A DNA stretch of 64,000 nt from an uncultured Prevotellaceae bacterium (GTDB lineage: Bacteria; Bacteroidota; Bacteroidia; Bacteroidales; Bacteroidaceae): the NCBI GenBank assembly GCA_946625675.1, contig CAMOTI010000157.1:1-64000 (forward strand), read 5' to 3'. Positions 1 through 64,000 of this stretch are shown here, piece by piece. How positions within the stretch are numbered: position 1 is the stretch's first letter; each line of letters begins with the position of its first letter. Below the pieces are notes generated by a model. It saw only the letters and a program-made list of their open reading frames with translations. It was not told the origin of the DNA and made no database searches. The translations under genes and the position numbers were made by a program.

Positions 1-663
1 GTCGGAGCAAACTTCTACCGCCGCTCGCCCATGCACAAAGGATACATCAACAAAGAGGGCAATATCGAGAAGACGAACTTCACATTCGCGCCATTCGTGG
101 AGTGGACACAACGGCTGTGGGAAAAAGGACCGACCCTCAACATCAACTACGAGCAGGGTATCATGAACGTCATGGGAAGTACCAACTCATACGGAAAGCA
201 AGAGACGGACATCACATGGAAACTGCCACTCAAAAAACTGAGGACCGTATCACTCAGGCTCGGAGGGGGATGCTACATCTTCAACAACCGAAACCGATTC
301 CTCGATTTCAACAAATTCCGCGACAACAACCTCCAGGACACGTGGAACGACAAATGGACCAGCGACTTCCAGCTCATCGACCGACGATGGTACAACGCCA
401 GCGACTTCTACATACGCAATAACGTCACATACGAGTCGCCACTCATGCTGGTGTCTTGGTTTCCAGTCGTCGGGCGGCATGTCCGAATGGAGCGTGTCTA
501 CGTCAGCAACCTCGTCGTCGAGGACTTCCACCCCTACACCGAACTCGGATACGGATTCGCTACGAAAGCATTCTCGTTCGCGGCATACACCTCGTTCATG
601 AACGGAAAATACAACAGCATCGGATGCCGGTTCTCCCTCGAGTTCTACACCAGCCACTATTAA
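1..663 (+). CDS. C-terminal part of outer-membrane protein, DUF5686/carboxypeptidase-regulatory-like family (5' truncated by window)
   Basis: Frame 1 is open from base 1 to TAA at 661-663; alternating beta-strand, aromatic-rich barrel-like sequence ending FSLEFYTSHY. Confidence 0.6.
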   Translation, partial: VGANFYRRSPMHKGYINKEGNIEKTNFTFAPFVEWTQRLWEKGPTLNINYEQGIMNVMGSTNSYGKQETDITWKLPLKKLRTVSLRLGGGCYIFNNRNRFLDFNKFRDNNLQDTWNDKWTSDFQLIDRRWYNASDFYIRNNVTYESPLMLVSWFPVVGRHVRMERVYVSNLVVEDFHPYTELGYGFATKAFSFAAYTSFMNGKYNSIGCRFSLEFYTSHY

Positions 664-761
664 CTTTGAGGTTTGAAATTTGAGGTTTGAAGTTTATTCA
701 GCCCATCACCCCCATCCGCACGGCCCTAAAAACTGAAAACTAAAAACTCTCAACTAAAAAC

Positions 762-1859
762 ATGAAAATTATCATCGCCATCGACTCGTTTAAAGGATGC
801 CTCTCATCCATGGAAGCCAACGAAGCAGCCAAGGCCGGAGTCCTGCAGACATTGCCATCAGCCGAAGTCATCACCATGCCCGTCAGCGACGGAGGAGAGG
901 GATGGCTCGACGCAGTACACCATGCCATTGGAGGGAAGTACCACATGGCAGACGCCGTCGACCCTTTGCTCAGGCCCATACGTGTTCCCTATCTCTTCCA
1001 CAGAGAGTCGAGAACGGCCTATGTGGAGAGCGCGAAAGTCATAGGAATGGGGCTGCTCGTCGAGCGACACAGGCACAACCCTCGTCACAAGTGGTCGTGC
1101 GGAATGGCCGACGTGCTTGTGAAAATCTGGAAAGCACACCCAAGATGCCACATCGTCGTGGGACTGGGAGGCAGCGCCACTTGCGACATGGGAGTCCCCA
1201 TGATGGAGGACCTCAGCGATTACGACGAGAAACTGCACTTCAAAGACAAGCCACTACCCTCCTTCACCATCGCATACGACGTGGCCAACCCCCTTTGCGG
1301 ACCAACCGGAGCGGCTCGCATGTTCGCACCGCAGAAAGGGGCAACGCCACAGATGGTGGAAATCTTTGAGCGCAGGGCGGCCATCACGTCAGCCAGATGG
1401 AGGCGGATAATGGGAGGCAAGGACTGCTCCAACCTTCCTGGCGCGGGAGCTGCCGGAGGTCTGGGATATGCCTTCATGCAATGGATGGACGCGGACAACG
1501 TGCCGGGGATTGATCTGTGGCTCCAGCTCTCGGACTTCGCCAGAAAAGCCGAAGATGCCGACCTTGTCATCACGGGGGAAGGAAGTGCCGACCGTCAGAC
1601 GCTGCTTGGGAAAGTGCCATTCGGCATCCTGAAGGCAGCAAAAGCAGCTCATAAAGCAGCAAATAACGCTCATGATGAAAAAAAGAAAAAGCCTGCACTC
1701 TGGCTGATAGCCGGCAGAGTGCAGGACCAAGAATTACTGACGGAGGCCGGATTCGACTTCGTCAAATCCATCAATCCGCCGAATATCACCTTAGATCAAG
1801 CCATGAAAAAAGAAAACGCCATCGCAAACATAAAAAACACCATTCAGCAGCTAATGTAG
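762..1859 (+). CDS. glxK: Glycerate kinase
   Basis: MKIIIAIDSFKGCLSSMEANEAAKAG..., MPVSDGGEGW, GLGGSATCDMG, LVITGEGSADRQTLLGKVP motifs. Confidence 0.93.
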   Translation: MKIIIAIDSFKGCLSSMEANEAAKAGVLQTLPSAEVITMPVSDGGEGWLDAVHHAIGGKYHMADAVDPLLRPIRVPYLFHRESRTAYVESAKVIGMGLLVERHRHNPRHKWSCGMADVLVKIWKAHPRCHIVVGLGGSATCDMGVPMMEDLSDYDEKLHFKDKPLPSFTIAYDVANPLCGPTGAARMFAPQKGATPQMVEIFERRAAITSARWRRIMGGKDCSNLPGAGAAGGLGYAFMQWMDADNVPGIDLWLQLSDFARKAEDADLVITGEGSADRQTLLGKVPFGILKAAKAAHKAANNAHDEKKKKPALWLIAGRVQDQELLTEAGFDFVKSINPPNITLDQAMKKENAIANIKNTIQQLM

Positions 1860-1880
1860 AGACGCCCCGTGGGGCGTCTT
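1857..1880. repeat. Single copy of the first palindrome (AGACGCCCCGTGGGGCGTCT)
   Basis: 9+9 bp perfect arms; overlaps the glycerate kinase stop. Confidence 0.85.
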
Positions 1881-2059
1881 GTAACTTCAGACATCCGCAC
1901 GGCTCTTTAAACTTTCATCTTTCAACTAAAATCCAAACCGCACCAAAGCACATCACCACTGGGGGCATGGACGTCTCGTCCGTGCCAAACGTCAAGGGCT
2001 CGATGTCCGAGACGGTTGAAAATCTCTCTAAGCTCTAAACACTAAACTCTCAACTAATA

Positions 2060-3703
2060 CTAATCCTCATCCTTCTTGAACGGCTTTCCGTCCTTGTCAA
2101 AACCCCATTTCGGGGCGTCCTTCCTGTCTTTTCCTTTCTTGTCACGGCGGTTGTCGCGTGGCTTGCCGTCACGGCGCTTTTCACCGTCGCGCTTACCTCC
2201 CGGCCTGCCACCGCCGCGTTTGCCGTCCTCACGTCGTTTGGCTACATGCTCCTCGTGGTCGTAGCGGTTCCAGTCCTCCGCCTCATAGTCGGCATGACGG
2301 TCGCCCCACTTGAAGCTGTGACGGCTCACATGATGGTCGAAGTCTCCTTCGAACAACGGCTTGAACTCTTCTTTCTTTCCACGGCGGAACGGCTTGTCGT
2401 CGCGTTTGCGGTCGCGGTCGGGACGGCTGCGGAAATAATGCTCGTCGTCGCGCGAGCCGCCTTTACGGCTCTCGCCATCATCATCATCGTCCTTCATCTT
2501 GTGAGGCTTGAATTTGGCATTACGCCGCAGTTCCTCTTCCGATTTCAAGTCCATACCTTCCTCACGACGCTCACGAAGACTGCCATCAAACACCTGATAC
2601 TTACGGAACTCGCAAGGGATGGAGCCGTTGTAAAGCGCAATCTTCGTGGAAGGACGGAATCCGATGGCACTGAAGCACTCCTCATGAGAACTGATAATCC
2701 AGGCATCGTTTCCTGCGAAATTCTGCTTCAGACGGCTGCCCAGCGTCTTGTAAAGGTCAAGCAGCCCTTCGGGGGTCAGACGCTCTCCGTAAGGGGGATT
2801 CGTGATCATCAAAGCCGGACGGTCGGGCTTCTCGAAGTCGTAGATGTCGCCCTGCTCCACCTCCACAATCTTGCTCACACCGGCTGAGCGCACGTTGTCC
2901 TGAGCGATGGCTACGGCATTCCGGTTGATGTCATAACCGTAAATTTTATGGTCAAAGTCACGTTCCTGGCTGTCGTCGTTGTAGATACGCTCAAGCAACT
3001 CCTCATCGAAGTCTTTCCAACGCTCGAAGCCGAACTCCTCGCGGAAAATACCAGGATAGATGTTCTGAGCTATCAGGGCGGCCTCCACCAAGATCGTGCC
3101 ACTGCCGCAGAACGGGTCAATCAGGTCGCTGTCGCCGTCCCAGCCGGTCATCAGGATTATGCCGGCGGCCAGGACCTCATTCAAGGGAGCCGGAACCGTG
3201 CCCGTGCGGTAGCCACGCTTATGAAGGCTCTCGCCCGAACTGTCCAGAGAGATGCACACCTGGGTCTCGCTGATATGAATATTGATGCGGAAGTCGGGGT
3301 TGCTGATGCTCACGTTGGGACGCTCGTCGTACTTCTCACGGAAATAGTCGGCAATGGCGTCCTTCACTCGGTAAGCCACGAACTTGGAATGGCGGAACTT
3401 GTCGGAGAACACCACGGAGTCTATCAAGAACGTGTTCTTCACATCCATGATGCTGTCCCAGTCCATCGACTTCACGACATCATAGACCTCATCGGCATCT
3501 GTGGCTGTAAACTCCTTGATCGGTTTGAGCACTCTTACGGCCGTACGAAGGCAGAAATTAGCGCGGTAGAGCATCTCCTGGTCACCAGTGAAGCTCACCA
3601 TCCGGTTGCCTATCTCGATGTTGTTGGCCCCAAGGGCCGTCACTTCCTTTGCCAGCACCTCCTCGAGGCCCTGAAAAGTTTTTGCAATAATCTTAAATTC
3701 CAA
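2060..3703 (-). CDS. THUMP-domain class I SAM-dependent RNA methyltransferase (RlmL-like) with ~150-aa charged C-terminal tail; apparent TTG start
   Basis: KTFQGLEEVLAKEV N-terminus, DPFCGSGTILVEAA, MITNPPYGERL; no in-frame ATG close to the N-terminus. Confidence 0.88.
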   Translation of the reverse strand: MEFKIIAKTFQGLEEVLAKEVTALGANNIEIGNRMVSFTGDQEMLYRANFCLRTAVRVLKPIKEFTATDADEVYDVVKSMDWDSIMDVKNTFLIDSVVFSDKFRHSKFVAYRVKDAIADYFREKYDERPNVSISNPDFRINIHISETQVCISLDSSGESLHKRGYRTGTVPAPLNEVLAAGIILMTGWDGDSDLIDPFCGSGTILVEAALIAQNIYPGIFREEFGFERWKDFDEELLERIYNDDSQERDFDHKIYGYDINRNAVAIAQDNVRSAGVSKIVEVEQGDIYDFEKPDRPALMITNPPYGERLTPEGLLDLYKTLGSRLKQNFAGNDAWIISSHEECFSAIGFRPSTKIALYNGSIPCEFRKYQVFDGSLRERREEGMDLKSEEELRRNAKFKPHKMKDDDDDGESRKGGSRDDEHYFRSRPDRDRKRDDKPFRRGKKEEFKPLFEGDFDHHVSRHSFKWGDRHADYEAEDWNRYDHEEHVAKRREDGKRGGGRPGGKRDGEKRRDGKPRDNRRDKKGKDRKDAPKWGFDKDGKPFKKDED

Positions 3704-3875
3704 AATATCTAAATTAAAGTGTAAAATTCTGTCAGCAAAAAATAGCCAAAATTAAAAAATAGCTAAATAAATCGTATTTTGCAATAATCTTAAATTCCGA
3801 AATATCTAAATTAGAGTGTAAAAATCTGTCTGCAAGAAAATAGCCAAAATCAAAAAATAGCCAAATAAATCGTAA
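3682..3875. repeat. 97-bp-period direct tandem duplication (2 copies) spanning the methyltransferase 5' end and upstream region
   Basis: TTGCAATAATCTTAAATTCC(A/G)AAATATCTAAATTA... at 3682 and again at 3779. Confidence 0.9.
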
Positions 3876-3917
3876 ATAGTAAATAGTAAATAGTAAATCG
3901 TAAATCGTAAATAAAAT

Positions 3918-4793
3918 TCATTTTCTCGACGACTTACCCTGCACGACGGAGCAACCTGGAGGCACGTCCTCCGTCACCCAGATGTTGCCGCCTACGACAG
4001 CACCGCGACCGATGGTGATGCGGCCGAGGATTGTGGCATTCGAATAGACCACGACGTCGTCTTCCAGAATCGGATGACGGGGTATTCCTTTGATCGGGTT
4101 GCCATTCTCGTCGAGAGGGAAGCTCTTCGCGCCGAGAGTTACGCCCTGGTAGAGCTTCACGTTCTTGCCGATGACACAGGTCTCGCCGATTACGACACCT
4201 GTACCATGATCGATGGTGAACGACTCGCCGATGGTGGCACCGGGGTGGATGTCGATGCCGGTCTCCGAATGGGCCATCTCTGTGAGGATTCGGGGGATGA
4301 GCGGAACGCCTAACAGCAGCAGCTGATGAGCCACACGGTAGTTGGTCAGCACCTTCACCGTAGGGTAGCAGGCGATGATTTCGCCGTTACTCTTTGCTGC
4401 CGGGTCGCCGTTGTATGCAGCCACCACATCGGTCGTCAGGATGGCGCGAAGACTGGGCAGGCTGGCGATAAACTGCGACGTGATTTCGTCGGCACGCTGC
4501 TGGCACTGCGAGCAATAGTCTTCGTCGTATTCAAGGCTGATGGCTATCTGCTCGCGGAGCAGACGCGACAAGCGGTCTACACGCACACCTATATAATATT
4601 TCAGCGTGTCGGCATAGACAGGGGTCTCGCCGTAATGATAGGGGAAGATGATGTCCCTCGTAATGTCTATCACCTCCTTCAGCACATGTTCCGACGGCAT
4701 ACGAAACACGCGGGTATCCTTGTCAAACAGCCGCGACAACGTGTTGATGTCTGCCAACTGGTCCACGGAATGGGTCAGTATCGAATGGTCCAT
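3918..4793 (-). CDS. cysE: Serine O-acetyltransferase (EpsC/CysE type)
   Basis: GIDIHPGATIGESFTIDHGTGVVIGET left-handed beta-helix hexapeptides, YQGVTLGAKS. Confidence 0.9.
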   Translation of the reverse strand: MDHSILTHSVDQLADINTLSRLFDKDTRVFRMPSEHVLKEVIDITRDIIFPYHYGETPVYADTLKYYIGVRVDRLSRLLREQIAISLEYDEDYCSQCQQRADEITSQFIASLPSLRAILTTDVVAAYNGDPAAKSNGEIIACYPTVKVLTNYRVAHQLLLLGVPLIPRILTEMAHSETGIDIHPGATIGESFTIDHGTGVVIGETCVIGKNVKLYQGVTLGAKSFPLDENGNPIKGIPRHPILEDDVVVYSNATILGRITIGRGAVVGGNIWVTEDVPPGCSVVQGKSSRK

Positions 4794-4810
4794 TTTCTTT
4801 AGTTTTTTTT

Positions 4811-4872
4811 AAATTTTTCCTAGCTTGCCTAGTTTCTCTAGTTTTCCTAGTCTGCCTAGTTTCCCTAGTAAC
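4811..4872. repeat. 9-bp-period tandem array (TAGTTTNCC-type unit)
   Basis: tagcttgcc tagtttctc tagttttcc tagtctgcc tagtttccc tag. Confidence 0.9.
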
Positions 4873-4893
4873 TCAGCTCTAAACTCTAAACTC

Positions 4894-6639
4894 TCATTTA
4901 AGAAACTTGTCCATAATCTCCTGGGCCGACTCGTCGCCAAGCTCCTTCGCTTTCTCCAGATTTCTGCGGGCCGACACCTTGTCTCCTTTCTGTATCTGGG
5001 CATAGCCCAAAATCCGGTAGGCATCAGGATACTCCTGGCTCAGCGCGATGCACTTCTCCGCGGCAGAGATACACTCGTCCAACTGGTTCACGCGTAGGTG
5101 CATGGCGCTTTTCTCCACGAGATAGAGCGGACTTTCGGGGGTCTGCTCCACGGCCTTGGTGATATCGTCGAGGGCCTGCTGATACATACGTCCCTGCAGC
5201 TCCAGCTGGCTGCGGTCGTAATAGAATGCGGAACTCACTTGTCCTTTGTTCAGTTCATAGAACGTGTTGTAGTCGGCTACCGCCTTACGGTATTGTCCGG
5301 CGGTGGTATAAAGCTTAGCGCGACGCATCACGAACGTGGCAGCATCGGGAGGAAGCGAGTCGGGGAACTGGGCCAGACAGGAGTCCATCATCTCGATCTG
5401 CACGTCGATCGTGTCACCTGCCAGCTGATGTTCCATGCTGGCGGCATAATATGTGCCCGGACCTTTGTATTCGCCCGCGTTCATCTCGTCGTAGATGGCA
5501 AGCGAGCCGCGGTGGTCACCGCTCGACGACAGCATCTGGGCTTTCAGCAGGATGGTTTCGTAAAGCGTGGCCTTCTTCATCTCTTTCAGTTCGGCCTTAG
5601 GCTCCTTATCCACGTCCTCCTTCATCAGCGTCAGCGCCTGCTCCACGTGGTCCAGCGCGATGGGATAGGTCCATTTATCGTAAGCGGGCTCGGGCATATA
5701 AAGCAGTTTGGAGTAGATGGTCTTGGCCACACTCGCATGACCCTGGCCCTTGTCGGTCACAAGTCGGAGGTAGGTCTGGAGGTCGCGCTCAGCGTCGTCG
5801 AAGCGATGGAGGTCAATGAGAGGGGTGGCTCGACGAAGATAGCCTTCGGCATTCTCCGGGAAGGTCTCGATAAACAGGTTCACCAAGTCCATATACTCGT
5901 CGTTGTCGGCACTGCGGGATTTCAAATAGAGATACACGAGGGCCTCCTCGGGAGTCTCAGGTATGCCTTTCTTGATATAAATCTTGTTGAACGCCATCGA
6001 CTGGCTCCGGTTCTGGAGCGCCTCGAGCGTGAGGTCGCGTCCCATAGCGCCGTCTATCGCGCCGCTCTTTTTGTCAACCGACGAGAGGATGATACCAAGC
6101 AGCTCGCCCTTCGTGTTGAACAGGCCGTGGCCTTCCTGCTTGCCGTCAAACTCGGTGGTGATGGTATAGTAGGCATATTTGCCGTCGCCAACCATGTCTT
6201 TCTTCTCAATGGCGGCTTTCGGCACCACGTTCACCTTGCCTTTCGTGTAGCCAATGGCAAGAACATCCATGCCGCGGTTGGAAGCAGTGGCAGAGGCGAA
6301 AGTCACGGGAGTAGTCTTCTTGTTGGAGATACGGAAACGGACGAGCCCGTAAAGGTCGTCGGCACCGAGGATGCGCTCCACGTCGTATTTGTTGCCGCTG
6401 GCATCCACAACCACGCCGCTGTAAGCCTCCTTGAATGTGTTGTAAGTGGAGATGACCGCACCGTCTGTCGAGACAACGAAGCCACAACCTTCATGCAGCT
6501 TCTCGCGGTTCTTGTCGTAGGTTATCACAGAAACGATGGACTTCTGTGCTTTCGACAACCATTTTGGGGCCGGAGCCTCCTGGCCATAGACTATCATTGC
6601 CACGGCCATCAAGGCAATTGTCATAAATAGCTTTTTCAT
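4894..6639 (-). CDS. Secreted S1C-like trypsin domain + TPR repeat protein
   Basis: Signal peptide; SIVSVITYDKNREKLHEGCGFVVSTDGAVISTYNTF trypsin-like N-terminal domain; C-terminal TPR-like helices. Confidence 0.7.
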   Translation of the reverse strand: MKKLFMTIALMAVAMIVYGQEAPAPKWLSKAQKSIVSVITYDKNREKLHEGCGFVVSTDGAVISTYNTFKEAYSGVVVDASGNKYDVERILGADDLYGLVRFRISNKKTTPVTFASATASNRGMDVLAIGYTKGKVNVVPKAAIEKKDMVGDGKYAYYTITTEFDGKQEGHGLFNTKGELLGIILSSVDKKSGAIDGAMGRDLTLEALQNRSQSMAFNKIYIKKGIPETPEEALVYLYLKSRSADNDEYMDLVNLFIETFPENAEGYLRRATPLIDLHRFDDAERDLQTYLRLVTDKGQGHASVAKTIYSKLLYMPEPAYDKWTYPIALDHVEQALTLMKEDVDKEPKAELKEMKKATLYETILLKAQMLSSSGDHRGSLAIYDEMNAGEYKGPGTYYAASMEHQLAGDTIDVQIEMMDSCLAQFPDSLPPDAATFVMRRAKLYTTAGQYRKAVADYNTFYELNKGQVSSAFYYDRSQLELQGRMYQQALDDITKAVEQTPESPLYLVEKSAMHLRVNQLDECISAAEKCIALSQEYPDAYRILGYAQIQKGDKVSARRNLEKAKELGDESAQEIMDKFLK

Positions 6640-6667
6640 TATGATGTTTTTTTTGTTTTCAAGTTAA

Positions 6668-6706
6668 ATGTTCCGGATTTTCCGGAATATCCGGGTTCTC
6701 CGGTCT
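6668..6706. repeat. 9-bp-period tandem array (NTCCGGNNT-type unit)
   Basis: ttccggatt ttccggaat atccgggtt ctccggtct. Confidence 0.85.
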
Positions 6707-6746
6707 TCGAATAGAGCAATTCTTCATTCCTCATTTAAAAACTTCC

Positions 6747-8432
6747 TCATTTCCTTATTCCCAGCAACGTCCTCGCATTCTGCAATGCCGCATCTGTCAA
6801 TTCCGACCCGCTGAGCATATGTGCGATTTCCTCCACGCGCTCTTCCTGACTGAGCTCCACGATGTGTGTATGTGTGGCATCATCGTCGTCTTCCTTATAC
6901 ACTTTATAATGGCTACTGCCGAGGGCTGCGATCTGAGGCAGGTGGGTGATGCTGATCACCTGGCGGCCGCCTTCGCCCATGCCCGACATAATCTGGGCCA
7001 TCTTCTCGGCGATACGGCCGGAGACACCGGTGTCTATCTCGTCGAAGATGATTGTCGGGAGTTTCACAGCACTTGCTATCAGAGATTTCAGCGACAGCAT
7101 CACGCGGGCAATCTCACCACCGGATGCCACTTTCGACACATCCTGTAGTGCGCCGTTCTTGTTGGCGGAGAACAGGTAAGCCACATGATCGCCGCCCGAC
7201 GACGTCAGATTGGCGGCATCGTGCGTCAGCTCTATCTGAAAACGGACATTGAGCATGCCTAACTCCTGAAGCAGACTCACCATGCGGGCCTCCACCTCTC
7301 GGGAGGCATCGCTGCGGCGCCCGCTCAGTTCCTTGGCCAGCGCTGAAGCCTCTCCATAGGCCTTCTCTTTGGCCTTGCGGAGGGCATTGATATGTTCCTC
7401 GCTGTTGTCCACGGCGTCAAGCTTGTCGTAGTAGTCCTGACGGATGGCTATCAGCTCTGCTATGCTGTCCACATTATGTTTGTGCTCGAGAGAATAAATC
7501 TGATTCAGTCGCTCCTGCACGGTCTGAAGGCGGATGGGGTTACATTCCACGCTGTCCTTGCCGCTCTCCATCTCGTCGGCGATGTCCTTCAGCTCGATAT
7601 AGCACGAGTCTATTCGGTCGGTCAAGGCCGACGCACCGGGATATTTGTCGCTGATGGACTGAAGGGACGAAGTGGCGCGCTTGAGCAGGCTCAGCACGTT
7701 GTCACTGCCCGCCTCGTCTTCTCCGGCTATCATCGACTGGGCTACATACAGCTCATGACGGATCTCTTCCGCATGCTCCAGCAGCTCGCACTCCTGCTCC
7801 AGCTCCTCCTGTTCCGTCTCCGACTCCAGGCGGGCGTCGGCAAGCTGCTCATACTGGAAACGCCAGTAGTCCTCGTCATCGCGGTTGCGCTTCGACGTCG
7901 CTATCGCCTCTTCCAAAAGGCGCTCTGCCTCACGATACTGTCTGTAGGACTCACGATAGCGGTCCTGCAACTCGCTGTTGCCGGCGAGAAGGTCGAGCAC
8001 CTGAATCTGAAAACCTTCCTGGTTGAGCAGTAGGTTCTGATGCTGAGAATGGACATCCAACAGGCGGTCGCCCAAGTCCTTTAGAAGGCCTGCGCTCACT
8101 GGCGTGTCGTTGATGAACGCACGGCTCTTGCCGGCACTCGTCAACTCGCGACGGACCACACACTCTACGCCGTCGAAATCCAGGTCGTTGCTGTCAAAAA
8201 AGGATTGGATATCGTATTTGCTCACATCAAACACTGCTTCTACCACACAACGCTTCGCGCCGTTCTTGATGCTACGGGTCTCTGCACGCTGACCTTTCAA
8301 AAGGCCAATCGCACCCAATATAATGGATTTTCCGGCACCCGTCTCGCCGGTTATCACTGAAAAGCCCCCATGAAGGTCGATATCCAACTGGCTTATCAGC
8401 GCATAGTTCTCAATATGTAATGACTTGATCAT
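6747..8432 (-). CDS. recN: DNA repair protein RecN
   Basis: MIKSLHIENYALISQLDIDL..GFSVITGETGAGKSIILGAI; DEIDTGVSGRIAEKM; ORF start trimmed from 8444 to the conserved MIKSL. Confidence 0.95.
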   Translation of the reverse strand: MIKSLHIENYALISQLDIDLHGGFSVITGETGAGKSIILGAIGLLKGQRAETRSIKNGAKRCVVEAVFDVSKYDIQSFFDSNDLDFDGVECVVRRELTSAGKSRAFINDTPVSAGLLKDLGDRLLDVHSQHQNLLLNQEGFQIQVLDLLAGNSELQDRYRESYRQYREAERLLEEAIATSKRNRDDEDYWRFQYEQLADARLESETEQEELEQECELLEHAEEIRHELYVAQSMIAGEDEAGSDNVLSLLKRATSSLQSISDKYPGASALTDRIDSCYIELKDIADEMESGKDSVECNPIRLQTVQERLNQIYSLEHKHNVDSIAELIAIRQDYYDKLDAVDNSEEHINALRKAKEKAYGEASALAKELSGRRSDASREVEARMVSLLQELGMLNVRFQIELTHDAANLTSSGGDHVAYLFSANKNGALQDVSKVASGGEIARVMLSLKSLIASAVKLPTIIFDEIDTGVSGRIAEKMAQIMSGMGEGGRQVISITHLPQIAALGSSHYKVYKEDDDDATHTHIVELSQEERVEEIAHMLSGSELTDAALQNARTLLGIRK

Positions 8433-8666
8433 GTCAAAAAGCAAATACGGCTACAAAGTTAAGCATTTTAAATCAAATAATCAGCATAATTCACGCCTTT
8501 TATCTGCTTTTTCACAAATTTTAGGTCATCTCATAAAGACGGACTACTGCCAAACGGCTCTCGACCATACAACATTTCATGCACCTCAGCTTCACCACTT
8601 CGACTTTTCTGGCTTCTCACTGTCGAAACATTCCGTATTGTTCCCCTGTTTTCGCAAAAAAATTAG

Positions 8667-8674
8667 TAACTTTG
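8667..8674 (+). promoter_or_regulatory. Bacteroidetes-type -7 element TAACTTTG upstream of menA
   Basis: Matches TAnnTTTG. Confidence 0.65.
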
Positions 8675-8705
8675 CAAAAAAATCAAATCATTCATATTTC
8701 CACAC

Positions 8706-9596
8706 ATGTCTAAACACAGTTTCAAGGACTGGCTCATCGCCACTCGTCCATGGTCTTTTCCGGCAAGCGCAATGCCGGTCATCGTATCCACCGCATGGCT
8801 CCATTTCAAAGGACACGAAGTCTCTATCCCCTTAGCCCTGCTTTCGCTCATCACCATCATCACCGTGCATGCGGCGGGAAACGTATGGAGCGACTATTTC
8901 GACTTCAAGAAGCATGTCGACCGCGACGACAACTACAGCGTCAAGACGCTCACCAGCGGACAGTTCTCGCCGGCTGAGTTCATGAGGTTCAGCATCTGCC
9001 TGCAGGTGGTGGCTGTCATCCTGGGCGTGGCGCTCGTCTGCCTCACAGGCATGCCAACGCTTTATATCGGACTGGCCGGACTGGCTCTCTCGCTGCTCTA
9101 TCCACCGCTGAAATACAACGCACTGGGAGACGTTGTCATTTTCCTTTGCTATGCGGTTCTGCCCATGCTCGGCATGAGCTATATTCTCACAGGGAATTTC
9201 CACTGCAACATACTCTTCGTCGCAGTACCTATCGGGCTCATCACCGACGCCATACTCCACTCAAACAACACGCGCGACATACAAGACGACGCAAAGGCGG
9301 GAATCAAGACCTTCGCCATGCTCATCGGAGGGAAAGCCTCAGCATGGATTTTCATCTTCGAGATGATCCTGCCTTTCATTTTCGCTATCGCCATCTCCTT
9401 CTTCGGACTGCTTCCGGTCAAGACGGTATGGCTCATCCTGCTCGCCCTGCCCATCGCCCTGAAGAACGCGGCACAGATGCACCGGTTCATCAGTTCCAAG
9501 ACGCCATCCGACATCCAAGACCTCGATGAGAAAAGCGCAAAACTCCAGATGGCATTCTCCCTGCTACTCTCCATTGCCATGATTATCCCGCTTTAG
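8706..9596 (+). CDS. menA: 1,4-dihydroxy-2-naphthoate polyprenyltransferase-like (UbiA/MenA family)
   Basis: WLIATRPWSFPASAMPVIVSTAW, NVWSDYFDFKKHVDRDDNY, NNTRDIQDDAKAGIKTFA. Confidence 0.88.
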   Translation: MSKHSFKDWLIATRPWSFPASAMPVIVSTAWLHFKGHEVSIPLALLSLITIITVHAAGNVWSDYFDFKKHVDRDDNYSVKTLTSGQFSPAEFMRFSICLQVVAVILGVALVCLTGMPTLYIGLAGLALSLLYPPLKYNALGDVVIFLCYAVLPMLGMSYILTGNFHCNILFVAVPIGLITDAILHSNNTRDIQDDAKAGIKTFAMLIGGKASAWIFIFEMILPFIFAIAISFFGLLPVKTVWLILLALPIALKNAAQMHRFISSKTPSDIQDLDEKSAKLQMAFSLLLSIAMIIPL

Positions 9597-9604
9597 CACC
9601 CTAA

Positions 9605-9675
9605 ACATCTAAAACATATAGAGCGTATAGAGAATCTAGAACATCTAGAATATCTAGAGCATCTAGAACATCTAC
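9605..9675. repeat. 9-bp-period tandem array (CATCTAGAA-type unit)
   Basis: catctaaaa catatagag cgtatagag aatctagaa catctagaa tatctagag catctagaa catctaccc. Confidence 0.9.
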
Positions 9676-9701
9676 CCCCCAAAAATAATAATAATAAAAC
9701 C

Positions 9702-10331
9702 ATGCCCCGTCTCACCCTTTCCATATCCCTTGCCTTCATCCTTTGGACGTTGATGTTCTCCCCCCAGCTCGCTTTCATCAACAAAAACATCAGCTTCTGG
9801 TGGATGATGACAGCTGCCGGACTGACATTGAGCACACTGGCCTTTGCCTTTCATGGCAAGCAGCTGAAGCAATCACTGAGCCGCTTCCGACTCACCCATG
9901 TCCTGGCTGGCATCCTCATCGCCGCTGTCATTTGGGGAGTGTTCTTCGTAGGCGACAAGCTCTCATCCCTCATGTTCTCATTCGCCCGGCCGCAGGTGGA
10001 CAGCATCTACGGACTCAAGGCATCCGACCCCCACTGGCTCATTTCCATCCTGCTTCTCTGCATCATCGGGCCGGCGGAGGAAATATTCTGGCGCGGCTAC
10101 ATACAAGACACCCTGTCGCAGCGCCACTCTCCCAATAAAGGGTTCTGGCTCACACTCTTCCTCTACACCGCCGTCCACATCCCGTCACTCAACTTCATGC
10201 TCATCATGGCAGCTATGGTGTGCGGACTCATCTGGGGCACACTCTACAGGTTCTACCCCAACCACTTTCCAGCCATCATCTTATCGCATGCCATCTGGGA
10301 TGCAGCCGTCTTCGTCTGGTTCCCGTTGTAG
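9702..10331 (+). CDS. CPBP family intramembrane metalloprotease
   Basis: GPAEEIFWRGYIQ, HIPSLNFML, ILSHAIWDA motifs; multiple TM helices. Confidence 0.85.
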   Translation: MPRLTLSISLAFILWTLMFSPQLAFINKNISFWWMMTAAGLTLSTLAFAFHGKQLKQSLSRFRLTHVLAGILIAAVIWGVFFVGDKLSSLMFSFARPQVDSIYGLKASDPHWLISILLLCIIGPAEEIFWRGYIQDTLSQRHSPNKGFWLTLFLYTAVHIPSLNFMLIMAAMVCGLIWGTLYRFYPNHFPAIILSHAIWDAAVFVWFPL

Positions 10332-10430
10332 ATACGTACAGACGACAACCCCTACCAACCCAAGATGCATACTCAACTCCAGCCATATTCATCTCACCTA
10401 ATGCGTACCCATCCATTCGTTTCAAAAAAA

Positions 10431-10526
10431 ACACTTTTAAGGACATAAAAATACAGTTCATTACATTTTTAAGGACACAAAAATGTAATTCACAACACTT
10501 TTAAGGACATAAAAATGTAAATATTC
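10431..10526. repeat. Three tandem 32-bp repeats with internal dyad symmetry
   Basis: acacttttaaggacataaaaatacagttcatt / acatttttaaggacacaaaaatgtaattcaca / acacttttaaggacataaaaatgtaaatattc. Confidence 0.92.
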
Positions 10527-10544
10527 CCATTTTTGTAGATTAAA

Positions 10545-10574
10545 TTTGTGCGAATAAAAAAAAAATTATCTTTG
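10545..10574 (+). promoter_or_regulatory. Promoter of DUF4143 ATPase: TTTG ... TATCTTTG
   Basis: -33-like TTTG 10545-10548, -7 TATCTTTG 10567-10574. Confidence 0.75.
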
Positions 10575-10592
10575 CATAAAAATAACGTCAAA

Positions 10593-11900
10593 ATGGAAAG
10601 ATTCAAAATAGAAGAATTAATCAATTGGAAAAATAATGCCAGCAGAAAGCCATTAATTATTAAAGGCGCTCGACAGGTAGGCAAAACCTGGCTAATGCTT
10701 GAATTTGCAAAAAGACACTTCAACAATTATGTCTATGTGAATTTCGAAGAAGACACAATTTTGCAGAATATATTTATCCCTGATTTCGACATTGAAAGAA
10801 TAAAGACGGCTATTTCCCTTCGCACACACACAGACATCGATGATAATACATTATTGTTGTTTGACGAAATACAGGCTGCACCAAGAGGAATTACATCATT
10901 AAAATATTTCTGTGAAAAAGCAAGAAACATTCCCGTCATTGCCGCGGGTTCCCTCTTAGGGATTTCCATGCACTCGCATGATTCCTTCCCTGTTGGAAAA
11001 GTGGATTTTATAGAACTCTACCCTATGAGTTTTCACGAGTTCCTTATGGCTATCGGCATGGAAGAATATCTCAACATCTTAAAGAAACAAGAATGGGAAA
11101 AAATCACATACATTAAAGACCAACTTATACAAACCCTGAAACTCTACTACTTCGTGGGGGGCATGCCTGAAGTAGTCAGCTCATACGTGGAAAACAAAAA
11201 CCTAGAAGAAGTAAGGAGAATTCAGAAGAACATTATATTAACTTACGAACACGACTTCTCCAAACACGCACCCGCCAAACAAGTGCCAAGAATTAGAATC
11301 GTATGGGAAAACATTGTGGGGCAGTTGGCTAAAGAAAACAAAAAATTCATCTTTGGTGTATTAAAAAAAGGAGCTAGGGCGAAAGAATTTGAACTTGCAA
11401 TAGAATGGCTGAGGGACGCAGAACTGGTTTACAAGCTAAACCGAGTCAAACTAGGAGAACTACCATTAAGTGCATACGAAGACTTAGCTTGTTTCAAACT
11501 GTTCTTGCTCGATGTGGGACTTTTGTCTGCCATGGCCAAAATCAAGCCAGAGACAATCATAAAGGGAAACGAACTGTTTTCCACATACAAAGGGGCGCTT
11601 ACAGAACAATTCGTTTTTCAGCAAATCAAAGACTTTGCAGACTTCATCTATTATTGGTCTGCAGAGAATTCCATAGGAGAAATTGATTTCCTGATACAAC
11701 ACAACGACATAATCACACCCGTGGAGGTTAAAGCTGAAGAAAACCTCAAAGCGAGAAGCCTGCGTGCGTTTGTCGACAAACATAACAACATGCATGGAAT
11801 ACGTTTCTCTATGTCAGACTTCAGAATCCAAAGTTGGATGACCAACTTTCCTCTCTACGCTATTACAAAAAACATATTCCAGGCAGGTTCTAACAATTAG
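10593..11900 (+). CDS. AAA ATPase with DUF4143-type C-terminal domain
   Basis: KPLIIKGARQVGKTWLMLEFAKR Walker A, LLLFDEIQAAP Walker B, C-terminal GALTEQFVFQQI..YYWSAENSIGEIDFLIQ (PD-(D/E)XK-like). Start placed at 10593 because the 10548 start lies inside the -33 box. Confidence 0.9.
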   Translation: MERFKIEELINWKNNASRKPLIIKGARQVGKTWLMLEFAKRHFNNYVYVNFEEDTILQNIFIPDFDIERIKTAISLRTHTDIDDNTLLLFDEIQAAPRGITSLKYFCEKARNIPVIAAGSLLGISMHSHDSFPVGKVDFIELYPMSFHEFLMAIGMEEYLNILKKQEWEKITYIKDQLIQTLKLYYFVGGMPEVVSSYVENKNLEEVRRIQKNIILTYEHDFSKHAPAKQVPRIRIVWENIVGQLAKENKKFIFGVLKKGARAKEFELAIEWLRDAELVYKLNRVKLGELPLSAYEDLACFKLFLLDVGLLSAMAKIKPETIIKGNELFSTYKGALTEQFVFQQIKDFADFIYYWSAENSIGEIDFLIQHNDIITPVEVKAEENLKARSLRAFVDKHNNMHGIRFSMSDFRIQSWMTNFPLYAITKNIFQAGSNN

Positions 11901-12063
11901 CTTTAAGCTGTGCTTAGACTATTTTTGAGCAGATTTTCTCGCAATCCCGTAAAAGCATAGCCAGCTACAATTCAAAGGATTAGCAGTTTCCGTCTCAGCC
12001 CCATTATCCAGACACACCTTCCATCTTTTTCTTCTAAAATTTGGACGTTTAAACAAAATAAAC

Positions 12064-12071
12064 TATATTTG
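12064..12071 (+). promoter_or_regulatory. -7 element TATATTTG upstream of the second ATPase
   Basis: Matches TAnnTTTG, 27 bp before the ATG. Confidence 0.65.
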
Positions 12072-12097
12072 CATACGCTTTCTAAAACAAACAAGAT

Positions 12098-13651
12098 ATG
12101 GCTGACATTGAAAGAAAATATCCGCTGTCGAACCAGACTTTCCAAGATGTCATTGAGGAAGGTTACTACTATGTAGACAAAACCGAACTGCTCTACAAAC
12201 TGGCCAACAACTACAAATATGCTTTTCTAAGCCGCCCGAGAAGATTTGGTAAGTCCATGCTCTGCTCCACGCTAGCCGCCTATTTCCAAGGAAAGAAAAA
12301 ACTGTTCAGGGGGCTGGCCATAGAGCAAATGGAAACTTCATGGAAAGCATATCCCGTCATCCATATCAGTCTCGCGGAAATCAAGGAAATCAAGACGTCA
12401 GAAATACGTAAGCAACTCTACGACATCATCGAGGAACAAGAGGAATTCATGGGGGTCGAAACAAAAGGGAGAACACTCAGCAGCAGGTTCAAGAGCCTTA
12501 TCATCTCCTGCCACAAGAAATACGGAGAAAAGGTGGTGGTCATTCTCGATGAATACGACGTGCCACTGCTGAACGTGTTACATGACAATAAAAGTCTGGA
12601 AAAGGTGAGACAGGTGATGAGAACGTTTTACTCACCGCTAAAAGTATGCGATCCCTACCTCAAGTTCGTGTTTATCACGGGTATCACAAAATTCTCTCAG
12701 CTCAGCATTTTCAGCGAGATCAACAACTTGAAGGTAGTCAGCATGCTTCATGAGTTTTCAACCATCTGTGGATTCACGCAGACAGAATTGGAACAGAATT
12801 TCCAGGCAGGCATCCAAAGACTGGCGGAAAGCAGGGGACTCACATGGAAGCAGGCACTGGAACTCTTACGTCAAAACTATGACGGATACCATTTCTCTGC
12901 AAACGCACAGGGAGTGTACAACCCTTATAGCATTGTTAATGCGCTTTCCGACGGAGAAGTGAAAAACCACTGGTTCGCCACTGGCACACCCACATTCCTC
13001 GTCAACATGCTCAAGAAATTCAACACCAACATCTCCGATGTGGAAAACACTGACGCATCAAGCGAAGAATTTGACGCACCTACCGAGGACATGCACTCTG
13101 TTCTTCCGATATTTTATCAGAGCGGATACCTCACCATCAAGGGATACGACCCGGAATTTAGCATTTACTCCTTAGGATATCCTAATAAGGAAGTAAAGAC
13201 CGGGATGATGAAAGCACTTTATCCCTTTTTTGTTACACCCAACACTGACGGAAGGGCTGACGTGTTGCGAAGCATTTGCAAGGGGTTCATGCTGCACGAT
13301 CTCAACCTGTCATTCGACATATTGTATGCATATCTGGAAAGCATACCATATCAAGACAGCCATTTCGACGAGAGCCACTGGACCCAGATGCTCTATGTCG
13401 TATTTTCGCTCCTCGGAATGCATGTCGAGTCGCAGGTGAGAACAGCAAAAGGCAGAATCGACATCATCATCAAGACAAAGAATGACATATACGTCATGGA
13501 GGTGAAATTGGATCGGCCGGCCCGAGAGGCTCTCGAACAAATCGACAAGAAAGAATACCTCATACCCTACACGCTTGACGGCAGAAAACTCACTAAAATC
13601 GGAATCTCATTCTCAACCGAACAGCACAACATAGCCGAATGGGTTGTTTGA
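12098..13651 (+). CDS. AAA-ATPase-like / PD-(D/E)XK nuclease protein (DUF1703 type)
   Basis: YPLSNQTFQDVIEEGYYYVDKTELLYKL..FLSRPRRFGKSMLCSTLAAYF; C-terminal GRIDIIIKTKNDIYVMEVKLDR nuclease motif. Confidence 0.92.
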   Translation: MADIERKYPLSNQTFQDVIEEGYYYVDKTELLYKLANNYKYAFLSRPRRFGKSMLCSTLAAYFQGKKKLFRGLAIEQMETSWKAYPVIHISLAEIKEIKTSEIRKQLYDIIEEQEEFMGVETKGRTLSSRFKSLIISCHKKYGEKVVVILDEYDVPLLNVLHDNKSLEKVRQVMRTFYSPLKVCDPYLKFVFITGITKFSQLSIFSEINNLKVVSMLHEFSTICGFTQTELEQNFQAGIQRLAESRGLTWKQALELLRQNYDGYHFSANAQGVYNPYSIVNALSDGEVKNHWFATGTPTFLVNMLKKFNTNISDVENTDASSEEFDAPTEDMHSVLPIFYQSGYLTIKGYDPEFSIYSLGYPNKEVKTGMMKALYPFFVTPNTDGRADVLRSICKGFMLHDLNLSFDILYAYLESIPYQDSHFDESHWTQMLYVVFSLLGMHVESQVRTAKGRIDIIIKTKNDIYVMEVKLDRPAREALEQIDKKEYLIPYTLDGRKLTKIGISFSTEQHNIAEWVV

Positions 13652-13712
13652 ATAATAAAACTGCATTTCCAGCGACTACATAGTTGTTTTGCTAAATAAT
13701 AGTGAATTAGTT

Positions 13713-13740
13713 ATCACAACGGCATTCATTGTGATTTTTT
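13713..13740 (+). terminator. Rho-independent terminator after the second ATPase
   Basis: ATCACAA-cggcattca(loop)-TTGTGAT followed by a T run. Confidence 0.65.
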
Positions 13741-13808
13741 CATCACCATTATAAAAAAAACATTATTTTCTGTTTTTTTGAGAACTATTTTGCCAGCTTA
13801 TTAATTCT

Positions 13809-16382
13809 CTAAAACGTACCCTTGTCATTGTCGCGGTTATGTAGTTTTCGGTTGATATTGAGTTTCTTACCCGTCGAAAAATTATATGAGAAACCTATCA
13901 CAAACATTGATCGGTTGTCATCAATATGCGTCTTATAAGAAGTCTGAAGAATGCTGGCAGGAAGGCTGTATCCGGAATAGCGTGAACGAGTGAAAAGCCA
14001 ATAATCAGCAGCGTAGATACGCAAGCCTTTTTTCTGCCAGTACACCTGCAAGTGCGAGGCATTCTCGCCGGCATCCAGCACAGGGCCATTAAGCCGTTTG
14101 GAAACCACACTGCCCTGATACATTGCGCCCCAGCATCCTTTTTGGTACTGGACACCAAAATAAAGAGGTGCCCATACGTGATGGTAACGTCCGACAACTG
14201 GGCTGCTGATGGTCTGACGATAGACATAGCCTTGAAGCATGACAGACAGCTCTTTGCTCTTGAATGGCGAGAAGGTGAACTGATAAGACCCCCCAAAATC
14301 GGAAGAGAAGCGGGCATTTTCACTTTTTCTCACAACATACTGCCTGCCCATCATCTCCTGCTGGGTGAAATATTGGCTGTAAGGACGGTCGGCATAACGA
14401 TAGTCCAATGTAAGACGGGTGGTGAGCCACCCCAAGTTCCAACGGCACACAAACTGCGTCTGATAAATGTTGTTGCTTCTTAGGTAAGGATTGCCTACAC
14501 TCATCACACCGGGAATCACCATCTGTGCATTATTACTAAGAAGTGAAATCGAAGGCACGTTTGTTCCGGAAGATGTGACAAACTGAAGCCCCAGCTGCTG
14601 GGAAACGTTATAAGACAAAACCAGTTTTGGTGTGAAGTACCAACGGGAGTCGTGCGTGTCGTCATTCTTATGTGCCACATAAGTGGCTCCGGTGCCTATC
14701 CGGTACATCAGGCGCTTCAACTTTCCACTATATTCCGCATAGAGATAATTTTGATAGCTGGCAGAGGTGTAGTCATAGTCATTATAGTTGGACAGCACAT
14801 TGCTGATGGTGGCTTGTGAGCGACCAAACGAGCCACGGTAGCCCAGATTGAGACGACTGCCGCTTTCCCAGTTCTTGCCATAGGAAATCTCACCGATAAA
14901 CGAATACTTGTCATTAATCTGCCGAACGGCATCGGAAAGCAGGACACCACCATCTTCAAGGCTCGATTGCTCATTCGTAGAGCTTACCTTGTTATGATAG
15001 TAGGTTCCCACCAAGTCCACCTCAAGTTCTTGGTCATGGGGAAGACTCTTCTGAAGATAGGCGTTCAACACTGGGCCAAAGGACTTGGCTCGCTTCATTG
15101 ATGAGGCTGTTCCATCTGTAACGCTCCTTTCTGTACTGATACGGATATCACCTACACCATTTGAATGGTCACGGTCAAAATTCGGCTGAGCAACAACCTG
15201 AAAGGTCACGTCGTCATCCTTGCTGTAGGTATACTTCAGGGTCGGGGTATTTACTGTATAGCCGAATTTGTCGCGGATGACAGACCGATAATGGTTTGCC
15301 TCACCATCCAGGATATAGTCGTATTGACGATTTGAGATGCGTTTGTCGTAGTCACGTAAACTGAAACCATAGGAGAATGACAACTGATGATTGCCAGAGA
15401 TCATGTTCAGATAGGCTTCCTCATCGCTGAAACCTGTAGTGAACGCACTTTGGGCATCAATACCCCCACCGACACCCGTGTCCAGTTTACGCGTGATTAC
15501 ATTCAACACGGTACCAGCGTCGGCATAACGGGCTGGGGGTATATTATAATATTCCACGCGGACTACCTTCTCGGAAGGGATTCCCTTCAAGTCTATATCG
15601 GAAGAACGTACACCGTTCAGAAGGATAAGCACATTTCCGCCGTCCATTCGCTCAAGTTTTCTGCTGACGGGATTGGTTCGCAAGTCTTCTACCTTCTCCA
15701 GCAAATCATGCGCATGACGAGAACTGCGAACTTGCTCATCCGAGAACGTATGAACGGTTTTGTCTACATGGTTCATGATATGAGTGCCGTTCACCTTCAC
15801 GCCTTTGATCATGTATTCTGCCGGTTCCATACTGATGATGCCAATATCGCCGGCTGAGCATGGTCGGTAAACGGTTTTGTAGCCAACATACGAGCACCTG
15901 ACAAGCACGGTGTCACACATAACGCTTGCACCAAAAGGGACGGAGAAATAGCCGCTTGCATTGCTGACACCACCAGCTAAGACTGTTGAGTCCGAAGGAG
16001 AGAGTAAGGCAATATTGGCGAACGCCACGGCTTGATCTTGCTCGTCATGAACGATGCCGGTCAGATGACGGTCGGTCTTGCAGAGAGGCTCGACGAAGAT
16101 TTTCTTGTCGGATGGATCACTTGAGTCAAGTTGTGTCCGTATGGGATAAAAACCGATTATCTGCTCCAGGGCATCTGGAATGGACTTACGGACAACGGAG
16201 GTGCTTATGTGGTAACTTTCAAGCTCATTGTATATGAACATGATCGTGTACTCATCCTGCTGATCATTGAGATGAAGGAGAACGTCTGAAAGAGGAACGT
16301 CATCATAGATGTGGGTGATTTGTTGAGAATGGGCTGTCTTGCCTGTCATGCACAACAGAATTATAAGAAATAATCTTTTCAT
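13809..16382 (-). CDS. Outer membrane beta-barrel protein (TonB-dependent-receptor-like; STN + carboxypeptidase-like + plug + barrel)
   Basis: Signal peptide; STN-like N-terminus; LTGIVHDEQDQAVAFANIALLS..; plug-like LILLNGVRSSDIDLKGIPSEKVVRVEYYNIPPARY; downstream of sigma/anti-sigma genes. Confidence 0.8.
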   Translation of the reverse strand: MKRLFLIILLCMTGKTAHSQQITHIYDDVPLSDVLLHLNDQQDEYTIMFIYNELESYHISTSVVRKSIPDALEQIIGFYPIRTQLDSSDPSDKKIFVEPLCKTDRHLTGIVHDEQDQAVAFANIALLSPSDSTVLAGGVSNASGYFSVPFGASVMCDTVLVRCSYVGYKTVYRPCSAGDIGIISMEPAEYMIKGVKVNGTHIMNHVDKTVHTFSDEQVRSSRHAHDLLEKVEDLRTNPVSRKLERMDGGNVLILLNGVRSSDIDLKGIPSEKVVRVEYYNIPPARYADAGTVLNVITRKLDTGVGGGIDAQSAFTTGFSDEEAYLNMISGNHQLSFSYGFSLRDYDKRISNRQYDYILDGEANHYRSVIRDKFGYTVNTPTLKYTYSKDDDVTFQVVAQPNFDRDHSNGVGDIRISTERSVTDGTASSMKRAKSFGPVLNAYLQKSLPHDQELEVDLVGTYYHNKVSSTNEQSSLEDGGVLLSDAVRQINDKYSFIGEISYGKNWESGSRLNLGYRGSFGRSQATISNVLSNYNDYDYTSASYQNYLYAEYSGKLKRLMYRIGTGATYVAHKNDDTHDSRWYFTPKLVLSYNVSQQLGLQFVTSSGTNVPSISLLSNNAQMVIPGVMSVGNPYLRSNNIYQTQFVCRWNLGWLTTRLTLDYRYADRPYSQYFTQQEMMGRQYVVRKSENARFSSDFGGSYQFTFSPFKSKELSVMLQGYVYRQTISSPVVGRYHHVWAPLYFGVQYQKGCWGAMYQGSVVSKRLNGPVLDAGENASHLQVYWQKKGLRIYAADYWLFTRSRYSGYSLPASILQTSYKTHIDDNRSMFVIGFSYNFSTGKKLNINRKLHNRDNDKGTF

Positions 16383-16398
16383 CGTTTCTGTCTTCTTT

Positions 16399-17205
16399 TT
16401 ATTTCACAACGATTTTGTTGGGCTCAAGTTCGATTTCTATAGCATCAAACTGGTTGAGGTTCTCCACAACATTTTCCAAACTTTGTGTCTGGTTCCACAC
16501 AAAATAAAAACGAAGACGGCGTGCCGAGTCGTTCTTGAATACAACCTCCGCGTGATAATATATGCCTATATCTGACAGGATTTTCTCCAAACCCACATTT
16601 TCATACACTTGTTTGCCGTTGGGGGCTACATGGTCTGCCCCAACCTCATCACCTTCAAGAGGTGCAAGAACGGCTATTGAGTCCGAATCCGCTATCTGGG
16701 CTGTCTGGCTCTCAGCCTCAGGCATTATTGTGTCTGCCGGATTGGGCAACGCTTTTCCAGCATCTCGAGGAGCAACCGTATTCAAAGTCAATATGTCCTG
16801 ACTATTAGGCTTGGTTTGTCCTTGCTGAAAAAAACGTACGATGCGAATACCCGCGAAAGCAATGCCGACAGCAAACAGAATACCGGCAAACACTGCAGCC
16901 ACCTTCGAAAATGACGAACGTAACGAAAAAAATGAATGGAAACGGCGCTTTGGAGATGGATTCTCTGGCAAAGCTATTGGTTTGGAGTCTAATTTCTTTT
17001 GTTCAAAACAACGCCATGCCGACTCCGGATCGACCTCTTGCCGAATATGACGATGGTGATAGCCACGTTTGACTGAGGCCATCATCTCATAGGCCTTGCG
17101 AATCTCATCATCACGAGTGATGAATGACTGGATTTCCTGTTCGGAATAGTCCTCTGGATTGTCAAGCATTTCCAAAAGACGGATGATTTTGCGATTTGAT
17201 TCCAT
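16399..17205 (-). CDS. Putative membrane anti-sigma factor, FecR-like with DUF4974-like C-terminus
   Basis: Single TM segment (VAAVFAGILFAVGIAFAGI), C-terminal YHAEVVFKNDSARRLRFYFVWNQTQSLENVVENLNQFDAIEIELEPNKIVV; adjacent to ECF sigma. Confidence 0.65.
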   Translation of the reverse strand: MESNRKIIRLLEMLDNPEDYSEQEIQSFITRDDEIRKAYEMMASVKRGYHHRHIRQEVDPESAWRCFEQKKLDSKPIALPENPSPKRRFHSFFSLRSSFSKVAAVFAGILFAVGIAFAGIRIVRFFQQGQTKPNSQDILTLNTVAPRDAGKALPNPADTIMPEAESQTAQIADSDSIAVLAPLEGDEVGADHVAPNGKQVYENVGLEKILSDIGIYYHAEVVFKNDSARRLRFYFVWNQTQSLENVVENLNQFDAIEIELEPNKIVVK

Positions 17206-17219
17206 AATATCTGCGGTGT

Positions 17220-17708
17220 TTAGGAACGGTAATGGTTTTGGAGCGTTTGAATTGCCTGGCTCAAGTACTTATATACTGTCTTCAGGTTCATATCCAGTTC
17301 TGAGGCAATTTCTTTCAATTTCATACCCTCTTCGAAGCGGAGGCGAAAAATGCTGAGGTGCGGTTCTGCAAGACAGCGGTCGGCCAAGTCACAAACATTT
17401 TCATAGTTCAACTGGACATCTGCTGCGTACCGTTCACCAACCAGAGTTTCAGAACAATACAAGTCCTGTAACTGCTCTCTTACCGATTTTTGTCGGATGC
17501 GGTTCATGCAACCGTTATGAACCGACCGCAAAAGGTAAGATCTCATCTTGTCTGGAGAAACTTCAACCGTCGACTCCATCAACCTGAGAAACACGTCCTC
17601 AACAACGTCCTCGGCTTCCTCGTCATCATACAGTAATGTCCTGGCGAGATGATTCATCTCGCTATAATACTGAATAAAAAGCTGTTTGAGTGTCGCCTTG
17701 TCTGTCAT
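17220..17708 (-). CDS. RNA polymerase ECF-type sigma factor
   Basis: DDEEAEDVVEDVFLRLME region 2, FEEGMKLKEIASELDMNLKTVYKYLSQAIQTL region 4. Confidence 0.9.
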   Translation of the reverse strand: MTDKATLKQLFIQYYSEMNHLARTLLYDDEEAEDVVEDVFLRLMESTVEVSPDKMRSYLLRSVHNGCMNRIRQKSVREQLQDLYCSETLVGERYAADVQLNYENVCDLADRCLAEPHLSIFRLRFEEGMKLKEIASELDMNLKTVYKYLSQAIQTLQNHYRS

Positions 17709-18009
17709 CGTTTCTGTATTACAACCTCACTTCGCATGGTAATGAAGCGCCATGCTTTTACCTTATAGACACTTTGGAATCCCTTTTTTCTACAAAAACG
17801 TAATATTTATTTTCTTTGTTGCTTTTTCAACAAAAAAAACTTCTTTTTAGTAAGATAAAAAAAATGTAGCCCCGGCACTGAAAAAACGTCAGGGCTTCAT
17901 AGTTTCCTGTTTCCTCGAAACCACAAAGCCCCATTGCGTTATTTATTTTGCGTCACTTTTACAAGACAAACAAATTTTCACGTTTGACTAGTATTTTACT
18001 TCCTCTTCT

Positions 18010-19599
18010 TCATTCCTTGGATGTCAATTCGAAATAGCAAAGGGAGCGTTCGGTGGTGTAATACACCATGTTGCCGTATTTCCACACCTGGCAGGCTCCC
18101 TTGGTCAGACGAATCTGGCGGTCAACGTCGGAACGTCCCAACATCCAAATTTCAAGAGAGTTCTTGTCACGGTTACGGCAAACGTAACGGTAACACTCAT
18201 CTTCCTGAAGCTGGTAATAGACTTTCTCTCGAGGATAAAAGGCCACCTCATTCAACCGCTGGTCCACCACAACGACATTTCCATTATTCAACTTCACGGG
18301 CAACTGCTTCCAGTCACACCATACCGGTTCCAAACGACGGGTACTGTCATTCTTTACGTAGATTGTGTCACGGACAGCCTCGGTTATAAGGCCTTTCTTC
18401 GTGTCCCACTCAGACATGTTAATCTCGCTGTCATTGATGTCTCGTTGGAAAACCAGACCGTCATCCTGCAAATACCAAGCCTCCCAAGGAGTGATCATAG
18501 CGTCGTTTAGCATTTCGTTCTTTACGGTCAGGGGTTTAAAAAAGAAAGGTTCACCGGTATGTGAATTCAATGAGGCAATAAAAGGGCGGCTGTCCTTCAC
18601 TGTCTCGCCTGTGCCGCGAACTCCAAACCCCATGTTCAGCATATATATCGTGCCATGCTGACCGAACAGAAAACTTTTAGATGCGCGCTCCGACGGATAC
18701 TTATACTCCCAAAGTTGATGGAGGTCTTTATCAAAAGCACGTAGACTGTTACGGTCGGAGATGTAATAGCAGGAATCCTGCTCCAGAATGTTGGAACAAA
18801 GATGGTTGACTACGGAGTCATCGTATCTCATCACATCATAGCCAATACTGAAGCCGCCTTGAGGGAAAAGGACAAACGACATCGCACCAAACAGAAATCC
18901 CGTCATAAAAGAGTCTGCGAAATGAGCCAGTTTCACGCTGCCTTTCGTATAGCCGGTCATGGCAACATGGGTCGTAATCTGCCCCGTAAGCAAGTCAATC
19001 AGGCAGATGTCGTCTGCTACAATGAGCAGACGATTGCCTGGCAGTTCCATCACTTCATCCCAGCCCCAACTGTGGTCGATGTTCACCTTGCCCTGCCACC
19101 GCTCACTACCGTCACTCAAACGGTGACACATCAGCTTATGGTCTGAACCACCTTTATAACCCAATATCAAATCGAGGGAGTCGTCCATATAGACAGGACG
19201 GATTTTCAACTCCCTACGGTAAATACCACTACCGAAGTCAAGTACCTCGACTTTATCCCCCACATTGGCAAACACACCATATTTCGTAGGGATAGCTGTT
19301 TTGGCCGTGCCTTTCACTTCATGTGTCCACAACACACGGTTCATTTTCATGTCAAAAAGCGATATCTGTGATTTGCCAGAACTGAATGTGCCAGCACCCA
19401 CATTCCTGGTCACGATACTGGCATAACGATCGTCGGAAGAGAAACCCACATTCGAGATGCCAGTCTCAAACAGTTCTTCAACTCCCTTGTATTGACGACC
19501 GCTCAAGTCACGTGCCAAAGTCACATCTTTCGTCTGACCACACACATCGCATAGCGACATAAAAAACAGCAGTGCCAAGTATAAGATTTTATCTTTCAT
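18010..19599 (-). CDS. Secreted beta-propeller-like protein of unknown function
   Basis: Signal peptide; repeated W/Y/D strand pattern (LFDMKMNRVLWTHEVKG, HRLSDGSERWQGKVN, RAFDKDLHQLWEYKYP) typical of PQQ-like propellers. Confidence 0.55.
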   Translation of the reverse strand: MKDKILYLALLFFMSLCDVCGQTKDVTLARDLSGRQYKGVEELFETGISNVGFSSDDRYASIVTRNVGAGTFSSGKSQISLFDMKMNRVLWTHEVKGTAKTAIPTKYGVFANVGDKVEVLDFGSGIYRRELKIRPVYMDDSLDLILGYKGGSDHKLMCHRLSDGSERWQGKVNIDHSWGWDEVMELPGNRLLIVADDICLIDLLTGQITTHVAMTGYTKGSVKLAHFADSFMTGFLFGAMSFVLFPQGGFSIGYDVMRYDDSVVNHLCSNILEQDSCYYISDRNSLRAFDKDLHQLWEYKYPSERASKSFLFGQHGTIYMLNMGFGVRGTGETVKDSRPFIASLNSHTGEPFFFKPLTVKNEMLNDAMITPWEAWYLQDDGLVFQRDINDSEINMSEWDTKKGLITEAVRDTIYVKNDSTRRLEPVWCDWKQLPVKLNNGNVVVVDQRLNEVAFYPREKVYYQLQEDECYRYVCRNRDKNSLEIWMLGRSDVDRQIRLTKGACQVWKYGNMVYYTTERSLCYFELTSKE

Positions 19600-19791
19600 A
19601 GTCTGTTCTGCATTAGCTAAAATAAGCTCAATTTATAAAAAATAGTATGCAAATTTACAATTATACTACCATAACTCCACCCCTTCCAATAGAAATCCAA
19701 CGTTTTTTAAGATTATTTATACTTTAGTCTCATCATTGAACTCTTTGGTTGTCACTGCCTGTTGAGTGCCACCTATCGGGGAAGTAATAAT

Positions 19792-19827
19792 TAGATTTGG
19801 TAGATTTGGTTCGATTTGTACGATTTC
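19792..19827. repeat. 9-bp-period tandem array (TAGATTTGG-type unit)
   Basis: tagatttgg tagatttgg ttcgatttg tacgatttc. Confidence 0.75.
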
Positions 19828-19905
19828 CCGACGAATGCGACTTCTCTTGAGGGATTCGCCAACTACGATAGAATAAAAAGAATCACCTCATGCGGAAGCC
19901 ACAAA

Positions 19906-19939
19906 CATCCCCCGCACAACCATAGCTGTGCGGGGGATG
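19906..19939 (-). terminator. Terminator after the PL1-like gene
   Basis: CATCCCCCGCACA / TGTGCGGGGGATG perfect 13-bp stem. Confidence 0.75.
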
Positions 19940-19960
19940 GAACTTTTCGACTGTCTGCGT

Positions 19961-22900
19961 TTACTCGCCGGCAGCTATGATATTGATTACGGCCACGATG
20001 TCGGAGATATCCACGTTGTCGTCCTCGTTCACGTCGGCATCCTCGTACGTGGCTGTGCCGGCTATCTGGTTGATGATGGCAACGATGTCACTGATATCCA
20101 CGCTTCCGTCGCGGTTCACATCACCTTTCAGCTTCACCACCGTTGACTTCACACGCAGCTTGCCGTCGGTCAGCAGTGTCGAGATGTCCCACTCCTGGGT
20201 CTCCGACGGACGCTCCGGGATGATGGTCTTGATGCCAGTGCCCGACACGGTGCCGAGCGATGAGAAGAGAGTGAAGACCGCGTCGTCGGGCAGAGGTGCC
20301 GTCACCTTGTCCATGTTCAGCTCCAGCGTGGCGTTGCTCACCGTGAAGCTTCCGGTCACGGCCATGCGGTTATTGCGCAAAGCCGTCCCGTCGTAGTAGA
20401 GCGGGAAGGCGATGATGCCGCCGCTGCTCACCGTCGCGCCTCCTTTCAGGTTCAGACGGTAAGAGGTGCCTATCAGCGTGTCGCCGGCCAGGATGGTTCC
20501 GCCGTTGTTCACGTTCACCTTCGAGCTGATGCTGCCCTTGCCCATTAAGGTGGCACCGTCACGAACATAATAGGTGCCGCCAGTGGCATGCGTGCCGTTC
20601 ACAATCAGGCGGCCACCCTCCACGTAAGTGGCTCCGCTATATACGTTCGTTCCCGTCAGACGCCAGTCGCCGCTGCCTTCCTTGTATATCGTGGTCGTTC
20701 CGTTATACTTGGAGTTGGTCGAAACCGCACAGTCGTCAATCACGCCCGCAAACGTCTCGTCGGTGTTTGCGCCGCCGATGCGCCAGGTCATCTTATGGCC
20801 GGCGGTCTGCTTGCTGCTTCCTGACAGGCTTGTTCCCGACACGCCGCTCAGACCACCGATATGCAGGTCGCCATTGGTCTCCCAGTAGGCCATGCGGATA
20901 GTGCCTTTCAGCTCTACCACTCCATTAGGAATGCCCTTGTTCTGAAGCAGGAAGACGGCATCCTTGCTCGTTCCGTTAGCTATGAGACGGCCGTAGAAGT
21001 TGGTGAAGTCGCCCTGGAAATATTCCCTCGACCAGTTGGTCTGGTACTCGATGGTGCCGTTGCCGGAGAACGGACTCTTGATATAGCAGTTGCGATGGGG
21101 CTGGAAGCCGCTTGTAGTGCCTTCCTCTGCCTCTATCGGGAAGTAGTAGGTGCAGTAGTTGTCGTTGGCGTCGTTCGTCACGAGCGTGCCGCCGGCAAGC
21201 ACCAGCTTCGACGACACGTCCTGGCCCTCGCCCAGATAGACTTTCTTGTCCTCGATATTGCGGAGATAAGCCAGCTTCAGCGTGCCGCTCCGCAGGATGG
21301 TGGCCCCGTCGTAAGCGAAGAATGCTGGGGATGAAGGCTGGACTGTGCCATTGCCGCCAAGGATAAGGTCGCCGCTTCCTTCCACCTTGCCGTTCATCGT
21401 CACCGTGGCTGCCTTGGCCTTCACGTTGAATGCGGTGCTGGCATACATGTTGGCACTGCGGTTTGTGGAAGTCGACGCACCGGTGTATTCCCATGTGCCG
21501 CCATCCCAGATCCAGTTCTGTCCGAACTCGGAGGATGCTCCAATCGCACTGTTGACGTCGCCGTCCTTCAGCGTGTTGAATGAGAAGGTGCCGCCATGCA
21601 GGACGGTCGCACCTTTATAGCTGTTCGTGGTGGTGACGGTGAGCTTGCCGTCGCCGGCCTTGTTCAACGACCCTTCGCCCGAGATGCCTCCGGTTCCGGA
21701 GAGGGTGATGTCGCCGTCGGTATTGACCACGGTGGCGAGAGGTGTGACTGTGGTCTCGACATCCACCTTGATGGTGTCGCCACTATCGAACAGCACATTC
21801 GAGCCGTCCTTGAACACCTGGTCATTCTCTTTCCAGTTGGTGGCCTCCAGGTTCCACGCTCCGTCTGTCACGGCCCATGTGTAGTCGGGACTGTAGTTGG
21901 CGATGTCCACCATCTCCACCTGCTTCGGCTGGGTCTTCACGGTGACAGCGCCGGTATAGTCGGAGTAGGTCTCACCCTTGTAGGCGCGCATACGGACCTG
22001 ATAAGCGGCTCCAGGCTCGAGTCCCTCGACGTTGTAGCTTTCCGTGTCTGCATCAATCTTGGCTACCTCCACCCATTCGCCGTCTTTCTCCATCTCCAGG
22101 GAGAAGCCGTCCTCGCCTTCCGTGAAGTCATACCATTGCAGGCTCACGCTGTGGTCGGTGGACGACGCGTACGACAGCTGCTGGGGCACGCGCAGATAGA
22201 GCACGCGGTTCGCCTTGCTCAGCCCGTTGATATAGTTCTCGATATTGGCATAGCCGTTATCGGCGATGCTCATCGCGTCGTTCTTTCCGGGATCCGTGCC
22301 GTTGGCGCTCTCCCATTCGTCGGGCATGCCGTCGCCGTCGGTGTCGGCAGGCTTGTCGAACGACTTGAGCCCCCAGGCGGTGGGTGCTCCTATCGAGAGC
22401 TGCGACTCGGAGGAGATGATGGCGCCTTCCTTGCCGAACGACTGGCATTGATGCACCATCAGGCAGTCGGCCAGGTCGCGGTAAGGAAGCGACGCACCGA
22501 CGTCGGGCAGCAGCGAGTCAATCAACTGCGTCGCGCTCCAGGTTGGCAGTTCCGGGTAGTTATAGGGCTTGGAAGCGAACGTAGGGCCGCCGCCATATTC
22601 GCTCTTGGGTATCTCATAGGCGTTGAACTTTCCGTCGGCGTTGCGGTCCTGCCAGTTGTCGTTGGCATAGATGCTGAAGTCGCTGTTGCCGCTCGTGATG
22701 GCGTTGCCACCGCCGGCAGGGCCGTTGATGAACAGGTTGTTCGTCACGTTCACCCACGACTTGCCCGAGGAGTCACCGCCCATCAGGTAGCAACCGTCCT
22801 TCCAGTTGTAGACGATGCAGTTCACGTACTGGCTCGTACCCTTCACCTTGTTGTTACGGGTGCTGTTGTCGCAGTAGAAGTTGCGGTACAGCGTGATGGA

Positions 22901-23491
22901 GTCGCTCTGGATCAGACCGCCGGCCGAGTGCGTCAGAAGTCCCTGGCCAATCACGCAGTTCGACAGCGTGATATGGGTCGGTGCCGTCCCTTTGCTGTCC
23001 CAGTTGATGGAGAAGGTCTCGTCAAGTCCCCACGCAAACGAGCAGTGGTCGAAAATCATGTTCGTGCCGTTGGCCACGCCGGCGCAGTCTTTGCCAGAGG
23101 TGCCGCCCTTGCCCATGCGGAACTTCATATACCGCACGATGAGGTTGTTAGCGGAGGAGAACGTCACGCCGTCGCCATACACCACCACGCCCTCGCCGGG
23201 TGCGGTCTGTCCGGCTACGTAGAGGTTGGATGCGAAACTCATGCGCGACGTGATATTGATCACGCCGCTCACGTCGAACACGACGATTCGGTTGGGCTGG
23301 CTCACCGCCTCACGCAAGGAACCGCTGCCGCTGTCCTTCAGGTTGGTCACGTGATACACGCTGCCGTAACGGCCGCCAACGGCATATCGCCCCCACCCCA
23401 CGGCACCGGGGAATGCCAGCTGCTTCTGCTGGCCGGCAGCCGGCAACAACGAAGCCAGCAGCAATGCTGATGTCAGTAGTATTTTTTTCAT
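19961..23491 (-). CDS. Multidomain secreted pectate lyase (PL1-like) with FN3, autotransporter-type beta-strand repeats and C-terminal dockerin-like repeats
   Basis: LAFPGAVGWGRYAVGGRYGSVYHVTNLKDSGSGSLREAV..DHCSFAWGLDETFS; KGDVNRDGSVDISDIVAIINQ..DADVNEDDNVDISDIVAVIN. Start trimmed from 23590 to the signal peptide MKKILL. Confidence 0.85.
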   Translation of the reverse strand: MKKILLTSALLLASLLPAAGQQKQLAFPGAVGWGRYAVGGRYGSVYHVTNLKDSGSGSLREAVSQPNRIVVFDVSGVINITSRMSFASNLYVAGQTAPGEGVVVYGDGVTFSSANNLIVRYMKFRMGKGGTSGKDCAGVANGTNMIFDHCSFAWGLDETFSINWDSKGTAPTHITLSNCVIGQGLLTHSAGGLIQSDSITLYRNFYCDNSTRNNKVKGTSQYVNCIVYNWKDGCYLMGGDSSGKSWVNVTNNLFINGPAGGGNAITSGNSDFSIYANDNWQDRNADGKFNAYEIPKSEYGGGPTFASKPYNYPELPTWSATQLIDSLLPDVGASLPYRDLADCLMVHQCQSFGKEGAIISSESQLSIGAPTAWGLKSFDKPADTDGDGMPDEWESANGTDPGKNDAMSIADNGYANIENYINGLSKANRVLYLRVPQQLSYASSTDHSVSLQWYDFTEGEDGFSLEMEKDGEWVEVAKIDADTESYNVEGLEPGAAYQVRMRAYKGETYSDYTGAVTVKTQPKQVEMVDIANYSPDYTWAVTDGAWNLEATNWKENDQVFKDGSNVLFDSGDTIKVDVETTVTPLATVVNTDGDITLSGTGGISGEGSLNKAGDGKLTVTTTNSYKGATVLHGGTFSFNTLKDGDVNSAIGASSEFGQNWIWDGGTWEYTGASTSTNRSANMYASTAFNVKAKAATVTMNGKVEGSGDLILGGNGTVQPSSPAFFAYDGATILRSGTLKLAYLRNIEDKKVYLGEGQDVSSKLVLAGGTLVTNDANDNYCTYYFPIEAEEGTTSGFQPHRNCYIKSPFSGNGTIEYQTNWSREYFQGDFTNFYGRLIANGTSKDAVFLLQNKGIPNGVVELKGTIRMAYWETNGDLHIGGLSGVSGTSLSGSSKQTAGHKMTWRIGGANTDETFAGVIDDCAVSTNSKYNGTTTIYKEGSGDWRLTGTNVYSGATYVEGGRLIVNGTHATGGTYYVRDGATLMGKGSISSKVNVNNGGTILAGDTLIGTSYRLNLKGGATVSSGGIIAFPLYYDGTALRNNRMAVTGSFTVSNATLELNMDKVTAPLPDDAVFTLFSSLGTVSGTGIKTIIPERPSETQEWDISTLLTDGKLRVKSTVVKLKGDVNRDGSVDISDIVAIINQIAGTATYEDADVNEDDNVDISDIVAVINIIAAGE

Positions 23492-23513
23492 ATTGTCAGT
23501 TTTTTGTTTAGCA

Positions 23514-23579
23514 AGTTTTCCGGGCTTTCCGGATTTTCCGGGATATCCGGGTTTTCCGAACTTTCCGGAATCTCCGGTT
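23514..23579. repeat. 9-bp-period tandem array (TTTTCCGGG-type unit)
   Basis: ttttccggg ctttccgga ttttccggg atatccggg ttttccgaa ctttccgga atctccggt. Confidence 0.9.
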
Positions 23580-23586
23580 AGTTCAA

Positions 23587-25686
23587 TCATTCATATATCG
23601 GAGTCCGGTTGGGTATGTCCGGAGTCGGTTCCGTGATGTCCTTTCCGATTTCGTTGACCTTCAGGTTGTCGAAATAAGGGGTGCTGGCCTTACCATCTTC
23701 CACGTCGGCCAACAGGCCGGCCATACCGTGATGATAGAGGAAGTCCTCCGCTTTCAGCACCTGGACACCGTCAACAAAACCGATAATCTCAGTCCCTTTG
23801 AACTGCAGTTTCAAGGTATGCCATTCGTTGGAATGGATGTTCTGAAGCGCGGTCTCGCCCAGGATTTTCTCGCCGCCCTCACTGTCGTCGTTCAGGGCCT
23901 TGAGCGTGGCCTGCTGCTCGGCGTCGCCCTCCACCTTCTTCTTGTCCACCTTGCCACGGACCACCACAAGGCGGCAGGTGCCTTTGTCGTCCAGGCGCAG
24001 ATAATACCCCTTCGGGATAAATCCCCAGCCGAAGCCGAAGTGGTTCAGACGGCCCATCACCGCTGCTGCGTCTCCCTCGTTGAGCAGCACGTCGGCGCTC
24101 ACCTCGTAGTCGCTCCACTCGTCGTCGCCGATGATGGTGTAATGTTTCCAGTCGGGAGCCCAGCTGATGGTCGGACGGGGCACCACCTGACGAACACAGT
24201 AGCCATGACGGAGCGGAGCGGAGACGATTTCAAACGCACCGGCGATGTCGGCGAAGTAATGGGGAAGGTAGCCCCACTGCTCAGGACTGCTGTACTGGTC
24301 GAAGTTGTCAAAATAAGGGAACGGGAACGGCTCTGAGGGCGGAACGGCATGGACGGCCTTCTTCTGACCGCGGGTGGTGGACAACGAATAGACGGCATTG
24401 GTGTCTACGTCCAGCGTAAACTGCTTCCCGTCGGTCTTGATGTCGTCCAGGCGGACGAACTGATCCTCCGCATCGCTCTTCCATACGCACAAATCCTCCT
24501 TCGAGAGCCCTTTGAGTTTGAACGACAACGTCTGCGGCTGTTTCGCCCCCTTGGTCTCGATAATGATGGAATAGTCGTCGGCATCCGGCGCTTTCAGCGT
24601 CACCATGGAGCCGCCGCCCTGGAGCAGCTGGCATCCGCTGGGCATATATTTCCACCCGATCTTGGTGAACTGGCCATAGTGGGCATAGCCCCACAGGTTC
24701 TCGCGGACGCGGTAATGACCGCTCCAAGGCTCGTAGGCCAAAACCATCGGAGGGTCTTCGGCATAGGGCTCGGTGGGATACAGAGCGGCGATATCGTACC
24801 AGTTGACAATCTTGGTCACACCGGAGTTGATGTAGTTCTTATTGAAGCACTCCACGATACCGATCAGGCAGTCATAGCCTTTCAGATACACGTGGTCCTC
24901 GGTGTTCCAGATCGGCTTGCCGTACTTCTCTGCGATTTTCTGGTTCTCTTCCGACACGGGGTCAACCTCGTTGAACACGTGGCCACCGATGATGTCGACA
25001 GAGATACGCAGGGCCTCGTCAGTCTCCATGTCCTTCACGAAGTTGAGCTTTCCTTTATACCAGTTGTCGAACGCATGAATCTTCACATACTCAAAGCCGT
25101 TGTCGTCGAAGGTCTTGCGCATCATCTTCGCAAACTCGTAGCTGTCGCCTTTTTCGTTGCGGCAGCCCATGGCGTCCATCTTCAGGCCATAGTTGCTGTA
25201 AAGCCCGCGAAGCCACGACACATAGTAGTCTGCAGCGTCCTGACTCCAGAAATTGCCGTCGCCCACCCATCCGGGAGCGCTCCAGGCTGCTCCGTCGAGC
25301 GACAGCTCAGGATTACGTTTCTTGGCTTCCTGCATCACCCACCACGTGTAGCCGCGCTGGTAATTCAGGTCGTCGCGGGTATGCATGTGGGAGGGCATCG
25401 AACCCTGGGTGGAGTTGCCGTCGCCGGGCACCTCCACGAGCAGCGTGCTCACCGAAGCGCCGTGCATCGGCTTATATACCAGGTCCAGAATCTCGCTGCG
25501 CTGCGGCTCTGGGTAGTCCTTCAGCAGGGCCGACGTGCCGCCACCGCCGTTCACGATGCCGATGCCGTCGAAACGTTTGCCGGCTTTCTTGCCGTTCAGT
25601 TCAAAATGCTGTACACTCTCCGTCTGCGCCGTCAGCGACAACACAGAAAACAAAATCAGGGTTAATGTAGTTAGTTTTCGTCTCAT
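23587..25686 (-). CDS. Glycoside hydrolase family 59-like (galactocerebrosidase-like)
   Basis: RFDGIGIVNGGGGTSALLKDYPEPQRSEILDLVYKP..GASVSTLLVEVPGDGNSTQGS, WSAPGWVGDGNFWS, YGLKMDAMGCRNEKG. Confidence 0.82.
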   Translation of the reverse strand: MRRKLTTLTLILFSVLSLTAQTESVQHFELNGKKAGKRFDGIGIVNGGGGTSALLKDYPEPQRSEILDLVYKPMHGASVSTLLVEVPGDGNSTQGSMPSHMHTRDDLNYQRGYTWWVMQEAKKRNPELSLDGAAWSAPGWVGDGNFWSQDAADYYVSWLRGLYSNYGLKMDAMGCRNEKGDSYEFAKMMRKTFDDNGFEYVKIHAFDNWYKGKLNFVKDMETDEALRISVDIIGGHVFNEVDPVSEENQKIAEKYGKPIWNTEDHVYLKGYDCLIGIVECFNKNYINSGVTKIVNWYDIAALYPTEPYAEDPPMVLAYEPWSGHYRVRENLWGYAHYGQFTKIGWKYMPSGCQLLQGGGSMVTLKAPDADDYSIIIETKGAKQPQTLSFKLKGLSKEDLCVWKSDAEDQFVRLDDIKTDGKQFTLDVDTNAVYSLSTTRGQKKAVHAVPPSEPFPFPYFDNFDQYSSPEQWGYLPHYFADIAGAFEIVSAPLRHGYCVRQVVPRPTISWAPDWKHYTIIGDDEWSDYEVSADVLLNEGDAAAVMGRLNHFGFGWGFIPKGYYLRLDDKGTCRLVVVRGKVDKKKVEGDAEQQATLKALNDDSEGGEKILGETALQNIHSNEWHTLKLQFKGTEIIGFVDGVQVLKAEDFLYHHGMAGLLADVEDGKASTPYFDNLKVNEIGKDITEPTPDIPNRTPIYE

Positions 25687-25847
25687 TATGATTATGTTAA
25701 TTATGTTTGCTTCATCCCTGTGCAGACTTAAGCCTGTAGAAATGCGTCATAGTGCGTCTTGCAACGATATCCATAGCCAAAGTAAATACACTATTCACTT
25801 CGTAGAATCTTGTCACGATTACCTTCGGTGAATCTCCTACGCCTCAA

Positions 25848-25923
25848 CAATGCTCAAGCAAGCTTGGCATTGTATTCGGCTTAAACGGAGATTTCGGCAA
25901 AGTTCAAACAAGTTTGACTTTGC
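25848..25923. repeat. Two related hairpin units in tandem (caatgcTcaagCAAGcttggcattg and gcaaagTtcaaaCAAGtttgactttgc)
   Basis: Each has a long stem, a CAAG loop and one bulged T. Confidence 0.75.
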
Positions 25924-25952
25924 GCTCGCTGCTCCAAGATTTCACTTTTCAC

Positions 25953-26159
25953 TTAAAAATCCTCTTCCTGCTCCATCGCCCACAGTGCGTAGGCGGTCTC
26001 ATTGCCTTCTTCGAGCACCTCAATTTCCACATCGCCGCTCCGCCCTTTCGACGGGCCGTCGGGAGCGGGTTTGCCACTGCCCGGACCTGAGTCCACCAGC
26101 AGGGCATGGCTGAACGTTATGACTGATTCTACACTTGGCTTTATATATTTCGTTTTCAT
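25953..26159 (-). CDS. Small peptide (68 aa), 'YxKP' N-terminus, acidic C-terminus
   Basis: MKTKYIKPSVESVITFSHALLVDSGPGSGKPAPDGPSKGRSGDVEIEVLEEGNETAYALWAMEQEEDF; resembles P2/P3 in this window. Confidence 0.65.
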   Translation of the reverse strand: MKTKYIKPSVESVITFSHALLVDSGPGSGKPAPDGPSKGRSGDVEIEVLEEGNETAYALWAMEQEEDF

Positions 26160-26333
26160 AAATTTTCTTTTTTCTGTTTTTTCCTTATATCTCCAACAGA
26201 CAAATCCTTTGCAATAAGCATTCACTGAAAAGATTCCCATTGCCCGTCGTGTGGCTCGCGATAGCATCACGGGCCATCAAAGCCTCCGCAACGGCAAGAG
26301 TAAATACACTTTTCACTATTCACTCTTCACTTT

Positions 26334-29300
26334 TCACTTAACAAGCACCTTCTTTCCGTTATGGATATACACGCCACGGCCTGGACGGCTCACACGTTGT
26401 CCCTGCAGGTTATACCAGCCGTTGTCCATGCTTCCGCCATCTACAGATGTACGTGCCAGCGGAGTACAGATGCCTGTGGCCTGACCGCCACCGTCTCCGA
26501 TGACGATGCTGACCACGCCGGCGCCTCTGATCACATTGCCCCTGTTCTCAAAATAGGCAGAGAACGGATCAACGACCTCTCCGTCGCTGCTCACACGGAC
26601 GAAGGCGTTACCGTCAGCGTTCAGCACGTATCCGTTGGTGATGACAGCGGGCGTGTACGTTCCTTTCATGCTCAGCTGCTGGCCAGTGATGCTGCATTTC
26701 GCGTCGGTGCTGAACTCCGTGATGTCACCGCTGAAAACGAGCTCCTTACCGTCAAGATTCCAGTTGTCACCGTAGGACTCGTCGGGAACAGCGATAAGAT
26801 ATGGAATATTGGCCTTGAGCTCGCTCCCGGCGACATAGTCGAAGTGGGCCTTGCCGCCCTCTTCATACAGGAACTGGTAGAGCCAGAAGTTCTTGCCGGT
26901 GTCACTGGCGCTTTTAAACCAGTCGACGGGCTCTCCCTCACAGCTGACCTGAGTGGCTTCAAACGGAAGTACCAGCGTGCTCCAGCCGTCTTTGCTGTCT
27001 TCCTTGCTTCCTTCGAACGAAGCGGTATAGCTCACGGCGTCGGAGACGAAGTCCCACAGGATATAGAAAGGATAGTTCTGATAGAGATGGATGACGTCGG
27101 CCGACGTACCCTTCACCACGTTCTGGCTGGATAGGCTCGACGGCACCGTCTGCCTGTCATCGAAGTAATAGATGCAGTTCGGATTGCTATTGGCAACCAC
27201 ATCCACTCCGGTAAGATCACTTAGATAGCTGAAATCCACAGCACCAACATATGCTGGAATTTTGATGACGCTTTCCTTGGCTACATAGATGGACTCCCCG
27301 TCAGCATCGTAACATAGCACACCGTCCGCCACGAAGAAAACAAAGCTGCCTAGCAGATTGTCATCTGAAGGGGTGCCGTTATATACTTCGTATGCGTATT
27401 CTGTGCCAGGCGCAAATCCTGATTTGTTAATAGAGAAACGGCTCTGTCTGCCGGCTGCTATAGAGTAGCTATAGTAAGAATACCTTGTGTCACCCTTCAT
27501 CTTTATACAGAACGGTCCACTGAGGGTTGCGTCGGTCTGGTTATTAATAGTGAACGTTCCTGTAAGACTGCCGGAGGTGATGTAGTTCTTTCCGTCTGAC
27601 TCAAACATGTTATCAACGTCAAACGTAAGGAACACGCCTGTTTCGGGTTCTGCTGAAGCTAAGGATATCACAGTGGCCGTCCCAAGCAGTTTGCTGCACA
27701 CGTCTCCGCTGATTTCCCAGAAGTAAAGCGTGTGTTCTCCAACACTCGTCGGGGTGAAATAGAAATAGGCGGTGCCGGGTCCGTTGGCATAGGTATAGAC
27801 GCCGGCAATGGTGCTTTCCAGATTGCTTGCCACGGACTCATAATCATAGTTTTTCAGGTCACCAGAATAGTCGGCCACCATCACCACCATCCCGTTGTAT
27901 TCCTCATCGGTGTTGTTCTGGAACGTGGCTTTCACTTCCTGGAATGTACCGGTATAACCCGTCCCGGTGAACGCTGCACCGGTCACGCTGAGATCGCATT
28001 CCTTCGGATAGACCTCCACGCTGGCGACCGCGCCGTTCTCGATGGTCACCACGGCATAGTTTCTCTTGTAGCCATTTGCCGGTCCCCACTGGCTCAGGTC
28101 GTTGCTCGCAGTGGTACTCTGCACACCAGTGACGGTGTAGGTGCCGTCAGAAAGTTCGGCTGCCAGCTGGTTGTGCGGGATGCTGGGTGAATAGTAATAG
28201 CCGCTTTGAAGTCCGGAAGCATTGGTGATGCGGTAAATCCAGGACACCTTACCCTCGCTGTTCACCACGCCGAAGCTGTAGTATATCGTTCCGAGCGTCT
28301 GCGTCGTGTTGTTCGACATGTTCATGGAAAGATTGTTTCCACCGTCGGCCACATTGCTGACGGTCAGCCCGTCGGTGCCGGATATCGGCTCTGTCGCCTC
28401 GGGCTGAAGGCCGATCAGCGCGTCCTGCATGAAGGAATAGCCGTCCTCCGTGCTGCTCGCACCGGCTCCGTCGTTACTCTCGGAATTGAGCACGGAGAGG
28501 GAGAAATAGCCGTTGTACGTTCCGCCCCAGCCCCAGTTGATGTGGTAAAGACCATCGCCGTCATAGCCGTCGCAGATAAAGGAATGTCCTCCGCCGGTCG
28601 ACTGTCCGGAATACAGTACGGGCCTGTTTGCGGCCAGCTCGCTATAGATGAGCGCTTCCCACTCTGTGTTGGTATAGTCGCTGCGGTCAGCCAGGTAGGC
28701 GTTGGGATTATAATGGAAATAGTTGATGAAGGCCTTCAGGGCGTCGGGCGAGGAGGCCGACGAACCGCCGGTGCCGTAGTTCATCTTCGCGCCCTGACCG
28801 CAGTAGCGCATCAGCGTGCCCACGGCCTGAGCTGCGGCCGAGTTGACATCAGTCAGGTCAGTGCCGATATATTCGTCTTGCATAGCGTCCCAGTCAAAGG
28901 TGATGGAAGGCAGCTCGGCAAGTGTGCCGATGGTCGAGTTTGACGTGTACGAAGGCACGGCAGTGGTAGCATTCCGAGGCCATTTATGATAGTACATCAC
29001 CTGTGCCATAGCAGTGGCCACGCAGCCCGTCAGGCAGTGACGGGTTTCACCGTCTGGATAGTTATAATTCGGGCAATTCCAGTTATAGGCTTCTCCCGCT
29101 GCCGTCTTGATACTTCCCTGGTTCCATTCCGACGTGGTCAACGGACTGATGGGCGACTTCACCGACACCGGGGCTTTCTGCTTCGAGATTTTCCTGGCAC
29201 CTCCCGCATTGGCATGCTGAACCAGACGGCCCACATTCGTCACCCAGGCCTTCACATTATCGGGCATATTGCCAAGGTCGAACGTTCCATCATAGCCATA

Positions 29301-29561
29301 GGCCAGCACCGGATCTGTCTCGTCTGAATTTGCAACAAGCACAAATCCGCCGTCACTGGCGTTCACGGCATAAAGGCCGTCGTTCACTTTCTCTGCCCGC
29401 AAGTTTCTCAATTTCTGAGAGACGCCCCTGCGGCCGGACTGATGACGGCGGGCACTTAAAAACTCTCCCGCACGGCTGACTGCCTCCTCCTGGCTGATCT
29501 GAGCAGACGCACCGACCAGCAGGACCAGATAACAGCAGCAAAACATTAAAATTCTCTTCAT
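26334..29561 (-). CDS. C10 family cysteine peptidase (streptopain-like), secreted, with C-terminal sorting-like tail
   Basis: CLTGCVATAMAQVMYYHKWP, GGGHSFICDGYDGDGLYHINWGWGGTYNGYFSL; tail NLQGQRVSRPGRGVYIHNGKKVLVK; start trimmed from 29705 to MKRILMF. Confidence 0.9.
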   Translation of the reverse strand: MKRILMFCCCYLVLLVGASAQISQEEAVSRAGEFLSARRHQSGRRGVSQKLRNLRAEKVNDGLYAVNASDGGFVLVANSDETDPVLAYGYDGTFDLGNMPDNVKAWVTNVGRLVQHANAGGARKISKQKAPVSVKSPISPLTTSEWNQGSIKTAAGEAYNWNCPNYNYPDGETRHCLTGCVATAMAQVMYYHKWPRNATTAVPSYTSNSTIGTLAELPSITFDWDAMQDEYIGTDLTDVNSAAAQAVGTLMRYCGQGAKMNYGTGGSSASSPDALKAFINYFHYNPNAYLADRSDYTNTEWEALIYSELAANRPVLYSGQSTGGGHSFICDGYDGDGLYHINWGWGGTYNGYFSLSVLNSESNDGAGASSTEDGYSFMQDALIGLQPEATEPISGTDGLTVSNVADGGNNLSMNMSNNTTQTLGTIYYSFGVVNSEGKVSWIYRITNASGLQSGYYYSPSIPHNQLAAELSDGTYTVTGVQSTTASNDLSQWGPANGYKRNYAVVTIENGAVASVEVYPKECDLSVTGAAFTGTGYTGTFQEVKATFQNNTDEEYNGMVVMVADYSGDLKNYDYESVASNLESTIAGVYTYANGPGTAYFYFTPTSVGEHTLYFWEISGDVCSKLLGTATVISLASAEPETGVFLTFDVDNMFESDGKNYITSGSLTGTFTINNQTDATLSGPFCIKMKGDTRYSYYSYSIAAGRQSRFSINKSGFAPGTEYAYEVYNGTPSDDNLLGSFVFFVADGVLCYDADGESIYVAKESVIKIPAYVGAVDFSYLSDLTGVDVVANSNPNCIYYFDDRQTVPSSLSSQNVVKGTSADVIHLYQNYPFYILWDFVSDAVSYTASFEGSKEDSKDGWSTLVLPFEATQVSCEGEPVDWFKSASDTGKNFWLYQFLYEEGGKAHFDYVAGSELKANIPYLIAVPDESYGDNWNLDGKELVFSGDITEFSTDAKCSITGQQLSMKGTYTPAVITNGYVLNADGNAFVRVSSDGEVVDPFSAYFENRGNVIRGAGVVSIVIGDGGGQATGICTPLARTSVDGGSMDNGWYNLQGQRVSRPGRGVYIHNGKKVLVK

Positions 29562-29956
29562 AAGTTTGTATTTTTTTATTTCTTCTATTTCTTTCAACCA
29601 CCCTTGTATCTCAGCTCTAAACTCTAAACCCTCAACTAATAAAGTTACAAAATTACGAAAAATCCCCCACAACCACAAATAATTACATAAAAAACAAGCG
29701 CTCATGAAAAATCAGGGCAGACAAAACGGATATTCTTGCCTGTCCTGATGATTAAAAAGATAACGGATTTGTCTGAGTCTACCATGGGAAAAGCGTTCGT
29801 TTTAACGTCATTTTCTTTTCTGAATCGTACACAAAATCTTTGAAAGAAAACTATTAATCAAATATACCATCAACAAAGATAATCCCACGGCCTTCCAGGC
29901 TGGTAACCACCTCACCCCGCCCCACAAACCTCCCCGGTGTTGAGAGGATACCGCCC

Positions 29957-30036
29957 GTCTGACCCGTCCGACTTGTCCGACCCGTCCGACCTGTCTGACC
30001 CGTCCGACCCGTCTGACCCGTCCGACCCGTCTGACC
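29957..30036. repeat. 9-bp-period tandem array (GTCCGACCC-type unit)
   Basis: gtctgaccc gtccgactt gtccgaccc gtccgacct gtctgaccc gtccgaccc gtctgaccc gtccgaccc gtctgaccc. Confidence 0.92.
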
Positions 30037-30153
30037 CCATCACCAACATCCACTCTCAACTCCCCACCATAAAAATTGTAAAAACTACACTTATAAACCT
30101 TTCATTATCAATTACTTAATAAAAGTTAAAATTACAACTTTTCTACAAAAATA

Positions 30154-30185
30154 TTTGTTCGTCACAAAAAAACTTCGTAAATTAG
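30154..30185 (+). promoter_or_regulatory. Promoter of small transcription unit: TTTG-N20-TAAATTAG
   Basis: TTTG 30154-30157; TAAATTAG 30178-30185 (one mismatch to TAnnTTTG). Confidence 0.55.
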
Positions 30186-30191
30186 CACTCG

Positions 30192-30275
30192 AAAAGATCG
30201 GATGGTGTCCCGCCACCCGATAAGTTCAAACAAAAGGCCTATCGGGACTGTGGCCGTCTATGGAGGAATATTACT
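30192..30275 (+). promoter_or_regulatory. Structured 5' leader with mutually exclusive hairpins
   Basis: ATCGGATGG (30197-30205)/CCACCCGAT (30213-30221) versus CCCGATA (30216-30222)/TATCGGG (30240-30246). Confidence 0.5.
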
Positions 30276-30440
30276 ATGAAGACCGTGATGAACTATGACG
30301 ATGAGTCCTATGAACTCGACAACGTCTACAACGACGACGACATGTATGGCGAATGGTACGGATACCGTAACACGCCCGCTCAAACCGACGACACGCTCTA
30401 TCTAATCTCTGGCAACGAAACCTCGATATGGTACAACTAA
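30276..30440 (+). CDS. Unlisted 54-aa ORF, Tyr/Asp/Asn-rich peptide
   Basis: MKTVMNYDDESYELDNVYNDDDMYGEWYGYRNTPAQTDDTLYLISGNETSIWYN; GGAGG 9 nt upstream of ATG; own promoter and terminator. Confidence 0.65.
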   Translation: MKTVMNYDDESYELDNVYNDDDMYGEWYGYRNTPAQTDDTLYLISGNETSIWYN

Positions 30441-30460
30441 CACAAATCTAACAGGGAACG

Positions 30461-30498
30461 AAAGCCGCAGGCATCAGTGCCTGCGGCTTTCCTTTTTT
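30461..30498 (+). terminator. Strong terminator of the 54-aa ORF unit
   Basis: AAAGCCGCAGGCA-tcag-TGCCTGCGGCTTT perfect 13-bp stem then CCTTTTTT. Confidence 0.9.
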
Positions 30499-30588
30499 CT
30501 TTACTTATTTTGTCCTTCCAGGCAGGGCAACACGTTGTCGATTGCACCACCCCATCATGTATCTGTCTGACCCTTACCACAGCGACGT

Positions 30589-30759
30589 CTACTCCTCCGC
30601 GGCCAAGGCCTCGAGGAACGCCTCTTCCTCTTCCAGCTCCTCGCGCTCGCGGGCCTCGCCGTGGTCCACGCCCGTGCCGCTCACGGGAAGCTGCTCCAAC
30701 AGCAGGCTGCCCACTGCCTCATGCAGCACCGTTTCGGGTTTTTGATATGTTCGCTTCAT
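30589..30759 (-). CDS. Small peptide (56 aa), 'YxKP' family, paralog of 35353-35565
   Basis: MKRTYQKPETVLHEAVGSLLLEQLPVSGTGVDHGEAREREELEEEEAFLEALAAEE. Confidence 0.65.
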   Translation of the reverse strand: MKRTYQKPETVLHEAVGSLLLEQLPVSGTGVDHGEAREREELEEEEAFLEALAAEE

Positions 30760-30864
30760 CTTAATCTGTTCTGTTATATTGTTTTCTCTCAGAAAGTTAC
30801 AGTAAACAGCGAAAAGTCCATCCACAAAAGTAAATAAACTTTTCACTGTTCACTTTTTCACTAT

Positions 30865-33800
30865 TCACTTAATTACCACTTTCTTGCCATTCACGATATA
30901 GATGCCCTTGCCCGGATTCGTCACACGGCGGCCCGACAGGTCATAAACCACGGCTGCCTTACCCGCAACATCACCCTGAGGAGCGTTGATGCCGGTAGGT
31001 GTATCGTCGTCCAGCTCGTCAGCACCGAACACGATTCCCTTCACGTCCTGACCCGACAGCTGCAGATAGCCCTTCCCATAAGCCACCGTACCGTCGCTCT
31101 TCAGCTTGTAGAAACCGGTCTTGCCGTTCACCTGGTTCAGCACGTAGATATCACCGCTCTCGCCGGTCATCCCGCCTTCAGGAACGGCTTTCAGGTCGTT
31201 GCCGCTCAAGCTGGCTGCGCTGCGCACCATCGTCCCGGCATAGATATAGTCGGAGGCCAGGTCATTATCTCCCTGCTTGCGGAGCAACACGGCCTCACCG
31301 GCAGGAACAGCGTCAACCGCAGTCAGATCTACCGACTTGCCGTCGGCGTTCAAAGCCACTGCATACATGTCCAGTCCGCCGAAAGAAAGACCCACCTTAC
31401 TATAGGCAAAAGTAGAAGCATCGAGCGACGAGAGCTTCGTGCCTATCTCGGAGTCGTAGCTGATGGAAGCGGAAGTAGCTCCCGGATAGGACGACTGAAC
31501 CGTCAATGTGCCCGGCTCAGTAAACGTATAGGCAAAGTCGGACTTCGTCTGAGGAACGCTTACCTTCACATTGTCAATCGTAAAGAAAGAATAAGTTTTG
31601 CCAAGCTCCACGTACACGCCCTGAATGCGCATGTCGGCTGCCGAGCCCACGGCATAGGCTCCACTTGCAATCACCAGCCCGCACGACTCTTTCAATGAGA
31701 CGGTGTATGAGACGGTTCGATTGGTCCGGTCAACCGTAAATGCATAATGGTACCACGGGCCGGTTGCTTCTCTCGGATTCGGGTCGTTCACGGTAAACGA
31801 GCCGCCGTCTCCCTCAACCGTATACACCTTGCCGTAATAGCTGCCGCCGGTCATCTTGAACAGATAGTTCGTGCCGACACTGAAGGTGCTTCCCTGCGTG
31901 CGCTCACCGAACAGATAGAGGGCATTATCGGCTGAGCCACTGGCATTGGTATAATGCATCCGGGCATCAAATTCCAATGTGTAGACTTCCTCATTGCCGT
32001 AAGGGTCGCTGCCGGAGGCATAGAAGCTCGTATAGGCACTGCGTGTGCCTGTTCCGCCGTTATTATTCACGTTCACATACTTTCCGTATGTCGCATCGCC
32101 CTCAACGAGTGTGATGTCAAGCTTGTCACCACTGACTGCCGTCCAGGAGCTCGCATCGGTGGCGGACTCATAGTCGAGGGCAAAAATCTCGCCGGAAGGA
32201 ACGGTCTTATAAACATAAATATTATCGATATTCGTAGTGCCGTTTCCGCGCCCGTCTAGGACAAACAATCCATAAAATTCGGAAGAGCTGCCGTCTGGCA
32301 GTGCAAAGGTTCCTTTAACAGTCGAACTGCTTTGGACTATCGTATAAGTGACCGTCCTGGCTGTCTGGTCAACATCCAGTTTATAATGGCTCCAGCCAGC
32401 ACTGATGTCAGCCGTCTCACTTTCATTGATCGTGAACGCCTGGCTGTTTGCCGCTTTCATACGGAAAAGATAGTTCATGCCTGTCGCATTGCAGTTCCTT
32501 CCGTTATAATTATATCCGATATTTTTTGTTGTGGGAATTACGGCGCCCTTGCTCATGACGACAAAGTCAGTCTCGCTTCGGTCGGCCACATTGCCTGCCT
32601 TTACATATGCGTCAAACTCAACTGAATAGGTCTCAACAGAAGTGAGGTCCAAGTTAAAAAGCGTATACGCTGAGCGGTTTGCTGCAATATTGGTGTTTGC
32701 CATCGTATGATGAATATAATTGCCATAATTGGCATCTCCTCCGACCAGTTCCAATATACCGTCGCCGTTTGTCCAGGAACTTGCATCTACGGCCTGTTCA
32801 TAGTCCTCAACAAACAACCGGTTCTCATCAACCGTTTCTGTCCTTCCGTCAAGACTCGTAAAGGTGGTGCTGACCGATACAGGTCGCTGTGCCACTCCGT
32901 TCAAGGTGTACGCCCCCACGCTGACATCCACATGCGGCATATACACATTACCCGGCTCTGCGACAACCCAGTCCGTGCGGGCTATATCCGGATTCACCAC
33001 ATTGCCGTCTCCGGTCTCTATCTGGCTCATGTCGTTGAACTGTTCCAGATAGTCTGGGAGATAATAGCCGAGATGGGGGGGCTGGTTGTAAGCCACGTTC
33101 TGCCAGGCCACACTCAAACGGTACACATGGTCGTGCATCAGCGTCGGAACACGGTAGGAGGTCGGTATCACCGTAGAGAAGATATTGAGTGTCGTGTTGT
33201 CGCTGGTGTCATAAAGAATAAGCTCTTCGCGCCAGTCCCCGAAGATGTCGGCGGAGAGACAGGGGGTGTCCTTCGTGCCGTTGCAGGATCCGGAGCTGCC
33301 CAAGTTGGTAAAGCGGGTGCCGCCCACGCCAAGGTCGGTCACACTGCAGTCGCGCCCAATTTTCGCAATCGACGTACCGGAGGAGAGGTTGTCGTAGGGC
33401 TCACCGTCCCAGTAGGTACGGAAATTCATGCTAACACCTTTCCATGACATCGTCGTGCCGTCCATGAAATGAATATTGTCGACTTTAGCCGACCAGTATT
33501 CGAAACCGCGCTTCTGAGGAAAGATATCAGCCGACAGGCCTCGCCCGTTATCGCCACCGCTGGTGGAGAAGTCCAGAATCTCGCCGGTGCTGGCATCTCT
33601 CAGGTGGTGACCGTAATGGGGGCCGTCCTCATGCACCATGAAGAACTCCAGGCCAGGACGGTCGGGGTCCAAGTCTGAAAGATGGTGGGCATCACCATGC
33701 TGAACGCCGGTGGAATAGCGCAAGGTGCCGTCGGCATTGACGGCAGCGCCTCCGAACAGGATCTCGTCTGTGCCGTCACCGTCGGTATCGCCAGCGGCGA

Positions 33801-35094
33801 TGCTGTGCGTGCCCTGGCCGTAGGCGGTGTAATAGGCGGTGGCATTTACGCTCCAGGCCGACTCCTTCACCTTGTTGGTGGAGCAGCTGTAGTTGGTCAC
33901 GTCAAAGGAGTCGTTATCGTTTGCCTTTGGCTTATAAAGCTTATAGGTGCTCTTGGAGTCTGAGTAATGAACCCAGCGGTTGGTCAGACGTGTTCCGTCA
34001 AAGTCCACTGCCCAAAGAAACGCATAGGTGTAATAACCGCGGGTGAACACGCCGCTGGCTTTCTTCACCGCACCGCCTAGATGGGCGACGGTGGCAAGAT
34101 AGCGCTCGCCACGGTTGCCATAGGTACCGATATCCGTGTTGCCGGAACGGTCGTCCCAGTCGAAGGTGCCGGCGGCGTCGCTCAGTCCTAACGTTGCGTT
34201 ACGGGTCGGTAGGTAGGGAATCGTATGGATAGCGGCGCCGGTCTCGCCGTTGAACACGGTCAGGTACTCATGACCGCCGTTGATACGTCCACCGCTGGTT
34301 CGGTAATCTGCGGAATTATTCACATTGCGAATGGTCGTGTTCGTGGCGGCAGCACTCACGTAATTGCCCCTGCCGTCCACACTGCCGGGAGCGGTCTTGC
34401 ACATCAGCTCGGACTTACCGTCGCCGTCGAAGTCATAAACCAGGAACTGGTTATAATGTGCGCCGGAGCGCATGTTGATGCCGAGGTTGATGCGCCATAG
34501 CCGCGTGCACCCGTTGGCCTTCGTGGCGTCAAGCTTGTAGCAGTCAAAAATTGTCTCGCCGGTAAAGCCGCCCTGCGAGTTGTCCTTCGCATTCGAAGGA
34601 ATCCATTTCACGATCAGCTCATACTGGCCGTCACCGTCCACATCACCCACAGAGCAGTCGTTTGGGGTGTAGGTGTAGCTTTCGCCGTTGACAGAACCGG
34701 CTGACGGCTGGTCCAGCTTCACCTTCAGATATGACTGGGCCCAGGGCTTCACGGCTGACGAGGTCTCGGTCAGCACCCCGTTCTGATAGGTCTTCACCTG
34801 ATAGCTCGCGCTGCTGCCGGCATCATCCAGCTCAAGGAACGTGGCTCCGGTTATCCCGGCAGCCACGGTCGCTCCGTCGCGGACGATATCAAAGGATGTC
34901 TGCATGTCGTCTGTGCCAAGCAGTCGCCAGCTCACATAATGCTTACCACCACAAGGTATCACAATCAGTCCGCGGTCCAGACGCTCCATCTGACTCACGG
35001 GGGTCACCTGAGTGAACTGCGCCCGCATCGGAACGAGCGGAAACGCTGTCATCAGGACAACTGTCAATAAGTTTGTCAATAGTAGTTTTTTCAT
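30865..35094 (-). CDS. Rhamnogalacturonan lyase (PL11-like) with duplicated C-terminal modules and sorting-like tail
   Basis: MERLDRGLIVIPCGGKHYVSWRLLGTD, CSVGDVDGDGQYELIVKW, YDFDGDGKSELMCKTAPG, LPDYLEQF; tail YDLSGRRVTNPGKGIYIVNGKKVVIK. Confidence 0.85.
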   Translation of the reverse strand: MKKLLLTNLLTVVLMTAFPLVPMRAQFTQVTPVSQMERLDRGLIVIPCGGKHYVSWRLLGTDDMQTSFDIVRDGATVAAGITGATFLELDDAGSSASYQVKTYQNGVLTETSSAVKPWAQSYLKVKLDQPSAGSVNGESYTYTPNDCSVGDVDGDGQYELIVKWIPSNAKDNSQGGFTGETIFDCYKLDATKANGCTRLWRINLGINMRSGAHYNQFLVYDFDGDGKSELMCKTAPGSVDGRGNYVSAAATNTTIRNVNNSADYRTSGGRINGGHEYLTVFNGETGAAIHTIPYLPTRNATLGLSDAAGTFDWDDRSGNTDIGTYGNRGERYLATVAHLGGAVKKASGVFTRGYYTYAFLWAVDFDGTRLTNRWVHYSDSKSTYKLYKPKANDNDSFDVTNYSCSTNKVKESAWSVNATAYYTAYGQGTHSIAAGDTDGDGTDEILFGGAAVNADGTLRYSTGVQHGDAHHLSDLDPDRPGLEFFMVHEDGPHYGHHLRDASTGEILDFSTSGGDNGRGLSADIFPQKRGFEYWSAKVDNIHFMDGTTMSWKGVSMNFRTYWDGEPYDNLSSGTSIAKIGRDCSVTDLGVGGTRFTNLGSSGSCNGTKDTPCLSADIFGDWREELILYDTSDNTTLNIFSTVIPTSYRVPTLMHDHVYRLSVAWQNVAYNQPPHLGYYLPDYLEQFNDMSQIETGDGNVVNPDIARTDWVVAEPGNVYMPHVDVSVGAYTLNGVAQRPVSVSTTFTSLDGRTETVDENRLFVEDYEQAVDASSWTNGDGILELVGGDANYGNYIHHTMANTNIAANRSAYTLFNLDLTSVETYSVEFDAYVKAGNVADRSETDFVVMSKGAVIPTTKNIGYNYNGRNCNATGMNYLFRMKAANSQAFTINESETADISAGWSHYKLDVDQTARTVTYTIVQSSSTVKGTFALPDGSSSEFYGLFVLDGRGNGTTNIDNIYVYKTVPSGEIFALDYESATDASSWTAVSGDKLDITLVEGDATYGKYVNVNNNGGTGTRSAYTSFYASGSDPYGNEEVYTLEFDARMHYTNASGSADNALYLFGERTQGSTFSVGTNYLFKMTGGSYYGKVYTVEGDGGSFTVNDPNPREATGPWYHYAFTVDRTNRTVSYTVSLKESCGLVIASGAYAVGSAADMRIQGVYVELGKTYSFFTIDNVKVSVPQTKSDFAYTFTEPGTLTVQSSYPGATSASISYDSEIGTKLSSLDASTFAYSKVGLSFGGLDMYAVALNADGKSVDLTAVDAVPAGEAVLLRKQGDNDLASDYIYAGTMVRSAASLSGNDLKAVPEGGMTGESGDIYVLNQVNGKTGFYKLKSDGTVAYGKGYLQLSGQDVKGIVFGADELDDDTPTGINAPQGDVAGKAAVVYDLSGRRVTNPGKGIYIVNGKKVVIK

Positions 35095-35120
35095 TATCTC
35101 TATAATTAGTTTGTTATAAG

Positions 35121-35190
35121 TAGAGACGCGCCGTGGTGCGTCTGGTATCTTTTCTCGTCATGTGTAGGGGCTTACGTCATGTATGCCCGA
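35121..35190. repeat. Composite two-palindrome dispersed element, copy B
   Basis: tagAGACGCGCCGTGGTGCGTCT..19 bp..tgtagGGGCTTACgtcatGTATGCCCg. Confidence 0.8.
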
Positions 35191-35352
35191 ATCACTCAAC
35201 ATTTGTGCAAAATTAATGAAAATCCCCCACTCCGGCCTTGTCGGATAGTCCGATTTTCATGGAAAATTATTCAAAAAAAAACTATTACATAAAGAAAGGG
35301 GGGTCAGCACCATGCCGACTCTCCCCTTTCTTGATTTCATGATAAACAGTCC

Positions 35353-35565
35353 TTACCACAGCGGCCTCTGCTGCTCGGCAGCCATGGCCTCGAGGAACGC
35401 TTCTTCCTCTTCCAGTTCCTCGCGCTCGCGGGCCTCGCCGTGGTCAACGCCCGAACCGCTTACCGGAAGCTGCTCCAGCAGCAGGCTGCCTATAGCGTCA
35501 TGCAGCACCGTCTCCGGTTTCTGATATGTGCGCAATGCCGTTGTTTTCTGATATACTCGTTTCAT
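35353..35565 (-). CDS. Small peptide (70 aa), 'YxKP' family with internally repeated N-terminus
   Basis: MKRVYQKTTALRTYQKPETVLHDAIGSLLLEQLPVSGSGVDHGEAREREELEEEEAFLEAMAAEQQRPLW. Confidence 0.65.
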   Translation of the reverse strand: MKRVYQKTTALRTYQKPETVLHDAIGSLLLEQLPVSGSGVDHGEAREREELEEEEAFLEAMAAEQQRPLW

Positions 35566-35648
35566 TGTCTTATCTTCAAGTTTTTTTGTGAACAGCGAAA
35601 AGCCTATCCACAAATGTAAATAAACTGCTCACTGTTCACTTTTCACTT

Positions 35649-38600
35649 TCACTTAATTACCACTTTCTTGCCGTTCACGATATAGATACCCTTACCAGGC
35701 TTCGTCACACGGCGACCCGACAGGTCATAAATCACAATCGGCCTGTCTGCCTCATCATCATTTACACCGATGATGCCGGTAGGCGTGTCGTCGTCGAACA
35801 TCGACAATGCCTTTGTCGTTATGCCGCTAATCTCAAGATAGCCACGGCCGACAGTCACGGTTCCTGTATCATTCAGCATGTAGAAGCCCACTCCGGAAGC
35901 ACCGGTATTAAGAACATAGATATTGCCGTTTCCATACACGGTCTCCGTAGTTGGAATCAGGTCATTACCTGCCCAATCTGAAGCATTCGTCACTATCTCA
36001 GAGGCAAAAATCTCTCCAGCAGTACCCTTGATAAGTCCGGCGGTGCCTTGAGGCAAAATGCCGTCGCTCACGAGCGTGGTCGTCACGTTCTTCTTGTCGC
36101 TGTCTACCGCTACCTTATAAAGTTCCAGTCCGCTCTTCGAGAAGTCAAGCGATGCCAGCTGGTAGTTCAGCGTGCTGTAACCCAGCGTGCCCACCTTGGC
36201 GCCTATCTCAGAAGTATAGCTGGTGGACGACGACATACAGCCGTCATAACTTGCTGTCACAGTCAACGTGCCAGGCTCTGTGAAGGTGTAAGTCGACAGG
36301 TCGGTGGCTTCCTTCGTAGACGTGATATAGATATTGTCAATCTTAGTGTCGCCATAGCCTCGGCCGTCAAGCACAAAGATGCCGTAGGCTTCTGTGCTCG
36401 TGCCGGAAGGGATGGAGAAGGTGCCGCTGGCCACGACTGTTGTGCCTTGCGTCAAGGTGTAACTTGCTGTTCTTGCCACTTGATTCACCACGATATTGTA
36501 ATGTATCCAAGCTTTGCTGATTGAGACTGCTGTTGTCTCATTTATCGTAAAATCCTGGCTGTTGGCTGCTGTCATGCGGTAAAGATAGTTTGTTCCTGCC
36601 GCATTACACTTATCACCATTGTAACCATATCCTACATTTCTATTAGTAGGAATGACTGCACCCTTGCTCATCACGACAAAATCCGTGGCACTCCGGTTTG
36701 CAGTATTTCCAGCTGTGATATAAGCGTCAAAATCAATTGTATAATTGTCAACATCTGAAAGGTCTGTAGCAAACAAGGTATACATGGATCGATTAGCTGC
36801 AATAGTGCCCATATTATGGTGAATGTAATTCCCATATGTTGCATCTCCTGTCACCAGTTCAAGTGTTCCTCCACCATTTGTCCAGCTGCTCGCGTCAGTG
36901 GCACTCTCATAATTCTGAGCATACAAGTTAGTCGTCGTGCTGGTCTTGTAAACATAGATATTGTCTATTCCAGCTCCACCAGGTGCATAGTTATACCGAC
37001 CGTTGCGCACATAGATGCCGTCGCAATAAGCACTCTCGCCGTCGGGAAGCGTGTATGAGCCGGAAGTAACCACATCTGTGGAGCCTTTCGGACTGATGGA
37101 GTAGCCTACTGTTCCAGCACTGGCATCCACACTGAGCGTGAAGTGATACCAGGTGGAGTTTGCCAGGGTGACTGTATTTGACGCATCCTCGTTGATTGTG
37201 AATGTTGTAGAACCCTCACCTCGCATCATATAGAACAGATAGGGATTATGTGTCCACTGGGAACTCGAGTTATAATTATATCCCCAGTTGTATTGCCATG
37301 ATGCTAAATGGCTCTCACTCATCACCACAAAGTTGGTAGTTTTCGATGCATTGTTGAAGTAAGCGTCAAATTCTATATTATAGTTCATCACGCCGTCATA
37401 GTCTGCAGTAATCCTTGTCCAGTCACCACGGTCAGCTGAAGACTGCATACCAATACACTGACCATCGCTGTTGGTATAAGTCGGAGTGAAGATATAACTG
37501 TTGTTATTGTTCACCCAATAGTCTGACGAAGTCGTGCTGCCCTCAAAGTCTTCGAAGAACAAAGTGTTGTCTATTGCTGTCTCTGTACCATCCAATGCGG
37601 TGAACACAGCCGAAAGATTCGGAGTCACTGTGTTTCCGTTGTAACTGAACGTGTTGTTCGTGATGCTCACTGTTGGATAATACACGTTCAGGTCGGTCTC
37701 GTTCCAAGATGTCCGTGCAATTTCAGGAGCAGGGCACTCCACAGCCACGCCGGTGCCAATCTTCAGATACCAACTGCCGTCGTTCCATACCAGCTCGTAA
37801 GTATAGTTGTCCAGTCCCTCGACAACGAAATTGGTGAAATCGGCCTCATTGGTCATTGTGCCGAGAAGATACATTCCGTCGGCAAGTGTGCCCTGAGGTA
37901 CGAATTCCAGGACTGGTTTCAAGTATTCCGGGCCGTAAGTCTCCCAATTTTCTCCCGACACACTGTTGCCTGCGAGTGTCTCAACATTCACATGGTCGGC
38001 TGTGATGTTGTTGCCGAACACGTCTATCTGAAGGCGGGCTCCATAATTCATCGTCAGCATTGTTGTGGTGATGTCACCCTTGCTGCCCTCGCCACCAGGA
38101 GTGATGGTGGAGGCATACAGCGATTCGATTCCGCCACCGAAAGTGCCGCCGTTCGTGTTCAGCGTAGTAAAGCGGTTCATCCATACAGGACTGCTCGACA
38201 ATGTGCCGTCGAACTCAAGGGTACCGGCCCATATCTGGGTGTTGCCAGTGTAAGTATGAGTGTTGGAGGCCATCTTCAGGATTCCGTCACCCTGCTTGAC
38301 CATGTGCATGCAGCCGGTCAGCGCGCCGCCGGTCAGTGTGTGGGTGTAATAAGTGCGGTTGATGGCAGGCAAGTTGGAAGCACCAATATTGCCGTCTGTC
38401 TTCACCTTCGTACCGCTCGTGCCGTTCACGTCTGTGCCTTGAACCCAGCTCGGTGCATTGTCTATAAGCACCCAAGGAGCAGCGCCGTCACTCACGCTTA
38501 TGGTCATGTTGCCGGTCTCGGCCATCAGCAGCTGCTTGTCGTTATGGGTTGAGCTGATGCTGCCACCATTGCCGATTTCTGTCCTGCCCTGCATCGTATA

Positions 38601-40523
38601 TGGCGGAGGGGCCACTGTATATCCTTCCAACTCACCGAGGAAATAGCTGACGTGAGGCGGCTGATTGTAGGCATGCATCTGCCATACCATCGCCTGGCGG
38701 TACTGGTGGTCGAACCATAGGCTCGGCATATTGTAGGAGGTTTCCATTCCCGTAGTATAAACACGGACGTTCTGACCGCATCTCAAGACAATTTCCTCGC
38801 GCCAGTCACCTATCAGGTCACCCTGGAAGCAAGGAACATTCTTCGTCCAGCTGTTCATATTGCAGTCTGAAGATGTGAACAAACGACCTACACCGGGCTT
38901 ATCAACTTTGGCGTTACCCTCTGTTCCAGGAGAGTTCAGTATCTCGGAACACAGGTCACCATCCCAGTAGATACGAAAGTTAAGGTCGCTCCAAGCGATA
39001 AAATCACCAAGAACGGACAAACTACCATTGGTCACACTGCTCATCATCGAAGAAGCGACCGAACGGCCCTGACTGCCAGGATAGCCGTTAGTGAAATTAG
39101 CCATCAGGCAGCGGCCGTCATCGCCCGTTTTGCCCTCTCCATCTGGATTTGTATGTTTCCACAACACCTCACTCGTGGTAGCGTCACGGTAGTTGCTGCC
39201 CCAATAAGGGTTTTCTTCAAGGCACCCAAAGAACTCCAAACCCTTGCGATAAGGGTTAAAATCGCTTACATGCTGAGCATCACCATGACCAAAACCACTG
39301 GTGCTCAACCCCTTACCATTATCATCTATCACCATGGAACCATACACAATCTCGTCGCGACCGTCTTCATCGACGTCGGCTATGAGATAATTATGATAGC
39401 CGTTGCCATACCAGGGACTGCCCGAGTTATTGCAGGCCCATGTCCATGTCTGGGTCCACTGATGAGAGCTGCGGTTCAAATCCATCGCACACATCTTATG
39501 GCGGGTGTAAATTCCGCGGCCCAAGAACAGACTCGGTTTGCGGCCGTCAAGATAGGGGGCTCCCATAAAATATTTACTGGAGCGGTGTCCGTAGTTGTCA
39601 CCCCAGGCCGAGGCACTTTCTCGTGTCAGCGGGTAAGTTGTCACTTGATAGGGATTTCCCGTCTGACCGTTCAGATAAATCAGGTATTCGTTTCCTGTAT
39701 TCGTATAGGTCATATTTGCGGTATGCGTCACCGAATTTCGGGTGTTCACGCTGCTGCTGCCTATCAGATAGGTGCTGCCGTCTGATTTGTGGATGATCAT
39801 ATTGTCGGCACCACGTAACACCACCTCTGCCTTGCCGTCCTCATCCCAGTCATAGGCGATGATGTTCTGCTCTGTGTTGCTGCCGCTCACCATGTTCGGG
39901 CCCAGGTCTATCCACCACATCCTTGTGGCGGCACCGGTCTGCCAGTTCACGTCATAAACATCAAATATGGAATATTCTGTTGTGTTGGACGCCAGATACA
40001 AGTCGTCGTCATCTGTTGTGTTGATGCGCTTGATGATCATTTCAAGCTGGCCGTCACCGTCCAAGTCGGCGAACTCCGCGTCGTTATTCTGGTAATGGCT
40101 GGTCACGTCATTCCCGTTGCGGTCATACACATTGGACAGAACAATGTCCAGATAGCCGGTCGGACAACGGACATCATATTTATAAACATACTGCGGCCAG
40201 GCTTTCACCGCTGTACACTTCGTCTGCTCCACGCCCTTCACTACCGCAGCAACCTGATACTGGTTGCTGGAGTTGCCACTCACGCTATAACTCGTGGTCG
40301 TCAGGTTGGAAGCCACTTTCGTCCCGTCTTTATAGACGTTGTAAGTCACGTCGAAATACTCATTGGCCAGACGGCGCCAGGTCAGCAAGTTCGTCGTACT
40401 GCTGCCGGAGGAACCGGTCTGCACAACCACCAGGCCTCGGTCAAGGTTGTCCGTCTTGCGCTGCGCATTGGCGTTCATGCAGAAAAAACACAGTATCGCC
40501 AAAGCAAAAATCAGTCGTTTCAT
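35649..40523 (-). CDS. Large rhamnogalacturonan lyase-like (PL11-like) multidomain protein with beta-strand repeat insert and sorting-like tail
   Basis: DNLDRGLVVVQTGSSGSSTTNLLTWRRLANEYFDVTYNVYKDGTKV, FADLDGDGQLEMIIKRI, YDWDEDGKAEVVLRGADN; tail YDLSGRRVTKPGKGIYIVNGKKVVIK. Confidence 0.82.
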   Translation of the reverse strand: MKRLIFALAILCFFCMNANAQRKTDNLDRGLVVVQTGSSGSSTTNLLTWRRLANEYFDVTYNVYKDGTKVASNLTTTSYSVSGNSSNQYQVAAVVKGVEQTKCTAVKAWPQYVYKYDVRCPTGYLDIVLSNVYDRNGNDVTSHYQNNDAEFADLDGDGQLEMIIKRINTTDDDDLYLASNTTEYSIFDVYDVNWQTGAATRMWWIDLGPNMVSGSNTEQNIIAYDWDEDGKAEVVLRGADNMIIHKSDGSTYLIGSSSVNTRNSVTHTANMTYTNTGNEYLIYLNGQTGNPYQVTTYPLTRESASAWGDNYGHRSSKYFMGAPYLDGRKPSLFLGRGIYTRHKMCAMDLNRSSHQWTQTWTWACNNSGSPWYGNGYHNYLIADVDEDGRDEIVYGSMVIDDNGKGLSTSGFGHGDAQHVSDFNPYRKGLEFFGCLEENPYWGSNYRDATTSEVLWKHTNPDGEGKTGDDGRCLMANFTNGYPGSQGRSVASSMMSSVTNGSLSVLGDFIAWSDLNFRIYWDGDLCSEILNSPGTEGNAKVDKPGVGRLFTSSDCNMNSWTKNVPCFQGDLIGDWREEIVLRCGQNVRVYTTGMETSYNMPSLWFDHQYRQAMVWQMHAYNQPPHVSYFLGELEGYTVAPPPYTMQGRTEIGNGGSISSTHNDKQLLMAETGNMTISVSDGAAPWVLIDNAPSWVQGTDVNGTSGTKVKTDGNIGASNLPAINRTYYTHTLTGGALTGCMHMVKQGDGILKMASNTHTYTGNTQIWAGTLEFDGTLSSSPVWMNRFTTLNTNGGTFGGGIESLYASTITPGGEGSKGDITTTMLTMNYGARLQIDVFGNNITADHVNVETLAGNSVSGENWETYGPEYLKPVLEFVPQGTLADGMYLLGTMTNEADFTNFVVEGLDNYTYELVWNDGSWYLKIGTGVAVECPAPEIARTSWNETDLNVYYPTVSITNNTFSYNGNTVTPNLSAVFTALDGTETAIDNTLFFEDFEGSTTSSDYWVNNNNSYIFTPTYTNSDGQCIGMQSSADRGDWTRITADYDGVMNYNIEFDAYFNNASKTTNFVVMSESHLASWQYNWGYNYNSSSQWTHNPYLFYMMRGEGSTTFTINEDASNTVTLANSTWYHFTLSVDASAGTVGYSISPKGSTDVVTSGSYTLPDGESAYCDGIYVRNGRYNYAPGGAGIDNIYVYKTSTTTNLYAQNYESATDASSWTNGGGTLELVTGDATYGNYIHHNMGTIAANRSMYTLFATDLSDVDNYTIDFDAYITAGNTANRSATDFVVMSKGAVIPTNRNVGYGYNGDKCNAAGTNYLYRMTAANSQDFTINETTAVSISKAWIHYNIVVNQVARTASYTLTQGTTVVASGTFSIPSGTSTEAYGIFVLDGRGYGDTKIDNIYITSTKEATDLSTYTFTEPGTLTVTASYDGCMSSSTSYTSEIGAKVGTLGYSTLNYQLASLDFSKSGLELYKVAVDSDKKNVTTTLVSDGILPQGTAGLIKGTAGEIFASEIVTNASDWAGNDLIPTTETVYGNGNIYVLNTGASGVGFYMLNDTGTVTVGRGYLEISGITTKALSMFDDDTPTGIIGVNDDEADRPIVIYDLSGRRVTKPGKGIYIVNGKKVVIK

Positions 40524-40945
40524 TGTAGTTGTTAAGTTTTTATTTGTTTTTAGTTAAGATCCTCAACTTGTGTGGTCAAAAATTACGAGTCAAAAAAAAC
40601 GGGAATCATAGTGCCGCTCCGCCACGGAACAATCCTACAATCCCCGATATGGTAAGTGTTATTCTGTACAGCCAGAAACTTATATTTTGTCAGTTTTTTA
40701 GTTTAAAAGGTTACATCCTGAAATCCATATTCTGTAAAACTATGCAAATTTAGCACATTTTCCCCACTAAAAAAAAACGATGACGTAAAAAAAACACGAT
40801 GTAAGTAAAAATGAAAAACAATGCCGTTGTTTTGACAACCACTTGATTGTCTCACACCCATTCTCTTTAGTGTACCACTCCTTTTTTATTTTATTTATCC
40901 TGCGATACCATCCGTATGGTTCTTTAAACTTTAAACATTCATCTT

Positions 40946-42226
40946 TCAACTTAAATTTCCATTTAGATACCTCACCACCGTCGAGTTCCGTTTCGTCAGG
41001 TACTTCCGTGCAGCTTTTCGCAAGTCCTCCGGAATAATAGTCTGGTAGCGTGCCACTTCATTATTTATCCACTCTGCGTCGCCGTAAGCCTCGTAATGCG
41101 CCAGGTTCTGAGCCCGCTGAAGATAGTTGATGCACTGTAACTCGTGGTTGGACTCAAATTTGTTCTTCAGCTTCTCCAGTTCACGCTCGTCGCTCAAATC
41201 CGAAAGCATCGGACGGATCTCATCCCATATTGCCTGCTCACAGGCATCCACGTCTGAACCTTCGGGCAACACGCCCTCTATCAGCAACAAGCCACCATCC
41301 ACGCGCCCAATCACAGAGGCGTCGATCGACAAAAACAACTGACGGTCCTCAACCAGATGGCGGTAGAAACGGCTCGACTTGCCGTTGGCCATCACGTCGC
41401 TCAGCATATCGCAAACACGGAACTCTGGGGCGCTCGCCGACGGTATGTTGAACGCAATCACAATCACGCTGTTAGAAACTTGTCTACGCACTGTCCGCCT
41501 ACGCTGGCGTTGCTGCCGAGGCTCCTGCGCTATCTCGGCAGGAGAAGGGTATGCTTCGGCGTCTGTCAGCCCCAACAACGGAATACGCTCATCAACATCG
41601 ATGTCACCATACCATTTCCTCACCAGCTCCTGCGTGCGCTCCCAGCTGATATTCCCGTCCACCGCGATTATCGCATTATCCGGACGGTAGAAGCGGTGGA
41701 AGAAAGACTTCACCTGATCCATCGTGGCGTCAGCGATATGGCTCAGTTCCAGCCCTATCGTAGGCCAGCGGTAAGGATGAACCTTATACACCGCGTCGAA
41801 CAAAATATGCCCCAGGTCTCCGTAAGGCTGGTTCAGGTAGTTCTGCTTGAACTCCTCCATCACCACCTTACGCTGAACTTCCAGCGACTCGGGAGTGAAA
41901 GCCAGAGAAAGCATGCGGTCGCTCTCAAGCCAGAAGGCCGTCTCGATGTTCTGAGCCGGAACGGTCACATAATAATTCGTGAAGTCGGCGTCGGTGTAGG
42001 CGTTGTTCTCACCACAAGCCGACTGCAATTCCTTGTCGTAGTCCGCCACATGAATCGAGCCGCCGAACATCAGGTGCTCGAACAGATGGGCAAAACCAGT
42101 ATGTTCCGGGGACTCGTTGCGAGAGCCCACCCTATACAATGTATTGACCGCAACCATCTGGGTGTTACGGTCTTCGTGGTGGATCAGCCGCAGTCCGTTA
42201 TTCAGTGTCGTCCGATTGATCTTCAT
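40946..42226 (-). CDS. M16 family metallopeptidase
   Basis: HTGFAHLFEHLMFGGS (HxxEH), NNAYTDADFTNYY, KKxVMEEFKQNYLNQPYG. Confidence 0.92.
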   Translation of the reverse strand: MKINRTTLNNGLRLIHHEDRNTQMVAVNTLYRVGSRNESPEHTGFAHLFEHLMFGGSIHVADYDKELQSACGENNAYTDADFTNYYVTVPAQNIETAFWLESDRMLSLAFTPESLEVQRKVVMEEFKQNYLNQPYGDLGHILFDAVYKVHPYRWPTIGLELSHIADATMDQVKSFFHRFYRPDNAIIAVDGNISWERTQELVRKWYGDIDVDERIPLLGLTDAEAYPSPAEIAQEPRQQRQRRRTVRRQVSNSVIVIAFNIPSASAPEFRVCDMLSDVMANGKSSRFYRHLVEDRQLFLSIDASVIGRVDGGLLLIEGVLPEGSDVDACEQAIWDEIRPMLSDLSDERELEKLKNKFESNHELQCINYLQRAQNLAHYEAYGDAEWINNEVARYQTIIPEDLRKAARKYLTKRNSTVVRYLNGNLS

Positions 42227-43340
42227 TGGTGTCTAATCCGTTTGTGGCCATGTCATGCTGAACCTTCTTCCATTGCTGCTTGGCAAGCTCCTGCATGTCC
42301 ACAACCTCGTCTTTCTCGTCCACTATCTCGAAGCCCAGCATCGTCTCAATCACATCTTCCATCGTCACGATACCGCGCATCGAACCATATTCGTCGATAA
42401 TCACGCTGATATGTTCCTTACGCTCAAGCAACTTCTCCCAGATGTTCGACACAGACTCATCCTCGGAGAATGTCAAGACTGGACGGCGCATATCCTTCAA
42501 CGGGATGTCAAACTTGTCTTCGGCCATCCGCTCCAGGATCTCCTGCTTCAGCACGTAGCCGGTCACGTAGTCGTCGTTCTCCTCGCTGTACAGAGGAATA
42601 CGCGAGAACTGGCCGAAGTCCTCCGACTCGTAAAACTCCTTGATGGTCATGTTCTCCTCGGCCATCGAAACCACGCTCGAAGGGGTCATGATCTCGTGGG
42701 CAGTCACGTCGTCAAGACGGAGCAGATTCTGAATCATCTTGTTCTCCTCTTTCTCCAACACGCCCTCCTCGGCACCGGTCGTCACCATCGCGGCTACCTC
42801 CTCACGGCTCACAACCGTCTGGTTGCCGTTTTCCGAAAAACGGTGGGTGAACTTCTGCAAAGGCCACACCACAGGATACGTGATGAATATCATCCCCTTA
42901 ATCATGCTTGAGGCGGGGATGCAAAGCTTGCGCCAATACGACGAGCCCAGCGTCTTAGGGATAATCTCACTGAACATCAATATCAGAAACGTGAACACAC
43001 CGGAAATCACACCGACGCCAGTGGAGTTGAAGAGGCTCGCGGCCTGGGCACCTACCAACGATGCACCAACCGTGTTGGCTATCGTGTTCACAACCAATAT
43101 CGAGGATATCGACTTGTCGATGTCGGTCTTCAGAGTTTTCAGACGAGAAGCGCCTTTCACGCCCTGCTGTTCAAGTGTGTTTATATAATTCATCGGTGTT
43201 GAAAGCAACGTGGCTTCCAACAGAGAGCAAATCGACGAGATGACGATTGCCAATACTATGTACAAAATTAATAATGTTGTGTTTCCCCCGTTATAGCCTA
43301 TGCTAAACAACATTTCCGCGGGGTAAGGGTCTGAGTTCAT
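42198..43340 (-). CDS. CNNM/HlyC-CorC family membrane protein with CBS domains; 3' end overlaps the M16 gene start by 29 bp
   Basis: SEIIPKTLGSSYWRKL, THRFSENG..VSREEVAAMV, EIMTPSSVVSMAEEN, VIIDEYGSMRGIVTMEDVIETMLGFEIVDE. Confidence 0.9.
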   Translation of the reverse strand: MNSDPYPAEMLFSIGYNGGNTTLLILYIVLAIVISSICSLLEATLLSTPMNYINTLEQQGVKGASRLKTLKTDIDKSISSILVVNTIANTVGASLVGAQAASLFNSTGVGVISGVFTFLILMFSEIIPKTLGSSYWRKLCIPASSMIKGMIFITYPVVWPLQKFTHRFSENGNQTVVSREEVAAMVTTGAEEGVLEKEENKMIQNLLRLDDVTAHEIMTPSSVVSMAEENMTIKEFYESEDFGQFSRIPLYSEENDDYVTGYVLKQEILERMAEDKFDIPLKDMRRPVLTFSEDESVSNIWEKLLERKEHISVIIDEYGSMRGIVTMEDVIETMLGFEIVDEKDEVVDMQELAKQQWKKVQHDMATNGLDTNEDQSDDTE

Positions 43341-43468
43341 TGAGTTTGAAATTTAAAAAAATATATCGACAACAAAAAGCATAGGAGCAAAACTCTCTGC
43401 TTATGCACTGCATAACAATACTACAGTCTTGTCTTCTCGTCTTCTTGTCTTCTTTTATTCATAAATAA

Positions 43469-44140
43469 TCAATTAGTCTGAATGGAGAAAGAATATCCTC
43501 CGTTTGTTTCTCCTGCAAAGCAGATGCTCACGTCACGGCCAAGGCTGTCCTTCGACAGGTAGTTGTTCTCATCCACCATCTCGTAGCGTACCTGGTCCTT
43601 GCTCTTCAACATAAAGTCATCGTACAAAGCCTTGTCATACACCAAGATGTCGATGCGGGAGCCTTTGTCGTCAAAACGGTCAATCACGCCAACTCCGTCA
43701 TCGCCCTTCTTCGTGAACGCCGTCAGGTCGCTCTTCGAAGAATTGAAGTCCACATTGTAGCCAAGGTAATAAACAACCGGGGCACTCACATAGTTCTCGT
43801 CTGCGTCGGGAATGGCCTCATCAGCGCCATTTTCTCCTGCCTCGGCCATTTCCTCAGTTGTGGCTTCGTCCTGGTATTCGAAGTCAGACTCTTCGGCGGC
43901 TGCCAAGTCCACCATCTCCTTCAAGCCGTAGCTCTGCCAGGGGTTATACTCAGTTCCCTCCCCTTCTTTCTGACGCTCGTATTCCACCAAGTCGGCCAAA
44001 GCCTCGGCTGAGAAGGCATTCGGCTGTTCCTCTGGCTCCGACGACCCTTCGGGCTTCTTGCCGTCGCCACAGCTGCACGACACCATCAGCATCGGAAAAA
44101 CCAATGCCATCAGGATGAATAACTTTCTTTTCAACATCAT
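43469..44140 (-). CDS. Hypothetical lipoprotein
   Basis: MMLKRKLFILMALVFPMLMVSCSCG lipobox; acidic mature region. Confidence 0.7.
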   Translation of the reverse strand: MMLKRKLFILMALVFPMLMVSCSCGDGKKPEGSSEPEEQPNAFSAEALADLVEYERQKEGEGTEYNPWQSYGLKEMVDLAAAEESDFEYQDEATTEEMAEAGENGADEAIPDADENYVSAPVVYYLGYNVDFNSSKSDLTAFTKKGDDGVGVIDRFDDKGSRIDILVYDKALYDDFMLKSKDQVRYEMVDENNYLSKDSLGRDVSICFAGETNGGYSFSIQTN

Positions 44141-44186
44141 AACTATATTTTGCATAAATGTTCTACAATTTTATAAAAATAACGGC

Positions 44187-45074
44187 TCATACTGCGGGCG
44201 GCGGGGGCACTTGAAACGATGCTGAGTCCACTTCCGCAGGGACTCCCAAAAAGTACAATCGCGCTGAAGACGAACGCTTACGCCACAATCCGACAAGCAG
44301 ATATGCCACCAGCACCGACAGCAACAATGCGACGCATAAGGCAGGAATCACACCCATCACACTGTCGATGTGGAAGGACGAGAAGTTCTCGGTCGTCAGC
44401 ATCAGAACCACCATCACTGTGTTGTTCAGGACATGGCACACGATCGAAATCAGCAGGCTTCCGGTCAGGTAATATACCATGGCAAACACGAAACCGGCGG
44501 GGATTGCATAGACAATCTGAGCCAGATTGCCGTGAAACACACCGAAAATCACGGCCGACAAGCCTATCGGTATCCAAGGATTCACGCCATGTCGGAGAAG
44601 AGGACTCATAATCCCGGCACGAAACACAACTTCCTCGCAGACTGGCACAAACAAGCAGGCAGCCAGCACGCCGGAAGGAGTTTTCATCATCTCACGGTAA
44701 AGCGACTCATACTCGGGGGGCATACGCCAGCCCAACTGGGTCTCCAGCAAGTCATTGAATATCGTAAAACTCAACAACGTCAGAATCACGGCGATAAAAC
44801 CCAACGTCACATTGCCACAGCCACAGGAAGGCAGCGACAAGGAACGACGGATATGAAACCCACGGATAAGCAACATCGATGCAACCGTCACGACTGACGA
44901 CACCAATTGAGCCCAGCCGGCAAGGCGACCCAGGCTCTGTTCTTCTCCACCATTCGGAAATGAAAGAAAAACGGACGTCTGAACCACAAACTGCCCCAAC
45001 ACTTGACAAACGAAATATATCAATATCGCTATCAACGGCCAGAGTATGGTGTCTACAGACTTACTTATATTCAT
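44187..45074 (-). CDS. CPBP family intramembrane metalloprotease
   Basis: VCEEVVFRAGIMSPLLR, ISIVCHVLNNTVMVV; multiple TMs. Confidence 0.82.
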   Translation of the reverse strand: MNISKSVDTILWPLIAILIYFVCQVLGQFVVQTSVFLSFPNGGEEQSLGRLAGWAQLVSSVVTVASMLLIRGFHIRRSLSLPSCGCGNVTLGFIAVILTLLSFTIFNDLLETQLGWRMPPEYESLYREMMKTPSGVLAACLFVPVCEEVVFRAGIMSPLLRHGVNPWIPIGLSAVIFGVFHGNLAQIVYAIPAGFVFAMVYYLTGSLLISIVCHVLNNTVMVVLMLTTENFSSFHIDSVMGVIPALCVALLLSVLVAYLLVGLWRKRSSSARLYFLGVPAEVDSASFQVPPPPAV

Positions 45075-45206
45075 CTTTCACGCAAATTATGTGCAAAGTT
45101 AACAAATAAAATGAAGAATGAAGAAGGAACCATCAAGAATTTGCCCATAAATTAGATTTTTGAGTTTTTTTTACGTAATTTTGCATAACTTTTCATTTCA
45201 GCAACC

Positions 45207-45294
45207 CCATTAACTCCCATAAATTCCCATAATTCCCATAAACTCCCATAATTCCCATTAACTCCCATTAACTCCCATAATTCCCATAAAAAAT
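45207..45294. repeat. 9/10-bp-period tandem array ((A)AACTCCCAT / AATTCCCAT unit)
   Basis: aactcccat aaattcccat aattcccat aaactcccat aattcccat taactcccat taactcccat aattcccat. Confidence 0.9.
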
Positions 45295-45303
45295 ATCACA
45301 AAA

Positions 45304-47220
45304 ATGTATAAACATCTAATTGCAACTGCATTCTTTGCTTTTGCCGCAACAGCGACTCAGGCACAAAACGTCGCTGCCGACACGCTCAAAGCGTTCAAGA
45401 CTGCACAAAAAGCGCAGAAACTACTGAAGTCAGGTAACGAGAAGAAAACGGCAAAAGCCATCGAGCTTTTCAAACAAGCCGGCTCACAGGGACTGCCGTC
45501 AGCATGCCGGTTCCTGGCAGAGCACTACCGCACAACCACGCCACCGGACACGGCGCAGTCCATCCACTGGCTTGAAATACTCGGCGACCTCGGCGACACA
45601 CCGAGCATCGACAGGCTCGTCGACATCTACAGCGGAAGACTGGCCGACCAGGGATACTATGCCGACAAGAACCCACAGAAACTCGAGGAATGGAGCAAGA
45701 CGCTCGCCAACAAGGGAGAACTCAAAGGAATCGAGGCATACGCCAACTGCTTCCTGCAGAAAGGTGACACAACACAGGCCATAGGATGGCTCGAGAAGGC
45801 GGTGGAGAAAGAGTCTTTGCCGGCTCTCAAGGAGCTGGCAAATATCTACGCGGCGCCGGGAAGCAACCAGGCACCGGAGCGGGCATTCGACTTCGCTACC
45901 AAAGCGGCGGAGAAAGGCGACAAGGACTGCATGTACCTGCTCGGTAACATGTACCGCGCGGGATTCGGATGCCAGAAAGACCTCAACAAAGCCATCGAGA
46001 CACTGGAGAAATGCCCAGACACACAGGACGCCAAGCTGGTCTTGGCGGCATGCAAGATGGAAATCAACGACGGGAAAATCGATGAGAACACCTTCCCTGT
46101 TTTCCTCGAAGCGGCACAAAACGGAAACGCCATCGCACAATACTACATCGCGCATGCCTACTACGACGGCAGCGGAGTGCAGGCCGACAAGCAAAAAGCC
46201 ATGGAATGGATGCTGAAATCGGCCGAACAAGACCACCCTTTCGCACAATATGCATGCGGAATGTACTACCTCACCGGACAGGAGCCCGTGCAGCAGGACA
46301 CAATCAAGGGTATCGAATGGTTGCAGAAGGCGGCGAACGCGGGAATGCCTGAGGCACAGGCGGACCTGGCGGCATGCTACCTGGAAGGACGATATGTGGA
46401 GAAAAACGAGGGCAAGGGAGTGGAGCTGCTCAAGATGGCAGCCGCGCAGGGAAATCCCAACGCGGTAGGAATCCTCGCTAACTACTACATCGGACAATGC
46501 GAGGCGGAGGAAGACCACCAGAACGGCGTGCTGCTCTTGCAGTCACTGGCCACGGCTGGCGACGTGGAGTCTCAATACAACCTCGGCACATGCTATCTCA
46601 ACCAAATCGGGACGAAAGGACTCAGCCAGGAGCAGAAAGTCAGCAACGACGACCTCAAGAAACTGGCTGACGGAAAAGAGCTTACCGACCAGCAAATCGG
46701 AACGTACTGGATGGAGAAGGCTGCGGAAGCGGGTCATCCCATGGCGCAGCAGAACATGGGACTGCTCATCATCAACGACATCATACCGGGCGACAAGGCC
46801 AAGGGCATCGAATGGATCAAAAAGTCGAGCGACGCAGGGCTGCCTCAGTCGCAATACACGCTGGGCGTACTCACACTCATGGGACAGGCCGGCATCAAGG
46901 CAAACCCCAAGGCGGGACTCGAACTACTGCAGAAAGCAGCCAACGCGGGATTCCCGCAGGCGCAGAACGACCTTGGCATGATCTTCCTACAGGGGGCATA
47001 CGGCATCAAGCCCAACCTCGCGCAGGGATTCAGTTGGATGAAGAAAGCAGCCACAGTGGGTATGCCGTCATCCATGTTCTACACCGCTGTTTGCTATGCC
47101 ACCGGACAGGGCACTGCCGCCAACAAGGCTGAGGCTCGCAAATGGATGCAGAAGGCGGCCGCACAGAACGACGACCCGCAAGTCAAGCAAGCGGCACAGG
47201 AAGCACTCAAGCAGATGTAG
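45304..47220 (+). CDS. Secreted SEL1-like repeat protein
   Basis: Many ~36-aa A..G...AQ..LG..Y..G.GV..D..KA..W..KAA repeats; signal peptide. Confidence 0.88.
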   Translation: MYKHLIATAFFAFAATATQAQNVAADTLKAFKTAQKAQKLLKSGNEKKTAKAIELFKQAGSQGLPSACRFLAEHYRTTTPPDTAQSIHWLEILGDLGDTPSIDRLVDIYSGRLADQGYYADKNPQKLEEWSKTLANKGELKGIEAYANCFLQKGDTTQAIGWLEKAVEKESLPALKELANIYAAPGSNQAPERAFDFATKAAEKGDKDCMYLLGNMYRAGFGCQKDLNKAIETLEKCPDTQDAKLVLAACKMEINDGKIDENTFPVFLEAAQNGNAIAQYYIAHAYYDGSGVQADKQKAMEWMLKSAEQDHPFAQYACGMYYLTGQEPVQQDTIKGIEWLQKAANAGMPEAQADLAACYLEGRYVEKNEGKGVELLKMAAAQGNPNAVGILANYYIGQCEAEEDHQNGVLLLQSLATAGDVESQYNLGTCYLNQIGTKGLSQEQKVSNDDLKKLADGKELTDQQIGTYWMEKAAEAGHPMAQQNMGLLIINDIIPGDKAKGIEWIKKSSDAGLPQSQYTLGVLTLMGQAGIKANPKAGLELLQKAANAGFPQAQNDLGMIFLQGAYGIKPNLAQGFSWMKKAATVGMPSSMFYTAVCYATGQGTAANKAEARKWMQKAAAQNDDPQVKQAAQEALKQM

Positions 47221-47290
47221 TAGAGACGCCCCGCGGGGCGTCTTCTAACTTAATCCGTCACCTGTAGGGACATACTTCATGTATGTCCGG
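47221..47290. repeat. Composite two-palindrome dispersed element, copy A
   Basis: tagAGACGCCCCGCGGGGCGTCT..19 bp..tgtagGGACATACttcatGTATGTCCg. Confidence 0.88.
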
Positions 47291-47299
47291 AATCGTTAC

Positions 47300-47992
47300 T
47301 TAATCGCACACGGCACGTATGTAATATCCCTCATACCGCGAGCCCCAGTTCACGTTGATGCTTCCTTTGCTGAACTGAAGACGATAAGAGCTGGTATTGT
47401 TGTAAGGGGTCGCCGTCCAGTAAAAACCAGAGACGTTCATCTCCTTGATGCCGTTGTTGTAGTTCACGCCGACTGCGGGCAGAAAGATGTAGTTGCCGTT
47501 GATCTTACTACGCACAACATAGCCGTTGCGGCCGCTCTCACGACTCCATGTCCACGTACATTTCTCCCGAAGCTCACGCATCTCCTGCACGGTAGGTATA
47601 CGCCATTTGCCACCCCACACCCTACGGGCAAGGTCGTTATTTGAGTCACCGCTGATACTGCCGCGAGAGCGTTCATAATGCACGCTGGTGGAAGGGGTGT
47701 AGCTGTTTTTTTCGTTTATCTCGCCCCAGGCCACGATACGTCCGTAATACCCACCTGCATTATTCGCATCGATATTGCTGGTAGCCCATTTCACGCTCAG
47801 ACCCAAGTCGGCATATTCATGGCCATAAATCATGTCGCGTTTAGCGATGGGCTTGGGAGTGCCCACGACTACTTTGAATGGATTACCCTTCACGTTTCTC
47901 ACTTTGATGGGTTTGTGCTGAGCCATGGCTGAACACAGGAACAAGCCAAACATCATGGCTCCCAGTGTAATAACTTTTCTCATCTTTTTCAT
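47300..47992 (-). CDS. Secreted FISUMP/DUF1566-like domain protein
   Basis: YADLGLSVKWATSNI..YYGRIVAWGEI, VWGGKWRIPTVQEMRELREKCTW, GFYWTATPYN..YYIRAVCD. Confidence 0.75.
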   Translation of the reverse strand: MKKMRKVITLGAMMFGLFLCSAMAQHKPIKVRNVKGNPFKVVVGTPKPIAKRDMIYGHEYADLGLSVKWATSNIDANNAGGYYGRIVAWGEINEKNSYTPSTSVHYERSRGSISGDSNNDLARRVWGGKWRIPTVQEMRELREKCTWTWSRESGRNGYVVRSKINGNYIFLPAVGVNYNNGIKEMNVSGFYWTATPYNNTSSYRLQFSKGSINVNWGSRYEGYYIRAVCD

Positions 47993-48238
47993 TTTCTTTC
48001 TTAGTTTTAATGGTTTTTGTAAATAATTAGGTATTGGTTTTCAATTCGACTGCAAATATACGGAATAATTCTACACACCAACCGTTCAATACGTAATTTT
48101 TTTATTCTTCTTTTCCACACCTCATCCATGTCATAATCTTAATCGATTCGTAATAATTTGTGTTCGAAAAAAAACATCCGCAAGGAAAAACTCTTTATTG
48201 AAGTTCAGAGCCATTAGATTCAGCAAGTTAGAGGAGGG

Positions 48239-49339
48239 TTATTCCAGAAACCCCTTCATGATGACCGTAGGTGCAGCATTATGGTCGAACGCACCCAGTT
48301 TGTACCCCCCAGGGAGGCACTGAGGTTCCCAGTAGAACACACCGCGGCAATGCCCGCCCGTCTGCGTGCGGGCCTCGCGGATCACACGAGCCAGCTGACG
48401 TCTGCCCTCCTCCATCACCTCAGGGTGAGCCTCGTCCACCTCATAGCCCGTCTCCACGATCATCACGTCGCAGCCATATTTCTCGCTCACATGGCGGATA
48501 TTAGCCATGCAGTCAGTGATCACGTCATCCGCATTCACCTCTGGGTGACCGTCGCGCGCCCAGTAAGGATAGAGCGACATACCCACCATATCGAACTTGC
48601 CACCGTATTTCAGCACTGTGTCCAGGTTGTGGTCGTACAAGCTCTGACGGTGACCACGGTCAAGATGGATGATGACGATGGCATTCGGAAACACCTTCTT
48701 CACCGCGTCATAGCCCGTACGGATAAAGCCGGCATACTGCTCTGGCTCCGTCTTGATATGCCCCATCGAGTGGGTCACGATCGTATGTCCTTTCTCGTCC
48801 TTCACCTCCCAGCCACGCTCGTTGGTCTTCACGCTCCAGAGCATACCGTTCGACGTCTCGTTACCAACCTGAACCCAGCGGGGCTCTATGCCGTTGTCTT
48901 TCAGCAGCGTCAGCACGTCCACCGTATGGTCGTGAAGGTCCTGCCTCATCTGCTCATAGCTGTGGCCGAGCCAGGCCTTCGGAATCGGCTGCTTCGCCGG
49001 GTCTGCCCATGAGTCGCTGTAGTGGAAGTCCACCATCAGGTCCATGCCCAAGGCCTTCACGCGGCGGGCCATCGACAGCAGCTCGTACTTGTCGCAGCTT
49101 CCGCCACGCGGATTCACCCACACTCGCATACGGATGGCACTCAGTCCATAGTCGTTCTTCAACAGCTCCAGACACTCCCGGCCATGCCCCAGCGTGTCGT
49201 GAAACACGACGCCACGACGCTCCTGGCCCGTCAGGAATCCCACATCCGCACCCTTCACAAAGTCGTTCTCCGCAGAATGTTGTGCCACCGCCATCAAAGG
49301 CAGCGCCAATAAAAAGAAAATAATTGAAAGCTTTTTCAT
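48239..49339 (-). CDS. Arabinogalactan endo-beta-1,4-galactanase (GH53)
   Basis: FVKGADVGFLTGQE, IRMRVWVNP, LMVDFHYSDSWADPAKQPIPKAW, WVQVGNETSNGMLW, VETGYE. Confidence 0.9.
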   Translation of the reverse strand: MKKLSIIFFLLALPLMAVAQHSAENDFVKGADVGFLTGQERRGVVFHDTLGHGRECLELLKNDYGLSAIRMRVWVNPRGGSCDKYELLSMARRVKALGMDLMVDFHYSDSWADPAKQPIPKAWLGHSYEQMRQDLHDHTVDVLTLLKDNGIEPRWVQVGNETSNGMLWSVKTNERGWEVKDEKGHTIVTHSMGHIKTEPEQYAGFIRTGYDAVKKVFPNAIVIIHLDRGHRQSLYDHNLDTVLKYGGKFDMVGMSLYPYWARDGHPEVNADDVITDCMANIRHVSEKYGCDVMIVETGYEVDEAHPEVMEEGRRQLARVIREARTQTGGHCRGVFYWEPQCLPGGYKLGAFDHNAAPTVIMKGFLE

Positions 49340-49577
49340 ATTCAGTTAGTTTTATGTTTCAGTTTCATCATGCAAAATACTTACAACAATTCCTCAACCG
49401 TTGCAAAGTTAAGCAAAATCATTTGTAATCCCATAAACTATTATCCCAAATCCTTGAAATAATGTAACAATCCCACCTACGTTCCCTGTGTCGGGTGCTC
49501 ATTGCGATCCATCTGCCTTGGCCATACGGGGCTCAAGGCTGGGATTCACCCTCCTCAGCTCCTCCTCTAACTATAGG

Positions 49578-49629
49578 AAAACTTGTAAAATATCGCAGTC
49601 TAAGCACCACAAAACTTGTAAAATATCGC
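49578..49629. repeat. Two direct repeats AAAACTTGTAAAATATCGC, 33 bp apart
   Basis: Identical 19-mers at 49578-49596 and 49611-49629. Confidence 0.92.
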
Positions 49630-49648
49630 GTTTTCATTTTTTTTCACT

Positions 49649-49656
49649 ATCTTTGC
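49649..49656 (+). promoter_or_regulatory. -7 element TATCTTTG upstream of 49681 ORF/GH78
   Basis: Perfect TAnnTTTG match. Confidence 0.7.
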
Positions 49657-49809
49657 ACCAGGTTGTAAACATTTATCACATTGAAGCTTATGAACGACAA
49701 AACAGACAATTCTGTAAGAATAGACAAACGTACACTTGAATTCATTCTCACAGACCAGAAAGAAGAGTTGGAAGCAAAACATAAAATGAAAATTTGTGAC
49801 ATTTTAAAT

Positions 49810-52203
49810 ATGAGACGGCTGGTGGTGAGGCTGGCTGTAGTCATCGTGGTATTTTGGGGCGGCGCGTTGAACATCAACTCTCAGCAATGGATCAGCGCGC
49901 CTGAGTCAGGCGGCGGGATGCCGTTGTTTCAGAAGACGTTCCGGCTGGAAAAACCGGTACGTTCGGCTGTGTTGAGTGCCAGCGCATTGGGAGTGTACAC
50001 CCTTACGGTCAACGGCGTGGAACTTGACGACGCTGAGCTGAAGCCAGGCTGGACAGACTACCGTAAGGAAATATTCTTCCAGACATCACCCCTGCCGAAA
50101 CATCTTCTCAAGACTGACACGCTGAATGTTTCTGCACAGGTGAGCAACGGCTGGTGGATTGGTGGCATCACCCGTGGTGTATATGGAGTACACAACCGCC
50201 ACGCGTTTATCTGCTGGATAGACGTCACCTACAAGGACGGCAGCAGTGTGCGCCTCGTGAGCGACAGCTCATGGCTTTGCTCCACCGACGGCCCGCTGAG
50301 GATGGGCGACATCTATAATGGCGAGACCTATGACGCCCGTCAGAAGCCGGAGCGTTGGCGGAATGTAGTTGAGAACCAAGATGTCAAATGCAAGCTGACA
50401 GCCCAGATGGGGCCTGACGTGAAGGTGCGCGACATGAGCCTGTGGCGTCATCCGCAGTCCATTACGGTTTATGAGGGTGCTGTCCAGACCGGCACGACAT
50501 ACGGAAAGATCAACGTGGTGAGGAAGCAGAGCACGCTGTCCTCCCCTGTCCGGCTGAAGAAAGGACAGACCTTGCTTGTGGACTTCGGTCAGAATATGGT
50601 TGGTTGGGTCAACTTCACGGTCCGTGGAGAGACAGGAACACAACTCACATGGCGCTTCGGCGAGATGCTGAACTACAACGGCGACGAGGCCCGTCTTGAC
50701 AAAGGACCTGGTGGCAGCCTTTGGACATACAATCTCCGTACGGCTGACGCTACGTTGCGATATGTGATGAAAGGCGGTGGTGAAGAGACCTACCATCCTC
50801 GCCACACATTTTTCGGATTCCGTTATGCAGAGCTGACGGCCACCGGCGACGTGGAGGTCACGCATCTCGAAGGACAGGTAGTCGGAAGCGACATCAAGGA
50901 GTGGGGCCGGTTCGAGTGTTCCAATACCGACATCAACCGTCTGTATCAGAATATATGGTGGAGCCAGCGCGGCAATTTCCTGAGTATTCCCACCGACTGC
51001 CCCCAGCGTGACGAACGGTTGGGATGGACTGGCGACACCCAGATTTTCTCCGTCACTGCACTGTATAATTCCGACGTGAAGGATTTCTACCGCAAGTGGA
51101 TGCGCGACCTTCGGAACGGACAGCGAGAAGACGGATCCTACCCATGCACGGCTCCCTTCGCCAACATGTGGGGATATGGCGGCAGTGCCTGGGGAGATGC
51201 CGGCATCATCGTGCCTTATAACGTATACAGTATGACTGGCGATAAGCAGATACTGGAGGAGAATTACGAGAGCATGCAGCGGTGGGTGGAGCATTGTGCT
51301 GAGCAGCGGGAAGGCGACTGGACCCACATAGGGGCGGAGACGGATTTTGGAGACTGGCTGGCTTACAAGCAGCTGGACAAGCGTTTTGTGTCGTATGCCT
51401 ATTATGCTCATATCTGCCATCTGATGTGGAGGATTTCGTGTACGCTGAACAAATGGGACCACGAGAAATACCTTCACCTCCGGGAGAACATCATTGATGA
51501 GTTCCAACGTCGTTATGTCACCGACGACCGCCTCAACACAGGACAGGACACACAGACCGCCTATCTTCTGGCACTACGTTTCGGACTGCTGCGTGATGAC
51601 ACGCAGAGGCATTATGCCATGAAGTCGCTTCGTAAGAACATCGAGGAGAACGGCTACCGTCTGTCCACCGGGTTTGTCGGCACAGGCATTCTGATGGAGA
51701 CGCTGACGCTCAATGGAATGGACGACCTGGCATACCGCCTGCTTTTGCAGCGCGACAACCCGTCGTGGCTCTACAGTATCGACCAGGGGGCGACAACGGT
51801 GTGGGAGCGTTGGGACAGCTATACCCTCGCTGACGGCTTCAACAAGCACGAATGGAACATGAATTCCTTCAACCACTACAGTTATGGTGCCGTGGCTGAG
51901 TGGTTCTATTCCACCATACTGGGCATCCGCCTGAACGAGCCGGGCTTCAGTTCCATCGTCTTCCGTCCTCGTTTTGGAGGTGGCCTCACATGGGCACGTG
52001 GCGGGACGATGACCCCTTACGGGCGTATCGACGTCCAGTGGCGCAGGATGAAGAACGGTGACTACCGCTATACGGTGAAGATTCCATCTGGCCGTGAAGC
52101 CCGTATCGAATACGACGGAGTGAAGAATAAGTTGCTCAGAGGCGACGGCAGGCAACACACATTCGTCCTCCCCGGTGAAGGAAAGAATTTAAACAAAGAA
52201 TGA
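49810..52203 (+). CDS. Alpha-L-rhamnosidase (GH78), secreted
   Basis: LNVSAQVSNGWWIGGITRG, NFLSIPTDCPQRDERLGWTGDTQIF, GATTVWERWDSYTLADGFN, NSFNHYSYGAVAEWFY; signal-peptide start MRRLVVRLAVVIVVF preferred over the ORF start 49681. Confidence 0.9.
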   Translation: MRRLVVRLAVVIVVFWGGALNINSQQWISAPESGGGMPLFQKTFRLEKPVRSAVLSASALGVYTLTVNGVELDDAELKPGWTDYRKEIFFQTSPLPKHLLKTDTLNVSAQVSNGWWIGGITRGVYGVHNRHAFICWIDVTYKDGSSVRLVSDSSWLCSTDGPLRMGDIYNGETYDARQKPERWRNVVENQDVKCKLTAQMGPDVKVRDMSLWRHPQSITVYEGAVQTGTTYGKINVVRKQSTLSSPVRLKKGQTLLVDFGQNMVGWVNFTVRGETGTQLTWRFGEMLNYNGDEARLDKGPGGSLWTYNLRTADATLRYVMKGGGEETYHPRHTFFGFRYAELTATGDVEVTHLEGQVVGSDIKEWGRFECSNTDINRLYQNIWWSQRGNFLSIPTDCPQRDERLGWTGDTQIFSVTALYNSDVKDFYRKWMRDLRNGQREDGSYPCTAPFANMWGYGGSAWGDAGIIVPYNVYSMTGDKQILEENYESMQRWVEHCAEQREGDWTHIGAETDFGDWLAYKQLDKRFVSYAYYAHICHLMWRISCTLNKWDHEKYLHLRENIIDEFQRRYVTDDRLNTGQDTQTAYLLALRFGLLRDDTQRHYAMKSLRKNIEENGYRLSTGFVGTGILMETLTLNGMDDLAYRLLLQRDNPSWLYSIDQGATTVWERWDSYTLADGFNKHEWNMNSFNHYSYGAVAEWFYSTILGIRLNEPGFSSIVFRPRFGGGLTWARGGTMTPYGRIDVQWRRMKNGDYRYTVKIPSGREARIEYDGVKNKLLRGDGRQHTFVLPGEGKNLNKE

Positions 52204-52288
52204 TTTTAAGTGAAAGAGAATAGCATAGAAATAGGCATCCACTTCAAAATTTTTCATCAAAATCACGCTGTTTTTAAAAGAATTATCG

Positions 52289-52296
52289 TAATTTTG
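52289..52296 (+). promoter_or_regulatory. -7 element TAATTTTG upstream of the CoA ligase gene
   Basis: Perfect TAnnTTTG match. Confidence 0.65.
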
Positions 52297-52328
52297 CATA
52301 TTGACACTAATCTGACAATATTACACCT

Positions 52329-54389
52329 ATGATTAACAAGCAACTACTGACACCTGAGAGCATCGTCGTCATCGGCGGTTCCAACAACATCCACAAGCCG
52401 GGAGGATCGGTCGTGAGAAACCTCATCAACGGAGGATACAAGGGAGTCCTGCGAATCGTCAACCCCAAGGAGGACGAGGTGCAGGGAATCATGGTATTCC
52501 ACGACGCGAAAGAACTGCCGCCTACGGACCTCGCCATACTCGTCGTGGCCGCCAGACACTGCCCACCCTACGTGGAGTTCCTCGCCAAGGAGAAGCAGGT
52601 AAAGGCCTTCATCGTCATCTCTGCCGGATTCGGAGAAGAGACTCAGGAGGGAGCGGCTCTCGAGCAGCAGATGCTGGACAGCTGCGAGCGATACGGATGC
52701 GCGCTTATCGGGCCTAACTGCATCGGACTCCTCACCAGGACCCACCATTCCGTCTTCACCCGGCCCATACCCACGCTACATGCAAAAGGCGTGGACTTCA
52801 TCAGCGGTTCGGGAGCCACGGCTGTCTTCATTCTCGAGAGCGCCGTCACGAAAGGGCTGCCGTTCAATTCCGTCTGGTCTGTGGGCAACGGAAAGCAAAT
52901 CGGCATCGAGGCCGTGCTCGAGTATATGGACGAACATTTCGACCCGGAGCGGGATTCCATGGTCAAGTTGCTGTATATCGAAAATATCGCTGACCCCGAC
53001 AAACTCCTCTTCCACGCCACCTCACTCATCAGGAAAGGATGCCGCATCGCCGCCATCAAGGCGGGGTCGAGCGAGAGAGGGAGCCAGGCGGCGTCAAGCC
53101 ATACCGGAGCCATCGCGTCCAGCGACTCTGCCGTGGAGGCGCTGTTCAGAAAAGCGGGTATCGTAAGGTGCTTCTCAAGAGAAGAACTCACTACGGTTGG
53201 GTGTATTTTCACCCTGCCCAGATTCTCAGGAAAAAACTTCGCCATCGTCACCCATGCCGGAGGACCGGGCGTGATGCTCACCGACGCACTGTCGAAGGGA
53301 GGAATGAACGTGCCTAAACTCGACGGACAGCGTGCGGAAGAACTGAAGAAGCTTCTGCTGCCCGGTTCTTCTGTCGCCAACCCTATCGACATCCTGGCAA
53401 CCGGACAACCCGAGCATATGGAGGCCGCAATCGACTTCTGCGAAAACCAGTTCGACGAGGCAGACGCCATCATGGTCATCTTCGGAACTCCCGGGCTGGT
53501 CAAAGTGTATGAGGTGTACGACGTGCTACACCGGAAAATACAGGAATGTAAGAAGCCTATCTTCCCCATACTACCCAGCGTGAGCACGGCCGGACCGGAG
53601 GTGCAGGAATTCATGCAGAAGGGACATGTCAATTTCAGCGACGAGGTGACCCTGGCCACCGCACTCACGCAAATCATGCGGACTCCTGAGCCGGCTGAGC
53701 AGCACGTGGAAATCATGGGGGTGGACGTACCGCGCATCAGAAGAATCATTGACGGCATCGACCATGACGGATATATCGAGCCGAGCCTCGTGCATGAGCT
53801 GCTGGAAAGCGCGGGAATACCCACCGTGCCGGAATTTGTAGGCAGCAACAAGGAGGAAATCACAGAATTCGCAGAACAATGCGGATACCCGGTGGTGCTG
53901 AAAGTGGTGGGACCGGTCCATAAGAGCGACGTCGGAGGTGTGGCACTGAACATCCGCTCAAAGGGGGTGCTCGAGGCGGAATTCGAGCGCATGATGCAGA
54001 TTGAGGGCGCAACTGCCGTGATGGTGCAGAAAATGATCAAGGGGACGGAGCTGTTTATCGGTGCCAAGTACGAGCCCAGATTCGGCCATGTCGTACTGTG
54101 CGGACTCGGAGGCATTTTCGTCGAGGTGCTCAAGGACGTGTCGAGCGGACTGGCACCACTCTCCTATGCAGAGGCGGAAAGCATGATCAAGTCTCTCCGC
54201 GCCTACAAAATCCTGAAAGGCACAAGAGGACAAAAGGGCATCAACAGGAAGAAATATGCCGAAATCATCGTAAGGCTCAGCACACTTCTTCGCTTCGCCA
54301 CCGAAATCAAGGAAATGGACATCAATCCCCTACTCGCCGACGAGAATGATGTCATCGCCGTGGACGCCAGAATCTACGTCAAGAAATAA
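52329..54389 (+). CDS. Acetate--CoA ligase (ADP-forming)-like / acyl-CoA synthetase (NDP-forming)
   Basis: PESIVVIGGSNNIHKPGGSVVRNLINGGYKG, IGPNCIGLLT, AASSHTGAIASSDSAVEALFRKAGI, THAGGPGVMLTDAL, ATP-grasp VLKVVGPVHKSDVGGV. Confidence 0.9.
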   Translation: MINKQLLTPESIVVIGGSNNIHKPGGSVVRNLINGGYKGVLRIVNPKEDEVQGIMVFHDAKELPPTDLAILVVAARHCPPYVEFLAKEKQVKAFIVISAGFGEETQEGAALEQQMLDSCERYGCALIGPNCIGLLTRTHHSVFTRPIPTLHAKGVDFISGSGATAVFILESAVTKGLPFNSVWSVGNGKQIGIEAVLEYMDEHFDPERDSMVKLLYIENIADPDKLLFHATSLIRKGCRIAAIKAGSSERGSQAASSHTGAIASSDSAVEALFRKAGIVRCFSREELTTVGCIFTLPRFSGKNFAIVTHAGGPGVMLTDALSKGGMNVPKLDGQRAEELKKLLLPGSSVANPIDILATGQPEHMEAAIDFCENQFDEADAIMVIFGTPGLVKVYEVYDVLHRKIQECKKPIFPILPSVSTAGPEVQEFMQKGHVNFSDEVTLATALTQIMRTPEPAEQHVEIMGVDVPRIRRIIDGIDHDGYIEPSLVHELLESAGIPTVPEFVGSNKEEITEFAEQCGYPVVLKVVGPVHKSDVGGVALNIRSKGVLEAEFERMMQIEGATAVMVQKMIKGTELFIGAKYEPRFGHVVLCGLGGIFVEVLKDVSSGLAPLSYAEAESMIKSLRAYKILKGTRGQKGINRKKYAEIIVRLSTLLRFATEIKEMDINPLLADENDVIAVDARIYVKK

Positions 54390-54445
54390 CCTCTGGAATT
54401 TTTACAAATTTCTGAGAAAAACCATCTATGAAATCCGTAAAACAA

Positions 54446-55399
54446 TCAAATAAAATACAGATAAATAGCTGCAGCAGGAATAGCCATCAGCGCCGAGTCG
54501 AAGCGGTCCAGCCAGCCACCGTGCCCCGGCAGGATATTGCCGGAGTCTTTCACGCCCAGCTTGCGTTTCAGGCGTGACTCAACCAAGTCGCCCCATGTGC
54601 CAAACACGACTACGACCGCAGCCAGACCTGCCCACAACAAACGGTTCATCAACTCGCTACCGGAGTTCAGGTCCATACTGAAGGTGGCAAACACCTGTGA
54701 GGCAAGGATGGCAACCAAGCCACCACCGATTGTACCCTCCCATGATTTATTTGGAGAAATACTCGGGAAAAGACGGCGCTTGCCGAACTTCGAGCCAATC
54801 AAGTAAGCACCTGTGTCGCTGCACCATATAAACACAAATACGGAGAGATTCAGAATGACCACATAGGCGAGACCACCTTCCACACCGATAAACGCCATGA
54901 CGTTGAGCATCGACATCGGAACCGCGATATACAAGAAAGCCATGAAAGCGAAAGCCCAGTTCTCTATCTTACGGAAACCACCGAGATAGAGCTCCGAGAT
55001 AAGGAGGTACATGTTCGAGATGAGAACTGGGAAGAACGTGCCAAGTCCTAAGCCCGTCACATTCGTCTGGCAGTCGAAAACGGCAAAGAAGAAATACACG
55101 GACATCATCGTCGTGATAAACGTGTTCACCTGCAAATGAAGCTGGCTGTTCACAAGCGAGCAGAACTCCCAGACCATCAAACCTGTCAGGCCGCCGAACA
55201 AGACAACAAACGCTATCGGGTTCGTCAAGCATAGCACTATTACTGCCACAAAAACCACACCGGTGACGGTACGGGCCACTATCGACGAGAATGCGCCTTT
55301 CTTATGTGCTTCCTGCAGCGGTTCTAAAGGCTGAGGGTCGAGCACACCACCGTCAAGCGGATTGCTCGGTTTGAGTTCTTCTTTCTGAGTCTCCATCAA
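54446..55399 (-). CDS. cdsA: Phosphatidate cytidylyltransferase
   Basis: FVFIWCSDTGAYLIGSKFGKRRLFPSISPNKSWEGTIGG; LVESRLKRKLGVKDSGNILPGHGGWLDRFDS. Confidence 0.94.
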   Translation of the reverse strand: MMETQKEELKPSNPLDGGVLDPQPLEPLQEAHKKGAFSSIVARTVTGVVFVAVIVLCLTNPIAFVVLFGGLTGLMVWEFCSLVNSQLHLQVNTFITTMMSVYFFFAVFDCQTNVTGLGLGTFFPVLISNMYLLISELYLGGFRKIENWAFAFMAFLYIAVPMSMLNVMAFIGVEGGLAYVVILNLSVFVFIWCSDTGAYLIGSKFGKRRLFPSISPNKSWEGTIGGGLVAILASQVFATFSMDLNSGSELMNRLLWAGLAAVVVVFGTWGDLVESRLKRKLGVKDSGNILPGHGGWLDRFDSALMAIPAAAIYLYFI

Positions 55400-55453
55400 T
55401 TTTTTTTGCTATGATTTGAATAAATCTGTTTCTGATATATTTCCAGAGCCTCG

Positions 55454-55485
55454 TGTAGCTGGGACTTACTTCATGTATGTCCGCA
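55454..55485. repeat. Single copy of the second palindrome (GGACTTACttcatGTATGTCC)
   Basis: Same ttcat loop and arms as 47263-47290 with one mismatch. Confidence 0.75.
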
Positions 55486-55530
55486 ACCAGACTCTATTTA
55501 AAATTTCACTGTCACAAAGAACGATGTCTT

Positions 55531-58500
55531 TCAGTCATCCAGGGAGAAAGTGAGCTCGTCATCATCGTCCTCTTTCTTAAGGGCATCCTTCTTGGATTTC
55601 TCGCCTGACTCCGGAAGCACTTCGTCAAAGTCTATATCCCTGCGACGGCCTTCGCTCACGCCGATGTATTCGGTCTCATCATCGGATTCTGATTCTGGGA
55701 CGGAGATTTCCAACTCGTCATCACCGAAAAGCGATGGCTCCGGATTCTGTGTTTTTGGAGCTGCCGCTGATGTGACAACGGACTGTGAGGTCTGCTCCGT
55801 AATCTCGGTCTTGTCAGTTTCGGCAGTCTCTCCTGACTCTGCAGACGCTTCTGGCTCAGCCACCACTTCTGATTCTGCAGATTCTTCTGCTTCGGCCGAT
55901 ACTCCTGAATCAGAGGATTCTTCAGCTTCAACTGAAGAGTTTAAAATCGACTCAGCCTCTCCGTCTTCCGCAACATCATCCACGATTTCGATAACGTCGT
56001 CATCGTTATTGCGCAAGTCAAAGACGGGCTCTGACGGGGTTTCATCCGACGGGGAAGAGGCATCTGAAGGTTCTGACGGGGCAGCGGGCGTATCGTTCTC
56101 TACATCGTCTGCCACTGCCTCCTCTGCCTCTGGCTCCTCGTCTTCGTAAGGCGAAGAAGCAGGGACTTCATCTTCTGGCTCAAAAGGTTGCTCCGGTTCT
56201 TCAGACTTGGATGCACTTGACGAAGATGAATAGGACGAGGAGGACGACCAACTGTCAAATATCGGGTTGTAGTCGTCATTATCCGGTGTAGAGGAAACCG
56301 ACGCCCCACCCTGCTCTTTTGGAGCTGAGGAGGTGTCAGCGGCAGGACTTTGAGGCGTTTCCTCCAATTCATCCTCAGGGTGGTATAGCTGATTATCTTG
56401 TGTCTCAGAAGGATTCTGAGGCTCAGCGTCTTGAGGTACCTCGTTACTGATTCCGGCGGCTCCAGCCATACCGGCTGCTCCTACTGCCGCTCCGGCCGCA
56501 CCCATGCCTGCACCTGATCCTTCGGGAGGAATGGCACCACTCTGGGCGGCCTGCTGCTCCTGCAGACGGCGCTGCTTCTCCATCACGGCGGCTACGGCTT
56601 TCTGACGGATAAACTCGGCATTCTCGTCATTGTAGTCAGTACCATCACCATCGCCATCGCCATTCTCATTACCCAGGTTCTTGTTCAGCTCCATGATTTC
56701 GTCGGAGCGGGAACGCCACTGGCGAGGACCGAAGATATTCTCCAGGTCGGCTGGATAAATCACTTCTTTCTCGATGAGCACCTGGGCCAGTTGCTGCAAG
56801 CCACGGGAATGCTGCATCAGAACGCGCTTGGCGCGGTTGTACTCTCGCTCTATCAGTGACTTCACCTCTTCGTCGATCATCTGAGCCGTGCTCTCGCTGT
56901 AGGGCTTGGTGAACGAGTTCTCTGCGAAGTCGTAATAATTGACGTTAGGCATCTTCTCGCCCATGCCATAAATCGATATCATGCTGTAGACCATATTGGT
57001 CACGCGCTGCAAGTCGTTGCTTGCCCCTGTGCAGATATGGCCGGTGAACAGCTCCTCGGCGGCACGGCCACCGAGCAGACCGCAAATCTGGTCGAGCAGC
57101 TCTTCTTTTGTGGTCACAGGGCGCTCCTCTGGCATATACCAGTTGGCACCGAGTGCGTTGCCACGCGGAACGATGGTCACCTTCACCAATGGATTGGCAT
57201 GCTGGAGGAACCAGGAAATCGTAGCATGGCCAGCTTCATGAATGGCAATCGTACGCTTCTCCGACTCGGTCATCACCTTCGTCTTCTTCTCCAAGCCACC
57301 GAGCACACGGTCTACGGCATCGAGGAAACACTGTTTGTCCACCCAGTCTTGCTGACGACGGGCGGCTATCAGGGCGGCCTCGTTACATACGTTGGCGATG
57401 TCGGCGCCCGACAAGCCCGGAGTCTGACGGGCCAGCATCTCTACGTCTACCGACTCATCTATCTTGATGGGTTTCAGATGAACGTTGAATATCTGCTGAC
57501 GCTCCTTCAAATCGGGTAATTCTACGGTAATCTGACGGTCGAAACGGCCAGCGCGCAACAACGCCTTGTCAAGGATGTCAGCCCGGTTTGTGGCAGCCAT
57601 CACAATCACACCGGTGTTGGCACCAAAGCCGTCCATCTCCGTGAGAAGCTGGTTCAGCGTGCTCTCACGCTCATCGTTCGACTGGATGCTGGACTTGCCA
57701 CTGCGTGCACGGCCGATGGCATCAATTTCGTCGATAAACACGATGCTGGGGGCCTTGGACTTGGCCTGGTTGAACAAGTCGCGGACACGGCTTGCGCCGA
57801 CGCCCACAAACATCTCGACAAAGTCGGAGCCGGACAACGAGAAGAAGGCTACGTTGGCCTCGCCGGCAACGGCCTTGGCCAAGAGGGTCTTACCTGTGCC
57901 GGGAGGGCCTATCAGAAGGATTCCCTTCGGTATCTTACCGCCTAACTCTGTATATTTCTGTGGGTTGCGAAGAAAGTCCACAACCTCCTGCACTTCCTGC
58001 TTGGCGCCCTGAAGACCAGCCACATCCTTGAAGGTGATACGGTCCTGTTCGTTGCCGCCGCCCTCGAAGAGCTTGGCTTTCGACTTGCCGAACGAGAAGA
58101 CGCCGCCACCACCACCGCCGCCCATACGGCGCATGATGAACATCCAGAACAGGAAAATCAGCAGGAACGGGAACACAAACTGCATAAAGATGCTCCAAAA
58201 GCCGCCGCCGCCGTTCTCATACTTCACCTCGCCTTCGAACTTACCCTCGGCACGTTTGGCTGCTACATACTCCTCCAGCTTGTCCACCGTGGCGAAGTTA
58301 CACACCAGCACGGCTTTCGAACGGGCCTCCTTCGGAAGGATGGAGGCGGCGGGAACGATGCTGTCGGTCTTGAAGTCGAAATAAAGTTCCTGCTCGGTCT
58401 TGTCTACCTTGATGTTTGAGACATAACCGCTGTCCAGACATTCCTGAAACTTGGAATAAGTCACTTTCATCATCGACTCCTCATTGTTGGTCATGATGAA

Positions 58501-58590
58501 GAAGAACAGGAATGCCAACAGGGCTACATACACCCAAGTAAGATTGAACTTACTTTTACCATTGGTCGGTTTATTATTCTGAAGTGGCAT
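55531..58590 (-). CDS. ftsH: ATP-dependent zinc metalloprotease FtsH with long acidic C-terminal extension
   Basis: [58 protein letters not shown]; 1019 aa with Asp/Glu/Ser-rich tail after the conserved domain. Confidence 0.95.
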
Positions 58591-58650
58591 CTTGATTTGG
58601 TCGTTTTCGATTGGTTATTGGTATGGATCTTTTTATGATAACTGGGAATG

Positions 58651-59031
58651 TCAGTCTAAATCTGGGATCTGCTCCACCTGGGCATCCTCCCACAAGTGGT
58701 CGATATCGTAGAACTGACGGGTCTCAGGAAGGAAAATATGCACCACAACGTCGGCATAGTCCATTGCCACCCATAGGCTGTTACGTAGGCCGTCAACGGC
58801 ATTGGGTTTCTCGCCTGTGTGCTTCTGAGCCATTTCGCGGACGGACTCGTATATTGCCGAGATATGACTCGGAGAATTGCCGTCGCAGATCACCAGATAC
58901 TGACATATCGTGTCGTCAATCTCTGTAAGGTCTGCCACGCTGATGTGATGTCCTTTCTTCTCCTGAATGCCTTCTACTATACTGGTTACTAATTGAGTTG
59001 CGGTCTTTTCTGTTGAGTTCTCGATTTTCAT
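58651..59031 (-). CDS. rsfS: Ribosome silencing factor RsfS
   Basis: YLVICDGNSPSHISAIYESV, VDGLRNSLWVAMDYADVVVHIFLPETRQFYDIDHLWEDA. Confidence 0.92.
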   Translation of the reverse strand: MKIENSTEKTATQLVTSIVEGIQEKKGHHISVADLTEIDDTICQYLVICDGNSPSHISAIYESVREMAQKHTGEKPNAVDGLRNSLWVAMDYADVVVHIFLPETRQFYDIDHLWEDAQVEQIPDLD

Positions 59032-59242
59032 AAATTTTTGTGTAGTAATAAAATAACTTGATTCAATGCTCGGTTACAGGGGGATGTCTGTCTTGCCTGA
59101 CTTTTGTCTCGTCTTCATAAAAAAACGTAGCAACTTATTTCTCACGATTTCCTGCAAACACAAATAATTCGCAAAGTTAGCAAAAAAAGATAAAACAATA
59201 AAAAGTAAATTAAAAAATAAAAGATGTATAAAGTTTTTTTAA

Positions 59243-59283
59243 CAATAAAAAAAACTTCAAACATCTCATTTGACATTTGAAGT
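59243..59283 (-). terminator. Terminator downstream of tRNA-Gln
   Basis: ACTTCAAA...TTTGAAGT stem followed by a T run on the minus strand. Confidence 0.65.
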
Positions 59284-59291
59284 TTTGTTGT

Positions 59292-59362
59292 TGGGATACA
59301 AGGACTCGAACCTTGAATAACAGGACCAGAATCTGTTGTGTTGCCAATTACACCATATCCCA
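59292..59362 (-). tRNA. tRNA-Gln (anticodon CTG)
   Basis: Minus strand TGGGATATGGTGTAATTGGCAACACAACAGATTCTGGTCCTGTTATTCAAGGTTCGAGTCCTTGTATCCCA folds as cloverleaf; TTCTGGT anticodon loop; GGTTCGAGTCC T-arm. Confidence 0.9.
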
Positions 59363-59450
59363 AATTGGCTTTTTCTGAAAAGCGAGTGCAAAGTTAGAGC
59401 TTTATTTTCAAACTTCCAAAAAAAATGAGACTTTTTTCAAAAAAAATCAT

Positions 59451-59458
59451 TAATTTTG
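59451..59458 (+). promoter_or_regulatory. -7 element TAATTTTG upstream of surE
   Basis: Perfect TAnnTTTG match, 33 bp before the ATG. Confidence 0.65.
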
Positions 59459-59491
59459 CAGAAAATTCATAAAAATCCAACTAAACCACGA

Positions 59492-60295
59492 ATGAAAGAA
59501 GCAAAAAAGCCATTAATTCTGCTATCAAACGACGACGGATTTGACGCGACTGGAATCGGGGCGCTCATCAAAATATTAAGGCCTGTAGGCGACATCATTG
59601 TCGTTGCGCCTGACGGAGGACGTTCCGGAAGCTCTTTGTCCATCACGGGGACCGTACCTGTCAAATATAATAAGGAATATGAGGAGGAAGGCGGGAAGGA
59701 GGAAGGCAACTCCGGAAGCCTGACTATCTACAGCTGCAGCGGAACTCCGTGCGACTGCGTCAAAATGGCGCTCGAGTTTCTCATGCCCAGAAAGCCGGAC
59801 ATCGTCATCGGAGGCATCAACCACGGTGACAACGCAGCAACGAACGCACACTACTCCGGCACGATCGGCATCGCCATCGAAGGAACGCTCAAGAGCATTC
59901 CATCGGTCGGATTCTCCAGCTGCGCGTTCAGCAACGAAGAGGACTTCCTCAGACTGGGCAAGCACATCAGCCAAATCGTCAAGAACGTGCTCAAGAACGG
60001 ACTTCCGGAAAAGGTGTTCCTCAACGTCAACTTCCCAGCCCACTTTCCCTTCAAGGGAACACGAATCTGCAGAATGGGGATGGGAGACTGGGTCGACGAG
60101 TGGATTGAGAGAGACCATCCGAGAGGAGGCAAGTATTTCTGGATTGCAGGCAGCTTCAAAAGTTTCGACGGTCACGACGAAACAACGGATATATGGGCTC
60201 TCAACAACGGATTCGTCGCCATCACACCCATCACGCTGGACTTCACGGCATACGAGTCATTCCAGTTCCTGAAGGACAACGGATTCGAGGGATAG
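59492..60295 (+). CDS. surE: 5'/3'-nucleotidase SurE
   Basis: PLILLSNDDGFDATGIGALIKIL, APDGGRSGSSLSIT, GGINHGDNAATNAHYSGTIGIAIEG; start moved from 59456 because that site overlaps the promoter. Confidence 0.95.
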   Translation: MKEAKKPLILLSNDDGFDATGIGALIKILRPVGDIIVVAPDGGRSGSSLSITGTVPVKYNKEYEEEGGKEEGNSGSLTIYSCSGTPCDCVKMALEFLMPRKPDIVIGGINHGDNAATNAHYSGTIGIAIEGTLKSIPSVGFSSCAFSNEEDFLRLGKHISQIVKNVLKNGLPEKVFLNVNFPAHFPFKGTRICRMGMGDWVDEWIERDHPRGGKYFWIAGSFKSFDGHDETTDIWALNNGFVAITPITLDFTAYESFQFLKDNGFEG

Positions 60296-60307
60296 ACTGA
60301 GGAATCG

Positions 60308-61309
60308 CTAAACCTCTGGCTGAGACTTGGCTGGCTTGCGAAGCGACAGGCTCACCAAGGAAAAGACGCCCAGCAGGGGTATTAAAGCGGTCTGCAACGT
60401 ATGGACAATCAGGACAAACGTCTCGGCATTCACCGAGGCCACGCCATACAACACAAAGATCGTCTTTACCGCAAAATGCCAAGGACCCATGCCGTTAGGG
60501 GTTGGCACTATCACAGCGATACTGCCTACAACGAAGGCCACCAATGCAGTCATCAAGCCTAAGTCCTTCGTGAAGTCAAAGCAGAAGAACGTGATGTAGA
60601 AATGAAGGAAATAGCTCACCCAGATACCCAGCGTGTAGGCGATGAAAAGCCATTTGCGCTGGACGGAACCAACCGAACGGATGCCGGCGATGATGTCATC
60701 GACAATCTTGCGGAAATGGACCACTGACGACAACTTCTTCCAGCCCCAATACAAGAAGAAGCCTGTGATAATCAGACAGACGGCGGTCACAACATAACCG
60801 GTCACAGTGAACTGCGAGAAGAAATGGCCCAGGTTCGTGCCGGTCTTGCTGAAAAAACTGGTGAACACACCCAGCTGGGAGATGAACACCAACGCCACAA
60901 CAACAAGGATCAGAAGACTGTCGATGATGCGCTCGGTCACAACCGTACCTAACGACTTGGCAAACGACACCTTGTCATAACGGCTCAACACACCACAACG
61001 GGTCACCTCGCCGATGCGTGGAATCAGAAGGCTCGAGGCATACGACAGGAACACGGCATGGACACATGTGCTTTTGCGAGGATGCTCCCCCAGTGGATCA
61101 AGACTTTGTTTCCAACGGAGGCCACGGAACACCTGGGCACTCACGCCGAACACCATCGACAGCAGCATGAATCCCCAATCCATCTCATGCTGAAGAATCG
61201 AATACATGCGGCTGAAGTCATATCCACGGTACATCCACCACAGGATTCCTGCGCCTAAAAGCACCGACAGGACCACATTTAAGGTATTTCTTACGCTTTT
61301 GTGAGCCAA
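60308..61309 (-). CDS. Lysylphosphatidylglycerol synthase-TM-like / flippase-like integral membrane protein
   Basis: FRGLRWKQSLDPL, VFLSYASSLLIPRIGEVTRCGVLSRYD, VPTPNGMGPWHFAVKTIFVLYGV. Confidence 0.85.
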   Translation of the reverse strand: MAHKSVRNTLNVVLSVLLGAGILWWMYRGYDFSRMYSILQHEMDWGFMLLSMVFGVSAQVFRGLRWKQSLDPLGEHPRKSTCVHAVFLSYASSLLIPRIGEVTRCGVLSRYDKVSFAKSLGTVVTERIIDSLLILVVVALVFISQLGVFTSFFSKTGTNLGHFFSQFTVTGYVVTAVCLIITGFFLYWGWKKLSSVVHFRKIVDDIIAGIRSVGSVQRKWLFIAYTLGIWVSYFLHFYITFFCFDFTKDLGLMTALVAFVVGSIAVIVPTPNGMGPWHFAVKTIFVLYGVASVNAETFVLIVHTLQTALIPLLGVFSLVSLSLRKPAKSQPEV

Positions 61310-61406
61310 TTTCTTTTCGTTTTGAATAATTTTGCGTGCAAAGTTAGTGTAATTTCATGCTATAAAAAAATAAACGTACACATTTTTTTCTTTTTTAGAT
61401 ATTTTT

Positions 61407-62189
61407 ATGCAAGTCAAACCTAAAAAATTCCTCGGACAGCATTTCCTGACTGACTTGAACATTGCCAGCAGAATTGCTGACACGGTTGACGAAGTCAAGG
61501 ACATACCGGTGCTCGAAGTCGGGCCTGGCATGGGGGTGCTCACACAGTTCCTCATGAAAAAAAACAGGGAGCTGAAAGTGGTTGAAATAGACAGGGAGTC
61601 GGTGGACTTCCTCAAAAAAAACTTCACAGAGCTACAGGGAAAAATCATAGAGGAGGACTTCCTCAAGATGGACCTCAACAACACATTCGAAGGACAGCAG
61701 TTTGTGCTCACAGGGAACTACCCCTACAACATCTCCAGCCAGATTTTCTTCAAAATGCTGGAATACAAAGAATTGATTCCATGCTGCACGGGCATGATAC
61801 AAAAAGAGGTGGCAGAAAGGATGGCGGCGGCCCCCGGAAGCAAAGCATACGGAGTGCTGAGCATCCTCGTTCAGGCATGGTACGACGTGGAGTATCTGTT
61901 CACAGTCGACGAGCATGTGTTCAACCCGCCTCCAAAAGTCAAAAGCGCGGTCATCAGGCTCAAACGAAACGGGATGCAAAACCTGGGATGCGATGAAAGG
62001 CTGTTCAGGCGCATCGTCAAGACCGTCTTCACCATGAGGAGAAAGATGATGCGAAATGGTATGAAACAGATTGTCGGGGCAGACCACCCCATGCTGGCCG
62101 ACCCCATTTTCAACAAAAGGCCCGAGCAGCTCTCTATTCAGGATTTTGTGGAGCTGACGAATCGAGTTTCAGACGAACATCCATCATAA
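61407..62189 (+). CDS. rsmA: 16S rRNA (adenine1518-N6/adenine1519-N6)-dimethyltransferase
   Basis: KPKKFLGQHFLTDLNIASRIADTV, VLEVGPGMGVLTQFL, LTGNYPYNISSQIFFKML. Confidence 0.95.
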   Translation: MQVKPKKFLGQHFLTDLNIASRIADTVDEVKDIPVLEVGPGMGVLTQFLMKKNRELKVVEIDRESVDFLKKNFTELQGKIIEEDFLKMDLNNTFEGQQFVLTGNYPYNISSQIFFKMLEYKELIPCCTGMIQKEVAERMAAAPGSKAYGVLSILVQAWYDVEYLFTVDEHVFNPPPKVKSAVIRLKRNGMQNLGCDERLFRRIVKTVFTMRRKMMRNGMKQIVGADHPMLADPIFNKRPEQLSIQDFVELTNRVSDEHPS

Positions 62190-62388
62190 GGCCAATCTGG
62201 CCGGAAAAGGTCGGATTATTGTATTTCTCCTTTGCAATATGCTTCACCTGCTCTGAGAATTTCTTCAAGTCTCGGATCAGTACACCGTCTCCTAAGTCCA
62301 GCTCACCGCTGGGCTTAAACGTATCTATCCATCTCACCAGGTCTTCTGCCTCTTCCTTTGTATAACTGCGTTTATAGTTCTCGTGCAT
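62134..62388 (-). CDS. Small conserved-looking protein of unknown function; 3' end overlaps rsmA convergently by 56 bp
   Basis: 84 aa ORF MHENYKRSYTKEEAEDLVRWIDTFKPSGELDLGDGVLIRDLKKFSEQVKHIAKEKYNNPTFSGQIGLMMDVRLKLD. Confidence 0.6.
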   Translation of the reverse strand: MHENYKRSYTKEEAEDLVRWIDTFKPSGELDLGDGVLIRDLKKFSEQVKHIAKEKYNNPTFSGQIGLMMDVRLKLDSSAPQNPE

Positions 62389-62431
62389 TTCTTCTATTTT
62401 TTGTTTTCGTGTTTTCTTATTGTTGTTTTAG

Positions 62432-62476
62432 CATTCGCTTGTTTTCGCCGTTTTCGCCTCTTTTCGTCTTGTTTTT
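62432..62476. repeat. 9-bp-period tandem array (GTTTTCGCC-type unit)
   Basis: cattcgctt gttttcgcc gttttcgcc tcttttcgt cttgttttt. Confidence 0.8.
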
Positions 62477-62591
62477 ATGCTGTTTTAGTCTCTTTTTGCC
62501 TTTCTTTGTCCTTGCTTTATAGTTGTCTCCTATGCCGCGACATTGTTGCGGCCCTCAAATCCCTCCTTTGCCCCCTCAAGTCCTCCCGGCT

Positions 62592-63731
62592 TCAAACCGC
62601 AGGTCCTTTTCCTTTTGTCAGCAGCCCTACCATGGCCTCCGCAGCACGGCGGGAAGCACCGCTTTCGCCCAGGATGGCGCGCATTCGGGCGTAGTCCGAC
62701 AGCATCGCTTCCCGTTTCGCCCCTCCTGGAAGAATGGCGCACAACTCACTGTACACGTTTTCCACGGTCATGTCGCTGGCCACCAACTCCCGGACGGCTT
62801 CCTTTCCGCATATCAGGTTCACCAACGACACAAACTCCACCTTTAACACCCTCTTCTTCAGCCATTTCATCAGACGGCCGGCGGAGATATAGTAACACAC
62901 CACCTGAGGAACATTCAGCAACGCCGTCTCCAACGTGGCTGTACCGCTCGTCACAAGCGCTGCGTCGGACTCCGCCAGCACTTCATAGGTCTGCCCATAA
63001 CGGACTTCAACTGACATCCCTTCAGGCATATATTTCTTGTAGGTTTCCAAAGGAATATTAGGAGCTCCCGCAATCACGCACTCATAGTCTTCAACCTGAC
63101 TGGCAGCCAACAACATACGGCTTAAGTTTTTACGAATCTCCTGCACGCGGCTGCCGGCAAGGATGGCTATTTGTCGGCGGAAGCCCGTCTCCCGACGCGG
63201 GGAAAGACGGGACGAAAGGAATTCCTCTATGGCGTCTACGCAGGGGTTGCCAACATAACGAACCGGATAATGGTGTTTCTGCTCAAAGTACTCCACCTCA
63301 AACGGTAGGATGGAGAACAGCTCGTCCACATAGCTGCGGATGCTTTTGATGCGGTACTCCTTCCAAGCCCATATCTTCGGAGATATATAATAGTAGACCG
63401 GGATGTCAGTATGGGTCTTCACATATTTTGCTATCGAGAGGTTGAAGCCCGGATAGTCCACCAGAATCAGAACGTCGGGACGCCAACGGACTATGTCCTC
63501 CTTGCAGCACCGCATGTTGCGAAGGATGGTACGGGCATGGAGAAGCACCGGCACAAATCCCATATAGGACATCTCCTTGTAGTGCTTCACCAACTCGCCA
63601 CCTTCCGACTGCATCTTCTCGCCACCGTAATAACGGAAAACGGCTGAAGGGTCTTCTTTTTTCAAGGCGGACATAAGATTCGAGGCATGCAAATCGCCGG
63701 ATGCCTCGCCAGCTATCAGATAATATCGCAT
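62592..63731 (-). CDS. lpxB: Lipid-A-disaccharide synthase
   Basis: YYLIAGEASGDLHASNLM, DYPGFNLSIAKYVK, YYISPKIWAWKEYRIKSI, SGTATLETALLNVPQVVCYY. Confidence 0.95.
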   Translation of the reverse strand: MRYYLIAGEASGDLHASNLMSALKKEDPSAVFRYYGGEKMQSEGGELVKHYKEMSYMGFVPVLLHARTILRNMRCCKEDIVRWRPDVLILVDYPGFNLSIAKYVKTHTDIPVYYYISPKIWAWKEYRIKSIRSYVDELFSILPFEVEYFEQKHHYPVRYVGNPCVDAIEEFLSSRLSPRRETGFRRQIAILAGSRVQEIRKNLSRMLLAASQVEDYECVIAGAPNIPLETYKKYMPEGMSVEVRYGQTYEVLAESDAALVTSGTATLETALLNVPQVVCYYISAGRLMKWLKKRVLKVEFVSLVNLICGKEAVRELVASDMTVENVYSELCAILPGGAKREAMLSDYARMRAILGESGASRRAAEAMVGLLTKGKGPAV

Positions 63732-63874
63732 GGGCAGAATCAGTAAAAATCATACAAAATTAGTGTTTTTTATCTTCACTGAGAAAGAAAGAGAAATTTT
63801 TTAGCGTACTTTCAGATATTTTTTGTAATTTTGTAGGAAATTTACAAACAAAAAAACAAAATAATTTTAATATT

Positions 63875-64000
63875 ATGGAAATATCAGCATTAAATCCACA
63901 ATTAGTTTGGAAGCATTTCTATGCACTGACCAGAATACCACGTCCGTCTGGACATACGGCCGCTGTCGCACAATATCTGGTGGAATTCGGCAAGAAGATC
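63875..64000 (+). CDS. pepD: Aminoacyl-histidine dipeptidase-like (PepD), 3' truncated by window
   Basis: MEISALNPQLVWKHFYALTRIPRPSGHTAAVAQYLVEFGKKI. Confidence 0.75.
   Translation, partial: MEISALNPQLVWKHFYALTRIPRPSGHTAAVAQYLVEFGKKI

Follow-up and report, generated by a model that had tools for sequence, protein, structure and literature searches.

A conserved small-protein gene of Bacteroidaceae with a strong Shine-Dalgarno sequence and a putative kissing-hairpin leader

The analyzed stretch of 64,000 nucleotides from contig CAMOTI010000157.1 (hereafter, the window; all coordinates refer to it, and its source genome is 70% complete) contains a short gene that appears to be monocistronic, with its promoter box, leader, Shine-Dalgarno (SD) sequence, start codon and terminator conserved as one transcription unit. 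Sequence layout, conservation and codon selection thus bear out an earlier note on this DNA, which had described a self-contained unit with a real coding ORF. The explanation that we favor, at a probability of roughly 0.4, is that the gene encodes a small acidic, probably disordered regulatory protein, with output being controlled at the level of translation.

All elements of the unit lie on the forward strand. The promoter had been proposed as a TTTG separated by 20 nt from a second box, and this arrangement is confirmed: the -33 box TTTG (30154-30157) lies 20 nt from the -7 box TAAATTAG (30178-30185), which matches the TAnnTTTG form of Bacteroidetes weakly (5/6). The TTTG fits the family-wide TAnnTTTG box, which is correctly placed in nearly all family members. 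Transcription probably starts at about 30191. The strong SD sequence GGAGGA (30262-30267) has its GGAGG core 9 nt before the start codon of the ORF (30276-30440), which encodes exactly the 54-aa peptide given in the note, with 8 Tyr, 8 Asp and 2 Trp residues. The intrinsic terminator with its T run (30460-30498) has a perfect stem, as stated there, but of 14 rather than 13 bp (arms 30460-30473 and 30478-30491, loop TCAG, then CTTTTTTC). Both neighbors are encoded on the opposite strand, namely a large peptidase-like ORF that ends upstream of the unit and a small ORF downstream of it. A DNA similarity search within the genus yielded a sole convincing match, the sister genome G010 (L061), which is a MAG from the rumen of roe deer. 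Here, the unit (30186-30499) differs at 3 of 314 bases, whereas the flanks differ at 381 of 5258; the three differences are one synonymous change in the ORF, one change in the leader and one in the terminator loop.

The gene belongs to a family, named here YELDN/WYN, that we define by a YELDNxYN-like motif, an acidic linker and a C-terminal WY[NST] in an ORF of 34-54 aa. Its architecture is bipartite, with YELDNxYN near the N-terminus, a linker of variable length and SS[IV]WY[NST] at the extreme C-terminus, so that the full pattern reads (E)xYELDNxYN-[D/E-rich linker]-SS(I/V)WY(N/S/T). The window ORF carries ESYELDNVYN (residues 10-19, 30303-30332) and TSIWYN (residues 49-54, 30420-30437). Codons at the motif positions vary freely within the amino acid: leucine is encoded by six codons, and the invariant asparagine by AAC in 28 cases and AAT in 27. 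Codon differences in the family comprise 5972 synonymous and 5671 nonsynonymous ones, whereas random change would be expected to give 16% synonymous. Such free synonymous variation indicates that the ORF is translated and selected as a protein, and argues for strong protein-level selection at both ends (YELDNxYN and SS[IV]WY[NST]-COOH). This is the synonymous bias that the earlier note had proposed to look for; ORF and leader are both conserved in relatives, and frame-disrupting indels, named there as a ground for refutation, were not found in them. AlphaFold predicts no fold for the peptide (mean pLDDT 57, pTM 0.13). One subclade (L087, L088, L091, L092 and L178) keeps the N-terminal motif and the kissing leader described below and has lost the C-terminal WYN (e.g., ...SSFDLRYK).

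The distribution of the family is patchy within GTDB Bacteroidaceae (Prevotella and its kin). A scan of genome contigs revealed relatives in rumen MAGs, in Prevotella sp. 885 and in the culturable Leyella lascolaii (L063, with an ORF of 38 aa). A profile search with the threshold E<=0.01 matched 30 of 399 Bacteroidaceae genomes, although a few of the lowest-scoring matches are probably false. Within single genera, the profile matched 40 of 200 genomes in one, 37 of 121 in another and 8 of 13 in the window's own genus. The gene had been called an orphan, a status contradicted by these homologs, which occur in dozens of Bacteroidaceae genomes. None were seen outside Bacteroidaceae, as the order-wide (295) and class-wide (198) samples matched the window's own genome only. 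The phages, viral contigs and plasmids searched contained no homolog that would mark it as a phage or plasmid gene. Across the family no neighboring gene of any kind is conserved, sharing being limited to subclades; in one of these (L062, L064, L142, L158 and L177), the gene is always flanked by an mnmA-like gene on one side and, on the other, by a conserved gene whose function is unknown.

Searches with the peptide family gave no model at cut-off in Pfam and NCBIfam (the best stray match, DUF995 with E 0.05, is below its own cut-off), nothing credible in PHROGs and PADLOC (best PHROG E 0.029) and an empty result for a PDB profile search; a literature search by the peptide motif string gave no match. 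Rfam cmscan detected no match in the window at the gathering score, and the matches to family units and leaders were all below it, the accepted tRNA in L089 being outside the leader. The peptide family is therefore new to the databases searched and the leader element has no Rfam entry; abundant gut and rumen bacteria gain a small-protein family that the main databases lack and a kissing-loop cis element with covariation support.

A strong SD sequence is kept across the family while ordinary genes go without it. GGAGG precedes 38 of 49 distinct family starts, which were picked partly by SD similarity among few alternative starts, versus 2 of 621 ordinary ORFs of at least 200 aa taken from their first ATG. 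By set, this background is 0/32 in the window, 1/200 in one complete relative and 1/389 in the flanks of other members, a rate of 0-0.5% that becomes about 1% if any ATG within the first 40 codons is allowed. The earlier remark that so strong an SD is abnormal for the phylum thus holds, and, as expected of an SD-dependent Bacteroidia gene of the rpsU/rpsR type, the strong SD is conserved above background. Bacteroidia ribosomes hide their anti-SD in a pocket of bS21, bS18 and bS6 and are held to be SD-blind; the best-known genes with an SD are rpsU, in Bacteroidales also rpsR, and other ribosomal genes in certain Bacteroidia (PMC9976891, PMC8710568). The window gene resembles rpsU (bS21) and rpsR (bS18) in being a rare strong-SD gene, its SD under selection, in bacteria with a sequestered anti-SD (PMC9976891, PMC8710568). 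In contrast to these autoregulated genes, its product is not ribosomal, being neither bS21 nor bS18; many members have a kissing-hairpin leader; the SD core is shorter than that of rpsU; and it comes from Bacteroidales, where bS21 autoregulation reportedly fails the criteria. With a conserved non-ribosomal family in which GGAGG is near-universal, the purpose of SD sequences in Bacteroidia becomes directly testable on a small gene.

On the strength of covariation, the leader consists of two hairpins and a loop-loop kiss, three helices compatible with one another. Hairpin H1 (30197-30221; stem ATCGGATGG / CCACCCGAT, loop TGTCCCG) exposes strand K, GUCCCG (30207-30212), and hairpin H2 (30236-30255; stem GGCC / GGCC, loop TATCGGGACTGT) exposes the complementary strand K', CGGGAC (30243-30248). 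The decisive evidence for this fold is comparative. In a structural alignment of 20 leaders, 92.1% of the pair cells are standard and 20 of 20 pairs have changed on both sides (7/7 in H1, 7/7 in H2 and 6/6 in the kiss); its covariation score of 0.81 compares with 0.21 for shuffled alignments (0/500 as good) and at most 0.18 for slid versions. The same two-hairpin layout is built from other letters in other members: GGUCUCU/AGAGACC in L067, AGUCUC/GAGACU in L098, GUCUCGG/CCGAGAC in L103, GUUCC/GGAAC in L113, GUGCUCC/GGAGCAC in L116, GCCUCCC/GGGAGGC in L089 and CCCCA/UGGGG in L075. Compensatory change is seen also between near relatives, L087 and L091 having UGCCGCA/UGCGGCA versus UGCCGUA/UACGGC in L088 and L092. 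In the window's own genus, L208 and L209 have GUCCC/GGGAC with different stems, as read by eye. In the alignment, K is biased to GUCYC and K' to GAGAC or GGGAC.

Since this alignment was made by hand and fitted to the structure, with some linkers shortened or padded with N, shuffling of each leader (300 dinucleotide shuffles) serves as the unbiased control. By this test, 19 of 58 leaders reach p<=0.01, versus 14 of 300 ordinary upstream regions, and for 12 of the 19 leaders none of the shuffles equals the real sequence; the kissing score of the window leader alone was reached by 6 of its 300 shuffles. A loop-swap permutation test (0/20000) was set aside as biased, because the loops had been chosen for pairing, and we rely on the shuffles and the alignment instead. 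The switch-like leader of the earlier note is upheld by covariation insofar as it is structured; its two mutually exclusive folds are not, H1, H2 and the kiss being compatible. The letters for the alternative pairing of CCCGAT with ATCGGG are present, but inspection by eye shows no conservation of them in relatives, and the sister genome has A in place of T30221. We rejected the two-state switch via CCCGAT: it looks window-specific, while the conserved long-range pairing is loop-to-loop and compatible with both stems.

About 40% of family leaders carry the kissing fold. The remainder are mostly shorter, the median distance from the -7 box to the start codon being 56 nt without the kiss versus 102 nt with it. 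Because the other 60% or so mostly keep the SD, the gene does not require the kiss. In nearly all leaders, pairing between the loops is predicted to be stronger than pairing of a loop with the SD, which would favor the kissed state by default, and leader structure seldom takes in the SD itself. A covariance model, R1, was built from N-padded leaders with the kiss left out and gives the window's own leader a score of only 17.7 bits; its search found known family members and none before other genes, a result of low sensitivity that does not imply absence elsewhere. A second, weak match to the model on the forward strand (35216-35314; 12.7 bits, E 0.46) is probably due to chance.

In ColE1 RNA I-RNA II, a complete loop-loop helix of 6-7 bp joins two small hairpins. 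The window leader contains a similar complete helix between small hairpins; unlike the ColE1 pair, its kiss is formed in cis, within one leader and beside the SD. Ribosomal protein leaders and translation-controlling riboswitches have a structured 5' UTR abutting the ribosome-binding site. The window leader is likewise structured and abuts this site; it differs from them in having no Rfam match and in forming kissing hairpins with no evident ligand pocket. A further parallel is provided by candidate structured RNAs of the human microbiome, cis RNAs directly upstream of a gene, some of them restricted to Prevotella (PMC8040213); at least those Prevotella-specific candidates that its text names are near uvrC, unlike the window leader.

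Under the favored explanation of a small regulatory protein with translationally set output, the strong SD would be read by ribosomes with an exposed anti-SD. As most Bacteroidia ribosomes hide theirs, such an SD is useful mainly to the exposed ones, and the peptide would be made mostly when these are present. Folded immediately 5' of the SD, the kissing complex would keep the leader locked and thereby unavailable for pairing with the SD region, and opening of the kiss by a ribosome, a protein, an antisense RNA or a ligand could change the output. The peptide may use its two short motifs to act on a partner in the cytosol that is encoded elsewhere. Several observations stand against this explanation: SD-anti-SD pairing in the window is moderate, with a 5-nt core, and weaker than in rpsU; Flavobacterium reportedly requires an extended SD (PMC9976891); introducing an SD brought no significant benefit in P. 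bryantii (PMC3155529); for folds without pseudoknots, the predicted accessibility of the SD covers a wide range (0.00-0.90); and the kiss is present in a minority of members. A further reading, which seems unlikely, makes the peptide an output, perhaps a feedback regulator, of ribosome composition in Prevotella-group bacteria; this non-ribosomal gene would then, across the family, be translated selectively by ribosomes with a free anti-SD, and the kiss would be an added gate.

The leader could instead be a riboswitch aptamer or a protein-binding leader, in which a metabolite or protein stabilizes the kiss and alters access to the SD. We regard this as doubtful. The conserved three-helix fold does adjoin the SD, its kissing strands have the sequence bias noted above, and pairing of the H1 loop with the SD region can be good in a few leaders, such as L089 (-10.7 kcal/mol), L113 (-7.6) and L116 (-6.8). 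However, while the pairs covary, few unpaired positions that could form a ligand pocket are conserved apart from the kissing helix, the fold is missing from most family members, and it was not found before other genes by the model of low sensitivity. It is improbable, too, that the leader merely stabilizes or insulates the mRNA, with constitutive translation and an SD that offsets nearby structure. Kissing folds in general resist 5' decay, and the SD is seldom inside structure; translation in Prevotella is reportedly inhibited by secondary structure (PMC3155529). Still, family members with short unstructured leaders keep the SD, so offsetting structure is not what it is there for.

The peptide itself might be a RiPP-like precursor with YELDN as a conserved leader, SSIWYN as a modified C-terminus and enzymes encoded elsewhere in the genome. 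Its small size, the conservation of both ends around a hypervariable linker and the conserved C-terminal aromatic pair would suit such a role, which is nevertheless very unlikely: there are no adjacent modification or transport genes or any conserved neighbor, and the C-terminal motif is nearly constant rather than diversified and is lost in the subclade of L087 with the rest of the peptide kept. Most improbable is a mainly regulatory RNA (sRNA) with a dispensable ORF. A compact unit with its own promoter, terminator and structured 5' end would be consistent with it, but codon analysis, by pointing to selection on amino acids, largely refutes it, and most members lack the RNA fold yet retain the protein motifs.

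Two further features lie near the unit. A tandem 9-base repeat with the approximate consensus CCCGTCYGA (at least 8 copies, 29945-30045) separates it from the upstream ORF. On the minus strand, the paralogous small ORFs at 30589-30846 and 35353-35613 have in common YQKPETVLH...GSLLLEQLPVSG.GVDHGEAREREELEEEEAFLEA, and each adjoins a large ORF with a sorting-like C-terminal end (...GIYIVNGKKVVIK).
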